Shown piece by piece: positions 1-53,297 of a DNA stretch of 53,297 bases. The notes under the pieces were generated by a model, which had not been told where the DNA came from, did not search any database, and saw only the letters and a list, made by a program, of their open reading frames with translations. Position numbers and translations under genes: made by a program. The stretch is taken from the NCBI GenBank assembly GCA_020723935.1, contig DYHY01000007.1:1-53297 (forward strand), read 5' to 3'. Each line of letters opens with the position of its first letter. Positions within the stretch are counted from its first letter, which is position 1. The stretch is from Candidatus Micrarchaeum sp. Its GTDB lineage: Archaea > SpSt-1190 > DYHY01.

Positions 1-1
1 C

Positions 2-772
2 TGCTTCCTCTGGATGCTCCCGTTCGGCAGGAGGAAGGTGATCACCTTCCATGGATACGAGAGGGACCCCGTCGACCCGCTGCACTTCTGGCTGCACAGG
101 ATCGCCGAGCGCGGGACGCGGGACAACTTCTGCGTCGGAAGCTACCTCGTCAAGCACTACAAGACACGCTGCCGCCGGGAGAATGTGTTCGTCGGCGCCG
201 TCGACTCGGGGAAGGTGAGGCGAAACGCCCTCCCCCTGGGGAAGAAGCACGCCAGCAGGATACTGTTCCTCACCCGCCTCGCCTGGGACACGCAGATACG
301 CGAGTACGCAGAGGCGATGCGCGGCCTCCCAGGCATGCGCCTGGACGTCTACGGCGACGGCCCCCTGAGGAAGGAGATAGAGGAGAGGGTGAGGAAGGAG
401 AAGCTCCTTGTGAGGGTCTTTGGCTCGTGGCCAGGGGACAGCAACGACCTCATGAGGAAATACAGGTTTGTCTTCGCATCCAGGTACCTCACGCTCCTGG
501 AGGCCCTCGCTAACGGCGACATCGTCTTCTCCGTCTACAACACACCCGTCATGAAGGACGTCCTGGAGTGCGTCGGGGCGCCGGCCAATTCTCTTGTGAT
601 ATGCAGGACGCCGGAGGAGATAGCGGCGCGCCTGAAGGGCCTTGCGGCGAGCAAGAGGTCCCTGGAGAAGGCTTCGCAGGACGCGAGGAAGTTCGCGCTC
701 CCGCTGACATGGGAGAGGATCGCAGGGACCTATCTTGTTACCTACCAGAGGGTCATTGGCGGGGACCTATAG
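2..772 (+). CDS. Glycosyltransferase, GT4-like C-terminal part (N-terminus probably outside window)
   Basis: Frame is open to the window edge; GT-B-like segments 'RILFLTRLAWDTQIREYAEAM', 'LDVYGDGPLRKEIEE'. Confidence 0.7.
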   Translation, partial: CFLWMLPFGRRKVITFHGYERDPVDPLHFWLHRIAERGTRDNFCVGSYLVKHYKTRCRRENVFVGAVDSGKVRRNALPLGKKHASRILFLTRLAWDTQIREYAEAMRGLPGMRLDVYGDGPLRKEIEERVRKEKLLVRVFGSWPGDSNDLMRKYRFVFASRYLTLLEALANGDIVFSVYNTPVMKDVLECVGAPANSLVICRTPEEIAARLKGLAASKRSLEKASQDARKFALPLTWERIAGTYLVTYQRVIGGDL

Positions 773-1697
773 AGACGGGCTTGCCCTTGCGCATCGACTT
801 CACGCAGGCCTCGATGACCTCCACTATCTCGGCTCCGACCTTCCCGTCCGCGGACGACACCGTCTTGTCCTGTATGCAGGAGAGGAAGTGGGAGAGCTCG
901 TCGCCTATCGTGTTGTTTGGCACAACCGGTACCGCGGCGGCCGCCTTGGACGCGACGTCGTATTCCTCTATCGCCTGGGAGAGGCAGTCGACGAAGACGG
1001 ACTTCTTTGACCCTATCAGGGCGAAGCGCCTTATCTTCCTGGGCGTGACCCAGGAGACGTTGAGGTTCACGAGCATCCGCCCCATCTTCGCGTGCACGTA
1101 GGCGGCCTCCTCGCCGACATCCTTCCTGCAGGTGTTCCCGATGCAGAAGACCCAGTCGGGGTTCCTGCCGAAGATGTTGTTTATGATGTCGAAGGGGTGC
1201 GGTGCGAGGTCGAAGAGGATGTCTCGCCCCTGGAACACGGGCTCCAGGTTCGTCCAGGTGAGCTCGGTTAGGTATATTTCCCCCAGCTCCCCGCGCCTCG
1301 CCATCTCGCGGGCACGCTTGATCGCGTTGTTGAACCTGAAGACGTGGCCGACCGCCAAGAGGAGCTTCCTCTCCTCGGCCAGGGCGACGAGCTTCCTCGC
1401 CTCCCTGCCAGAGAGCGTCATGGGCTTCTCGAGGAGGACGTGCTTCCCCTTCTTGAGCGCCTTCCTGCATATCTCGTAGTGTGTCTCGTTGGGCGTGCAG
1501 ATGCTCACCGCCGAGACCGACCTGTCAGAGAGGATCCTTGCGTAGTTCTCGGCCGTCTTGACGTGGAATTTCTCCTCGCAGGCCTTCCTGTTCGCCTCGA
1601 GGAGGTCGGAGATTACCACTTCGGTCCCCGGGATCGCGAGGTATTCGGCTACGTGCTTCTTGCCCCAGTATCCGGCGCCTATCACCCCGACCTTCAT
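753..1697 (-). CDS. Gfo/Idh/MocA-family oxidoreductase (WbpB-like)
   Basis: N-terminal Rossmann 'KVGVIGAGYWGKKHVAEY' and 'EKPMTLSGREARKLV'. Confidence 0.9.
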   Translation of the reverse strand: MKVGVIGAGYWGKKHVAEYLAIPGTEVVISDLLEANRKACEEKFHVKTAENYARILSDRSVSAVSICTPNETHYEICRKALKKGKHVLLEKPMTLSGREARKLVALAEERKLLLAVGHVFRFNNAIKRAREMARRGELGEIYLTELTWTNLEPVFQGRDILFDLAPHPFDIINNIFGRNPDWVFCIGNTCRKDVGEEAAYVHAKMGRMLVNLNVSWVTPRKIRRFALIGSKKSVFVDCLSQAIEEYDVASKAAAAVPVVPNNTIGDELSHFLSCIQDKTVSSADGKVGAEIVEVIEACVKSMRKGKPVSIGPRQ

Positions 1698-1704
1698 GTC
1701 CAGA

Positions 1705-2895
1705 TCACTTCCTGAAGAACTCGAGGATCTTGTCCGAGATGCGCGAGACGTCCTTGGACGAGAGCTCGGCGTACATCGGCAGGCATATCACGTCCTTCGA
1801 GAGGCGCTCGGCCCTGGGGAAGCTGCCCTCGGGGTATCTCCCAGGGAAGAGGTCCTTGTAGAGCGGCTGGAGGTGTATCGGTATCGGATAGTTGGTCCCG
1901 CAGAATATGCCGCCTTCGGCGAGGAACCCCTTGAGCTTGTCCCTCTCCGCAGTCCTTGCCGCGTAGAGGTGGTAGTTCCCGAACGTGTTCTCCGAGGGCC
2001 GCTCCTGCATGGGGAGGGCGAGCTTGTCGGCCACCTTGCCCAGCTTCCTGCGGTAGATCGCCGCAAGCTTCCTCTTTGCCCTGTTCCATTTGTCCAGGTT
2101 CCTGAGCTGCACGAGGCCTATCGCCGCGTTCACCGTGTTGAGGCGCGAGGTGTAGCCGAGGGTGTCGTGCTCGTACTGGCTCTTCCTCCCGCAGTCCCGG
2201 AGCTTCTCGACTGCCTTTGCGAGCTTGTCGTCGCTCGTCGTGACGGCCCCGCCGTCGCCCCCGACCGTGAGGTTCTTCGTCGAGTAAAACGAGAAGGCCG
2301 CCGCGAGGCCCAGGGACCCGCACTTCCGCCCCTTGTACACGGAGCCGTGGGCCTGGCATGCGTCCTCTATCACCAGGATCCCCGCCTTCGCGGCGGCATC
2401 CAGGATCGGGTCCATGTCCGCAGGCATCCCGTAGAGATGGACGGGGAGCACGGCCTTGGTGCTCGGCGTCAGCGCCGCGGGAATCCTGGACGGGTCCAGG
2501 CACAGGTCCGCCTCGGCGATGTCGGAGAATGTGGGCGTCGCGCCGGCGTGCAGCACCGAGTTGGACGTCGCTATGAAGGACGCAGGGGTTGTGAGGACCT
2601 CCTGCTCCTTGGACTTTATCCCGAGGGCCATCATCGTGAACTGGAGGGCGAACGTGCCCGAGCTCGTCGTCACGCAGTGGGTGACGCCGCAATACTTGGC
2701 GAACGCTTCCTCGAACTTGTAGACGCTATCGCCCATCACCATTTTCTCGTTCTGCAGCGCGGAGACGGTGGCCTTGGCCATTTCCTTGTCAAAGACGGGC
2801 CGCGACACGAATATCTTCTTCCCCGCAGCCGCCTCTGCCTTCCCCTTCTTGCCAGCCGTTTTCGTCTTGTTCTTTCCAGCCATTGTTAGCCTCAC
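1705..2895 (-). CDS. DegT/DnrJ/EryC1/StrS-family PLP aminotransferase (WbpE-like)
   Basis: 'VIEDACQAHGSVYKGRKCGSLGLAAAFSFYSTKNLTVGGDGGAVTT' is the typical PLP-lysine region. Confidence 0.93.
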   Translation of the reverse strand: MRLTMAGKNKTKTAGKKGKAEAAAGKKIFVSRPVFDKEMAKATVSALQNEKMVMGDSVYKFEEAFAKYCGVTHCVTTSSGTFALQFTMMALGIKSKEQEVLTTPASFIATSNSVLHAGATPTFSDIAEADLCLDPSRIPAALTPSTKAVLPVHLYGMPADMDPILDAAAKAGILVIEDACQAHGSVYKGRKCGSLGLAAAFSFYSTKNLTVGGDGGAVTTSDDKLAKAVEKLRDCGRKSQYEHDTLGYTSRLNTVNAAIGLVQLRNLDKWNRAKRKLAAIYRRKLGKVADKLALPMQERPSENTFGNYHLYAARTAERDKLKGFLAEGGIFCGTNYPIPIHLQPLYKDLFPGRYPEGSFPRAERLSKDVICLPMYAELSSKDVSRISDKILEFFRK

Positions 2896-3378
2896 CTAGA
2901 ACTCCGCTTCGCCAGCGACCTTCGCCGGGCATCCGACCACGATCTTCCCTGCGGGGACGTCCTTTGTCACGACCGCTCCCGCGCCCACGACCGCCCGCTT
3001 CCCGATCCTCACGCCGCACACGATCGTCGCGTTCGCCCCTATCGCGGCCCCGTCCTCGACGACCGTCTCCGTCACTTTCCAGTCCGCGCCCGACTTTATG
3101 TTCCCGTCGGGGTTCGCGGCGCGCGGCTTCTTGTCGTTCGTGAAGACCACGTGCGGGCCGATGAACACACCGTCGCCTATCGTGACGCCCGTGGGGATGA
3201 ATGCGAAGGGCTCTATCTTGCAGTTCTTCCCTATCCTCACGGTCTTCTGGATCTCGACGAAGCAGCCGACCTTCGTGTTGTCGCCTATCTCGCATCCGAA
3301 GATGTTGACGAAATCCCTGATGGTGACGTTCTTCCCGAGCCTGCAGTTCTCTATTACCTTCGTGGTTCCCTCGGCCAT
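2896..3378 (-). CDS. Left-handed beta-helix hexapeptide acyltransferase (WbpD-like)
   Basis: Hexapeptide repeats 'IGDNTKVGCFVEIQKTVRIGKNCKIEPFAFIPTGVTIGDGVFIGPHVVFTND'; adjacent to the aminotransferase. Confidence 0.9.
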   Translation of the reverse strand: MAEGTTKVIENCRLGKNVTIRDFVNIFGCEIGDNTKVGCFVEIQKTVRIGKNCKIEPFAFIPTGVTIGDGVFIGPHVVFTNDKKPRAANPDGNIKSGADWKVTETVVEDGAAIGANATIVCGVRIGKRAVVGAGAVVTKDVPAGKIVVGCPAKVAGEAEF

Positions 3379-3444
3379 ATCGGGGGGAGTGCGGCCGGCC
3401 GGGGTTTTAAAGAATGCCGGGCCCGCCGTGGCGGCCCGCCGGAC

Positions 3445-4218
3445 CTACCAGACCTTCCAGCCCGCCCGCCCCTCGTTCCACTCCTTGTTCAGGAGCTCGT
3501 TGTCGCGCAGGGTGTCCATGCATTTCCAGTATCCCTTGTGGAGGAAGGCCATAAGCTGCCCGTCCTTGGCAAGGTTCCGCAAGGGCTCCAGCTCGAAATG
3601 CGTGAGATCCCCCTCTATGTAGTCCAAGACCTTGGGCTCGAGGGCGAAGAACCCGCCGTTTATGGCCCCGGTCCCGACCTGCGGCTTCTCCGTGAAGGCC
3701 TCCACCTTCGTCCCGTCCATCACTATCTCGCCGAACCTGGAGGGCGGCCTCACCGCCGTGACGGTCGCCAGCTTCCCGTGGGCCCTGTGGAACTTCAGGA
3801 GCTCGGCGATGTTGACGTTGGAGACCCCGTCCCCGTAGGTCGCAAGGAACGTCTCGTTCCCGAGGTACTTCCTCAGGCGCTTGATCCTCCCGCCCGTCTG
3901 GCTGTCGGCGCCGGTGTCCACGAGCGTTATGTCCCAGTCCTCCTTCGTGAAGCCGTCGTGCACGTCGACCCTGTTCCCTGAGAGGTGGATGGTTATGTCG
4001 TTGTTCAGGTTGTAGTAGTTGAGGAAGTACTGCTTCACCATCTCGCCCTTGTACCCGAGGGCGACGACGAAATCCTTGAAGCCGTAGTGCGAGTACGCCT
4101 TCATTATGTGCCAGAGGATCGGGCGCCCCCCGATCTCCACCATCGGCTTGGGCTTGATGATCGTCTCCTCCTTGAGGCGGGTCCCCAGGCCTCCGGCAAG
4201 GATCGCGACCTTCGTCAT
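3445..4218 (-). CDS. rfbF: Glucose-1-phosphate cytidylyltransferase-like nucleotidyltransferase
   Basis: 'AILAGGLGTRLKEETIIKPKPMVEIGGRPILWHIMKAYSHYG' is RfbF-like; TATA-like TTTATAAA upstream. Confidence 0.85.
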   Translation of the reverse strand: MTKVAILAGGLGTRLKEETIIKPKPMVEIGGRPILWHIMKAYSHYGFKDFVVALGYKGEMVKQYFLNYYNLNNDITIHLSGNRVDVHDGFTKEDWDITLVDTGADSQTGGRIKRLRKYLGNETFLATYGDGVSNVNIAELLKFHRAHGKLATVTAVRPPSRFGEIVMDGTKVEAFTEKPQVGTGAINGGFFALEPKVLDYIEGDLTHFELEPLRNLAKDGQLMAFLHKGYWKCMDTLRDNELLNKEWNEGRAGWKVW

Positions 4219-4241
4219 AATGCCGCGTTACATCGGCGCGT

Positions 4242-5420
4242 TTATAAAATGTTCTTCTGGAGAAACGAGACGATTTCGCGCGCGGCCCGCCCCTCACCGA
4301 AGACGTTCGCAGCCGGCGCGGCCTTGCCGCCGAAATGCCCCGCCTTCTTGTTCCTGAGGGATTCGAGGGCGGAAAGTATCTTCCGGTCGTCGGTCGTGCG
4401 GATGGACGCGCCGGAAAGCTCGGACTCTTGGCGCTCGCTTCTCTCCCTGAACTGGATGCAGGGGACGGAGAGGTACGCGGCCTCCTCGGTCTCCCCTCCG
4501 GCGTCGGTTATTATGGCGCGGGCGCCCCCGAGGAGTGAGAAGAACCTCCTCTGCGGGAGGAACCCGAGGACCTGGACCTTTCTGGGCGGCTCCAGCGAGA
4601 ACCTCTTGAGCATCCGCGCTAGGTTCTCCGTCATGAGGAGCTTCGCCCTGAACGGGGAGCGCTCCAGGACGCGCAGGAACCTCTCGAGGCGCTTCCTTGA
4701 GTGTATGTTCTCGTGGCGGTGGAGCTTGGCGATTATGTAGTTCCGGAGCTTCCGCCGCCCCGCCTTTCCCGGGCGCCCCAGGGAGAGCACGTCGATGTTC
4801 GTGTTCCCCGTGACGACGATCCTGTCGCGGGGTTTCCCCTCCGCGAGGAGGTTTCCGGCGGCGTAGTATGTCGAGGCGAAGAACCAATCGGAGAGGGAGT
4901 CGGCCACCCGGCGCGAGATCTCCTCCGGGAAGGGCTCGGAAAGCGAGCCCGAGCGCAGGCCCGCCTCGACGTGGGCGAGGAGCGGGCGCGGGAAGATCGT
5001 CCTCACGGCCAGGGCTCCGGCCGCGGTGGTCATCGTGTCGCCGTGGACGAGGACGATCCTGGGCTTGATGGCAGAGAGCCTTTCGCGCAGCCACAGGAAG
5101 GCCGAGAAGGACCAGGCGGACGCGGAAAGCCTGGAGGAAAACCTGCCCCTCCCCTTTGCGGAGGCATCGAAGACGAAGTCGGGCGCGGGAATGCCGTGCT
5201 CCCTGAGCTCTGCTTCTATGTTGTGCTGGCCCGTGTACACGAAGGAGTACGCTATCCTGCGGCGCGCGAGCTCGTGCATGACTGGGGACATCTTGATGAG
5301 CTCGGCCTTGGTCCCCAGGACGATTGCGACGCGCGCGGGCCCGCGGCGGCGTCCTCCTCCTTCCTTCCTTGCGGCCATCTCGCTGCGGGAATCTCGCCGC
5401 GGATAAATAATGATTGGCAT
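4242..5420 (-). CDS. UDP-N-acetylglucosamine 2-epimerase-family protein (WecB/WbpI-like)
   Basis: 'VAIVLGTKAELIKMSPVMHEL', 'VHGDTMTTAAGALA', 'HVEAGLRSGSLSEPFPEEISRRVAD'; true start probably one of the downstream Met codons. Confidence 0.87.
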   Translation of the reverse strand: MPIIIYPRRDSRSEMAARKEGGGRRRGPARVAIVLGTKAELIKMSPVMHELARRRIAYSFVYTGQHNIEAELREHGIPAPDFVFDASAKGRGRFSSRLSASAWSFSAFLWLRERLSAIKPRIVLVHGDTMTTAAGALAVRTIFPRPLLAHVEAGLRSGSLSEPFPEEISRRVADSLSDWFFASTYYAAGNLLAEGKPRDRIVVTGNTNIDVLSLGRPGKAGRRKLRNYIIAKLHRHENIHSRKRLERFLRVLERSPFRAKLLMTENLARMLKRFSLEPPRKVQVLGFLPQRRFFSLLGGARAIITDAGGETEEAAYLSVPCIQFRERSERQESELSGASIRTTDDRKILSALESLRNKKAGHFGGKAAPAANVFGEGRAAREIVSFLQKNIL

Positions 5421-5449
5421 TTATTAACTAGGAGGCGGGCCCATCTAAG

Positions 5450-6139
5450 ATGGCCGCCCTCAAGAGGCCCCTTGTCGCCGTGATACCCGCCCACAACGAG
5501 GAGGGGCGCGTCGGAAGGGTCGCACGCGGGGCGGCCGCGATCGCGGACTGGGTCGTGGCCGTGGACGACGGCTCGGCCGACAGGACGCTCCACAACATGC
5601 TGTCCACGGGCGGGCGCAACGTCGTCGCCCTGAGGCTCCCGACCAACTGCGGCAAGGGCGCCGCGATGAGGGCGGCATTCAGGTACGCCCGCTCGGCCCT
5701 CGGGGCCAAGACGGTGATTGCCCTGGACGCCGACGGCCAGCACGACCCGCGCGAGATGCGCGCCCTGATATCGGCTTTCGAGAGGGGAAACTACGACCTC
5801 CTCGTCGGGTGCAGGAGCGGGCGGGACGGGAGGATGCCCCTTGTCAAGCGGCTGGGGAACTGCACGTTCCGGGGGATGTCGCGCCTCCTCTTCGGCGTCA
5901 CCGTATCTGATCCCCTCTCGGGCTTCCGGATCTTCGGCGGGCGGGCGCTCGGAATCGAGTGGAAGTCCCCGGGATATTCCGTGGAGATGGAGGTCCTTGC
6001 CGAGGCCGCGAGGAGGGGCCTGAAGGTCGGCGAGTGCCCCGTATCCACAATCTACAACGACAAATATAAGGGGACGGACGTCCTGAGCGGCGCGAGGATC
6101 ATGCTAGACATGGCCAAGTGGAGGGTTTTCGGATGGTGA
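5450..6139 (+). CDS. GT2 family glycosyltransferase (dolichol-phosphate mannosyltransferase-like)
   Basis: 'VAVIPAHNEEGRVGRVARGA', 'VIALDADGQHDP'. Confidence 0.9.
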   Translation: MAALKRPLVAVIPAHNEEGRVGRVARGAAAIADWVVAVDDGSADRTLHNMLSTGGRNVVALRLPTNCGKGAAMRAAFRYARSALGAKTVIALDADGQHDPREMRALISAFERGNYDLLVGCRSGRDGRMPLVKRLGNCTFRGMSRLLFGVTVSDPLSGFRIFGGRALGIEWKSPGYSVEMEVLAEAARRGLKVGECPVSTIYNDKYKGTDVLSGARIMLDMAKWRVFGW

Positions 6140-6492
6140 CCTTTTTCGGGATACAGATTGTCGGGATCGGCTTCGGCCTCCTCATGGGATACCTCGCCTT
6201 CGTCTCGCTCAAGAAGGGCGAGCTTTCCAGGGTGGGCTTCGGCCTGTGGGGGCTCATCTGGGCCTCCTTCCTCTTCGCGGTCGTCTTCCCCGACGCCCTC
6301 TCCGGGATAGTCGGGAGGCTCAACATCATAAGACTCATGGACTTCCTGACTATAGGGTCGTTCATGCTCCTCTTCGGGATGAGCTTCTGGATGTACAAGG
6401 TGGTGGGGAAGCTGGAGAAGCGCGTGACGGAGATGGCGGTTGATCGGGCCGTCGCGGACGCCCCGAAGAAGGGGCCGGGCCGCCGGCGCTGA
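6118..6492 (+). CDS. DUF2304-like small membrane protein
   Basis: TM segments, overlaps the 3' end of the GT2 gene, typical GT2/DUF2304 arrangement. Confidence 0.7.
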   Translation: MEGFRMVTFFGIQIVGIGFGLLMGYLAFVSLKKGELSRVGFGLWGLIWASFLFAVVFPDALSGIVGRLNIIRLMDFLTIGSFMLLFGMSFWMYKVVGKLEKRVTEMAVDRAVADAPKKGPGRRR

Positions 6493-6497
6493 AGATA

Positions 6498-8132
6498 TCA
6501 GGCGCCCTTGCCCAGGTACCTCAGGACGAGCGAGCCGCCCGTCGCCTCCGGGTTGATGAACTGCTTCTCCACAAAGAACCTCGTCGGATAGTCGGAAGGC
6601 AAGCTCAGGGCGTATTTGGGCTGCGCCCAGTCGTAGTTGTCGATCTCAAGGTACGTTGCCCTGGTGGAGTCCAGCTCGCGGAAGAGATCATCGGCGGTCG
6701 CCGGCATCGGGCGCACGTCCCGCGCGGAGAAGAGGCCCACTATCCTGTGCGCGCCCGCGAAGACGACGTCGCCCGCCTCCGTGTTCTGCCCTATCCACTG
6801 CGCGGAATACTCGATTTCAAGGTATCCCCCTTTCTTGGAGTTGAAGAGGGCCGTCCCGGCCGGGATCGAGAGGAGGCAGAAGACGCAGACTATCGCAAGC
6901 GGCCCCGCCATCCGCGCCCAGGAGGGGGCTTTCAGGGAATCGAGGGCCCGCCCGGCCGCCCAGTGCAGGAGCGCGACGAAGAGAATCGCGCAGACGGGGA
7001 GTATCGAGAGTAGGTATCTTGCGTCGTAGGGGACCCCCGGGAGGCGCGTGAGGGGGCCCACTATCAGGACTGTTGCGAGGGGCGCGATCTCCCTCCTCGA
7101 GGGGAGGGCGAAGAGGCCCAGAGCCACGAGGATAAGGAGGAGCCAGCCGCCGAAGAAGGGACCCAGGGTCTGGACAGCCGCGGGCCCGCCGAAGAAGTAC
7201 TGCAGGGACTGGAGCATGTTGGGGATGTTGGGGAGGACGGTCTTCTCGACAAGGGCCCTGTCGACGACGCTGTAGAAGCCCATCACCGAGCCGGCCGAGA
7301 GGAGGATCCATGCGGCGACGGGGAGGCAGAGGGCGGCGGCGCCAGCCGCGATGGATTTGATCGGGAAAGGCCCCTTGCGCGAATCCATGAGGACGCTTGC
7401 GATCGCCGCAAGGGCTGCGGCGCACAGGACGATCGCGTTGGGGACGCGCACGAAATAGGCGAGCGCGGCGGCCACGCCGAAAAGGGCGCCCTTCGCGACG
7501 CTCCCGGGGGAATCCATCCATGCGACGAGGGCGAGGAGGCCCAGGGCTATCGCCGCCGCGTCGTAGACGTCCAGGAGGATCCTTGCGGAGTAGAAGAGGA
7601 ATATCGAGTTCGCGGCGACGAGGGATGCCGCCATCAGGGCGAACGGGCCGGAGCCGCCGAGGAGGCGCTTTGCCAGGAAGAATGTGGCGAGGATCGCGGA
7701 GCATCCGGCGAGGAGCGTGCCGGTGTAGAACGGCGCCTTGGAAAAGCCGGTGAAGAGCGAGAGGGCCCCCGAGACGATGGGAAGTGCGGGGAAGACGCCG
7801 CCCTCCACCCCAAGGACGAGGCCCTTTCCCGCGAAGAAGTTGCGGCTCGCGCCCATGTAAAAAGCCTCGTCGGGCCAGAGGCCGTGCGGGGTGAAGGCCA
7901 TGGAGCCGGCGATCGCGAGGTATGCGGCGAGGAGGATGAGCAGCGCCTGCCCGGCGGGGAACTGGCAGTCCTTCACCTCAAGAGGGCGGTGACTGTGGCG
8001 GCTGATGTGGGCTGCGGGCTCCTCGCTCCTGGCTTGGCGGATCGGCGCGGCCGGCGCGCTCCTATCTACCTCGCCTTCGTCTTCTTGGCTTTCTTGCGCC
8101 GCACCGGTTTTGGCCTCGGAGGAGTCTGTCAT
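6498..8132 (-). CDS. Polytopic GT39/ArnT-like membrane glycosyltransferase
   Basis: 'GLWPDEAFYMGASRNFFAGKGLV' (Asp-Glu loop) followed by many TM segments; start placed at MTDSSEAK to avoid overlap with the divergent gene. Confidence 0.75.
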   Translation of the reverse strand: MTDSSEAKTGAAQESQEDEGEVDRSAPAAPIRQARSEEPAAHISRHSHRPLEVKDCQFPAGQALLILLAAYLAIAGSMAFTPHGLWPDEAFYMGASRNFFAGKGLVLGVEGGVFPALPIVSGALSLFTGFSKAPFYTGTLLAGCSAILATFFLAKRLLGGSGPFALMAASLVAANSIFLFYSARILLDVYDAAAIALGLLALVAWMDSPGSVAKGALFGVAAALAYFVRVPNAIVLCAAALAAIASVLMDSRKGPFPIKSIAAGAAALCLPVAAWILLSAGSVMGFYSVVDRALVEKTVLPNIPNMLQSLQYFFGGPAAVQTLGPFFGGWLLLILVALGLFALPSRREIAPLATVLIVGPLTRLPGVPYDARYLLSILPVCAILFVALLHWAAGRALDSLKAPSWARMAGPLAIVCVFCLLSIPAGTALFNSKKGGYLEIEYSAQWIGQNTEAGDVVFAGAHRIVGLFSARDVRPMPATADDLFRELDSTRATYLEIDNYDWAQPKYALSLPSDYPTRFFVEKQFINPEATGGSLVLRYLGKGA

Positions 8133-8150
8133 CGGCGAAAACCTGCAAAT

Positions 8151-8163
8151 CTCTTTTAAAGAG
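8151..8163. promoter_or_regulatory. Symmetric CTCTTTTAAAGAG in the shared divergent promoter
   Basis: Perfect inverted repeat with A/T core between divergent genes at 8132(-) and 8187(+). Confidence 0.4.
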
Positions 8164-8186
8164 TTTTTGAGGCGGGCCGGGTGCAT

Positions 8187-9611
8187 ATGGACGAACTAGG
8201 CAAGGAGGGCCCGGCGGCGCGGCAGATCCTGGAGCTTGCGCTTCCCCAGAGGAGCGCCCTTCCGGTCCTCGTGGACCAGGAGCTGATACGCTCCGAGGCG
8301 CAGAAGTGCGGCCTCGTCCCCCTGATAGTCACCTCCACCAAGCCCGATTTCTACAAGCAGTGGCCGCTCATACCCGCCGCGGGGCGCGCGGGGATGCCCG
8401 CCCTCGTGATGAACACGGGCCAGCATTTCGACTCGCTCCTGGGCCATGGCCTGGACGAATTCGGGATAAGGAAGAGGCTTGCCATCGACCTGCAGATACG
8501 TGGGGACCTCTCGGAGAAGACGAGCGAAGTGGTCCTCAAGCTCAAGCTCGTCGCAGCCTACCTTTCTGGAGAGTTCCCGGACAAGGTGTTCCTCCCAATA
8601 GTCCACGGGGACACGCACGCGGCGGGGATCGTCCCCCTCGGCTGGATGTTTGCGACGAATCAGAAGGCCGCGCAAAACGAGGCGGGCCTGCGGGCGATGT
8701 CGCCCAGCTTCAGGAACGTGAAGGACCAAAGGAGGTTCATCTCCGACCAGCTTGACGCGCGCAAGTGGGCCATCAACCGGACGGAGCCCTTCCCCGAGCA
8801 GTATGACACGTTCATAGGCGGGGCGGCCTGCCACCACCATTTCGCGCCGACTGGCCTCAACAGGGAGAATCTCGAGCGGGAGGGCTACCTGGCGAGGAAC
8901 ATCCCGGTCGTCGGGAACTCCATCGTCGAGGCGCTCAGGGAGAAGATGAAACGCGGCCCCTCAGTGTCCGTCTTCTCGGACATGCCGGCCCTCGAGAAGG
9001 GCGAGTGGGTGCGCGTTGACGTCCACCGCAGGGAGAACATGCTCGGCGACAGGTTCAGGGCGATAGTCTCAGGCGTGAAGCGCCTCGTGGACGCCGGCGA
9101 GAACGTCGTCTTCATAGAGATGAATGCCAACAGGTTCGCGATAGAGCAGGAGGGCCTGGGTCCCGAGATCGAGAGGCTCAAAGAGAGGAAGAACTTCCTC
9201 TACACGCCGCTCTGGCGCGAGTACGGGCAGGTGGTGGAGTTCCTGACGAGCGGCAGATGTTCCGCTATACTCACGGACAGCGGGAGCATGCAGGAGGAGT
9301 TGAACGAGCTGCGCCGCGGCCCAGCATGCATAACGTGCAGGTTCAGCACGGACCGCCCCGAGAGCGTCTTTGAGGGGCGCTCCAACATCCTCGCCCCGCC
9401 GATCTCGGGGGAATACCTCGGCGGCTTCGTGCGCCTGGCGCTGGGGGGGCGGACCGCGGGGGGGCGGCGCAGGCTCTACGGCAAAGATCCCAGCGACAGG
9501 ATCATGCGCTTCCTGAAGAGGAGGAAGGGCGAGTTCCCGTTCGAATGGGCGCACGAGAGGGCCGGCGTGAAGTACGCAAAGCTCTCGCAGGGCCGGAGGT
9601 TCTTCCTCTAG
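8187..9611 (+). CDS. UDP-GlcNAc 2-epimerase-family protein (divergent paralogue)
   Basis: 'HGDTHAAGIVPLGW', 'NEAGLRAMSPSF', 'VDVHRRENM', 'ILTDSGSMQEELNEL'. Confidence 0.8.
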   Translation: MDELGKEGPAARQILELALPQRSALPVLVDQELIRSEAQKCGLVPLIVTSTKPDFYKQWPLIPAAGRAGMPALVMNTGQHFDSLLGHGLDEFGIRKRLAIDLQIRGDLSEKTSEVVLKLKLVAAYLSGEFPDKVFLPIVHGDTHAAGIVPLGWMFATNQKAAQNEAGLRAMSPSFRNVKDQRRFISDQLDARKWAINRTEPFPEQYDTFIGGAACHHHFAPTGLNRENLEREGYLARNIPVVGNSIVEALREKMKRGPSVSVFSDMPALEKGEWVRVDVHRRENMLGDRFRAIVSGVKRLVDAGENVVFIEMNANRFAIEQEGLGPEIERLKERKNFLYTPLWREYGQVVEFLTSGRCSAILTDSGSMQEELNELRRGPACITCRFSTDRPESVFEGRSNILAPPISGEYLGGFVRLALGGRTAGGRRRLYGKDPSDRIMRFLKRRKGEFPFEWAHERAGVKYAKLSQGRRFFL

Positions 9612-9615
9612 CCCG

Positions 9616-10299
9616 ATGGCTCCCGGGGAAAAGGAAGGGGCGCGGGGCAGGAGGAGGCGCGGCCTCCTGCGCAAGGCGGTCGATTTCCTGACATTCCCCG
9701 TCCGTGCTTTCACGCTGTTCCACGACGACTTCCTGTTCCTCTCGTCCCTCGCGGCCGAGCGCTTCGACTACGTCGCGGGGGAGGTGCGGGGCAGGTGCCT
9801 TGACGTCGGATGCGGCAGACACAACAGGTTCATAGCCGAGCACCTCGGGGGGGAGGGGGTTGGGGTGGACGTCTACAAGTACAAGGGCCTCAGGGACGCC
9901 CAGATACTGAGGAACCCGGCCAGATTCTCCTTCAGGTCGGGCGCGTTCGGGACCGTCACGTTCATAGCCAACATCAACCACGTCCCCGAGCGCCTGAGGG
10001 ACGCGGAGCTCTCCGAGGCTTACCGGTGCCTCGCTCCCGGCGGCAGGATCGTCGTCACGATGGGGAGCCCCCTCGCTGAGATCATCGTGCACAAGGTCGT
10101 CTATCTCTACGACAGGATCCTGGGGACTGACCACGACGTGGACACCGAGCGCGGGATGGAGGAGGAGGAGGCATACTACCTCACGGATTCCGAGATAGTT
10201 TCGAGGCTGCGCAAAGCCGGCTTCGCGAACATCAGGAAGAAGATGTTTTTCACCCAGTGGTGCCTCAACCACATGTTCGTCGGGGAGAAGGGGAGCTAG
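9616..10299 (+). CDS. Class I SAM-dependent methyltransferase
   Basis: 'CLDVGCGRHNRFIAEHLGGEGVGVDVYK' motif I; 'CLAPGGRIVVTMG'. Confidence 0.85.
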   Translation: MAPGEKEGARGRRRRGLLRKAVDFLTFPVRAFTLFHDDFLFLSSLAAERFDYVAGEVRGRCLDVGCGRHNRFIAEHLGGEGVGVDVYKYKGLRDAQILRNPARFSFRSGAFGTVTFIANINHVPERLRDAELSEAYRCLAPGGRIVVTMGSPLAEIIVHKVVYLYDRILGTDHDVDTERGMEEEEAYYLTDSEIVSRLRKAGFANIRKKMFFTQWCLNHMFVGEKGS

Positions 10300-10309
10300 T
10301 CTAGTCCTG

Positions 10310-11029
10310 TCAGCGCGCCGGCTTCGCGGACAGGATCTTCCGCACTTTGATGACTGATGTCGAGAGCCTCGTCAGGATGGGCGCCTGCCTGACCTGCACC
10401 GCCGAGGTCTTCTTGGAAAGGATTGCGGACCTGAGGGCCGCGAGGGCCTTTTGCGCCGGGAGGCTCTCGGGGATCTGCGCGATCGTGGCGGCGTTCCCTA
10501 TCTCCCCGTAGGTGTGCGCGTCGCTCCCGCCCGTGACGGGCAGGCCCGCTTCGGACGCGTAGAGGAGCGCCTTCCTGTTCGCGCCCCCGCCCAGGCACCT
10601 TGCGTTGAATATCTCGACTGCATCGAAGAGGTCTGCTTCGCCCGTCTGCGGCTTCACAGCGTCCCTTCCCGCGCTGTCGAAGGGGTGGGGGACGAGGACT
10701 AGCCCCCCCTGCGACCTTATCTTGGCCGACACCTCGCAGAGTGGCCCGCGCGCTATCTCCTTCTTCAGGAACAGGCCTATTACGTCCCCCCGGTCGGTCG
10801 TCTTCACCTCTTCGGCAGGTATGAACGAGAACAGGGAGTCGCTCAGGCGCGCCTCCGGGAGCGTGAGCCTGCCGTGGTCTGCAATGGCGACGCCCGAAAG
10901 GCCGCGGGAGATGGCGGCAGCCCTTATCCGGGAAGGCTCCATCGCGCAGTCGTGGGACGCCTCCGAATGGACGTGCAGGTCGAAGAAGCGCAGGATGCGC
11001 GGGCGGGCCGCGGCGGCCTCGCGGGTCAT
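10310..11029 (-). CDS. PHP-domain metal-dependent phosphoesterase
   Basis: 'FFDLHVHSEASHDCAMEPSRIRAAAISRGLSGVAIADHG', 'VPHPFD', 'GGSDAHT'; ATG at 11029 overlaps the preceding stop (ATGA). Confidence 0.85.
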   Translation of the reverse strand: MTREAAAARPRILRFFDLHVHSEASHDCAMEPSRIRAAAISRGLSGVAIADHGRLTLPEARLSDSLFSFIPAEEVKTTDRGDVIGLFLKKEIARGPLCEVSAKIRSQGGLVLVPHPFDSAGRDAVKPQTGEADLFDAVEIFNARCLGGGANRKALLYASEAGLPVTGGSDAHTYGEIGNAATIAQIPESLPAQKALAALRSAILSKKTSAVQVRQAPILTRLSTSVIKVRKILSAKPAR

Positions 11030-12039
11030 GGCGCGCGCTCCCTTCCCCGGGACTGGACGCCCCCAACCCTGCGGACTGCCTCGAGCGAGAGCAGGGCGCC
11101 AGCTATTATCACGGGCCAGAAGCCGAAGAGCCTGTCGAGGATGAGGGCCGCGGACGATATGTAGGAGGGAACTGAAAACAGGGAATAGAGGGCGATCGCC
11201 GCCACTTCCGAGCTCCCGATCCCTCACGGGATCGTGGAGACGACGCCCGCGACGATCGAGATCGCCCCGACCTGCGCCACCTGCGGGAGGGTTATCGCGG
11301 GGAAGCCTAGGACGTACCTTATCAAGAAGTATATCCTCCCGAAATCCAGGGCCCAGGCGGCCCACGATATTAGGAACGCGAGGTAGAATTCCTTCCTCGT
11401 GTGGATCCACGAGACCGACCGCGGGACCTCGCTGAACTTCCCCCTGAGGAGGCGCCTGAAGACCAGGGAGGAAATGGGGGGGAACCAAAGGACCGCCGCG
11501 CAGGCCAGGAATATGGCGAGGACCGCCGCGAGGGAGAGGAGGACGGATGTGGACGTCTTTCGCACGGAAAGGAGGAAGGTCGCGGCGCACGAGAGGAGGA
11601 TGAGGAGGTCAAAGAGCCGCTCGATGAAGAGGGAGCCTATCGTCCTCTTCGGGGAGATGCCTGTCTTCCTTTCGAAGAAGAAGCAGCGCAGGAGATCGCC
11701 GGCCTTCGCCGGCGTGACTAGGGACGCGGCGAGGCCCGAGATGAGCGGCGCCGCGCTTTGGCGCTTCCGCGAGGGGACTCCGGAGGCGCGCAGGAGCAGG
11801 TTCCACCTGACGACGCGCACGAACACGGATGCGCACGTCATCGCGAGGAGCGCGGCGACGTGCCAGGGCCGCACGGAGAGGAGGGCCTCGCCGAGCTTCT
11901 TCGAGTCAGTCAGGAGGAACATCCCGGCGACGACCGCCATGAACAGGACGACTGCTCCCGCGGCGAAGGCGACCTTGAGGGCCGCCGACCCCGCCCGCGC
12001 GGGCCTACTGGGGGAATTCCTTGGAGACCGCTTCCGCAT
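11026..12039 (-). CDS. Lysylphosphatidylglycerol synthase TM/flippase-like (UPF0104) membrane protein with an in-frame TGA at 11224-11226
   Basis: Reads '...VSTIP*GIGSSEVAAIALYSLFSVPSYISSAALILDRLFGFWPVIIAGALL...'; same frame continues 66 codons past the TGA and ends in an ATGA overlap with the PHP gene. Confidence 0.7.
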
Positions 12040-12793
12040 CCTTCCCCTCTTCTATCGGGATCCACTTCCCGGACACGACGCAGCCAGAGAGCCGGTTGGT
12101 CGCGATGAGCCCTGGGAACACGTCCTTCTCCAGGCTCTTTGCGCTCTCGGGGATTGCGGAGAAGATCTTGGAATCGAACACAAGGACCCCAGCGCTCACG
12201 AGGTAGCTGTCCGATTTCGAGGGCTTCTCGTTGAAACCGACGACCTGGCGGCCCTGCAGCTCGACGACGCCGTATTTGGTGGGCGTGCGCACGGTCGTGA
12301 GCGCCATCGTCGCGATTGCGCCGGTCTGCTTGTGGAAGCTCACGAGTTCCTGCAGGTCGAAGTTGAAGTAGTTGTCCCCGTAAATGAGGAGGAAAGTGCT
12401 CGTAAGATGGTTTTTGGCCTTCCTCAGAGTCGCGGCGGTTCCCACCCGCTCCTTCTGCTCCATATACCTGATTTCAAGGCCTGTCTTGGTGCCGGAGCCG
12501 AAATAGTCCGAAACCGTCTTCCCGCCGGGCGAAAGGGTACCGAGGAGGACCTTTTCGAACTTCTGGTCCCGTAGGAGGGCGAGGGTCCTCGCGAGGAGGG
12601 GTTTGTCCCCTATCCTGACCATGCAGTCCGGATCCCCCGCCAGGATGAACGCGTCCACCGTTGAGGACGTGAATTTCTCCTCAAGGAGGCTTTCCACGGC
12701 GTGGGAGCGGTTCCTCACGCGCACGTTGTCGACCGTCGAGTCCAGCTTTCGCAGTAGGTCGTCCCGAATCGTTATGGATATCCGCTTACGCAT
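12005..12793 (-). CDS. Ribbon-helix-helix domain fused to a (degenerate) sugar-phosphate nucleotidyltransferase domain
   Basis: N-terminus 'MRKRISITIRDDLLRKLDSTVDNVRVRNRSHAVESLLEE' is RHH/CopG-like; then 'DAFILAGDPDCMVRIGDKPLLARTLALL', 'IYGDNYFNFDLQELV', 'VVGFNEKPSKSDSYLVSAGVLVFD'. Confidence 0.85.
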   Translation of the reverse strand: MRKRISITIRDDLLRKLDSTVDNVRVRNRSHAVESLLEEKFTSSTVDAFILAGDPDCMVRIGDKPLLARTLALLRDQKFEKVLLGTLSPGGKTVSDYFGSGTKTGLEIRYMEQKERVGTAATLRKAKNHLTSTFLLIYGDNYFNFDLQELVSFHKQTGAIATMALTTVRTPTKYGVVELQGRQVVGFNEKPSKSDSYLVSAGVLVFDSKIFSAIPESAKSLEKDVFPGLIATNRLSGCVVSGKWIPIEEGKDAEAVSKEFPQ

Positions 12794-12809
12794 GTGAGTA
12801 TGGCTGCGC

Positions 12810-12829
12810 CTTCCCTATTTGCGGGGAAG
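12810..12829. promoter_or_regulatory. Inverted repeat CTTCCC-N8-GGGAAG between divergent nucleotidyltransferase genes (candidate operator)
   Basis: cttccctatttgcggggaag; next to TATA-like tttatttataaa at about 12837-12847. Confidence 0.4.
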
Positions 12830-12859
12830 CAATCTATTTATTTATAAAGGGGCACCAAA

Positions 12860-13951
12860 ATGCTCCACATGAAGGCGGTAATTCTGGCGGGCGGCAAGGG
12901 CGAGGAGATGCTGCCGCTCACGCTGACCCGCCCCAAGTCGATGCTCCTCGTGATGAACCAGCCGATCCTGAAGAGGATAATGGAGAGCCTCCCGAAGGTC
13001 GTCAACGAGATCTTCGTGACGACGGACTACGGGGCGCCCTACATAAGGAAGTATTTCCAGGACTCCAAGAAGAAGCTCGGGCGCAAGGTGACGATAATCG
13101 AGGAGGAGAGGCCCCTTGGCACCGCCGGCTCGATAAAGACCCTGGAGAAGGAGCTGACGTCCACCTTCTTCGTCCTCCAAAGCGACGTGGTGTCCTCCGT
13201 CGACTACTTCAAGATGCTCGAGTTCCACAAGGAGAGGAAGGCGAAGGTGACGATGTCCACCTTCCGCGTCCAGAACCCGGTGGAATACGGGATAATCGGC
13301 GTCAACCAGGACGGCAGGGTCATGAAGTTCCTGGAAAAGCCCAAGATTGATCAGGTGTTCTCGACGATGGTGAACGCCGGGACGTACGTCTTCGAGCCGT
13401 CAATCTTCGAGGAGATCCCGCACCACGGGATCTGCGACTTCTCCAACGACGTGTTCCCGAGGATCATCAGGAAGGGCGAGAACGTCTCGGCCTTCGAGTT
13501 CCGCGGGATGTGGACGGACATCGGGTCCTTCCAGAACTACCTGCACGCGCACAAGCAGCTCCTCGAGCGGTCGATGACCTTCTCGATACAGAGCAAGTCG
13601 GGCGCCCGCACAGTCCCCCCGGCCCTCGTCGGTCCGGGAGGCAAGATCGGGGCCGCCATGTTGGGGCCAAACATCTGCGTCGCGGACAAGGTGACGATCG
13701 GGAAGGGCGCAAAGGTCTACGACTCGATAATCTACGACAACGCCAAGATCGGCGACGGGTGCATAATCAAGGGGAGTATCATCGGGGGCGGGTGCAAGAT
13801 CGGGAAGGGAGCAGTCATAATAGACGCGATGCTCGGGGACAAGGTGAGCGTGAAAGACCGCGTCAAGGTGAGCTCCTACAGCCGCATCTGGCCGGGCAAG
13901 AAGGTCGCAAAGGACGTCTCCGAGAAGGAGTGGCTGGGCTTTGTGGGCTAG
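12860..13951 (+). CDS. Sugar-phosphate nucleotidyltransferase with C-terminal left-handed beta-helix
   Basis: 'KAVILAGGKGEEMLPLTLTRPKSMLLVMNQPILKRI', 'LEKPKIDQ', C-terminal 'IGKGAKVYDSIIYDNAKIGDGCIIKGSIIGGGCKIGKGAVI'. Confidence 0.88.
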   Translation: MLHMKAVILAGGKGEEMLPLTLTRPKSMLLVMNQPILKRIMESLPKVVNEIFVTTDYGAPYIRKYFQDSKKKLGRKVTIIEEERPLGTAGSIKTLEKELTSTFFVLQSDVVSSVDYFKMLEFHKERKAKVTMSTFRVQNPVEYGIIGVNQDGRVMKFLEKPKIDQVFSTMVNAGTYVFEPSIFEEIPHHGICDFSNDVFPRIIRKGENVSAFEFRGMWTDIGSFQNYLHAHKQLLERSMTFSIQSKSGARTVPPALVGPGGKIGAAMLGPNICVADKVTIGKGAKVYDSIIYDNAKIGDGCIIKGSIIGGGCKIGKGAVIIDAMLGDKVSVKDRVKVSSYSRIWPGKKVAKDVSEKEWLGFVG

Positions 13952-14002
13952 GCAGGCCCAGCGAATTATTTTATAAACCGAAAAACCCTCATACGCCGTA
14001 AT

Positions 14003-15400
14003 ATGGGGAATTCCAAGATCAACCCCGGGATTTTCCGGGAATACGACATCCGCGGCCTGATAGGCGAGGACCTGGACGAAGGGAAGATGAACCTCATGGG
14101 CAAGGCCTTCGGGGCGTACCTTCGCTCCAAGAAGGTCTCCAAGATGGTTGTGGGGCGGGACAACCGCGCCACCTCGGCGCCCTACCAGAAGGCCCTCACG
14201 GACGGCCTCATGTCGACCGGCGTATCGGTAGTCGACATCGGGGAGATAACGACCCCGTGCATGATCTTCGCCAGCGTCTTCCTCGGGGCGAAGGCCGGCC
14301 TCTCGGTGACGGCGAGCCACAACCCGCCCAAATACAACGGCCTGAAGTTCGTTCTCAACGGTCGCGACGTCGGGGGCGAGGTCATACGCGGGATCTACAA
14401 GATAGCCGATGCCGGGGAGTTCCCGTCGGGAAAGGCAGGCACGTACGAGAAAAAGGACATTTCCAAGGACTACCTCGCGGCTCTCGCAAAGGACGTGAAG
14501 CTGAAGCGGAGGTTCCGGGTCGCGGTGGACGCTGGGAACGGGATCGCCGGAGGCTTCGCCGTCGCGCACCTGAGGAACCTCGGCTGCGAGGTCTTCCCGG
14601 TCAACTGCGAGAGCGACGCTAGCTTCCCGAACCATCTGCCCGACACAGTCAAGCCCGAATACTACCCGCAGCTGATAGACGCGGTGAGGAAGAACAAGGC
14701 CGACTGCGGCCTGATGTTTGACGGGGACGGCGACCGGGTCGCGGCGGTGAACGAGTTGGGTGAGATTGTCTGGGCAGACATGCTCCTCCTCCTCTTCGCG
14801 CGCGAGATCCTGGAGAGGGCGAAGGGGGCCAAGGTCGTCGTGGAGATAAAGTGCTCGCAGGGAGTCCTTGACGACATCAGGAACCACGGCGGGGTCCCGA
14901 TACTCTGGAAGACCGGGCGCACCAACATCGAGGACAAGATGTTTGAAGAGGGTGCGGTCCTCGGGGGCGAGATGAGCGGGCACATGTTCTTCAACCACGG
15001 CGGCGTGATGTGGTTCTCCGAAGCGCTCTACGCGGCGGGCAAGCTCCTGCAGATAATGGACAAGAAGGGGCGGCCGCTCTCCGAGCTCCTCGGGGACGTC
15101 CCAAAATACCACACGAGCCAGGAATACCGCGTCGCGTACACGGGAGAGAAGGAGGAGGGCAAGTTCGCCCTGATGAAGACGATACTCTCCGACTTCAAGA
15201 AGGAGTGGGGCAGGGGGGTCATTGACATTGACGGCGCGCGCGTGGTCCTCCCGAACGGCTGGGCGCTTGTGCGCGTGTCCAATGGCGAGCCCGTCTTCTC
15301 GATGAGGTTCGAGGGGAAGACCGAGGAAGACCTCAAAGGCATAACGGCAATCTTCAAGGAGTTTCTCGCGAAATACCCGGAGATCAAATTGCCATTTTAA
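14003..15400 (+). CDS. Phosphomannomutase/phosphoglucomutase
   Basis: 'GIFREYDIRGLIGEDL', 'LSVTASHNPPKYNGLK', 'GLMFDGDGDRVAAVNELG'. Confidence 0.95.
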   Translation: MGNSKINPGIFREYDIRGLIGEDLDEGKMNLMGKAFGAYLRSKKVSKMVVGRDNRATSAPYQKALTDGLMSTGVSVVDIGEITTPCMIFASVFLGAKAGLSVTASHNPPKYNGLKFVLNGRDVGGEVIRGIYKIADAGEFPSGKAGTYEKKDISKDYLAALAKDVKLKRRFRVAVDAGNGIAGGFAVAHLRNLGCEVFPVNCESDASFPNHLPDTVKPEYYPQLIDAVRKNKADCGLMFDGDGDRVAAVNELGEIVWADMLLLLFAREILERAKGAKVVVEIKCSQGVLDDIRNHGGVPILWKTGRTNIEDKMFEEGAVLGGEMSGHMFFNHGGVMWFSEALYAAGKLLQIMDKKGRPLSELLGDVPKYHTSQEYRVAYTGEKEEGKFALMKTILSDFKKEWGRGVIDIDGARVVLPNGWALVRVSNGEPVFSMRFEGKTEEDLKGITAIFKEFLAKYPEIKLPF

Positions 15401-15452
15401 GATAGTGAAAATGGCAAATATTAAAAGGGTGTGCGGCGAGGCCCGCCTCCAG

Positions 15453-15808
15453 ATGGCCGATGCACCGGAGCCGACCGCCGAGCACGAAGCCCTGTATTTG
15501 CGGGCCTACCGGGCGGCGAGGGGCGCAGTCGCCGCGTACATCAGCGGGCGCGAGAGCGTGCACGCTCCGAAGCTCTGGGGCACCGCGGGGGATTCCCGTC
15601 CGAGTGGAGCCTCGGCGGGACGGAGGCGATGCTGTGCGAGGCGCACAGGTACGGGGAGATCGCCGGAATAGCCCCGGAGGACGAGGCCGCGAAATATCTG
15701 ATATGGGTCTTGACCCTAAAGGGCCCCGAGAGGGAGGAGCTCTCGCACAAATGCAAGGCCTACGTCATAGAGCACGGGCTGCTAGGCAAGAGCGCGCGGG
15801 CGCCCTGA
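15453..15808 (+). CDS. Small uncharacterised protein, reading frame broken once near 15590
   Basis: 'MADAPEPTAEHEALYLRAYRAARGAVAAYISGRESVHAPKLW' continues in another frame as 'EWSLGGTEAMLCEAHRYGEIAGIAPEDEAAKYLIWVLTLKGPEREELSHKCKAYVIEHGLL'; G5 run at the junction. Confidence 0.5.
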
Positions 15809-15820
15809 GAGGGGCCCTTC

Positions 15821-16099
15821 CTAGACGATGTCCTCTTCGGAGACGATGAGGAAGTCTCCGACCGATATCACGGCGCTGAAGGGCACGCGGAAGACGCCCG
15901 ACTTGTCGCCGGCGATGATGCTGCGGCTGTAGTCGGTGGGCTTTGCTATGAGTATGTCGATGAGCTCGCCCGTGCGGGGGTCGAAGCGGATGTCGCCGAC
16001 CTCGCCAAACTTCCTGCCTTCCTTGCTCACAATGACCTTCCCAAGGAGAGTCCTTGAGTGCTTCTGTATTTCCTCGTTTCCTGCCTGCGGGGGTGCCAT
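15821..16099 (-). CDS. PRC-barrel domain protein
   Basis: 'LLGKVIVSKEGRKFGEVGDIRFDPRTGELIDILIAKP...VPFSAVISVGDFLIV'. Confidence 0.85.
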   Translation of the reverse strand: MAPPQAGNEEIQKHSRTLLGKVIVSKEGRKFGEVGDIRFDPRTGELIDILIAKPTDYSRSIIAGDKSGVFRVPFSAVISVGDFLIVSEEDIV

Positions 16100-16231
16100 C
16101 TTGAAGTTTCACCTAGATGCTTGAATGCAAGACCGCCGCTTTCTATATAAATGTTTTTGGCCCCGATGCGGGTTTAATCGTTTTTCGTCGCAATCGGCAT
16201 CCTTCCGGCCGCTTGCGGGGGTTTCGGCGTG

Positions 16232-16885
16232 TCAGAGGCCGAACAGCAAGACTGCGAGGACCCCGCCGAAGACGGATGCCAGGAAATTCACACCGTGCTT
16301 CGTGAGGTGGCCCCTGTTCTCCAGGATCGCGCCGAGGAGGCTGTCGAAGTTCGCCCCGCTGAAGCCTATCGCCGCGCCGACGAGGAGGTATTCGGACACC
16401 GGATGCCCGCGGAAGAGAACGAAGGCCAGGGCCCCGAAGAAGACGCCCGTCGCGGTCGCCGAGACCTCGCCCAGGAACGAGACGCCGCCGTTGGTCCCCG
16501 GGACGACCCTTCGCTTCAGGTCTGTTATCATCCTCGGGTGCGCCGTGGAGGTCTGCCCGACTTCGCCCGCCATCTTGTCTGCGGCGACCGCGCACATCGC
16601 GCCGAAGAATATCTCGGGCCTGCCGAATATCGCGGCAATTGTGGCGAAGGATCCGTTCGCCACCACGTTCTCCCATCCGCGCGGCCCGTGCACGCCCTTC
16701 CTCCTCTCGCCGAAGCGCGTGAAGAAGGCGGAGAGCAGGAAGAACACAAGCATCAGGAGGAAATAGGGAATCCCGGCGAGCCAGACGAGGATCGCGCCCA
16801 TCGCCGCGGCGGCGAGGAGGCCCCGCAGGTCAAGCGTCCTGAAAGCCAAGTTCCCCAAGGCTTCTTTCGTCGACTGGCGAGCCAT
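16232..16885 (-). CDS. DUF92-family integral membrane protein
   Basis: 'MCAVAADKMAGEVGQTSTAHPRMITDLKRRVVPGTNGGVSFLGEVSATATG'. Confidence 0.85.
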   Translation of the reverse strand: MARQSTKEALGNLAFRTLDLRGLLAAAAMGAILVWLAGIPYFLLMLVFFLLSAFFTRFGERRKGVHGPRGWENVVANGSFATIAAIFGRPEIFFGAMCAVAADKMAGEVGQTSTAHPRMITDLKRRVVPGTNGGVSFLGEVSATATGVFFGALAFVLFRGHPVSEYLLVGAAIGFSGANFDSLLGAILENRGHLTKHGVNFLASVFGGVLAVLLFGL

Positions 16886-17291
16886 CGACCGTCCTTGGCG
16901 CGAGATGGTTTATAAAATCGGGGAATGTGGCCGTTTTGATCCAGATGCGCACGGCGCCGAGCGGGCTTTCCGAGTCCGTGTCGACTATGGCCACCTTCCC
17001 CGCGCAGAGTGCCTGCTTGTGCAGGAGGAGCACCGCGGCGCCCCCCGACAGGGATTGGAAGAGGCGCGCGCGCGTGGTGTCCAGGATCCTCCTTTGCGAA
17101 AGGAGGCCCTTGAGCTTCTCCAGGTCCTGCGGGCTTTCGGACGAGCCGGCGAGCCGGTGGGGCCCGCCGGCGTCCCGCGCGTCGAAGGTCATCGTCGGAA
17201 ACACCAAATAGAGTGCCGCCCTCACGCGGTCCTCGGATTCCGTCGGGTGGAGCGGGACGGATACCTCGAGGGAGAAATCCGGCGGGCCCAT
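16830..17291 (-). CDS. UPF0201/COG1325-like RNA-binding domain protein
   Basis: 'DFSLEVSVPLHPTESEDRVRAALYLVFPTM'; ATG at 17291, adjacent to the kinase gene. Confidence 0.7.
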   Translation of the reverse strand: MGPPDFSLEVSVPLHPTESEDRVRAALYLVFPTMTFDARDAGGPHRLAGSSESPQDLEKLKGLLSQRRILDTTRARLFQSLSGGAAVLLLHKQALCAGKVAIVDTDSESPLGAVRIWIKTATFPDFINHLAPRTVDGSPVDERSLGELGFQDA

Positions 17292-17293
17292 CT

Positions 17294-17848
17294 TCAGAGG
17301 GCCGAAAGGACCGCCCTTGCCCTGGCCTTGAATTCGGCGAGGGTCCCCCTGTTCTCTATCCTGACGTCCGCCATTTCGAGGAGCTTGGGTATCCCCCATG
17401 CGCCCCCGGCGTTCTCCTTGTGCTCGAGTATCTCGACGGTCACGTTGTCGTCCCAGCGCTTGCGCGCGAGGATCCTCTGGAACCGCAGGGGCTTGTCGGC
17501 GAAGATCCCGACGAGCTTCAGGCGCGGGAACTCCTTCCTGAGGCACGCGACCTCCTCCTCTGTGCGCGAGTCGTCGAAGCACACGAGCCCTGCTCCGGAG
17601 GCGCGGGCGGCCTTCGCGGCCTCGACAGCTATCCAGTCGGGCCCTATCTCCTTGCGCATCTCGTCGCCGACGTGCTTGAGCGTGAGGGGCCCCTTGTCTA
17701 TCTTGAGCTCCTTCGCCTTGCGCTCGACCATGTCCCTGAAGGCGAAGACGGACCAGCCGCCCTCGCGCGCCGCGTCGCAGAAAGTGCCCTTGCCGCTCCC
17801 GGGCATCCCAACGACGGCGATAACCTTCGCGGGCTCAGCCGTCGACAA
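17294..17848 (-). CDS. UPF0200-type P-loop nucleoside kinase-like protein
   Basis: 'VIAVVGMPGSGKGTFCDAAREGGWSVFAFRDMVERKA'. Confidence 0.85.
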   Translation of the reverse strand: MSTAEPAKVIAVVGMPGSGKGTFCDAAREGGWSVFAFRDMVERKAKELKIDKGPLTLKHVGDEMRKEIGPDWIAVEAAKAARASGAGLVCFDDSRTEEEVACLRKEFPRLKLVGIFADKPLRFQRILARKRWDDNVTVEILEHKENAGGAWGIPKLLEMADVRIENRGTLAEFKARARAVLSAL

Positions 17849-18548
17849 CAGTCCCCGCCTTCCCTTCCATCGCCGCGGGCAGATCCTCGAACCTGCAGAG
17901 CGTCGTCTTTATCCTGGAGCGCGATATCACCTTCGCGCCGACGAAGTCGAATATCGGGTAGTTGCCCGCCTTGCTTTCGAGGCCCTCGCAAACCTTTATC
18001 ATGTCAGAGAAGGACAGCCTCCTGATGAGCTTCGCGTCGGGAAACTTCTTGGGGTCCTTGTCGTAGACGCCCCCCACGTCCGTGAGGATGTAGAGGTGGT
18101 CGGCGTCTAGGTATTCGGCGACGACGGATGCGACCGCGTCGTGGCTCTGCCCGGGGATGAGCCCGCCCATCACGGGAAGGATGCCCTCCTCGACGACGTA
18201 CCTCGCTTGCTCAAGCGTCTCGACGAACCGGCCGTTCGCCATCTTCGCGACGACCCGCGCGTTGAGGCGGCCGATGAGGATCCCCAGCTCGTCCAGGAAC
18301 GCCTCGTTGACGCCCGCGCCGCGCAGCTCCGCGACGTACTGGCGCACGAGCAGGCCCCCGCCGATGACGACTGCGCACCGGTGGCCCTTCCTGCGCAGCA
18401 TCTCCAGGTAGCCTATGAACTCCTGGATGACCTTCGGGTCGGGCTTCCCGGGGAAGCCGACGGAGCCTCCCAGCTTTATCACGACAGTCTCGCCCTTCCC
18501 TTCCGCTCCCGCTTCCCTGCCCGCCTTGCCAGCCGTGTCCTTCGCCAT
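17835..18548 (-). CDS. pyrH: Archaeal-type UMP kinase
   Basis: 'VVIKLGGSVGFPGKPDPKVIQEF', 'VVIGGGLLVRQYV', 'ILTDVGGVYDKDPKKFPDAKLI'. Confidence 0.9.
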   Translation of the reverse strand: MAKDTAGKAGREAGAEGKGETVVIKLGGSVGFPGKPDPKVIQEFIGYLEMLRRKGHRCAVVIGGGLLVRQYVAELRGAGVNEAFLDELGILIGRLNARVVAKMANGRFVETLEQARYVVEEGILPVMGGLIPGQSHDAVASVVAEYLDADHLYILTDVGGVYDKDPKKFPDAKLIRRLSFSDMIKVCEGLESKAGNYPIFDFVGAKVISRSRIKTTLCRFEDLPAAMEGKAGTVVDG

Positions 18549-18600
18549 CCTAAAAACGCTAGGAATTCCGAACCCCTTTTATAATTTCCCGGGCGGGGGG

Positions 18601-19117
18601 GTGTGCTGCTTCGCGTGCATTGAGCCCGACGGGGTGGTGAGGAACGCCGTGTCCCGCGCCGCGCAGGGCCTGCGCGCCCCCGCGCTCCTCCCGGCGGCCC
18701 TGGCAAAATACGCGCCGCCCGAGCAATACCACATAAACCTGGAGTTCTTCGGCGACCTTTCGGACGCCGGGCTTTCCGCCGCCAAGGAGAGATGGGCTGG
18801 TCTCGCCGCGCGGACGGCGCCTTTCCGGAGGGCGGGAGGCCGAGGGTCGTCTTCGCCAGATGCTCCAGCAAGGAGAGGATCCTGGAGGGGCTGGGCGTCT
18901 CCGAGAAGGGTGGGACGTACCCGCCCCACCTGACGATCGCAAGGATCAGGGACCCGGGGCGGGCGCACTTCCTCCTGCGGTCCGCGCCCGAGGACCTGCG
19001 GACGGCGGTTTTCGGCGAATTCCGGGCGAGCGAGATACTATTAAAAGAAAGCATGCTGAGGCCCGGCGGCCCGGTGTACGAAACTATCGGGCGCTTCCCT
19101 TCTTCGGAGGGCAGTGA
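18601..19117 (+). CDS. thpR: RNA 2',3'-cyclic phosphodiesterase / 2'-5' RNA ligase family, frame broken near 18835; 3' end uncertain
   Basis: Two HxL/I motifs lie in different frames: 'YHINLEFFG' and 'HLTIARI'; TATA-like cttttataattt just upstream of GTG 18601. Confidence 0.65.
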
Positions 19118-19665
19118 AGAACGTGGTAGGAAAGGGATCTGGCGGGATGCAGCAGCAGGCGCAGCCGGGAGCCGGGCCCAGCAACTACTATCCCCCCTCC
19201 CCGCAGGGCTGGGGGCAGCAGAGGCAGACCGGGCCCTACTGGAGCCAGAGCGGCTACACCGGATACTATTCCCTCCCCTCCAGGCAGGTCGTGAGGCCGG
19301 GCCAGGAGAGGAAGGCTTCGAGGAAAGCCCTCTACGCCGTCGCGTTCCTCATACTCGTCCTCGGCGTGTTCCTGATCTACAAGGGCGTCACCGCGACGCC
19401 CCCCAAGCTCAGCACGGAGCTCTCGGCAAAGATCGTCGCGATGTCCCCAGGGGACTCGGTCATCATCGGCGCGGTGTGCCTCCCGAACCTGTGCGGCGCG
19501 ACGCAGGAGGCGAGCCTCGTCGCGGTCGTCGGGAAGGACAACTACAAGGGGACTGTCAAGAACCAGGTCGGGCAGGAAGTCATGATCGCGAAGGCCACGG
19601 CGAGCCAGGTGCAGGCGCTGACCGAGAAGGATTGGATAACCTACATCGCCGTCGTCCCGCAGTGA
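19114..19665 (+). CDS. Single-TM protein with Q/G/Y/P-rich low-complexity N-terminus
   Basis: 'QQQAQPGAGPSNYYPPSPQGWGQQRQTGPYWSQSGYTGYYSLPS' then TM 'ALYAVAFLILVLGVFLIYKG' and a soluble C-terminal domain. Confidence 0.75.
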   Translation: MKNVVGKGSGGMQQQAQPGAGPSNYYPPSPQGWGQQRQTGPYWSQSGYTGYYSLPSRQVVRPGQERKASRKALYAVAFLILVLGVFLIYKGVTATPPKLSTELSAKIVAMSPGDSVIIGAVCLPNLCGATQEASLVAVVGKDNYKGTVKNQVGQEVMIAKATASQVQALTEKDWITYIAVVPQ

Positions 19666-19723
19666 TGGCCGTCTCTCCTCTTCCTAGCCGAAGCTCTCGG
19701 ACGAAGTCTTGCCTCCCGGCGAT

Positions 19724-20476
19724 TCAGCCGTAGACCGACGGGTATGCCTGCTGGTCCTCGAGGGAGCGCTTGGTCTGGCGCATGAGCTCGTTTATCTTCT
19801 TCTCGAGCTTCTCGGACGTCTTCAGGAGCGACGCCGTGTCCACCTTGATGTCTAGCTCCGCCGCGACGGCCGTGACGACGTCGGCCGCGGCCTTGGGGTC
19901 TGGCGTGTCGATCGAAGCGTCCGTCAAGTAGGCGTGGGCAGGCATCTTCTCCTCGCTGCAGTGGAGGAGGAGGATCCCGAGCAGGCCAGTGAGGAATCCC
20001 AGCTTTATGACCTTGAAATCGCTCTCCTTCTTCGCCGCGAGCTTGGCGACCTCGTCCTCGTCGGAGCCCACGACGTATATCTTGCTGGGGCCTGCCGGCT
20101 TCTCGCCGTCCTGGCGCGCTATCCCCCCGACCAAGATTATCTTGGACGCGTTGTGTTTCTTCGCCCAGCCGACGATGGACCTCGCGAGGTCGTACGTCAG
20201 GAACTCGGGGATCGCGGTGTCGGAGACGAAGACGACGACGTTGTCCTTGGCGTAGATCCTTATCGGGGAGCGCGGGCCGCCTTCCTTCACGATCGTCACG
20301 GGGGGGAGCTTGTCGGACTGGATGAACCCTATCTCCGCCATCTCCAGCTTCGTCGCTATGTATTCCGTCGCTATCGAGCCCACGAGGCCCACCGACGGGA
20401 AGCCCTCGATCACGACGGGCCTGTTCAGTGTCACGAACGACGTCTCTATTATCTCGACCTGGGACGCTTTCGCCAT
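19724..20476 (-). CDS. PAC2-family (proteasome assembly chaperone-like) protein
   Basis: 'RPVVIEGFPSVGLVGSIATEYIATKLEMAEIGFIQSDKLPP', 'LTGLLGILLLHC'. Confidence 0.88.
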   Translation of the reverse strand: MAKASQVEIIETSFVTLNRPVVIEGFPSVGLVGSIATEYIATKLEMAEIGFIQSDKLPPVTIVKEGGPRSPIRIYAKDNVVVFVSDTAIPEFLTYDLARSIVGWAKKHNASKIILVGGIARQDGEKPAGPSKIYVVGSDEDEVAKLAAKKESDFKVIKLGFLTGLLGILLLHCSEEKMPAHAYLTDASIDTPDPKAAADVVTAVAAELDIKVDTASLLKTSEKLEKKINELMRQTKRSLEDQQAYPSVYG

Positions 20477-20545
20477 ATCGCTATCAGGGGGAGCGCGGCT
20501 AGGGGTGTATTTATGCTTATTACCGCCGCGGACGGGCCCTCTTCG

Positions 20546-20821
20546 CTAGAATTCCTCGTCTATCTCGCGGCCCAGGTTCACGACCTCGGCGCCGCCGACG
20601 CCCGGGAGAGCCCTCAGCTTCGTCTCGATGTCCTCCGTGCCGCCCTCCCCGTCGGGGACGGCGAAGATCGCCTCGATCGCCTTGAGGCCGAATGCGACCT
20701 CCCTCACCTGGTAGCCCCGGCAGCCGAGCTTCTTGACTTCCGAAACGAGCTTGTCTATGTCGACCTCTATGCCCTCAGGCATGACGCGTATCTGCGCGAT
20801 CACGGTTCCGCCCATGCGCAA
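20546..20821 (-). CDS. ef1b: Elongation factor 1-beta (archaeal)
   Basis: 'GTVIAQIRVMPEGIEVDIDKLVSEVKKLG...VREVAFGLKAIEAIFAVPDGEGGTEDIETKL'. Confidence 0.9.
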   Translation of the reverse strand: MRMGGTVIAQIRVMPEGIEVDIDKLVSEVKKLGCRGYQVREVAFGLKAIEAIFAVPDGEGGTEDIETKLRALPGVGGAEVVNLGREIDEEF

Positions 20822-20822
20822 A

Positions 20823-20993
20823 TCACGGCCCCGTGAACCCGCAGGACGGGCATGTGTACGTGCGTCCGGCCTTGCGGCACTTGGCGCACCGGCTTATCTC
20901 CAGCTCCGCGCAGGAAGGGCACTTGAAAGACAGGCTCCCCGCGATGGCCCCGATCTTGAGGCCGCAGGAGAGGCAGCTCTTGTCGCTTTGCAT
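20823..20993 (-). CDS. Small zinc-ribbon protein (56 aa, absent from the ORF track)
   Basis: Manual translation: MQSDKSCLSCGLKIGAIAGSLSFKCPSCAELEISRCAKCRKAGRTYTCPSCGFTGP; four CxxC pairs; TTTATAAA upstream. Confidence 0.85.
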   Translation of the reverse strand: MQSDKSCLSCGLKIGAIAGSLSFKCPSCAELEISRCAKCRKAGRTYTCPSCGFTGP

Positions 20994-21140
20994 TGTGGAT
21001 TTTTCGCCGGGAAGGGCGTTTATAAATGTTCTCGGAAGCTGCGCATCGGGCCGGCCCGCGCTCCTCCCGGCGGCCCAGGGGAATACTTATAATATGCTGG
21101 TTGGTGGTGGATTTTCCGCAAAAGGGAAGTTTCAGCACAC

Positions 21141-21214
21141 GGGCCTGTGGTATAGTTTGGACAGCATGGGGGCTTGCGGAGCCTTTGACCTGGGTTCAAA
21201 TCCCAGCAGGCCCA
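21141..21214 (+). tRNA. tRNA-Arg (anticodon GCG)
   Basis: GGGCCTG/CAGGCCC acceptor, CTGGG-TTCAAAT-CCCAG T-arm, loop TTGCGGA; D-stem has one A-C mismatch; no encoded CCA. Confidence 0.85.
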
Positions 21215-21256
21215 CTCGGGCTTCCTTCCTTATTCTCTTCCTTGTGCGGCTCCGCG

Positions 21257-21634
21257 TCATTTCATGGGGACCCAGTTGTACCCGTCGGTCCCCTCGAAGA
21301 TGGCCAGGATGTCTGGGGGAAGCTCGCAGAGGAAGACATTCCTTTTAAACAGGACTTCCTCGGCCTGCTTCGTCCCGATCGTGTTGTAGCCGCGCACCAA
21401 TACGCACGAGAACTCGTAGAGGGGGGTTTCCGGAGACTGCAGGGCGTATTCGGAATAGTCGGGCCCCTCTTTGTTGTAGTCGATGCGCTTCGTCACGCGC
21501 AGGATCTGGAACGGGTGCCCATTCCCCGCGTCTTCCCCATTCGCCGTCTCCCAGGCAGCGGGGAGGCTGGTCCTGTAGACGCTCGTCCCCTTGGAAACCC
21601 GGGCCTGCTCAGTCACCGCCCTCCTCACCCCCAC
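21257..21634 (-). CDS. Hypothetical protein
   Basis: 125-aa ORF with normal composition, no recognised motif. Confidence 0.45.
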   Translation of the reverse strand: MGVRRAVTEQARVSKGTSVYRTSLPAAWETANGEDAGNGHPFQILRVTKRIDYNKEGPDYSEYALQSPETPLYEFSCVLVRGYNTIGTKQAEEVLFKRNVFLCELPPDILAIFEGTDGYNWVPMK

Positions 21635-21768
21635 AGAGGGCGGATGCGCGGGGCCTTTTTATCTCTTTCAGTGGGGCGGGCCGAGCAGTGGCGAGGTCCG
21701 CGGCCGGGAACTGGCGGGATTCCGGGCCACGGGAAATGCTTTTATATCCCGCAAACCGGGCCGGTAGC

Positions 21769-21885
21769 GTGTCCAAAACATCGCACCCGTGGAAAAAGCG
21801 GCACGGAAAGAAAAGCCGCTGGAAATGGCGCAAAAAACGCAGGCGCCGGATGAAACGGGCGAAGCGCCAAAGGGTAGGGCTCTAG
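21769..21885 (+). CDS. Very basic mini-protein, probable ribosomal protein eL41-like
   Basis: GTG start: VSKTSHPWKKRHGKKSRWKWRKKRRRRMKRAKRQRVGL; resembles eL41 'AKWRKKRMRRLKRKRRKMR'; TATA-like cttttatat ~25 nt upstream of GTG. Confidence 0.6.
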   Translation: MSKTSHPWKKRHGKKSRWKWRKKRRRRMKRAKRQRVGL

Positions 21886-21991
21886 TTCGGCCGCCCTTTC
21901 TCTGTTTTCCAACGCTCCGGGCTCCGCCCCTGCGGGTTTCTGCCCTGCGCTCGGCACAGGCTCGGGAAATGCTTCCCAGCGCCGCGGGAAA

Positions 21992-22570
21992 TCACGCGAG
22001 GAAGCGCAGCACGACGCTCACCGCGAGGGGGATCGTCACGTTGTCGTCTATCGGGCTGAGGATCTCCGTGACAGTCCCGACGAGCGCCGTGAAGACGGCC
22101 ACCCAAGGCGAGAGGCTCGTGGCGAGGAAGAGGGGGACGAGGCTCGCGAGGAAGAAGCCGATCGCGCCCTCCAGGCTCCTCCCGGCGAGGAGCTTGTGCC
22201 TGCCGAAATACACACCCACGACAGTCGAGGCGCTGTCCCCCCAGCCGAGGACGAGTATCGGGATGTAGGCGCGCGAGCCCAGGAACACGACGGAGAGGCC
22301 TATCCCCACCATCCCGAGGATCGCGCCGTAGAAGGGGAACTGTTTGTCCTTGTCCCTGTCCGCGACCTTCTTGATGTACTTGGCTATCCGGAGGGATGGG
22401 GGGAGTATCTTCTCCTCCAGGCCGCTCACTATCGCGGCCGAGACGAACACCAGGCCTGCGAGGAGGATCGCGAGGACTGCCGCGGAAATGTGGAGGGGCA
22501 GGTAGAGGAGGAGGACAGCAAAAAGGCTGAAGGAAACGAGATGGAACGCCTGGCGCCGGAGCTCAAGCAT
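21992..22570 (-). CDS. Dolichol kinase/CTP:phosphatidate cytidylyltransferase-like membrane protein
   Basis: 'LVLGWGDSASTVVGVYFGRHKL...SLEGAIGFFLASLVPLFLA', 'TEILSPIDDNVTIPL'. Confidence 0.8.
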   Translation of the reverse strand: MLELRRQAFHLVSFSLFAVLLLYLPLHISAAVLAILLAGLVFVSAAIVSGLEEKILPPSLRIAKYIKKVADRDKDKQFPFYGAILGMVGIGLSVVFLGSRAYIPILVLGWGDSASTVVGVYFGRHKLLAGRSLEGAIGFFLASLVPLFLATSLSPWVAVFTALVGTVTEILSPIDDNVTIPLAVSVVLRFLA

Positions 22571-22578
22571 CCAGCTTC

Positions 22579-23253
22579 TCAGCCCTCCGGGGCCGGGGAG
22601 GCGGAGAGGCGCATCTCCAAGCCCCCCATGGGGACGAATCCTGCTAGCGGCTCGCCATCCACGACAAGGAACGGGTATTCGGTCACGTTGTATGCCTCCA
22701 CTATCCCCGACACCACGGGGATCCCCAGGTCCGTGTCCACCGGGAAGACGAGCAGGCCCTGGCCCATGCGCCGCTTCTGCGCGTCCAGGACTATCCCCTG
22801 GCTCGTGCATACGGGGCAGTTCCTGTTCGTGTAGAGGTAGAGGACGGTCCTTGCCGAGGGGTTCCCGCAGACGGAGATCGCCTTCCTCGCGAAGAGCCAT
22901 TCGCGGACCAGGAGCGACGTGTACTGCTCCTTGAGGACGGTGAAGGATTCCCCGAACTTGCGCGACTCCTCGTACTGCATGAGCCGCCCGGCCATCTCGT
23001 CGGCGGCCTTGCCGGAGACCTCTATCTGCCTGAGGAGGAACGGGCAGGCGCGTTCGGAGCCGAGGACGTCGAGGAGCAGGCCCTCCGCCTCCAGGCCGTC
23101 GGTGCTCGCGCGCAGGGACGAGATGTCGGACTCCAGTGCCGAGACCTGCTGGCGGTTGAGGAGCGAGCCTATCGCTATCCCTGACAGGAAGACGAGGACC
23201 GTCAGGGCCAGGACTAGGAGGTGTCGCGAGATTTCAAACTCTTTCCCTGCCAT
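22579..23253 (-). CDS. Membrane-anchored thioredoxin-like protein with CPVC motif
   Basis: N-terminal TM; 'VLYLYTNRNCPVCTSQGIVLDAQKRRMGQGLLVFPVDTDLG'; 'YPFLVVDGEPLAGF'. Confidence 0.7.
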   Translation of the reverse strand: MAGKEFEISRHLLVLALTVLVFLSGIAIGSLLNRQQVSALESDISSLRASTDGLEAEGLLLDVLGSERACPFLLRQIEVSGKAADEMAGRLMQYEESRKFGESFTVLKEQYTSLLVREWLFARKAISVCGNPSARTVLYLYTNRNCPVCTSQGIVLDAQKRRMGQGLLVFPVDTDLGIPVVSGIVEAYNVTEYPFLVVDGEPLAGFVPMGGLEMRLSASPAPEG

Positions 23254-24518
23254 TTGAACCTTGTTCCTTTCCTCCTGCGGAACGCGAGATAGTACGCGAC
23301 GGACATTAAATAGAATGCGGAAACGAGCGGGAAGTAGAAAATGGTGTACAGGACGAAGTCCCAGAGGTTGTCCCCCTTCCCGAGGATCGACTCCTTGGAC
23401 ATCCTGAAGCTAGCGTAGATCACGAAGAGCGAGAGGAAGCTGAACATCAGGAAGAACACGTTGAGGACGTTGAAGGAGTAGAACACCTTGTCCAGGCGCG
23501 GCATCCCGAAGGAGAACACGTCGAGGCCGACGAGCGAGAGGTCGCGCAAGAAGTCGCCGGCGTCCCTGACCGTGTCGAAGGCGGTGTTGAAGAGGAGGAA
23601 GGACATCGCAACTATCAGGATGAAGTTCACGGGGAGGATGAAGAGGCCCAGTTCCGAGAACTTGGGGTTGAGGAGGAAGTTCCGGTGCTTCTCGACGTTC
23701 TGGAAGTAGCCCACATACCAGCGCATCCTCTGCCTGAGGAGGCCGCCTATGTCCCTGGGGGCGACCGTCGTCGTCAGGCCGTCGGCGGAGCTGGAGATGG
23801 TCCAGCCCCTCTCCTTTATCCTGAACGCGATGTCCATGTCCTCGGTGAGGTTCCCCTCGTCAAAGCCTCCTATCTCGCGAAGGACGGCCGTCCTGTACAC
23901 GCTCCCCGGCCCCGGGACAACGTAGAGCGCGTCGAGGCGGCTCATGAGCTCGCGCAGGTATATCGAGAAGAAGTATTCGAGCCTCTGTATGCGCTCCAGG
24001 ACCGATCGCGGAGCGTCCACCTTCATGTTGGATGCCACGGCACCCACGCCGCCGTCCGTGAAGGAGGATATCAGCGCCTTCATCGAATGGGGCGCAAAGA
24101 AGCTGTCCGCGTCCAGGCAGCAGGCGAAGGGCGTCCTCACAAAGGGTATCGCCTGGTTGAGGGCGGCGGCCTTGCCCCCGTTCCTGCTGCGGCGCAGCAC
24201 CGAGATCCTGCCCTTGAAGGGGGTGAGGGCAGAGAGCGTCGCGTCGGTCGAGCAGTCGTCGATGACGAATATTCTGAGCTTCTCAGGGGGATAGTCGAGG
24301 GCCAGGCACGATCGGACGCAGCGGGCGACCGTGTCCTGGACGTTGTACGCGGGGATGAGGATTGTCACCGCCGGCCAGCCGCCCTTCTTCGGCTCGCGCG
24401 CGGCTTCCCTGCCCTTGGAGGGCGCCCGCTCGAAGAGCACGACTATCCAGTAGATCGCGCAGTAGAGGAACACAAAGTAGCAGACGAGGACGACTGCCGA
24501 GGGCATGGAAAATGCCAT
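23214..24518 (-). CDS. Membrane GT2 glycosyltransferase (BcsA/IcaA-like)
   Basis: 'VTILIPAYNVQDTVARCVRSCLAL', 'CCLDADSFFAPHSMK', 'TEDMDIAFRIKERG', 'QRMRWYVGYFQN'. Confidence 0.92.
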   Translation of the reverse strand: MAFSMPSAVVLVCYFVFLYCAIYWIVVLFERAPSKGREAAREPKKGGWPAVTILIPAYNVQDTVARCVRSCLALDYPPEKLRIFVIDDCSTDATLSALTPFKGRISVLRRSRNGGKAAALNQAIPFVRTPFACCLDADSFFAPHSMKALISSFTDGGVGAVASNMKVDAPRSVLERIQRLEYFFSIYLRELMSRLDALYVVPGPGSVYRTAVLREIGGFDEGNLTEDMDIAFRIKERGWTISSSADGLTTTVAPRDIGGLLRQRMRWYVGYFQNVEKHRNFLLNPKFSELGLFILPVNFILIVAMSFLLFNTAFDTVRDAGDFLRDLSLVGLDVFSFGMPRLDKVFYSFNVLNVFFLMFSFLSLFVIYASFRMSKESILGKGDNLWDFVLYTIFYFPLVSAFYLMSVAYYLAFRRRKGTRFKWQGKSLKSRDTS

Positions 24519-25912
24519 CAGGAGGGGGCCGAAGAGGCCAATTTTAAGACTTTGGAGTAGCCGTTGTCGAGGACCGGCGGGCCGGCCGTGACGTTCCTCC
24601 CGAGGAGCCGGGCTTCCGCGAGGTCTGTGAAGACGTACGCGGCCCCGTACTTTTCCCCAAGAAGGGAGAAATCCCCCGAGGAGTAGGCGCCGCCGATGTC
24701 GCGCTGCCGCTGCACCGAGTCCGCGATCCCCTCAGAGTAGCCGTCGATTATCGTCCTCGCGTGGCCGAGGAGGAACACCGAGGAGAAGTCAGTGTGGCCC
24801 GCGACGACGGCGCGGCCCTGTAGGTTCTCGTCAAGCCAGGAGACCGCCTGCGCGTCCTGCCTCTGGAGGATCGGGGAGACGTATCTGAGGGTCGGGGAGA
24901 CGAAGAGGGCGAGGGCGAGGATGAGGGCGATCGGGAGGGCCGCCCTGCGCGGGTCCCACCTCGAGGATGCGAGTGCGAGGGGGAAGGGAAGGAAGATCAC
25001 GAACCTCAGCGGGAGGAACGGGAACCAGAGGGAGGCGGCGAGGAGAAGGAGGAACGCGAGGCTTGCGGACGCCGAGAGGGCGAGCAGCGGAAAGGCTGCG
25101 AGGTGCGCGGGCGAGAGGGCGCCGGAAAGGATGGAGTGGAGGGTCCCCCTCGCGCCCCACGAGGGCGCGGTCGTCGGGAGGAGAAAGTACCAGGCGGCGG
25201 GGACGGCGAGCGACAGGAGGCCGAGGAGCAGGAGTGGGCGCGGGTTCCTTCGCGCGATCAGGATCGCAGCGCACACGAGGGAGAGGGCCGCGGCGGAAAG
25301 CGGATGGAGTGCGCCGAGCGCGAGAGCGAGGATGGCGAGGACGGGCCCGGGGAGGGACGCGTCCCTCCCCGTGAACGCCGCTGCGGTGAGGAGGGCGAGG
25401 GGGAAGAGGCTTGCGACAGACGGGAGGCCGGCCGAAGCCGAGAACATCAGGACCTCGGGGGATGCGGCGATCACCATCGCGCCGACGGCGGCGCCCCATC
25501 CCCTCCCCAGGAAGACGAAGGCCGCGACGCAAGCCAGGAAGAGGAAGGCTGCCGAGGATGCGCGAAGGAGGGCCTCGATCGGAAGGCCCGTCGAATCGTG
25601 CGCGGCGAGGATGAGGGAATAGTAGAAGGGGAGGTAGGTGTGCGTGCGCCCCCCCGCCGAAAGGGGGTCGTAGGGGAGGAGCTTCCCCTGGGAATCGGAA
25701 AGCGCGAGGACCCGGGCGTGGTAGAAATAATCCCAGCCTGAGGGCGCGCCCATCATGAGAGCGATCCTGGCGCAGACGAGGACCGCGAAGACCAGGCTAG
25801 GCAGAAGAATAGACCACGGATGGACCCTCGTCTTCGGAAGCGGGAATGCGGAAGCGCTCGATCCAGGGGGCGGGAAGGAGGATGTCGCCGGGGCCCTTGA
25901 CGCGGTAGGCAT
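24518..25912 (-). CDS. Polytopic membrane glycosyltransferase-like protein (start uncertain)
   Basis: Many TM segments; 'GWDYFYHARVLALSDSQGKLLPYDPLSAGGRTHTYLPFYY'; C-terminal 'GHTDFSSVFLLGHARTIIDGYS'. Confidence 0.65.
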   Translation of the reverse strand: MPTASRAPATSSFPPPGSSASAFPLPKTRVHPWSILLPSLVFAVLVCARIALMMGAPSGWDYFYHARVLALSDSQGKLLPYDPLSAGGRTHTYLPFYYSLILAAHDSTGLPIEALLRASSAAFLFLACVAAFVFLGRGWGAAVGAMVIAASPEVLMFSASAGLPSVASLFPLALLTAAAFTGRDASLPGPVLAILALALGALHPLSAAALSLVCAAILIARRNPRPLLLLGLLSLAVPAAWYFLLPTTAPSWGARGTLHSILSGALSPAHLAAFPLLALSASASLAFLLLLAASLWFPFLPLRFVIFLPFPLALASSRWDPRRAALPIALILALALFVSPTLRYVSPILQRQDAQAVSWLDENLQGRAVVAGHTDFSSVFLLGHARTIIDGYSEGIADSVQRQRDIGGAYSSGDFSLLGEKYGAAYVFTDLAEARLLGRNVTAGPPVLDNGYSKVLKLASSAPS

Positions 25913-27155
25913 CGAATTCCCCGGCCGACCTCTCAGTTATTAAGAAATACCCTGCCGAAAGGGCGGTTCTCGCGTAGGCTGCGTCCCCCGCCGCGCGCTT
26001 GGACGCGGCGAGCCTCTCATCGGAATCGCGCCTCCCGACGAAGTGGCCGTCGATGACGTCCTTCCTGTGCGCGACGTAAGCGACAAGATACCCGTCGCCC
26101 ACGGAGGAGGCGATCGTCGCCGAGGCGGGGGTGTTCTCGGCGGTCCATGCGAGCGCGGACATCGTCCCGGGCCGCAAGGGGGCCCAGGAGAGGGCGGAGA
26201 GCTTCAGGATCGCCCAGATGACGCAGGCGGTTATCATCCAGGCCTGCGCGAACTTGCGGCGCCTCGAGAGGAACGCCGCGCCCGCAACCACCGCCGCAAG
26301 CGAGGTTATGGTAAGGACCCGGTCCAGCTCGACCAGCCCCGCCGCGGCCGGAAGGAGGGGGAGGATCAGCTGCGGGAAGCCGGCGGGGAACGCGAGAGCC
26401 GCAAAGCCCAGGGCCGGCCCGCCCCGCGAGACGACGGTCAGGGGGTTTGCGCCCTCGAAGATCTGGCTCCTGAACGACGCGGGGACGTCCTGGTGGATGT
26501 CGGTGGGGCGCTCGGTCCCCGCATACGCATAGAACGCCAGGATGAGGGCTGCGGAGATCACGACGAGGAACACTCTGAACCGCGACTTGGAGAGGAGGAG
26601 CGCGAAGAGGGACGTGAAGAAGGCGATCGGATGGACAAGGGGGGCGGCGAGGAGGAGGACCGCGAGGACGCCGGCGCCCCGGTTGAGCTGGCTCGCGAGG
26701 AACACGGCGACGAAGAGGAGGAACAGCCAGAGCGAATCGGGGAGGAGGACCATTGTCGTCTTCCACACTAGGACCGGGACCGTCGCGAGGAGGGCGCAGG
26801 GCAGGACCGGGTTGACCCCCTGGCGGATCGCGTACGCGTACGCGGCGAGGAACGTGAAGGCGAAGAAAAGAGGCCCGAGGAAGGGGAGGACACTTTCAGG
26901 AAGGCCGGTCGAGAGGAGCGCCGATGCCGCGAGGAGGTGCAGGCCGGGGGGGTAGCTGAGGGCGCGGCCGCCCCAGGAGAACTGGTCGAACCGCGGGAAG
27001 CTTCCGGCCGAGAGGATCCCCTTGATTATGGACTCGTGGAAGAAGCTGTCCGCCCCGATGAGGCCGGGGTTCCCCTCGAGGATGAGTGGGGAGAGGCGCA
27101 GGGCGAGGCCCACGAGAAGGAACAGGACGACGAGCGCGCCCCTGAGCTTCACCAT
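25797..27155 (-). CDS. Polytopic membrane glycosyltransferase-like protein (tandem relative of the preceding gene)
   Basis: 'GADSFFHESIIKGILSAGSFPRFDQFSWGGRALSYPPGLHLLAASAL' plus multiple TM segments; same layout as 24518-25912. Confidence 0.7.
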   Translation of the reverse strand: MVKLRGALVVLFLLVGLALRLSPLILEGNPGLIGADSFFHESIIKGILSAGSFPRFDQFSWGGRALSYPPGLHLLAASALLSTGLPESVLPFLGPLFFAFTFLAAYAYAIRQGVNPVLPCALLATVPVLVWKTTMVLLPDSLWLFLLFVAVFLASQLNRGAGVLAVLLLAAPLVHPIAFFTSLFALLLSKSRFRVFLVVISAALILAFYAYAGTERPTDIHQDVPASFRSQIFEGANPLTVVSRGGPALGFAALAFPAGFPQLILPLLPAAAGLVELDRVLTITSLAAVVAGAAFLSRRRKFAQAWMITACVIWAILKLSALSWAPLRPGTMSALAWTAENTPASATIASSVGDGYLVAYVAHRKDVIDGHFVGRRDSDERLAASKRAAGDAAYARTALSAGYFLITERSAGEFDAYRVKGPGDILLPAPWIERFRIPASEDEGPSVVYSSA

Positions 27156-28420
27156 GCCTTCGTAACCTCCCTGAGGACTTCCGTCGCGTAGGCCCCCTTC
27201 TCGAGGAAGAAGGAGAGGATGATTATTGAGCTTTCGGCCCCCTCCCGGACGGCCGGCTCAACGAGGCGCGCCCTCAGGCGCCTCCTCGCGCCCTCGAACG
27301 AGAGGCCTGGGCCCGCCGCCTTGGCCCTGAAGACGGAAAGGTCCTGTATCCCCGCCGCCGCGAGGGCCTGGAGCTCCATCTCGCCGGCGGTCCCGTCGGC
27401 AAGCTGCGCCTTGTAGCCGACGATCGGCCCGGAGGGCGAGACCTCGAAGGACGCTAGGCGCGGGTCGCCGGGGACGGCCTTCCTGAAGAACGTCGCGCCG
27501 CCCGAGAACATCCCGATGTCCCCGTCGATGAACCTGTCGAGGGAATTTATGCGGCCGGCGAGGACGCGGTTGAAGACGTCGGACTGGACGGCGGAGATGA
27601 AGAGGCGCAGGAGCTTGCGGGGGAAGACGGAGCGGAAGATCCACTCCGGATTCCTGGAGGAGAGCATGTCGGAGACGATGCGCCGCTCGAACGACGCTCT
27701 GGACGGGAAGGCGTCCAGGGCCTCGGCGAGCCTCCCTTCCGAGAAGAGCCTCCTCGCGGCCCGCGTCTCCTCGGGCTCCCCCGCGCCCTCGACGGAGACG
27801 TATGCGCCGATCGCCCCCGCAAAGTCGCCGAGGAGTAGGGCGCGCCCGACGATCGCTGAGACGTTCCGCCCCCCGCCGAACCTCTGCTCGCCGAAATAGT
27901 TGGGGATGCCGCGCCGCGAGAGGACCTCTGTTATGGGCGCGGCGTTCTCCGGATGATCGCATCCGCGCACGGTTATCGCGAACCTGTTCCCGGAAAGCAT
28001 CCCCGCGCGAAGCTTGTGCGCATGCCTCGAGACGGAGAGGACCTTGCCGTCCGGGAGGGAGATCGAGCGGACCGCGTCCTCGCCCACGCCCGCGACGGAG
28101 AGGAACTGGCGGGAGATCGCAGCCGCGTCCTTGAGGCCGGCGTATCCGATCTCGTCGCGCGCGACGCCCAGGGCCCGGGAGATGCGCTCGATAGCGGCGA
28201 AGGTCGGGATCCCGCGCTTCTCTATCTGGAAGATCAAATGGTCCCCCGCGCCCGAGAAGGGGAATGCTGGGACCTCCTCGACGACGAAATCCTCCGGGGA
28301 ATTCTTGATGGAGCCGCCCGTCCCGGGGAGGCTCGCCGTGAGAAGGGGCTTGTCCGGCGGCAGAATGGCCCCAGACGGGGATCTGGAGGTGGAAGCGTCA
28401 GAACTCAAGACCACAGTCAT
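27149..28420 (-). CDS. truD: tRNA pseudouridine(13) synthase
   Basis: 'PEDFVVEEVPAFPFSGAGDHLIFQIEKRGIPTFAAIERISRALGVARDEIGYAGLKDAAAISRQFLSV', 'GIPNYFGEQRFG'; start set to MTVVLSS. Confidence 0.92.
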   Translation of the reverse strand: MTVVLSSDASTSRSPSGAILPPDKPLLTASLPGTGGSIKNSPEDFVVEEVPAFPFSGAGDHLIFQIEKRGIPTFAAIERISRALGVARDEIGYAGLKDAAAISRQFLSVAGVGEDAVRSISLPDGKVLSVSRHAHKLRAGMLSGNRFAITVRGCDHPENAAPITEVLSRRGIPNYFGEQRFGGGRNVSAIVGRALLLGDFAGAIGAYVSVEGAGEPEETRAARRLFSEGRLAEALDAFPSRASFERRIVSDMLSSRNPEWIFRSVFPRKLLRLFISAVQSDVFNRVLAGRINSLDRFIDGDIGMFSGGATFFRKAVPGDPRLASFEVSPSGPIVGYKAQLADGTAGEMELQALAAAGIQDLSVFRAKAAGPGLSFEGARRRLRARLVEPAVREGAESSIIILSFFLEKGAYATEVLREVTKAW

Positions 28421-28517
28421 CCAACTCCGAAAAGCCGTCCTGTGCGCTTCCTCATCATCCGCTTCCTCCAAGGGCCCCTTGCGAAGGAATAAAAGCCTTG
28501 GGTTAGTGGGACCTGGA

Positions 28518-28928
28518 ATGAAACGAATACTCCTCCCGGTCAAGGGGTCGAGGAACGACACGAAGGCCGGCGAGATTGCGGGGATAATAGGGCAGGAGCT
28601 CAACGGGGAGGTCACGATATTCCACGTAGAAGGCAGCGACCTCCTCACGCCGGAGCAGGCCACTGCGATAACGCGCATAAAGAACCGCCTGGATGACCTC
28701 AACGGCCTGGAATGCAGGATGGTCTCCGCGACGGTCAGCCCGGACGCGGCGGGCGCAATACTTTCCGAGGCCGCGAAGGGGGGGTATTCGTACATAATAA
28801 TGGGCGCGAGGCAGGACGCGGTCAACGGGACGAAGATCGTCGGGAGCACGAGCAGGTTCGTCCTCGAGAAGGCGCCCTGCCCGGTCATGATAGTCAAGGA
28901 TGTCGAAGAGGCGAACCTGAGGAAATGA
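28518..28928 (+). CDS. Universal stress protein (UspA) family
   Basis: 'MKRILLPVKGSRNDTKAGEIAGII', 'IIMGARQDAVNGTKIVGSTSRFVLEKAPCPVMIVK'. Confidence 0.88.
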   Translation: MKRILLPVKGSRNDTKAGEIAGIIGQELNGEVTIFHVEGSDLLTPEQATAITRIKNRLDDLNGLECRMVSATVSPDAAGAILSEAAKGGYSYIIMGARQDAVNGTKIVGSTSRFVLEKAPCPVMIVKDVEEANLRK

Positions 28929-29272
28929 CGCTGGACGTTAGGAACCTGCAGCGGATGATGAAGCAAATGAACACGCAGGAGATACCCGCCGAGAAGGTGG
29001 AGTTCCACCTGTCGGGCGGGAGGAAGCTGGTGATCGAGAAGCCCTCCGTCGTGAAGATGGAGGTGATGGGGCAGATAAACTACCAGGTCAGCGGGAACGC
29101 TAGGGAGGTACAGATAGACATCGGCCCCAGCCCCGCCTCCTCTGCGGCCGCCGAAGAGGGCGATGCGGATCTGGTCTCCTCGGCCACCGGCTCGTCGAAG
29201 GAAGACGCGCGCGCCGCGCTGTCGGAGACCGGCGGGGACATCGCCGCGGCGATACTGAAGCTCAAGAAGTAG
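28925..29272 (+). CDS. nac: Archaeal nascent polypeptide-associated complex protein
   Basis: 'RNLQRMMKQMNTQEIPAEKVEFHLSGGRKLVIEKPSVVKMEVMGQINYQVSG' plus C-terminal UBA-like 'KEDARAALSETGGDIAAAILKLKK'. Confidence 0.93.
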   Translation: MTLDVRNLQRMMKQMNTQEIPAEKVEFHLSGGRKLVIEKPSVVKMEVMGQINYQVSGNAREVQIDIGPSPASSAAAEEGDADLVSSATGSSKEDARAALSETGGDIAAAILKLKK

Positions 29273-29316
29273 AGGGGGCCGCGGGCCCCAGGAGAAAGAG
29301 GCAGTCTTCCCGCAGG

Positions 29317-30741
29317 CTATTCCTTGGGTTCCAAGGGGTCCTCGGAAGGCGGCGCCGTCTCGCCAGCTCCCTTCTCCTGCGCCCCGGCCGCTCCTTCTGG
29401 GGAGGGGCCGTGCGCGGGGGCGGGATGGGCCGGAACCGCGGCAGCGGGGACGGGTTCCGCTGCCTTGGCCGCCATCAGCTCCTCGAGCATGACAATGAAC
29501 GCGGGCCTGGTTATGAAGACGCCGCTGGCCATGCCGATGAGGGTCGTTATCGCAAAGCCCCTGACCGCGCCGAGACCTATGAAGAAGAGTGGGAGCATCG
29601 CCGCGATGCCGCTGCCGAAGGCGGCGAAGATTATGAAGGACGCGTTCTTTATCTGCTCCTTGAAGGAGAGCTTCTTTTTGTCAAGCCCGTACTTAAGGAA
29701 CTCGTCGGTCATTATTATCTCCTGGTTGACGCCCGTACCCAGGGACACTATTATCCCCGCAATGGCCGCGAGGTCCAGCTGCCAGATCCTCTTCATCGCG
29801 ACGGCGAGACCCAGGACGAGGAGCGCTTCGGCGACGACGGTGCTCAGTATCAGAAAGGCGATCCGTGGATCGCGGTACCTCAAGAAGACGACGAGGGCGA
29901 CCGCGAGGACCGCGATGAGGCCCGCGAGGAGCGTCCCCGACAGGAGGCGCTCGCCGAGCTTGGAGGAGACACGCTCGACGGACGAGAGCTCGATCTTGAC
30001 TGGGAGAGAGCCAGACTGGAGGATTGCCTTCATCTGGTTCATCCGGGAGAGGGTGGCTGTCCTGTTCTCGGCGCCCCCCTGGACGACGGGGTTGTTGAAG
30101 ACGCGGCCCTTGAGGTCGGCGGCTATCCTGAGGGAGTCGACGACCTTGTCGTCGATGAGGAGGTCTAGGCTCTCGTTGAGGAAGGACTCGGCGCCCGCGA
30201 TGTCGTCGAAGGTGAGGGAAAGGCGCGACGTCTCCGCCGCGAACTTGTCGGCGGCGGCGGGATCGGTTATCGTCAGGGGTATCATGAAGAGGTACCCCTT
30301 GTCCCGGGCCTGGATCCTGCTCTGGTAGACGTCGACCATTATCTGGGCGCCCGTGAAGATTGTGGCGTTCCCGATCCTGGCCTCGAACTTGCCCTGCCTC
30401 GCGACGACCTGGCGCACGTCGTCCTCGGTGAGGCCCGCGGCCTCCACGACGATGTACTTCTTCCCCGCGAGGTCGCTTTGGGAGAACACGCGCGTGTCCG
30501 AGAGGCCGAAGATGTTGAGGCGCGCGCGCATGATCTCCATCGACTCGTCGACCACCTTCGCGTCGCTCGTATCTGGCGAGAGGACGGCGCGCACGCCGCC
30601 CTTTATGTCGAAGCCCTAGGGGATGTTGGTCTGCCAGCCGTCGGGCGTGTAGCGCGGGGCGACCATCACGAGGGCGCCGACGAGGAATGCGACGACAAGT
30701 ATTATCTGCCACTTGCGGGCCAGAGCGAAGTCCATCGCCAT
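29317..30741 (-). CDS. secD: Protein-export membrane protein SecD with in-frame TAG at 30616-30618
   Basis: 'MAMDFALARKWQIILVVAFLVGALVMVAPRYTPDGWQTNIP*GFDIKGGVRAVLSPDTSDAKVVDES...' continues in one frame; ATG one nt after the secF stop. Confidence 0.85.
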
Positions 30742-30742
30742 C

Positions 30743-31690
30743 TCAGGCCGCCGCCTTCCCCGTCTTCTGGCGTCTCTCGGCGGTCAGGAGGAGGACGCCG
30801 AGGTTCGTGAACCAAGTGTGTATCACGTCGAAGAACAGGCCGCCCAGGAGTATTATCGTCATGTCCTGCAGGAGGGCCGAGCCCGAAAGGAAGGTTATCG
30901 CGAGGAGCGCGGCGGCCGCGGTGCATATCATCGTCACCCCGGTCTTCATCGAGTGGAAGGCGCGGTCCATGACGTGGCCCTCGTGCCGGTTGAGGGTCGC
31001 GGTCGTTATGAGGATGTCGCTGTCTATCGAGAAGCCTATCAGGGTGAGGAGCGCGGCGAGGGTCATCGGGGAGAGCGCTATGCCGAAGAGGTTCATGACT
31101 GCGAGACCCCCGAGGAAGTCGAAGAAGATGCATGAGAGGACCGTCGCGACCGCGACGGGCGTCTTGAAGAGGAAGAGTATCATCAGGCCCATGAAGAAGA
31201 ACCCGAGGGCGAGGGCGATGTAGGCCCTGTTGAGGAACTCCTCCCCGACCGCGGGGCCGACGGTCTTCATGTTGTAGTCGGACTCGGCGGTCTGGAAGCC
31301 CTGGGCCGAGAGGGCGTCCTTGACGGCGGAGACGAGGGCCTGCGGGTCCGTATTTGGACCCGCCTCGAAATCGAGCGCCGCGAGGGACAGGCCTGTCGAG
31401 GAGTATGCAGAGGTGCCCGCGATGTGGACGGACGCGCCCCCGACGCTCCCGGATATCTTGGAGTGCAGCTTCGCGAGGTCCGGGCTGCCCGCCGCGGCCC
31501 AGTCGACAGTGACGATCGTGCCGCCCTTGAGGTCAATCCCCCGCTCGACGATCTCGCCGGTCCTCGCGTAGTTCGCGCCGAGGACGAGGAGGCAGAAGAG
31601 GACCGCGAGGGCTGGGACGATGAAGAACCGCTTGTAGTGCTTCTTGTAGAAGTCCTTAGCCTTCTCGATGAGAGGATGTTCGCCAGGCAT
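30743..31690 (-). CDS. secF: Protein-export membrane protein SecF
   Basis: 'GIDLKGGTIVTVDW', 'LTLIGFSIDSDILITTATLNRHEG'; immediately precedes secD. Confidence 0.9.
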   Translation of the reverse strand: MPGEHPLIEKAKDFYKKHYKRFFIVPALAVLFCLLVLGANYARTGEIVERGIDLKGGTIVTVDWAAAGSPDLAKLHSKISGSVGGASVHIAGTSAYSSTGLSLAALDFEAGPNTDPQALVSAVKDALSAQGFQTAESDYNMKTVGPAVGEEFLNRAYIALALGFFFMGLMILFLFKTPVAVATVLSCIFFDFLGGLAVMNLFGIALSPMTLAALLTLIGFSIDSDILITTATLNRHEGHVMDRAFHSMKTGVTMICTAAAALLAITFLSGSALLQDMTIILLGGLFFDVIHTWFTNLGVLLLTAERRQKTGKAAA

Positions 31691-31839
31691 TGTGTGAATC
31701 GCCGGTTTCGGAAGCGAGAATTGGGGTTTTTATTAGTGCCCCAGGACGAAAGGATATATATTTGGTTCGGGGATGGGCCAAAGCTGGGCATAATTTAAAA
31801 TATGCAAAGAAACCATTACTGATAGGTGATAAATTCCCC

Positions 31840-32085
31840 ATGTTCTGGATAATAATCGTCGTCCTCATTATGCTCGCCCTCATGTTCTTCGGCGAGGGGG
31901 CGAACGGCGCGTTCCTGGAGATGGCCTCCTTCGTGATACTCGCGGGGATGATAGCGCTCATCCTCGCGTCCGGGGACTTTTTGATAATCGCCCTCGCGCT
32001 CCTGCTCCTCGCAAAGAAGCTCCTTCCAAAGCGGGCCGTCGAGCACGAGTACGACGTGGACTCGGGCGCCTGGGGCCTCAAGTAA
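31840..32085 (+). CDS. Small hydrophobic membrane protein
   Basis: 'MFWIIIVVLIMLALMFFGEGANGAFLEMASFVILAGMIALILASGDFLIIALALLLLAKKLL'. Confidence 0.65.
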   Translation: MFWIIIVVLIMLALMFFGEGANGAFLEMASFVILAGMIALILASGDFLIIALALLLLAKKLLPKRAVEHEYDVDSGAWGLK

Positions 32086-32203
32086 AATCCCGGACGGATC
32101 GGAGCCTCGGTTGGGCGGCGAGCCTTTTCCGGACCCCTCGGGAGCGCATTTGCGGCAACAGCATAGCATAAAAAGGGTGACCTGGCCGCCTTTCCTCAGG
32201 CTA

Positions 32204-32380
32204 ATGGGCAGAAAGCACAGCAAGCCGCTATCCGCAATTGTTTCGCAAACCAAAAGACTCGCCCAGAAGAAGAGGATGACCTTCGGGATGGTCTATTGCT
32301 CGAACAAAGCCTGCGGATGGGGCTGGGAAACTCGGGAAGGGGAGACTTGTCCGAACTGCGGGTCGCCCCCCGCCGAGTAG
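32204..32380 (+). CDS. Small C-terminal zinc-ribbon protein
   Basis: 'MGRKHSKPLSAIVSQTKRLAQKKRMTFGMVYCSNKACGWGWETREGETCPNCGSPPAE'. Confidence 0.65.
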   Translation: MGRKHSKPLSAIVSQTKRLAQKKRMTFGMVYCSNKACGWGWETREGETCPNCGSPPAE

Positions 32381-32455
32381 AGGACAGGAAATCTCCCTGG
32401 GAGGAGAGAGCTCAGTGAGACCTGGCTCGTTATTGATGCCGGCCCGCCTCCGCCC

Positions 32456-35400
32456 TCAGGCGGCGGGGGAAAAGAAGGTGTCGAGGTTCTTCTGGTTCTG
32501 CTTGCCGAACATCGCGGAGAGGCGCTTCTGCAGAATCAGGAGCTCCTGCTGCATGTACGCTGGGACGTCGTAGTGCTCGGCGATCCTCTTGGACGCCTCC
32601 ATGTATTTCTCGATCGTCCCTTGGTGGACCGTGAGGATGAGCTTCCCCCTGCACGCAGGGCATCTCCCGATGAGGGGCACGCGCCGGTACTTCGCGTTGC
32701 ACTTGATGCAGCGGAACGACTGGCGGCAGAAGGTCCTCATGTTCCCCTTGATGTCCTTGATGAAGTGGGTCGAGAGCACGAGGTTCGCCACGTCGTCCTC
32801 GTTCACCGCCGTCAGGCGCTCGGCGAGGAGGAGCTGGGCTGCGACCTTGTCCACCATCGTCCCGAGCGAGCGGTATTTGGTGATCGACTCCGCGTTGAGG
32901 ATGCTCGCCGTCGCGTGGGTGAAGAGCGCGCCCTCGAACTGGGAGGGCTTGCCGAGGCGATCCTTCAGGCGCTCGATCGGGGTCGCGAGCGCGGTAGGCG
33001 GGGTGGTGTATTCGGCGGCCTTCTGGTAGAGCTCAAGCGTGTAGGAGGGACAGATGTCCAGCTCATGCACCTGGTTGTCGACCTCCGCCGGGTCAAGGAG
33101 GGTCGTGAGGACGAGCGGGACGTCCATCGTCGAGGAGCCGCGGCTGGAGGGGAGGAAGTCGCGCGAGAAGTTGAGGAGCGCCTCCATCAGGAGGAGGACC
33201 GAGTCCTCGTCCCCGTCGCAGTCGCGCCTCTTCGCGGCGTGGAACATCGGGTGAGCGTAGCCGACGCGGGCGCGGTTGAACCCGATGACCCTGCCGACGA
33301 TCCCGGCCGAGGTGTGCGGGGCGAGGCCTATCACGAGGTGGCCGACGAGGTCCTCCTTGGAGAGGATGTTGTAGTAGGGCTCAAGGCCGTAGAAGTCGGA
33401 GAGCAGCTCGTCGGTGAAATTCGCCACCTTCACGAAATAGTCCGCGCCGCTGATTATCCCGCGCTTGTCGTCGTGGAAGTCGGAGAGGAGGACGTCCTGG
33501 GGCTTGATCTCGAGGACCTGGTCGTCGCTCGAAAGCGGCTCTCCGTAGATGTCGTGCGTGTACCCTAGGGAGATGAGCCTCTCGGGCTTCACGTTTATCT
33601 CCTTGGGCTTGAAGTGAGTGAGCGGCGCGTCGGTCGAGTCGAACCTTATGGTGCCGTCCTTGTTGACGTAGAGGCCGTGCTTGGCGCGCAGGAACCCCTT
33701 CTCAACGCGCTCGGGGACCTTGGATTCGCTCGAAAGGCCCCTGACGCCCTTGACGAGCTCGGGCGTGCGCATCTTGAGCGCGGCCTCCGCCTGGCGGAAG
33801 TGACGGTCCAGGCTCACGTCGGCCATGGAATACTTGCGCGTGGGCAAGCCGCAGTGCATCTCCTCGTCCGTTATCTTCTGGCAGAGAACGCAGACCTGCT
33901 TTGCCAACGTCCTCCCGCCACAGGAGCAGCGCAGGAAGATGTTCCTCTTGCCGCAGAGGGAGCAGATGCGATACGCCAGCTGGGCGTTGTAGATCTTCTT
34001 CGCGGCCTCGTTCAGGGAGCGCAGCCTTCCGCCGGCCTGGCCTATCGGGAAGAGGATCTGGGGGCGGCCGTCCAGCAGGCGCCTTTCCGCCTTCTCCGGG
34101 CGGCCCATCCTGGCGCCGATGTAGGTCCCGCCCTTGTTCCTCACCTCGATCTTGGAGAGCCTGTTCACGAACTCTAGGGCCGGGAGGCCGGAATCCAGGG
34201 CCTTGTGCGCTTCCGGGTCTGTCGGGAAGCCGAGGGTGAAGAGGAGGGCGCGGCCGGGATTCCCAAGGGAGACTATCGTCCCCCCGTCTATCCTGTGCGG
34301 GACGCAGAGGAGCTCCAGGGTGCGCTTGATCTCCTTGGTGATCGGGATGGAGAGGTTGGCGAAGTTTCCCGAAAGCGAGATCGCCTCGCAGAGGCTCTTG
34401 AGGTCGGCCGTCGGGACGCGGTCGAAGAAGGGTGTGTGCGCCGGCGCCAGGGGGAGCTTCATCTTGGTCCCGAGGAGGACGGATTCGTCGAAGGAGACGG
34501 AGCCGGGCCTGTCCAGGATCTCCAGGAACCTGAGCGGGGGGATCCCGACGAACGTCGCGGCGGTCTCCGGGACGAGGGCCGCCAGCTCCATCGCCTTCCG
34601 GAGCTGCAGCGTCCATTCCTCCTCGCAGTAGCCAGCGGGGACGAGCTTGTGGCCGTTCGACACGAAGTCGCCGTAAGCTATCAGTATGTCGCCGACGAGG
34701 AGGATCTCCTCGAGCTGGTTGTCCCTGATGATCGCGTGCGCCTGCTCGGGCGTTGCGACGCGCATGACCTCGCCGGTCTTCAGGCGCGCGACGGGGGGCT
34801 CAATGGAATCGACGACCGCCGCCGTCGCGCCCTTGCCCGGGCGCTCCATTTTGAGTTGCGTCCCGATCGCTATGAAGTCTGAGAGGAGGGCCATAGTCGC
34901 CGGATGGATGCCGACGGTCGAGAAGCCGGTGTTCCTCGCCCTCCCGTAGCGCAGGCGGAAGCCCCCAGCGGTCGAGGGGAAGGAGAAGATGGGCCTGCCT
35001 CCTGGGACGTCCTCCATGAAGGTGAAGTTAGGGACTAGCTTTAGCTCCGCCGTCGCGGCCGTGGACGCGCCCGCCTTCTCGGCGTCCTCGGCGTGCAGCT
35101 TCTTCTTGAGCGCCTCGTATTCCTCCAAGAACAGCCAGTCGGAGAGGAGGAACTCCTTGCCGAACTGCTTCACGCGCTTGATGAGCTTTGCGGCCTTCTG
35201 GCCGATGGAGGAGACTACGAGGCACATCCCCCCGCGGATGCGGTTGCCCTCCAGGCGCGGGAGGTCCTTGAACGCTATCACTTCCATCTCCTCGGTGGGG
35301 TCCCCCGACACCTCGACGGGGATCCGCCTCACGAGGAACTTTATCTCCTCGCCCTTGATGCGGTACTGGAGGTTGACGACGCGCGTGTCGTAGTCGTCGA

Positions 35401-36007
35401 TCTCGGCGGCGAACCGCTCGACCTCCTGCTCGTCCGGATCGTACTCGCCGAAGCCCGCCAGGCGGCGGAGGTAGTCGGCGATGAGGACCGTGAACGCCGC
35501 GGCGGTTCCGCCGGCGGAGCGGATGGGCCCGGAGAAATAGACTGAGACGTACTTGCCTCCGTCGCGCCTCTGCTTGCTCTTCACTTCCGTGAGGCCTTCC
35601 AGGGGCGCGGTGACGATGCCCAGGGTGAGATAACCGATGCCGACACGGACGCCGGCTTCAATCCTCTCCTCAGGCGTCTTGAAGGCGATGAACCGCTCGT
35701 CGTAGACCTCCTTCGCGATCTTGAGGGAGGTCTTCTCCGAGCCCTTGCCGTTGTCCTTTTCGAGCTCCCGGATGCGCTCGGCGAGGCCCGAACCCTCGAG
35801 CTCCGGATATATCGTGGAGAGGAGCCCCTCGACGCGCGCGGCCGTGTCGTCGGCGAGGGCGATCTCGACCTTGTCTATCGGGTCCAGGAGCTTGGCGCGC
35901 GCCGCCTTGGCTATCGCATAGGCCCTGTCAACCTCAGCACGGATCTTGGTGAAATATGTGAGGGTGCCGGGCGAGGCTGCGAGCTTGATCGCTCCGGGCT
36001 CAGGCAA
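32456..36007 (-). CDS. polC: DNA polymerase D large subunit DP2
   Basis: 1183 aa; 'VSVYFSGPIRSAGGTAAAFTVLIADYLRRLAGFGEYDPDEQEVERFAAEIDDYD', 'KRRDCDGDEDSVLLLMEALLNFS'; no intein. Confidence 0.97.
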   Translation of the reverse strand: MPEPGAIKLAASPGTLTYFTKIRAEVDRAYAIAKAARAKLLDPIDKVEIALADDTAARVEGLLSTIYPELEGSGLAERIRELEKDNGKGSEKTSLKIAKEVYDERFIAFKTPEERIEAGVRVGIGYLTLGIVTAPLEGLTEVKSKQRRDGGKYVSVYFSGPIRSAGGTAAAFTVLIADYLRRLAGFGEYDPDEQEVERFAAEIDDYDTRVVNLQYRIKGEEIKFLVRRIPVEVSGDPTEEMEVIAFKDLPRLEGNRIRGGMCLVVSSIGQKAAKLIKRVKQFGKEFLLSDWLFLEEYEALKKKLHAEDAEKAGASTAATAELKLVPNFTFMEDVPGGRPIFSFPSTAGGFRLRYGRARNTGFSTVGIHPATMALLSDFIAIGTQLKMERPGKGATAAVVDSIEPPVARLKTGEVMRVATPEQAHAIIRDNQLEEILLVGDILIAYGDFVSNGHKLVPAGYCEEEWTLQLRKAMELAALVPETAATFVGIPPLRFLEILDRPGSVSFDESVLLGTKMKLPLAPAHTPFFDRVPTADLKSLCEAISLSGNFANLSIPITKEIKRTLELLCVPHRIDGGTIVSLGNPGRALLFTLGFPTDPEAHKALDSGLPALEFVNRLSKIEVRNKGGTYIGARMGRPEKAERRLLDGRPQILFPIGQAGGRLRSLNEAAKKIYNAQLAYRICSLCGKRNIFLRCSCGGRTLAKQVCVLCQKITDEEMHCGLPTRKYSMADVSLDRHFRQAEAALKMRTPELVKGVRGLSSESKVPERVEKGFLRAKHGLYVNKDGTIRFDSTDAPLTHFKPKEINVKPERLISLGYTHDIYGEPLSSDDQVLEIKPQDVLLSDFHDDKRGIISGADYFVKVANFTDELLSDFYGLEPYYNILSKEDLVGHLVIGLAPHTSAGIVGRVIGFNRARVGYAHPMFHAAKRRDCDGDEDSVLLLMEALLNFSRDFLPSSRGSSTMDVPLVLTTLLDPAEVDNQVHELDICPSYTLELYQKAAEYTTPPTALATPIERLKDRLGKPSQFEGALFTHATASILNAESITKYRSLGTMVDKVAAQLLLAERLTAVNEDDVANLVLSTHFIKDIKGNMRTFCRQSFRCIKCNAKYRRVPLIGRCPACRGKLILTVHQGTIEKYMEASKRIAEHYDVPAYMQQELLILQKRLSAMFGKQNQKNLDTFFSPAA

Positions 36008-37547
36008 GGGCAGAGCCGCCCTCCTCTTCAGTCCTCATGAGGTCAAGGATCTCGATCGAGCCGGTGCCAAGTTCCACATAGGGGATTTTCCCCGGCTGCG
36101 GATGATGGCCGATCTTCACCTGGAATGCCGTCCTGTCCTGGAAGGTCCCCGAGTTTATGACCCGTATCCCGCGGTAGACGGAATAGCCGAGCTTGTGGAC
36201 GTGGCCGGAATGGAAGACGTTGGGGACGCGCCCTATCACCATGTGGTCCTCGTTCTCCGGGAACATCCTCGTGTGCTCGTTGTAGAGGGGGATGAGGTGG
36301 CGCTTCCTGAGCTGCTGGATCATCGCCTGGTGGGGGTTGTCGTAGCCGGTCTTCCTCAGCGAGGGCACGGCCGCGATGATGCTGTCGAGAGCCGTCCCGT
36401 GGTACATCAGGAAATTGACGCCGTCTAGGGACAGGCTCGAGGGGGAGGAGGTCATGGTGAGGTTGCCCATGTTGTAGAGCGAGGGCGCGAACTGCTCCGG
36501 GATGATCGGCTGGGGGTCCGCGTCGCGCGAGGCGTCGTGGTTGCCCGGGCAGGCGAAGATCCTCACCCGCTTCGTTATCTTGTCTATCTGGTTCGCGAAC
36601 GCGTCGTACTGCTTCACGATGTCGGTGATCGCCAGGTCCTTCTGCTGGCCCTTGTAGACCCCGACGCCGTCGACGAGGTCCCCCGCGACGAGGAGGTATT
36701 TCACCCTGCGGGCGATGGCGTCGTTGCTGTTCATCCAGACGGCGAAGCGGTCGAAGAGGTCCTGCATGAACTGCTTGGAGCCGACGTGGACGTCGGAGAT
36801 GAGGACTGCGATCCCCTTGCTCTTGGAAGGCCAGCCGGAGGCCTGGGGGACGTCGGGGAAGAGTATTTCCTCGGCAAAAATCATCTCTCGGGAGGCCTGG
36901 CCGCGGACGGCGATTATCTCGTCCTCGACTATCTCGTCCGCCTTCTTGATGACGGACCCGTTCTTGGAGAGGAGGACCTTGGTCATCCCCGTCTCGTCCT
37001 CGATCTCCAGGATTATGTGCCCGCTCCTCGTCTGGCGCTTGGAGGTGACGAGGCCGATGATCGAGAGCTCCTCGCGCGGCTGCATGGAGGGAATCCTGTT
37101 GGCCGAGGCCAAGCTGCGCAGTTCCGGGCGGATGCGCAGGATCGCGGAGAGCTTCTTGTACCTGCTCGTGAAATGGTTGACAAAGTCGGAGACCTCCCCC
37201 TTCATGTCGAAGAGCTCATGGTATTCGTCCAGGATCCGCGTGCCCTCGTCCGAGGAGGACATCGTCGCCGGGCCGTTGCCGCCGACGCCCAAGCCCGTGT
37301 CTATCCCGGAGCCGCCCTCGAGGCGCCCGCCCATTTCGCCGGGAATGGCCTTGAGAATCGTGAGGGTGAGCCTGCCGCCGGAAATCGCCGAGACGTCCAG
37401 ACCCCGGAGGAAGTGGGGGTTCGTCTTCAGGAAATCCAGGGCCTGGGGCTCGATCATGACGCCCTTGTCGAGGAGCGAGACGACGACCTGCTCAACTGTC
37501 GGCAGGCTCTCCGAGCTTCCCGCCACCCCTATTTCCGTACCATCCAT
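36000..37547 (-). CDS. polB: DNA polymerase D small subunit DP1
   Basis: 'AVLISDVHVGSKQFMQDLFDRFAVWMNS', 'ACPGNHDASRDADPQPIIPEQFA', 'MYHGTALDS'; overlaps the DP2 start. Confidence 0.95.
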   Translation of the reverse strand: MDGTEIGVAGSSESLPTVEQVVVSLLDKGVMIEPQALDFLKTNPHFLRGLDVSAISGGRLTLTILKAIPGEMGGRLEGGSGIDTGLGVGGNGPATMSSSDEGTRILDEYHELFDMKGEVSDFVNHFTSRYKKLSAILRIRPELRSLASANRIPSMQPREELSIIGLVTSKRQTRSGHIILEIEDETGMTKVLLSKNGSVIKKADEIVEDEIIAVRGQASREMIFAEEILFPDVPQASGWPSKSKGIAVLISDVHVGSKQFMQDLFDRFAVWMNSNDAIARRVKYLLVAGDLVDGVGVYKGQQKDLAITDIVKQYDAFANQIDKITKRVRIFACPGNHDASRDADPQPIIPEQFAPSLYNMGNLTMTSSPSSLSLDGVNFLMYHGTALDSIIAAVPSLRKTGYDNPHQAMIQQLRKRHLIPLYNEHTRMFPENEDHMVIGRVPNVFHSGHVHKLGYSVYRGIRVINSGTFQDRTAFQVKIGHHPQPGKIPYVELGTGSIEILDLMRTEEEGGSALA

Positions 37548-37748
37548 CTGCCCAAAACCCCTAAAGCCGGCTCGGCTCCGCCTTGGCGTGCCTTGCCGTC
37601 GCCTTCTTCGTCCTTTTTCCGCTGCCCAGTGTCCCTGCTGGGTTCCCATGCCGGGTTTCTTCTTCTTCTTCGCAGGTGCCCGCCCGGCTCCCTTCGGGTT
37701 TTTATCCCTATTGACGCGCGGGGCCCGCCCGCGCTTCCCGCTCCTCCC

Positions 37749-38957
37749 TCAGTACGCCGCGACCACTTCGGCCCGCAGGGTCGCTGATATCTTGACAAGG
37801 GTCTGGTTGTTGACAAGGAGGTCTATGGTCTTGCTCCTCCCGTACCTGCCCTTGGAGACGACGTCCGCCGAAAGGATCCCGGTGCTCGCAAGCTCGTTGA
37901 TGAGGTCCGAGACCCTGCGCTGGGTCAGGCATTTCTGGCCGAAAAGGGGACAGACCGCCTTGTATTTCGTGTAGATGTCGCCCGTTGTGAAGTCCGGATG
38001 CGTCTCCTTGAGGGCGATTATGGTGTAGAGGACCGCCTTGGATTGGAGGGGCTGGTTCTTGACGAACTCGACCGCCGTCTCGGTGTCAAGCTTCTCGACG
38101 GCCATGTCGACGTGGGTCGCGTCGATCCTGGGCGCGCCGGACCTTTCGGCGACCTCCCCCGCCATCCTCAGGAGGTTGAGGGCGCGCCTTGCATCGCCGT
38201 GCTCCCTCGCCGCATACGCAGCGCACTTGGGTATCACCGACTGGTCTATCACCCCTGGCTGGAAGGCGACGGACGAGCGTGCCTCCAGGATGTCGCTCAA
38301 TTGGGTCGCGTCATAGGGGGCGAAGACGAGCTCCTCCTCGGAAAGGCTGCTCCTGACGCGCGAGTCCACTTGCTTCAGGAGGTTGAGGTCGTTCGTTATC
38401 CCGATTATGCTGACGCGCGAGCTTTTCAGCTCCGAGTTGATCCTCATCAGGTTGTAGAGGAGCTCGTTCCCGCACTTCCGTACGACGTTGTCTATTTCGT
38501 CGATGACAATCAGGACGAGGGATTTTTGGGTGTCGAGGGCCGAGCTGAACGCCTTGTAGATCTTCCCCGTCGGGAGGCCCGTCGCAGGGAGGGTCACCCC
38601 GAAATGGGATGCCAAAGTCGATATCAGTCTGTATTCGGTGTCCGCAACCTTCTTGAGCTGGGCATTGACATAGACCACCTTGAGCGGGAGCCTCTTTTCC
38701 CTAGCGAAGGACTCCATCTCACTGCAGACGAACCTCGTGCCGATGGTCTTCCCCGTTCCGGTCTTGCCGTAGATGAAGAGGTTGGACGGCTTGTCGCCCC
38801 GGAGGGCCGGTAGGAGGACGTTTGCGAGCATCTTCTGCTCCCTTTCCCGGTGCAGGAGCGCCTGAGGGCGGAATTCGTCCGAAAGGGCGCCCTTCTCCGC
38901 AAAGAGGGAGTCCCTCCTCAAGTATGTCTCGAACATTTCACGGAGGGAGGACTGCAT
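37749..38957 (-). CDS. cdc6: Orc1/Cdc6 replication initiator
   Basis: 'NLFIYGKTGTGKTIGTRFVCSEME', 'VIDEIDNVV', 'RRALNLLRMAGEVAE', C-terminal winged helix. Confidence 0.95.
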   Translation of the reverse strand: MQSSLREMFETYLRRDSLFAEKGALSDEFRPQALLHREREQKMLANVLLPALRGDKPSNLFIYGKTGTGKTIGTRFVCSEMESFAREKRLPLKVVYVNAQLKKVADTEYRLISTLASHFGVTLPATGLPTGKIYKAFSSALDTQKSLVLIVIDEIDNVVRKCGNELLYNLMRINSELKSSRVSIIGITNDLNLLKQVDSRVRSSLSEEELVFAPYDATQLSDILEARSSVAFQPGVIDQSVIPKCAAYAAREHGDARRALNLLRMAGEVAERSGAPRIDATHVDMAVEKLDTETAVEFVKNQPLQSKAVLYTIIALKETHPDFTTGDIYTKYKAVCPLFGQKCLTQRRVSDLINELASTGILSADVVSKGRYGRSKTIDLLVNNQTLVKISATLRAEVVAAY

Positions 38958-39160
38958 TATGGGTTGTCACCTGAGGGAGTAAGCGATGTTTCCAGGCGAA
39001 ACAGGGGTTTTTATTGTTTGTTGCTGCCTGTCCCCTGCTTCCGGTGGAACTCTTTCGGAAAACCTTCGTTTCCGGTGGAACTCTCCCGTGTTTTTCCTGT
39101 GGAGGGATTTTTTCAAATGGCTTACTTACTTATCTTTTCTATATGGAAAACTATATAATT
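38958..39160. other. Probable replication origin (oriC) with ORB-like repeats
   Basis: Same-strand ORB-like elements TTTCCAGGCGAAACAGGGG (~38989), TTCCGGTGGAACTCT (~39039), TTCCGGTGGAACTCT (~39070), TTCCTGTGGAGGG (~39094), then A/T-rich cttacttacttatcttttctatatggaaaactatataatt; directly upstream of cdc6. Confidence 0.7.
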
Positions 39161-39961
39161 GAACGAGGTGGCTGCCAGAAACCCGAAAACCGAAGAGAAG
39201 CCAAGGGGTGAGTTCAAACGGGAGAAAACAGCGCAGGAACCCGAGAAGAGGGGGCAAGATCAAGGAAGGACAAGCTCTTCTTCCGGGGCGCCTTCGACCA
39301 CTGGCACAAGGGACACGACCATTTCCTCGCCTCGGTCGCCGGCTTCGGCAAGCCGGTCGTTGCCGGGCTCCTTGATCAGGAGAATGCCGCGACCCAGGAC
39401 ATTGACACCCGCAAAGCCGCCCTCGAGAAGCACCTCGCCACCCTCGGAGTCCCGCATGAAATCGTCCCATCGGGCCCGGAACTGAAAGCAGCCCTGCGCG
39501 ACGACCTCCAGTTCTTCGCCTTCGCGCCCGACGAAAAATCCTTCGCCGAGGAGGTCAACTCCCGCCGGGCAAAGGCGAGCAAAGCCTCCCTGATTTTTAT
39601 CGAAATCCCGCCCTACCTGGCCGAGGACAGGCAGCCCCTTTCCTCCACGCGAATTAGGGAGGGGATAATCGACAAAGAGGGCAAGGTCGTCAGGACGCAC
39701 AAGCTCCCCAAGACCAAGAGTACAATAAGGAACAATTTCGTCGAGCTCTTCCTCGAGGCTGACGGGCCCATCTACGGCTACCAGATCAACAAGAAGTACG
39801 TTCGCAGGTACGGCAGGATTTCCCTGCGCCTGACCTACTACCACCTGGCAAAGGGCGTCAAGGAGGGCTTGTTCCGGATCAGGGAGACGAAGACCCATTC
39901 CGGCGGCTATTCCTGGGGACCCAACTCCGAGAGGGTGTATTACGAGCTCGCCGGCGCCTGA
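39159..39961 (+). CDS. Phosphopantetheine adenylyltransferase-like protein with C-terminal winged-helix-like domain; frame broken near 39253
   Basis: 'KLFFRGAFDHWHKGHDHFLASV', 'EDRQPLSSTRIREGIIDKEGK', then 'NNFVELFLEADGPIYGYQINKKYVRRYGRISLRLTYYHLAKGVKEGLFRIRET...ERVYYEL'; not in the ORF track because this frame has no start codon after its upstream stop. Confidence 0.72.
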
Positions 39962-40028
39962 CCCCAAACAAGAACGGGAAACTCCCCCTATTCAAGCATA
40001 AATATCCCCCTTCCCGCCCGGGCGGGCA

Positions 40029-41399
40029 GTGGAACTGGAACTCAAACTGAAGGGGGCGCTTTCCCGCACGGCCGAAGCCCTCCGCGTGCTGGAAAACCCC
40101 CGGGTGATCACCCACCTGGACGCCGACGGGGTGACGAGCGGGTCGATAGTCTTCAAGACTCTCCAGCTTCTCGGCAAGAACCCCAAAATCGTCGCTATCC
40201 GCCAGCTCGACCCGGGCACTCTTTCGAGCGTTCCCGCCGAAGGCACATTCGTCCTTGTCGACCTAGGAAGCGGCCAGCTCCCGCTCCTCCAGCATGTCAA
40301 GGGCCCCGGAGTGATACTCGACCACCACGAGCCGGCAGGCCAAGTTCCGCCGGGAATAACCCATTTCAACGCCCACGAGCAGGGCCTCGACAGCTCCAAG
40401 GAGATCTCCTCAAGCGGCCTCGCATACCTAGTCTCGCGCGAGCTCGTTGATGCGCCTGAATTAATCCCCTTGGCGATAACGGGCGCCGTCGGCGACGTCC
40501 AGGCCCATAACGGCCTGGTCGGCCTCAACAGGAAGATCCTTGAAGAGGGGGTGAAAGCGGGGATTGTCCAGGCACGCCACGGCCTCCCGTTCTTCGGCAG
40601 GGAAACCAAGCCCGTGGAAGTGTTCCTGAGCTATGCCGCGGACCCCTACCTCCCGGGCCTAACCGGAAGCCTTTCCGCCTGTAGGGAATTCCTCGAAAAG
40701 CTTCGCATTGATCCCTCATTCCCCTACAATTCCCTCCCCTCTTCCGACGTCTCGAGGCTCGTCACGGCGCTGCACGAGCACGCCATCCAGACAGGCCTTG
40801 AGCCCTGGAAGATGAAGCGTCTCGTCTCGGAATTCTACATCTTCCCGCGGGAAACCGAGCGGACGGAAGTGCGTGACGCGACCGAGTTCGCAACCCTTCT
40901 CAACGCCTGCGGGCGTAACGAGGACTGGAGGACTGCCATCGACATATGTCTGGGCGATCGGGGCGATGCCTATGCGCGCGCAAAAACCCTCCTCGCCCAG
41001 CACCGGGAAAACCTCAAGCGCGGCCTCTCCGAGCTTGTCGAAAAGGGCGCAAAACCCGTCGGAAAGCACGTCCAACTCTTCTTCTCCCCCTTGACGAAGG
41101 CCACGATCATAGGAGTCGTCATTGGGATGGCAATCGGCGGCCGCCTCGTCGACCACGACCGAGTGATCCTCGGAGCCGCCGAGCAAGACGAGAAGACCCT
41201 GAAGATTTCCGCGCGCGGGACAGCAGACCTGGTCCGGACGGGCCTGAATCTCTCCTCAGCCGTCCGGGAGGCCGCGGCGACAGTGGGCGGCGTCGGCGGA
41301 GGCCACAACATCGCGGCCGGCGCCACGGTCCCCAAGGGCAGGCTGGACGAGTTCGCGGAGAGACTGGACGAAGCAATCGGGAAACAGATGAGATACTAG
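40029..41399 (+). CDS. DHH-family phosphoesterase (archaeal RecJ-like)
   Basis: 'VITHLDADGVTSGSIVFKTLQ', 'ILDHHEP', C-terminal 'GGVGGGHNIAAGATVPKG'. Confidence 0.9.
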   Translation: MELELKLKGALSRTAEALRVLENPRVITHLDADGVTSGSIVFKTLQLLGKNPKIVAIRQLDPGTLSSVPAEGTFVLVDLGSGQLPLLQHVKGPGVILDHHEPAGQVPPGITHFNAHEQGLDSSKEISSSGLAYLVSRELVDAPELIPLAITGAVGDVQAHNGLVGLNRKILEEGVKAGIVQARHGLPFFGRETKPVEVFLSYAADPYLPGLTGSLSACREFLEKLRIDPSFPYNSLPSSDVSRLVTALHEHAIQTGLEPWKMKRLVSEFYIFPRETERTEVRDATEFATLLNACGRNEDWRTAIDICLGDRGDAYARAKTLLAQHRENLKRGLSELVEKGAKPVGKHVQLFFSPLTKATIIGVVIGMAIGGRLVDHDRVILGAAEQDEKTLKISARGTADLVRTGLNLSSAVREAAATVGGVGGGHNIAAGATVPKGRLDEFAERLDEAIGKQMRY

Positions 41400-41476
41400 G
41401 AAAAGCTTTCCATATCCAGCCAAACATCGGCAAACTTGAAACTAACCTTAAAAGCCGCATTTTCTCTACCTCAAAA

Positions 41477-41839
41477 ATGGACGAACAAATCACTATTACT
41501 GAACTTAAGCAGAAAATCAAACTATTTTGTGAGGAAAGAGACTGGGACCAATACCACAACGCGAAGGAGCTTGCAATAGGCGTAATAACCGAGGCTGCGG
41601 AGCTTCTCGATCCATTCCGATTCAAGTCGCCTCAAGAAGTAGACGCCATGTTCAAGGATTCACAGAAACGCGAACAAATATCCGAGGAAATGGCAGCTGT
41701 CTTCTATTTCCTCATCAGGTTGGCACAAAAATATGACATAGACCTTTCATCTGAGCTTGTCAGAAAGCTCGAGAAGAACCACAAGAAATACCCTGTCAAC
41801 AAGGCCAAAGGATCAAACAAGAAGTACACGGAGCTGTGA
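41477..41839 (+). CDS. MazG-like nucleotide pyrophosphohydrolase
   Basis: 'FCEERDWDQYHNAKELAIGVITEAAELLDPFRF', 'ISEEMAAVFYFLIRLAQKYDIDL'. Confidence 0.85.
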   Translation: MDEQITITELKQKIKLFCEERDWDQYHNAKELAIGVITEAAELLDPFRFKSPQEVDAMFKDSQKREQISEEMAAVFYFLIRLAQKYDIDLSSELVRKLEKNHKKYPVNKAKGSNKKYTEL

Positions 41840-41842
41840 CTA

Positions 41843-43719
41843 ATGAGTCTCCAAAAAGATTCTATTATATTATATGAAGGCTCAATTGAACAGTTCAAAC
41901 AAGATGTCTTGTGCAGTCGGTTGATCGATATCTTAAGCGAAAACTATCGGAGATTCTACGGAGGAGTGAACCCTAGAGAGGCCCGCGCTTGGACAAATTC
42001 CTTACGCTGCGTGAAGGATGCATTCGAGATAGCTGAACTATCTAGAAATTATGTTGTCGTTGAGTACTGCCTTCCACACGCTTCCGGTAGAATAGATGTG
42101 CTTGTCTTCGGCAAAGACAGAACAGATTCTGAACACGTTGTACTCTTGGAGTTAAAACAGTGGTCGAATGACAGCATTTCGTCGTCTCCTATAGAGAAGA
42201 ATCTAATTGTCAACTACGGAACGTTCAAAAAGCCGTCGGAACATCCAGCACTTCAAGTCAAGTCCTAAGATACGACAGTTACCTTCGCAATTTCAAAGAA
42301 GTCTTTCAAGACAACTCAATATATCTCAGTTCCTGTGCGTATCTCCACAACTATTCGAGAACCACAGACAAGTTAATCTTTACGAAGCAGTTTGAAGAGC
42401 CGTTAACTAAGTTTCCCGTTTTTGCCAAAGAGGATGTAAAAATACTAGGCCAGTTTCTGAAACAACGACTTGAAGCAGGCTCCGGTCTGGAAGTTTTCGG
42501 CAAGTTCTCGAAGAGTCCGACAAAACCTTCGATGTATCTCCTAGACAACACAGCGAAGCTTCTCAAACGACAACGCCTTTTCACATTGATTGATGAGCAA
42601 GGCGTTGTCGAAAATACCATAATCCAAAAGGCCAAAGAGCTGGCAGGCACGCAAAAGAAAAGCGTAATTATAGTGAAAGGCGGGCCCGGAACTGGAAAGT
42701 CTGTGATTGCACTAGATGCAATGGCGGAAATAATGAAGATGGGTATTGAAGTTTACCATGCAACCGGGTCCTCTGCCTTCACGAAAAATGTCAGAGACAT
42801 AGTCGGACCCACCGCCTCGCCCTTCTTCAAGTTCTTCTATAATTTCACAAAAACGTCCGACGACCAGATCCCCGTTTTAATCTGCGACGAAGCCCATCGT
42901 ATCAGAAAAAACAGTAGCGACTGGGGTGTTCCGCTCCAGTTCAAGTCTAAGGTACCCCAAATTAACGACCTAATTAGACCCGCCCGTCTTTCAATATTCT
43001 TTCTGGACGAACGCCAAGTTGTCAGGCCGAACGAAATAGGGAGTATTGAACTCATCAAAACTGCAGCGAAGAATCTCGGCGTAGCGAACGAAGAGATTTT
43101 TGAATTTGAATTAACCACCCAGTTCAGGTGCGGAGGATCCGTTTCATATCTCCAATGGCTAGAGAATGTACTCGGAATGAATGAAAGTGACAAAACATAC
43201 TTGACCAAGGAAGACCGTATTCAGTTCACTATAGTGGACAACCCAGTCGAATTGAAACGACTAATGGATGAAAAGAACAATGAACTTAAAAATTCTGCTC
43301 GGATTGTTGCCGGATTCTGTTGGCCATGGAGCGAGCCGAGACCAGATGGAACACTTGTGGATGATGTTGTCATTGGAACTTTTAGAATGCCTTGGGAGAA
43401 GAAAGACGAGTTTTGGAGGTGGGCCCGGCACGATTCAGGCATGGAACAAGTAGGGACCGTTTACACCGCGCAAGGATTCGAATTCGACTACATTTTTGTG
43501 ATTTTCTCCGACGACTTGACATACAACAGCAAAACTCTTTCTTGGGAAGCGCATCCCGAGAAGTCGTATGATGCTATGGCCAAACGCGGGAATGACAGAT
43601 TCGACGAGCACCTGAAAAACATTTATCGCGTCCTTCTCTCCCGCGCCCATAAGGGTGTCTACGTATATTTTACCGACAAAGAGACTGAATCATTTTTCAA
43701 ATCAAGAATTTCAAATTAG
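41843..43719 (+). CDS. PD-(D/E)XK nuclease-like + DUF2075 P-loop NTPase/helicase-like protein; frame broken near 42255
   Basis: 'SGRIDVLVFGKDRTDSEHVVLLELKQWS' (D...ExK); 'VKGGPGTGKSVIALDAM', 'CDEAHRIRKNS', 'YTAQGFEFDYIFVIFSDDL', 'RVLLSRAHKGVYVYF'; intervening 42.27-42.53 kb stays open in the downstream frame. Confidence 0.78.
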
Positions 43720-43763
43720 TTGACGCCGTCATGAAGTTTGTTCGCAGCCGTTCGAGCTCAGTT

Positions 43764-45056
43764 CTATCTCGACTCTATCTCCATCCGCTCGAACCCGGCC
43801 GCCGCCGCGGCGAGGAGGATGACCGCCATCCCGGTCCAGAGGAGCAGGGAGACCGCCGGCGCGACGTAGGCGACGGGGGAAAGAGGAGTCCTTGACATCG
43901 CCCCGATGTCCTTGTCGTAGAGGGTCCCACCGCCGAGGGGAAGACGCCCGTGAACTGCCCGATGATCGACTGGATATCTAGAATTATGCGCATCGTCTTG
44001 ACGCCGTCCAGGAGGGAGAAATAGGCATTCCCCCTGTGATATTTCAGGTCCACCATGTAGAGGCTGCGGCTCCCGTAGAGCGGTCCCAGGAACCCCCGCA
44101 TCGTCCCGAAGCCCAGGAAGACGAAGAGGGCGATCCCCGCCAAGAACACGATCGCATTCGTCCTGTTCCGGAGCAGGGCGGAAAGCGAGAGGGAGAGCGC
44201 GCCGAAGACAAAGGAAGGCGACGAAGAGCGAGTGCAGGAAGACCCCCGGCACGAGCGAGAGGAGCTTCCCTAGGACCAGCATGTCCGTCCCGAGGATCGA
44301 GTGCATCTTGAGCGCGGAGAGGAGGATTGCCGCAAGCTCGAGAACGGCCGCGTTCAGGAGGAAGGCGAGGAACTTGCCGAGCAATATCTCGTGCCGCCGG
44401 ACGGGCTTGCTCACCAGGAGGAGGAGGAGCGTCCCGTCCTCCTTCGCGACAAAGCAAGCCGCCGCAGGTGACCGCGGAGAGGATCGCGAGAGGCACCCTG
44501 GCCGTCCAGAGGAAGGAGAGCACGATGAAGATCCCGGAAACGAACTGCGCCTGCATCGCGAGCAGGAGCTTCGCGAACGGGACTCCCGCAACGCCCGATC
44601 CGGCCAGCGCGGCGGAAGCTATTGCCGGCGCAACGAGGAGGATCGCCAAGTATGCGAGCGGCCTCCTGGCCGACGAGATGTCGCGGAGGGTCTTGGAGAA
44701 TATCACGTGCGCCCTCAGTTCTTCCCCCCCGTCCCCGAATGCGACGCCGGTCACGGGGCTAGCAGTCTGGACGAACGTCCGCAAGGTCTTCCCAATTCCG
44801 AAGACATACACCCCCGCCGAAGTAAGTCCCGACAAGGACGTCCTTCTCGCCCGGCGCGAGCTCCTCGACAGCCAGCCCTTCCGCCGTCAGGCAGGCGCCC
44901 GGAAATCCTGGTCTGGACGAGCTCCTTGCTGGCGGCAAGCGCGGGCGCCGCCGGAAGGACCAGCACGCAGGCAGCAAAAACGGCACAAGTAAGAAGCAGA
45001 ACCGATTGCCTGGTGCCCCGCACCCCGCCCAAGCGGTCCCGCCGATATATAAACAA
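43764..45056 (-). pseudogene. Decayed ABC-2-type permease-like membrane protein with multiple frameshifts
   Basis: Coherent TM protein only by stitching ~6 segments in three frames: 'MFIYRRDRLGGVRG...', 'GEKDVLVGTYFGGGVC', 'ISSARRPLAYLAILLVAPAIASAAL', 'CFVAKEDGTLLLLLVSKPVRRHEILLGKFLAFLLNAAV', 'IALFVFLGFGTMRGFLGPLYGSRSLYMVDLKYH', 'VSLLLWTGMAVILLAAAAAGFERMEIESR'. Confidence 0.7.
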
Positions 45057-45070
45057 ACTGCGACAGCCCG

Positions 45071-45766
45071 CTATTTCCGCGGCCGCTTCAGAACCAGTTC
45101 CTTTTCAGGGGCGTCCGCCTTCAGGTTCGCCACGATCTTCTCCGCGACATCCGCGGGATCCATGAAATCCTCCCAGTCCGCGGGCTTCTTCTCGTCGTGG
45201 AAGTTCGTCCGCATCCCGCCCGGATAGACCGCGATCACGCGGACGCCCTCCCGCTCCGCCTCCAGGGCGAGCAACTTGGTGTAGCCGTCCGCCGCGAACT
45301 TGCTCGCGCAGTATGCGGGCGAGCGCTCCTGGCCCTTGAGGGCGACGGTCGATATTATGTTCACTATCGTCCCGCGGTTGTCCTGCCCGGCCATCCGCGA
45401 AAGCGCCGCCTTGGATCCGTTCATCAACCCGAAGACGTTCACCCCGAACATGTCCCGCACGCGCGCCATGTCGAGGTCCTTCGTCCCCTGGGGGATCCAG
45501 ACGCCGGCGTTGTTGACCCAGATGTCGATGCAGCCGAACCGGGATACTGCCTCGTTTGCGAGCTTTTCTACATCCTTTTCAACCGAAACGTCGGCGACGA
45601 AGAAGAAGGGAAAGACGCCAATTTTCGCCGCGGCTGCTTCCAAATCCACCCGCCCCCGGGAGGAAATGACGACCCGGGCGCCTTCCTTGACGAGCTCCTC
45701 GGCAAGGCACAAACCGAGGCCCTTGCTCGCGCCGGTGACGACCGCGACCTTTCCCCGAAGCTCCAT
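45071..45766 (-). CDS. Short-chain dehydrogenase/reductase
   Basis: 'VAVVTGASKGLGLCLAEELVKEGARVVISSRG', 'NNAGVW', 'YCASKFA'. Confidence 0.93.
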   Translation of the reverse strand: MELRGKVAVVTGASKGLGLCLAEELVKEGARVVISSRGRVDLEAAAAKIGVFPFFFVADVSVEKDVEKLANEAVSRFGCIDIWVNNAGVWIPQGTKDLDMARVRDMFGVNVFGLMNGSKAALSRMAGQDNRGTIVNIISTVALKGQERSPAYCASKFAADGYTKLLALEAEREGVRVIAVYPGGMRTNFHDEKKPADWEDFMDPADVAEKIVANLKADAPEKELVLKRPRK

Positions 45767-45787
45767 CAGAACAAGCCTCTCCTTCTT

Positions 45788-46447
45788 TCAAGCGAGGAAC
45801 CCGAGCGCCTTGGCCCCTTCCTGAACGCCCACGAAGATGAACTGTACCGCTATCCCCGCTAGCATCAGGCCCATCACCCGCGTGAAGACCTTGCTCGCTA
45901 TGGGGCCGATCCTCTCGAAGAAGCCCTGCCCGAACTCCAGGATGAGCCAGGATGCGACGAAGACCAAAGGCAGGCACACGAGGACGACAGTCTTCTGCTC
46001 GACACTCGAAGCCGAGTCAAAGAGCACTATCCCCGTCGTTATCGCGCCCGGGCCCGTGAGCAAGGGGATTGCTAGCGGCGTCACGACCACGTCGTCCATC
46101 TCCTTTGCCACCTCCTTGTCGTCGTGGGAGTGTTCCGTCTTGGATTTCTGCCCGTAGAGCATCTCTATCGACACGAGGAAGAGGAGAATTCCTCCCGCTA
46201 TCCTGAACGCGTACATCTGCACGCCCATGAGGGAGAAGACGGCCTTGCCTGCGAACGAGAGTATGAAGAGGACGAGGCCCGCGACGAAGACGGCCTCCCT
46301 GATTATCCTCTTCCTGTCACCCTCTTTCTTGCCGGCGAGGATTGCCTGGAAGATGGGGACGTTCGCTATCGGATCGACTATCAGGAAGAGCATCGTGAAG
46401 GCGTAGAGCGCGAAGCCGAAATCGACCATTCTGGCGTCGATATGCAC
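45788..46447 (-). CDS. MarC-family integral membrane protein
   Basis: 'FLIVDPIANVPIFQAILAGKKEGDRKRIIREAVFVAG', 'TPLAIPLLTGPGAITTGIVL'. Confidence 0.9.
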   Translation of the reverse strand: MHIDARMVDFGFALYAFTMLFLIVDPIANVPIFQAILAGKKEGDRKRIIREAVFVAGLVLFILSFAGKAVFSLMGVQMYAFRIAGGILLFLVSIEMLYGQKSKTEHSHDDKEVAKEMDDVVVTPLAIPLLTGPGAITTGIVLFDSASSVEQKTVVLVCLPLVFVASWLILEFGQGFFERIGPIASKVFTRVMGLMLAGIAVQFIFVGVQEGAKALGFLA

Positions 46448-46461
46448 CTCCGAAGCTATAT

Positions 46462-46925
46462 TTAGTGCTTTGTGCGGCCCTCTCCCGCCGCCGCAGCGAG
46501 CTCCACCACCGTCCCGGGCGCCCCCCGGAACGGCGCGACCGAGACGGAGAGCACCCTGAACAGGCCGCCCTTGCGCTTCAGCATTGCCTCCGCGGTCCTG
46601 GGGTAGAACATCGCGTTGTCGTAGATGAAGACGTGCTCCTTGACGGACGATCCGACCTTCGCGCCCAAAAGGCGAGGTCGTCTTGGATCTCCGCCACGCC
46701 CGTCGGGTCGTCCGGAATCTTGCCCTCGGCAGCCTCTCGCGGGGTCGCGGCGCATGTCAGATACCAGTACACCCTGTATCTGTCGTACTTCTCGAGAAGA
46801 TGGCACATCCTCGTCTTCCCCACCGCGTTCGCCCCGACCAATTGGACTGGCCCCTTGCGGGAGTCAAGGACCCTCACGACCGCTTCCCAATCGTCCGGAC
46901 CCACTAAAACACGTTCCTGAGCCAT
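46462..46925 (-). CDS. Small P-loop ATPase-like protein, frame broken near 46665
   Basis: 'GPVQLVGANAVGKTRMCHLLEKYDRYRVYWYLTC...AEIQDDLAFWAR' continues in another frame as 'KVGSSVKEHVFIYDNAMFYPRTAEAMLKRKGGLFRVLSVSVAPFRGAPGTVVELAAA'. Confidence 0.6.
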
Positions 46926-47034
46926 GCAAGCAAACGCGCGTTTTTCGGTTTTAGGATTTCCGCGACCCTTCCGCCGTGGCTAGGAAGCGTCCCCCTCCCG
47001 CCAGAACGAAGGGAATGCTCCGCGCGCCGGCCGC

Positions 47035-47769
47035 TTATTTCGCGACTGTGGAGGAGGGCGAATCGGCGCCGGATTTTCCCGGCCTGTCCGTCCACCAAAG
47101 CCAAGTGAGCCAGGCAAGCAGGATCGCCGCTATCATCCCAAACTTCCAGAGGATCGCGTGGACGAGGCCCACGAGTTCCGGACGGGCCACCCCGTAGAGG
47201 AGTATGACGACGAGCCGGGCGATGTTGGTTGCGTAGATCACCGGAACGCCCACGACAATCCCAGCAAGCCTCTTCCAGCCGTTCCGTCCGGGGGTGGCGA
47301 GGACGAGCGCGGCGAAGGCGAACATGTCCTTCCAAGCGACGCAGGCCTCGATGATCTCAAGTATCACCGTCCCAGCCCGGACAAGGTACCCATCCGCGAC
47401 CGCCTGGACGCCCAAATAACCCGAAATCGCCGCGACCTGCCGGGCGATTGAGACCTGCGCCCAGGTGAAATCGGCCTTCATATAGAGGAGAAGGTAGACT
47501 GGCAGGGAAAGGAACGTGAACTTGATCAAGAAGAGGGAAATCGTCCTCCACTCGGCAAGTATCCTCCTCCTCCCCCTCCTCCTCGCCGCCGAAATGCCGT
47601 CACGGACGTCCTTGGGCCCCGGAAGCTTGGAGAAGGGAGGAAAGAGCAGTACCCTGACGAGATCAGCTCGAGGAGGCGACGAACCTGAGGTAGGCCTGGT
47701 TCCAGCGCCTTTCCTCGTCCCTCGAGAGCATACCATCCTCCTCCGATACGAGCGCGAATTCCCCTTCAA
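47035..47769 (-). CDS. Exosortase/archaeosortase-family transmembrane protein (start uncertain)
   Basis: Multi-TM with Cys 'EIIEACVAWKDMFAFAAL', Arg 'IYATNIARLVVILLYG', His 'LVHAILWKFGMIAAILLAW' in the expected order. Confidence 0.75.
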   Translation of the reverse strand: MKGNSRSYRRRMVCSRGTRKGAGTRPTSGSSPPRADLVRVLLFPPFSKLPGPKDVRDGISAARRRGRRRILAEWRTISLFLIKFTFLSLPVYLLLYMKADFTWAQVSIARQVAAISGYLGVQAVADGYLVRAGTVILEIIEACVAWKDMFAFAALVLATPGRNGWKRLAGIVVGVPVIYATNIARLVVILLYGVARPELVGLVHAILWKFGMIAAILLAWLTWLWWTDRPGKSGADSPSSTVAK

Positions 47770-48724
47770 ATAGGCTTCGCCCGCCGGCGACCCTCACCTG
47801 CTTGCAGGGGAGGAGCGGGTTCGCCTGTCCGCGTTCGTAGAAGACCGCCTTGACCTTTCGCGCAAGGATTTCCTGCGCCCTCAATCCAGACGTCTCCCGC
47901 ACGAGGAGGAGCATCCCCACCTGCTCGCCGAGCTTGAGAATCACAACCCTAGAGCCGGAAAGCTGCCCGATCGAGCGCTTCACGCCCTCGGAGGAGACGG
48001 ACGCGCGCTCCAAAGCGGCCCTGTTCTGGACGAGGACCACTGGCTTTAGGAGATGCGTTTCCACGCTCCTCGGACGTTGGAAAGCCTCGGCCCGCCTTTT
48101 CCGGAGCTCCTCCTTCTCGCGTTCCGTTTCCTTGAGCCTCTCGACGCTCTCCTCCAGGGCCCGCACGCGCTCCTTGAGCAGGCGTATCCTCAGGAAATCC
48201 GGCTGCTTCACCCTGGCCGGGACGGGCTCGGGCTCAAGGACCCGTTTCTCCTCCTCGGAGACGTTCTTGGCGAGGCCCTTCAGGACGAGATAGACCCTCT
48301 CCTTCCAGCCCTCCGGGAATTTCCGCCGCGCCCGGTCGATCACCTGGCTCGTCGAAAAGAGGCAGAAAAGCGCCGCGGCCGCGGCGTCGCGCTCGTGGAC
48401 GTCCAGGCCCCCCGCGGTGTTCTCGAAGACAATGCGCTTCTTCTCCAGAATCGAGAGCGAGGTTTCCGGCGCCCACGTCCTGCAGCCGAAAGCGGCCGCA
48501 AGCTTCCTCGTCGCATCCTGCGCGGGCGCGACATCGGATGCGAAAGCCGCGGGGACGCAGTGATCCCCTATCAAGCTCACGGCGTCCTCAAAGGACATCC
48601 CGGCCCGGCTCCGGGCGAGGATCAGCCGCCCGTCGAAATCGACCGCGGCGACCGCCGAGGTGTTTCCCGGGTCGAAGCCGACGATTGCATATTCGCGGCC
48701 GTCCAGGTTTTCTTGCGGGACCAT
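47663..48724 (-). CDS. DUF460-like RNase H-fold/coiled-coil protein
   Basis: 'YAIVGFDPGNTSAVAAVDFDGRLILARS', 'DVHERDAAAAALF', central coiled coil. Confidence 0.75.
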   Translation of the reverse strand: MVPQENLDGREYAIVGFDPGNTSAVAAVDFDGRLILARSRAGMSFEDAVSLIGDHCVPAAFASDVAPAQDATRKLAAAFGCRTWAPETSLSILEKKRIVFENTAGGLDVHERDAAAAALFCLFSTSQVIDRARRKFPEGWKERVYLVLKGLAKNVSEEEKRVLEPEPVPARVKQPDFLRIRLLKERVRALEESVERLKETEREKEELRKRRAEAFQRPRSVETHLLKPVVLVQNRAALERASVSSEGVKRSIGQLSGSRVVILKLGEQVGMLLLVRETSGLRAQEILARKVKAVFYERGQANPLLPCKQVRVAGGRSLFEGEFALVSEEDGMLSRDEERRWNQAYLRFVASSS

Positions 48725-48728
48725 CAGC

Positions 48729-49223
48729 TCACCCTTTGATCAGGCGCCTTGCACGCGCCTTCCTGGTCTGGGTTATCCCCATTATGCACATGCCCTTCTT
48801 CGGGATGCCGTAGATCAGGATCGAGCCGACCGGGGCGAGCGCGATCACCGCAAGGCCGGCGAGGTCCTCCTCGCCCTCCACGGCGACGGAGCAGGGCTTC
48901 CTTACGGAGAGGTCCACCGCCTTCCAAAGGGCCTCGGTTATCGTCCCCGCTGGATTTTTCGCGCGCACTTTCGCCTTGCCGACGGAAGCCTTCCCGATTG
49001 CAGCCAGTTCGCTCCTTGGAATCCTGCGCCTGCGGGTCCTGCCGTCGTGGAAGATGCTCCAGGTCGCCCCAGCCGGGACGGCGAGGATGCTCGCGTCCCC
49101 GACCACGAAGACCTTGCCCTTGGTGCGCCAGCCCGCCGGAAGATCGCCCCGGACGATCCTGCCGCGCCGCTTCGCGCGCAGGAAGCGCAGATGCTCGTCC
49201 TTGAGGATGTATTTGAGCTTCAT
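48729..49223 (-). CDS. GTP-dependent dephospho-CoA kinase (DUF359) family
   Basis: 'GKVFVVGDASI', 'IFHDGRTRRRRI', 'AKNPAGTITEALWKAV', 'VEGEEDLAGLAVIALAPVGSILIYGIPKKGMCIM'; ATGA-type overlap with the upstream gene. Confidence 0.85.
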   Translation of the reverse strand: MKLKYILKDEHLRFLRAKRRGRIVRGDLPAGWRTKGKVFVVGDASILAVPAGATWSIFHDGRTRRRRIPRSELAAIGKASVGKAKVRAKNPAGTITEALWKAVDLSVRKPCSVAVEGEEDLAGLAVIALAPVGSILIYGIPKKGMCIMGITQTRKARARRLIKG

Positions 49224-50104
49224 TTCCCGGCCCCCTCTCCCTTCCCCGTTTTGCCGCCGGCCTCCCACGCCTTCACCAGGTCCAGGCACCTGACAAGGGT
49301 CCTGTCCGACACCTTCTCGACGGGCCCGCGGGCTTCCTTGAGGACCTCAATCGTCATGAATTTCGCGCGCGTCTTCTTCTTGAGGAGCTTCATCTGGGCC
49401 GCGAGGTCCAGCTCCCCTGAGAAGACCGGATAATGGTCTATCCCCTTCTTGATGTTGTGGAAATGGACCGCCGCCATCCTCTTCCCTAGCGCCGAGACCC
49501 ACTTGGAAAGGTGCCTGTCGTCCTTCCCGACGGCTTCGTTCGTCACCCAGTTGATTATCCCGGCGTGGCCGACGTCCAGGCAGAAATTCACCTTGGACGA
49601 ATTCACTATGGCCTCGACATACGCGCCCATCCCGAAAAGCGGCTCCGGCGTGTTCTCGAAGGTCGCGACGATGCCCAGCTTCTTCCCGACGGCCGCGATT
49701 TCTCCGCAGCTCTGGACCGACGCCCGCAGGACCGCCATTTCGACTTCCTCCTCGGACAGGCCCGAGAAATCCTCCCCCGCGTCCCCGTGGAAGTTGAAAT
49801 AGAGGGGCGAGAACTGCCTCGTCCAGGAAAGGAGGTTCGCCATGAACTCGACGGAAGCCATCCTTATCAGTTCCCGCGGGCTCCCTATCTCCATCCCGGC
49901 CGGCGGGGCGTGGAAGGAGAAGGCAATCTCGTTCTTCCTCGCGGCCGAGAAGATCTTGCGGAGTTCCGTCTTCCCCAAAGTCTCCGGCCAGGGGAAATCC
50001 AGGCTCACCTCGACGTAATCGAAGCCGAGGGTTGCCGCCCGCTCCACCTCGTCCTCAATCGACGAGATATTGCCGTGCCAGACAGGAAGGCCGTACCGGA
50101 ACAT
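49220..50104 (-). CDS. Xylose isomerase-like TIM-barrel protein
   Basis: 'FDYVEVSLDFPWPETLG', 'ATFENTPEPLFGM', 'NFCLDVGHAGI', 'VHFHNIKKGIDHYPV'. Confidence 0.85.
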   Translation of the reverse strand: MFRYGLPVWHGNISSIEDEVERAATLGFDYVEVSLDFPWPETLGKTELRKIFSAARKNEIAFSFHAPPAGMEIGSPRELIRMASVEFMANLLSWTRQFSPLYFNFHGDAGEDFSGLSEEEVEMAVLRASVQSCGEIAAVGKKLGIVATFENTPEPLFGMGAYVEAIVNSSKVNFCLDVGHAGIINWVTNEAVGKDDRHLSKWVSALGKRMAAVHFHNIKKGIDHYPVFSGELDLAAQMKLLKKKTRAKFMTIEVLKEARGPVEKVSDRTLVRCLDLVKAWEAGGKTGKGEGAGK

Positions 50105-50236
50105 CCTTTCGCGCGCAAATGCGCGCCCCTTTTCACTCTATCGCTTTCCAGGAGGCCCCCGAATCCGGGCTTTTTGTCCGAAGACAGTTTTAAAAAGGGA
50201 CCAAATGGCCGGCAGCGCGAAGGCGAACGAGAGAAG

Positions 50237-50683
50237 ATGCACAAAGGCGTCGACTCCAAGATAATCGCCCTCCTTGAGGAGAACGCAGCGCTCACGAACT
50301 GGGAAATAGGGGAGAAGCTGAAGCTTCCGACGACGACGGTGCACAACCGCATCAAGAAGCTCGAGGAACGGGGGATTATCAAGAAGTACAAGGCAGTCCT
50401 TGACAAGTCGAAGATGGGGAAGCCGATAACGGCGGTTGTCCACGTCAACCTTGACTTTTCCGGGTACAGCGGGAAGGACAAGATGTCCCAGGAGGACGTC
50501 TGCAAGAAGATCAAGAAGGTGGCGGGAATCGAGGGCGTGATGATAATCACGGGCGACTACGACATAATCGCCAAGGCTTCCGTCGGCACGAAGGAGGAGC
50601 TTTCCGGCCTCGTATCCGAGATACGGAGCATGGACGGCGTCACGAAGACGGTGACGAGCCTGGTCCTTCAGGAGTTCGACTGA
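50237..50683 (+). CDS. Lrp/AsnC-family transcriptional regulator
   Basis: 'IIALLEENAALTNWEIGEKLKLPTTTVHNRIKKLEERGIIKKYKAVLD' HTH plus 'VMIITGDYDIIAKASVGTKEELSGLV' RAM domain; TATA-like gttttaaaaagg upstream. Confidence 0.93.
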   Translation: MHKGVDSKIIALLEENAALTNWEIGEKLKLPTTTVHNRIKKLEERGIIKKYKAVLDKSKMGKPITAVVHVNLDFSGYSGKDKMSQEDVCKKIKKVAGIEGVMIITGDYDIIAKASVGTKEELSGLVSEIRSMDGVTKTVTSLVLQEFD

Positions 50684-50887
50684 TTTTTCTGGGTTAATTC
50701 AATTACAGAATATCAGGTTGACTTCTGATTTCCTTCTTTTTAGAGTTCATTAGAGTCAAAAAAACCCATATTTTTGTTCTTTCTGAATTCCAGTAACGAA
50801 CATCGGTTCTTTCGTGGCCACCACGCGCGCCAGAGGCGCGAAAATATGAACTTCCTCTATCCACCTTCCGGCCGGTTTATGCGTCCG

Positions 50888-53297
50888 CTACGCATCGCTC
50901 CAATAGATCCTCGTCCTTGCGTACGTTTTTTCGGCCTTAATTATCTCGCCAAGCAGTGCTTCCTCGTCCTTCCTCCCGACTTTCGCAAGGACGCGCCCCG
51001 CCGTTTCCGGCCCTATTCCGTAGCCGGCGAGGACGAGGAAAGCAGTCTTTCCGTAGCTCAAGTAAAGGTCGGCCGTCTTCCTCGCCTGCCTAAGAGTCCT
51101 CTTCTCGGTTTCCGTCGGATCCGTCTTCGCAAGGAGCTGCTGGCTCTCCTTCCGAAGAACTCCTATCAGCTTCGCGCCGCAGGAGGGGCATGCGAAGCCC
51201 GTGTTCTTGACGGTCACTTCCGACTTCCATTTCTTGCAGTTGAAGCAGACGAGGGGCATGCGCCTGTCCTCGAGGCGCGATTTCACGATTTCCAGGACCT
51301 TCTTCCTCGGGTATCTCCCGAAGACAATCTCGGGGTTGTACTTGTCAATCATGCGCTCCGAGAACCGGGTGACCTTGTCAAGGAACCTTATTTTGAGCTT
51401 TCCTTCCTTCAAACGCTTTGAAATCTCCTTCGTCTTCGGGACGTCCATCTTCTCGAAGAGATATTCGTTCATCGTCTCCTCGAAGACGACCGAGCCGAAA
51501 TACACGTCAACGAGCTTCTGGATGGATATCTTGGAGAAGACCGCGTCGCGCGAAATCACCCCAAACTTCTTCGCTATCTGCAGGAACCTCTGCTTGAAGG
51601 AGGGGCTGTTCTTGAGGATGGAACGAAGGGACATCTCTATCTTCTCCTCGTCCATCGAAACGAGGATCTCGCGCAGGAACGCCCGGTCGTAGCCCGTCCC
51701 CGGGAACTTGATGAAGATCCTGTACGGATCCGTGCGCAGGCCGACGCTTTCGCCGTATTTGAGGGAAAGGTAGGAGGCTAGAAGCCTGCCAAGAGTCTCG
51801 TTCGTCTTGTTCCCGAAGAAGGCCCGGATGACGACGAAATCCACGCCGCATTCTATTCCGAGCTCATCTTGGGGAAAGGCGCCGCATTTCCTGACGTCCT
51901 CCTCAACAAGATCCCTCGTTTCCTCGTCCCAGAAGCGCGAATACCTGGATTCAAGGCCCGAGAAATCCTCCCGCAGATTCCCGACCTGGCTTGCGACGAT
52001 GTATTCGACGGGCATGAGTTCCCCCGACCATTCGGGCACGTTGTACGCCTTTTGTGCCTCCTCAACGAAGATCTTCTTTTCCTCCTTGGAAATCACGCGC
52101 CAGGAAAGGCCGCGGCAGATGAAGGAGCTGCCCAAGTCGAGCTCCGCCCCGAATTCCTCGTCGATTTGGGCTATTTTCTCCTTGCTATCCAATTTCACGA
52201 CGTCGAATTTCTTGATGTCCTTGATCATTGACAGGTTGTGGAAAAAAAACTCGAATGCAGGCCGTTTTATCCCGAGCGTCCCATCTTCAGCCACTTTCAG
52301 GAGCCGCAGGCGCAACATCAGTTCCAAGACGTCCTGGAATTCGGCGGCCGTCAGGAGCTCGAAGTGCTTGGTCTTCCTGAACGTCTCGAAAGCGCGCGCC
52401 GGGGTATAGCCCCTCTCGAAAGCCATGGCAGTCAGCTGGTTTGCCAATACATCCAACGGCTTGTTCTCGACCTCGAAGGGCTCCAGGACCCCCGACACGG
52501 CGAAATCGGCTATTACCGTCGCCTCAAGGGCGTCGTCAGGATCGACGACAAAGATTTTGCCTTCGGAAACCTGGGCGAGGGTGTGTCCGGCCCTTCCGAC
52601 ACGTTGGGTTATGGCATCGACGCGCCTGGGGGACATATATTGAACGACCAAATCGACATGTCCTATGTCTATTCCGAGTGCCATGGACGATGTCGCGACA
52701 ATTGCGCTCAATTCTTTGCTTTTGAAGTCCTTTTCAGTCCTTATTCGCGAATCTTTTGAAAGCGATCCGTGATGGACACTCACCCGTTCTTCTAGCTTCT
52801 TTAAACGAAAACCAAGGATTTCTGCAGTTTCTCGCGTGTTTACAAAGACAAGAATTCCCTTTTTTACATTGATAAGCTCATAGAGACGTTTTATTCTCGA
52901 GTAGGTGCTCGGCGTCGTGCTTATTTCGTCGGCTATTTCCTCGTCCTCTTCGGAGCTTTTCGGCGCTTCTATTTTTATTTCGAACTTTTTTTCGTCTTTG
53001 GGATTTATTATCAACACTTCCTTGCTGGAAGAGCCGCGCATGTATTTTGACACTATTTCCGGATTAGAAACAGTAGCCGAAAGACCTATCCTTACAAAAT
53101 CACGGTTTATTCGGTTTTTTAGCCTTTCCAACCCCACCATGAGCTGGCAACCGCGCTTGTCGTTGATGATTTCATGGATTTCGTCTATCAATACGAACTC
53201 GACGTTCTTCAGATGCTCCTGCATCCTCTTGCCGATGAGAATTGCTTGGAAGGTTTCGGGCGTCGTGATGAGGACGTGTGGCGGATCCTTCGCTTGG
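50888..53297 (-). CDS. Lhr-type superfamily 2 DEAD/DEAH helicase with C-terminal zinc ribbon; N-terminus beyond window
   Basis: 'KDPPHVLITTPETFQAILIGKR' open to the window end, 'FVLIDEIHEI', 'ALGIDIGHVDLVVQYMSPRRVDAITQRVGRAGH', 'CFNCKKWKSEVTVKNTGFACPSCGAKL'. Confidence 0.9.
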   Translation of the reverse strand, partial: QAKDPPHVLITTPETFQAILIGKRMQEHLKNVEFVLIDEIHEIINDKRGCQLMVGLERLKNRINRDFVRIGLSATVSNPEIVSKYMRGSSSKEVLIINPKDEKKFEIKIEAPKSSEEDEEIADEISTTPSTYSRIKRLYELINVKKGILVFVNTRETAEILGFRLKKLEERVSVHHGSLSKDSRIRTEKDFKSKELSAIVATSSMALGIDIGHVDLVVQYMSPRRVDAITQRVGRAGHTLAQVSEGKIFVVDPDDALEATVIADFAVSGVLEPFEVENKPLDVLANQLTAMAFERGYTPARAFETFRKTKHFELLTAAEFQDVLELMLRLRLLKVAEDGTLGIKRPAFEFFFHNLSMIKDIKKFDVVKLDSKEKIAQIDEEFGAELDLGSSFICRGLSWRVISKEEKKIFVEEAQKAYNVPEWSGELMPVEYIVASQVGNLREDFSGLESRYSRFWDEETRDLVEEDVRKCGAFPQDELGIECGVDFVVIRAFFGNKTNETLGRLLASYLSLKYGESVGLRTDPYRIFIKFPGTGYDRAFLREILVSMDEEKIEMSLRSILKNSPSFKQRFLQIAKKFGVISRDAVFSKISIQKLVDVYFGSVVFEETMNEYLFEKMDVPKTKEISKRLKEGKLKIRFLDKVTRFSERMIDKYNPEIVFGRYPRKKVLEIVKSRLEDRRMPLVCFNCKKWKSEVTVKNTGFACPSCGAKLIGVLRKESQQLLAKTDPTETEKRTLRQARKTADLYLSYGKTAFLVLAGYGIGPETAGRVLAKVGRKDEEALLGEIIKAEKTYARTRIYWSDA

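Follow-up and report, generated by a model that had tools for sequence, protein, structure and literature searches.

A candidate mobile defence module of a MazG-like pyrophosphatase and a nuclease-helicase, and its apparently damaged copy in a Micrarchaeum contig

The window (the whole 53,297-nt stretch of DNA analysed here) carries, in an insert of low G+C content, a gene for a MazG-like pyrophosphatase followed by the sequence of a PD-(D/E)XK nuclease-helicase. The order of this gene pair is conserved from DPANN archaea to Bacteroides, and the pair also occurs on plasmids and a phage. On balance, we lean towards regarding it as a mobile two-gene defence module that combines a nuclease-helicase with a nucleotide hydrolase, and of which the window holds a damaged copy. 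If the pair indeed defends cells, destruction of the nucleotide pool would be linked in it with a nuclease-helicase attack.

The low-GC insert and its two genes

The gene content of the window, assessed partly by eye, is archaeal and includes genes for the polymerase D small subunit and an Orc1/Cdc6-like protein as well as DHH-CID genes. Between positions 41400 and 43720 the G+C content is 0.440, compared with a mean of 0.621 (sd 0.042) over 2-kb windows, of which this stretch is the minimum; the low-GC insert at 41.4–43.7 kb of the original prediction was thus recovered. Its codon-position G+C is unlike that of the adjoining recJ-like gene. The expected location between recJ-like and permease genes also held, with a recJ-like DHH gene on one side and an ABC-2 permease gene on the other, and the two genes of the insert are separated by 3 nt, as had been stated (MazG stop codon at 41837–41839, next ATG at 41843). 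A search of the insert edges for flanking direct repeats or a tRNA gave nothing convincing. Further downstream, an exosortase/archaeosortase-like membrane protein (PF09721) is encoded at 47038–47769 on the minus strand; in two relatives its counterpart sits about 0.5–1 kb beyond recJ, and therefore the 41.4–47 kb stretch appears to be variable. The features of the insert are listed in Table 1. One could guess from the sequence that CCTTAAAAG, at 41446–41454, is a leaderless promoter of the MazG gene.

Table 1. Features of the inserted module in the window
Feature	Position	Strand	Basis
Whole low-GC inserted module	41400..43719	+	G+C drop; helicase missing from the nine other genomes of this class
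Possible archaeal TATA-like element, CCTTAAAAG	41446..41454	+	23–31 nt before the MazG start codon; read from sequence
MazG-like (DCTPP1-type) NTP pyrophosphatase, 120 aa, Ala for the ExxD Asp	41477..41839	+	PF12643, DCTPP1, alignment of relatives
N-terminal PD-(D/E)XK nuclease fragment, 141 aa, early stop	41843..42268	+	Residues invariant in relatives; predicted fold of a relative
Frame change site, tandem CAAGT CAAGT, CAAGTCAAGT	42254..42263	+	Three-frame translation and sequence
SLFN-g3_helicase part, other frame, 485 aa	~42262..43719	+	PF09848, ORF list, conserved columns

The product of gene 1 matches the MazG-like family PF12643 with 51.1 bits (cut-off 27; E=1.6e-13), in agreement with its earlier assignment as a MazG-like pyrophosphohydrolase. 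Its best relative of solved structure is human DCTPP1, aligned over nearly the full length (E=5e-18), an enzyme that acts on dCTP and C5-modified dCTPs and has a housekeeping role in the nucleotide pool (PMC7162842). By analogy with this human relative, the substrate may be dCTP or modified dCTPs. The metal-binding Asp of the ExxD motif is present in 69 of 70 relatives and is replaced by Ala in the window copy only, the Ala codon GCT being one base away from an Asp codon. The remaining acidic metal-binding residues are retained, so that the ExxE + ExxD motif is incomplete at this single place. Since the family as a whole keeps the catalytic residues and resembles DCTPP1, hydrolysis is more likely than the sensing of NTP pools that had been suggested for this protein.

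Gene 2, originally described as encoding one large protein, occupies two reading frames in the window. The N-terminal part contains the predicted D...ExK residues (D85 and E103-x-K105), and the helicase part, with 259 bits to PF09848 (cut-off 24; E=8e-77), belongs to the former DUF2075 family, now named SLFN-g3_helicase in Pfam. Its main motifs are all intact, including DEAHR and the Walker A sequence GGPGTGKS, which had also been noted before. In all 50 relatives compared, the E-P-R-D-ExKQW-P-QxxxY residues and the helicase motifs are invariant, and each of these proteins thus contains the D...ExK and QxxxY motifs of the PD-(D/E)XK superfamily. In the window, the frame is broken within QxxxY, between its Gln and Tyr, at CAAGTCAAGT, and the earliest start codon in the helicase frame is at 42532. 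Frame breaks or stops interrupt gene 2 in three relatives as well (L021, L039 and L049), at other sites, which could possibly reflect repeated inactivation or errors in MAGs.

The predicted N-terminal domain of one relative (pLDDT 96) has NucS/EndoMS as its nearest structure with a probability of 0.99, although with E=1.4e-3 and a TM score of about 0.3; other matches include restriction enzymes and Card1. The full-length model built for a relative (pLDDT 88) is most similar to human SLFN11, with RecD2 and Dna2 among the structures ranked next. A sequence search of the PDB with the helicase yielded no match, and AlbA_2, the Pfam family of the Schlafen core RNase, was found neither in the window parts nor in the relatives.

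State of the window copy

Because gene 2 is frameshifted and MazG has exchanged its catalytic Asp for Ala, the window copy looks like a dead module and probably is one; provided that the sequence is correct, it should have neither a working nuclease nor a working pyrophosphatase. No second copy of the helicase was found in the genome. If the break is genuine rather than a product of assembly, the proposed coupling of NTP sensing or cleavage to nucleic-acid cleavage is unlikely to take place in this broken-looking copy. An assembly error, with the module intact in the organism, is quite possible, if not what we would expect, because neighbouring genes are frame-broken as well: the ABC-2 permease-like gene (PF12679; 43770–44899, minus strand) lies in about five alternating reading-frame pieces, and a gene with a P-loop-like stretch (46465–46925, minus strand), adjoining intact SDR and MarC genes, is split over two frames, neither piece having a Pfam match. 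The split genes around 43.77–46.93 kb could be either local pseudogenes or the result of poor local assembly. The helicase part is otherwise without unusual divergence, ranking 13 of 72 for deviations among relatives, so its general decay is not supported. However, the nearby recJ-like, SDR and MarC genes are intact, and the loss of the MazG Asp is an independent event caused by a substitution.

It is very improbable that programmed frameshifting yields two products from gene 2. Long open frames are kept in both parts, and the few split relatives mentioned above could be cited in its favour, but relatives are nearly all continuous, the splits fall at differing places, no slippery heptamer was seen on inspection, and no start codon precedes position 42532 in the helicase frame. 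We therefore rejected this explanation on the near-universal continuity of the gene in relatives and the position of the break inside a catalytic motif.

Pairing, distribution and gene neighbourhoods

A genome scan for relatives of the helicase, from which 80 were retained, revealed that the pair does recur elsewhere, the opposite of what had been named as grounds for refuting the module: a MazG gene lies within 500 nt of the helicase gene in 64 of the 80 loci, and in 59 it is directly upstream on the same strand. Five of the 16 loci lacking an adjacent MazG gene are cut by a contig end. Among 151 Bacteroidaceae species drawn independently, helicase homologues were present in seven genomes, and all six newly fetched homologues adjoin a MazG gene; five of them are full-length, with MazG directly upstream and an S24 domain at the end, while the sixth, which is more distant, has MazG beside it. 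Chance adjacency was ruled out, since only 11 of the 61 archaeal relatives have a MazG-like gene that scores above the family cut-off. In six loci (L016, L038, L051, L056, L073 and L100), two SLFN-g3 helicase genes lie side by side, the second of them having diverged in its N-terminal part.

The distribution of the helicase is patchy. It has matches in three of the 61 archaeal genomes, the window genome included and one match being weak, and it is absent from nine other genomes of the window's class. DPANN archaea, CPR bacteria, Omnitrophota, Nitrospirota, Bacteroidota and other groups are intermingled in the phylogenetic tree, and the 23 phylum labels on it require 34 changes, some of which could be false transfers added by bin contamination. 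The pair is carried by a Halalkalicoccus plasmid, where it is annotated as 'nucleotide pyrophosphohydrolase' followed by 'DUF2075 domain-containing protein', by a Halomonas megaplasmid, by Microcystis phage Mwe-JY31 (PP438423.1, 4657–6863), where both genes are annotated as hypothetical proteins only, and by an IMG/VR viral contig. Nevertheless, the majority of copies reside on chromosomal contigs of cellular genomes, and only 4 of 50,697 phage records have any match. A patchy distribution across domains is what one expects of a mobile accessory module.

About a quarter of the relatives carry a further domain, which is missing from the window copy: 19 of 76 rows of the tree (20 proteins in all) have some 150–240 additional C-terminal residues, and the extensions scanned match Peptidase_S24 (E 1e-6 to 3e-9). 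The S24 Ser (in G-x-SM) and Lys (in a T(V/I)K stretch) are conserved in the aligned tails, masked letters aside, and most tails contain an A-[AC]-[GST] stretch, the place of cleavage in LexA-type proteins. This trait has undergone at least eight changes on the tree. No separate S24 gene was detected among the fetched neighbours of copies lacking the domain. The sequence of this LexA-type domain suggests control by DNA damage.

Genes around the pair were compared as two sets, comprising 146 proteins encoded within four genes of it and a modest control of 146 proteins encoded elsewhere in these genomes. Pfam families among the neighbours include RadC (8), PDDEXK_1 (5), HNH (3), DpnI (2) and C5-methylase (2), and strong PADLOC matches were to restriction enzymes, methylases and PDC candidates. 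At a threshold of 1e-5, 138 PADLOC families were recorded for the neighbours versus 25 for the control. Restriction-modification, HNH, Cas4-like and RadC genes were not seen among the 146 control proteins, whose top families are housekeeping ones. RadC is the commonest neighbour, present in 12 loci; this JAB-domain protein is encoded close to the pair on the same strand in six of them (L019, L028, L029, L034, L052 and L066) and convergently in four (L022, L024, L027 and L030), and it is possibly a third component of the module. A small Cas4/RecB-like PDDEXK_1 nuclease was noted near the pair in L004, L005, L018, L021, L030 and L067; in L005 and L030 its gene immediately precedes that of MazG. 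Taken together, the neighbour families define a context of mixed defence and DNA metabolism.

Possible functions and known systems

Horizontal spread, patchiness, carriage by mobile elements and restriction-modification neighbours fit a defence module, and to this extent the earlier proposal is supported for the family, while the copy that gave rise to it reads as broken. In intact copies, the helicase could load on an invader's DNA where it is single-stranded or where replication has stalled, and travel along it while the tethered nuclease cuts, as the intact motifs and predicted fold would allow; judging from its family, the pyrophosphatase might prevent replication from resuming by depleting dCTP or modified dCTPs. 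The S24 domain, with its Ser and Lys conserved, may act as a self-cleaving switch triggered by damage. The likely benefit to cells would be defence against phages and plasmids.

The main rival reading is a mobile kit for DNA repair or replication stress, in which stalled forks are processed as by Dna2, the nucleotide pool is cleaned, and S24 and RadC provide the tie to damage. We consider it unlikely. RadC, as the commonest neighbour, is as much an indication of DNA repair as of defence, and its close arrangement with the pair on one strand in six loci, the S24 domains of relatives, the structural likeness to Dna2 and SLFN11, and the housekeeping role of DCTPP1 in the nucleotide pool (PMC7162842) are all in line with repair. 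The helicase is nevertheless distributed very unevenly, being found in 3 of 61 archaeal and 7 of 151 Bacteroidaceae genomes, and it spans domains, with phage and plasmid carriage and adjoining restriction-modification genes. Housekeeping repair genes, on the other hand, are usually stable within a lineage. Alternatively, the genes could serve the mobile elements themselves, in replication, stabilisation or competition between elements, chromosomal copies being cargo. The plasmid, megaplasmid, phage and viral contig that carry the pair agree with this, but the predominance of chromosomal copies and the scarcity of matches in phage records make it decidedly improbable.

Beyond the defence module that we favour, it may be proposed, tentatively, that the pair is a prokaryotic replication-stress immune system spanning domains, in which an SLFN11-like helicase, a nuclease and a dCTP pyrophosphatase are placed, in many lineages, under a LexA-type autoprotease switch. 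If true, damage sensing, DNA cutting and nucleotide starvation would be joined in two genes, forming a prokaryotic counterpart of SLFN11-type restriction. Through an S24 fusion acting as a RecA-dependent self-cleavage switch, innate immunity would be coupled to the DNA-damage response, with implications for where SLFN11-type antiviral helicases came from.

No published description of a MazG + DUF2075/Schlafen pair or of its S24 fusion was found in the open-access literature. MazG has been named as a predicted, unvalidated defence domain by DefensePredictor (PMC13092281), and no helicase partner is mentioned for it in the main text of that paper. Human DCTPP1 (RS21-C6), a dCTP pyrophosphatase, has the motifs RDWxQ(F/Y)H and N-x-x-(K/R)YP in common with the window MazG, but it is a free-standing human housekeeping enzyme, whereas the window protein is without the catalytic Asp. 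The Nhi, AbiO and Gabija GajB helicases resemble the present one in the helicase domain (E 1e-13 to 6e-5), to which the match is confined; their N-terminal parts and partners are different (e.g., GajA), the partner here being MazG. PADLOC PDC-S41, a candidate single-gene phage defence with a 657-aa model, is matched by the N- and C-terminal parts of intact relatives (E 1.7e-16 to 4.5e-28), although these matches are distant and in pieces, and the entry is for one gene listed with neither MazG nor S24. In comparison with the group 3 Schlafens, a PD-(D/E)XK nuclease takes the place of the Schlafen core RNase domain, while the Pfam helicase family is shared and human SLFN11 provides the best structural match to the full-length model of a relative.
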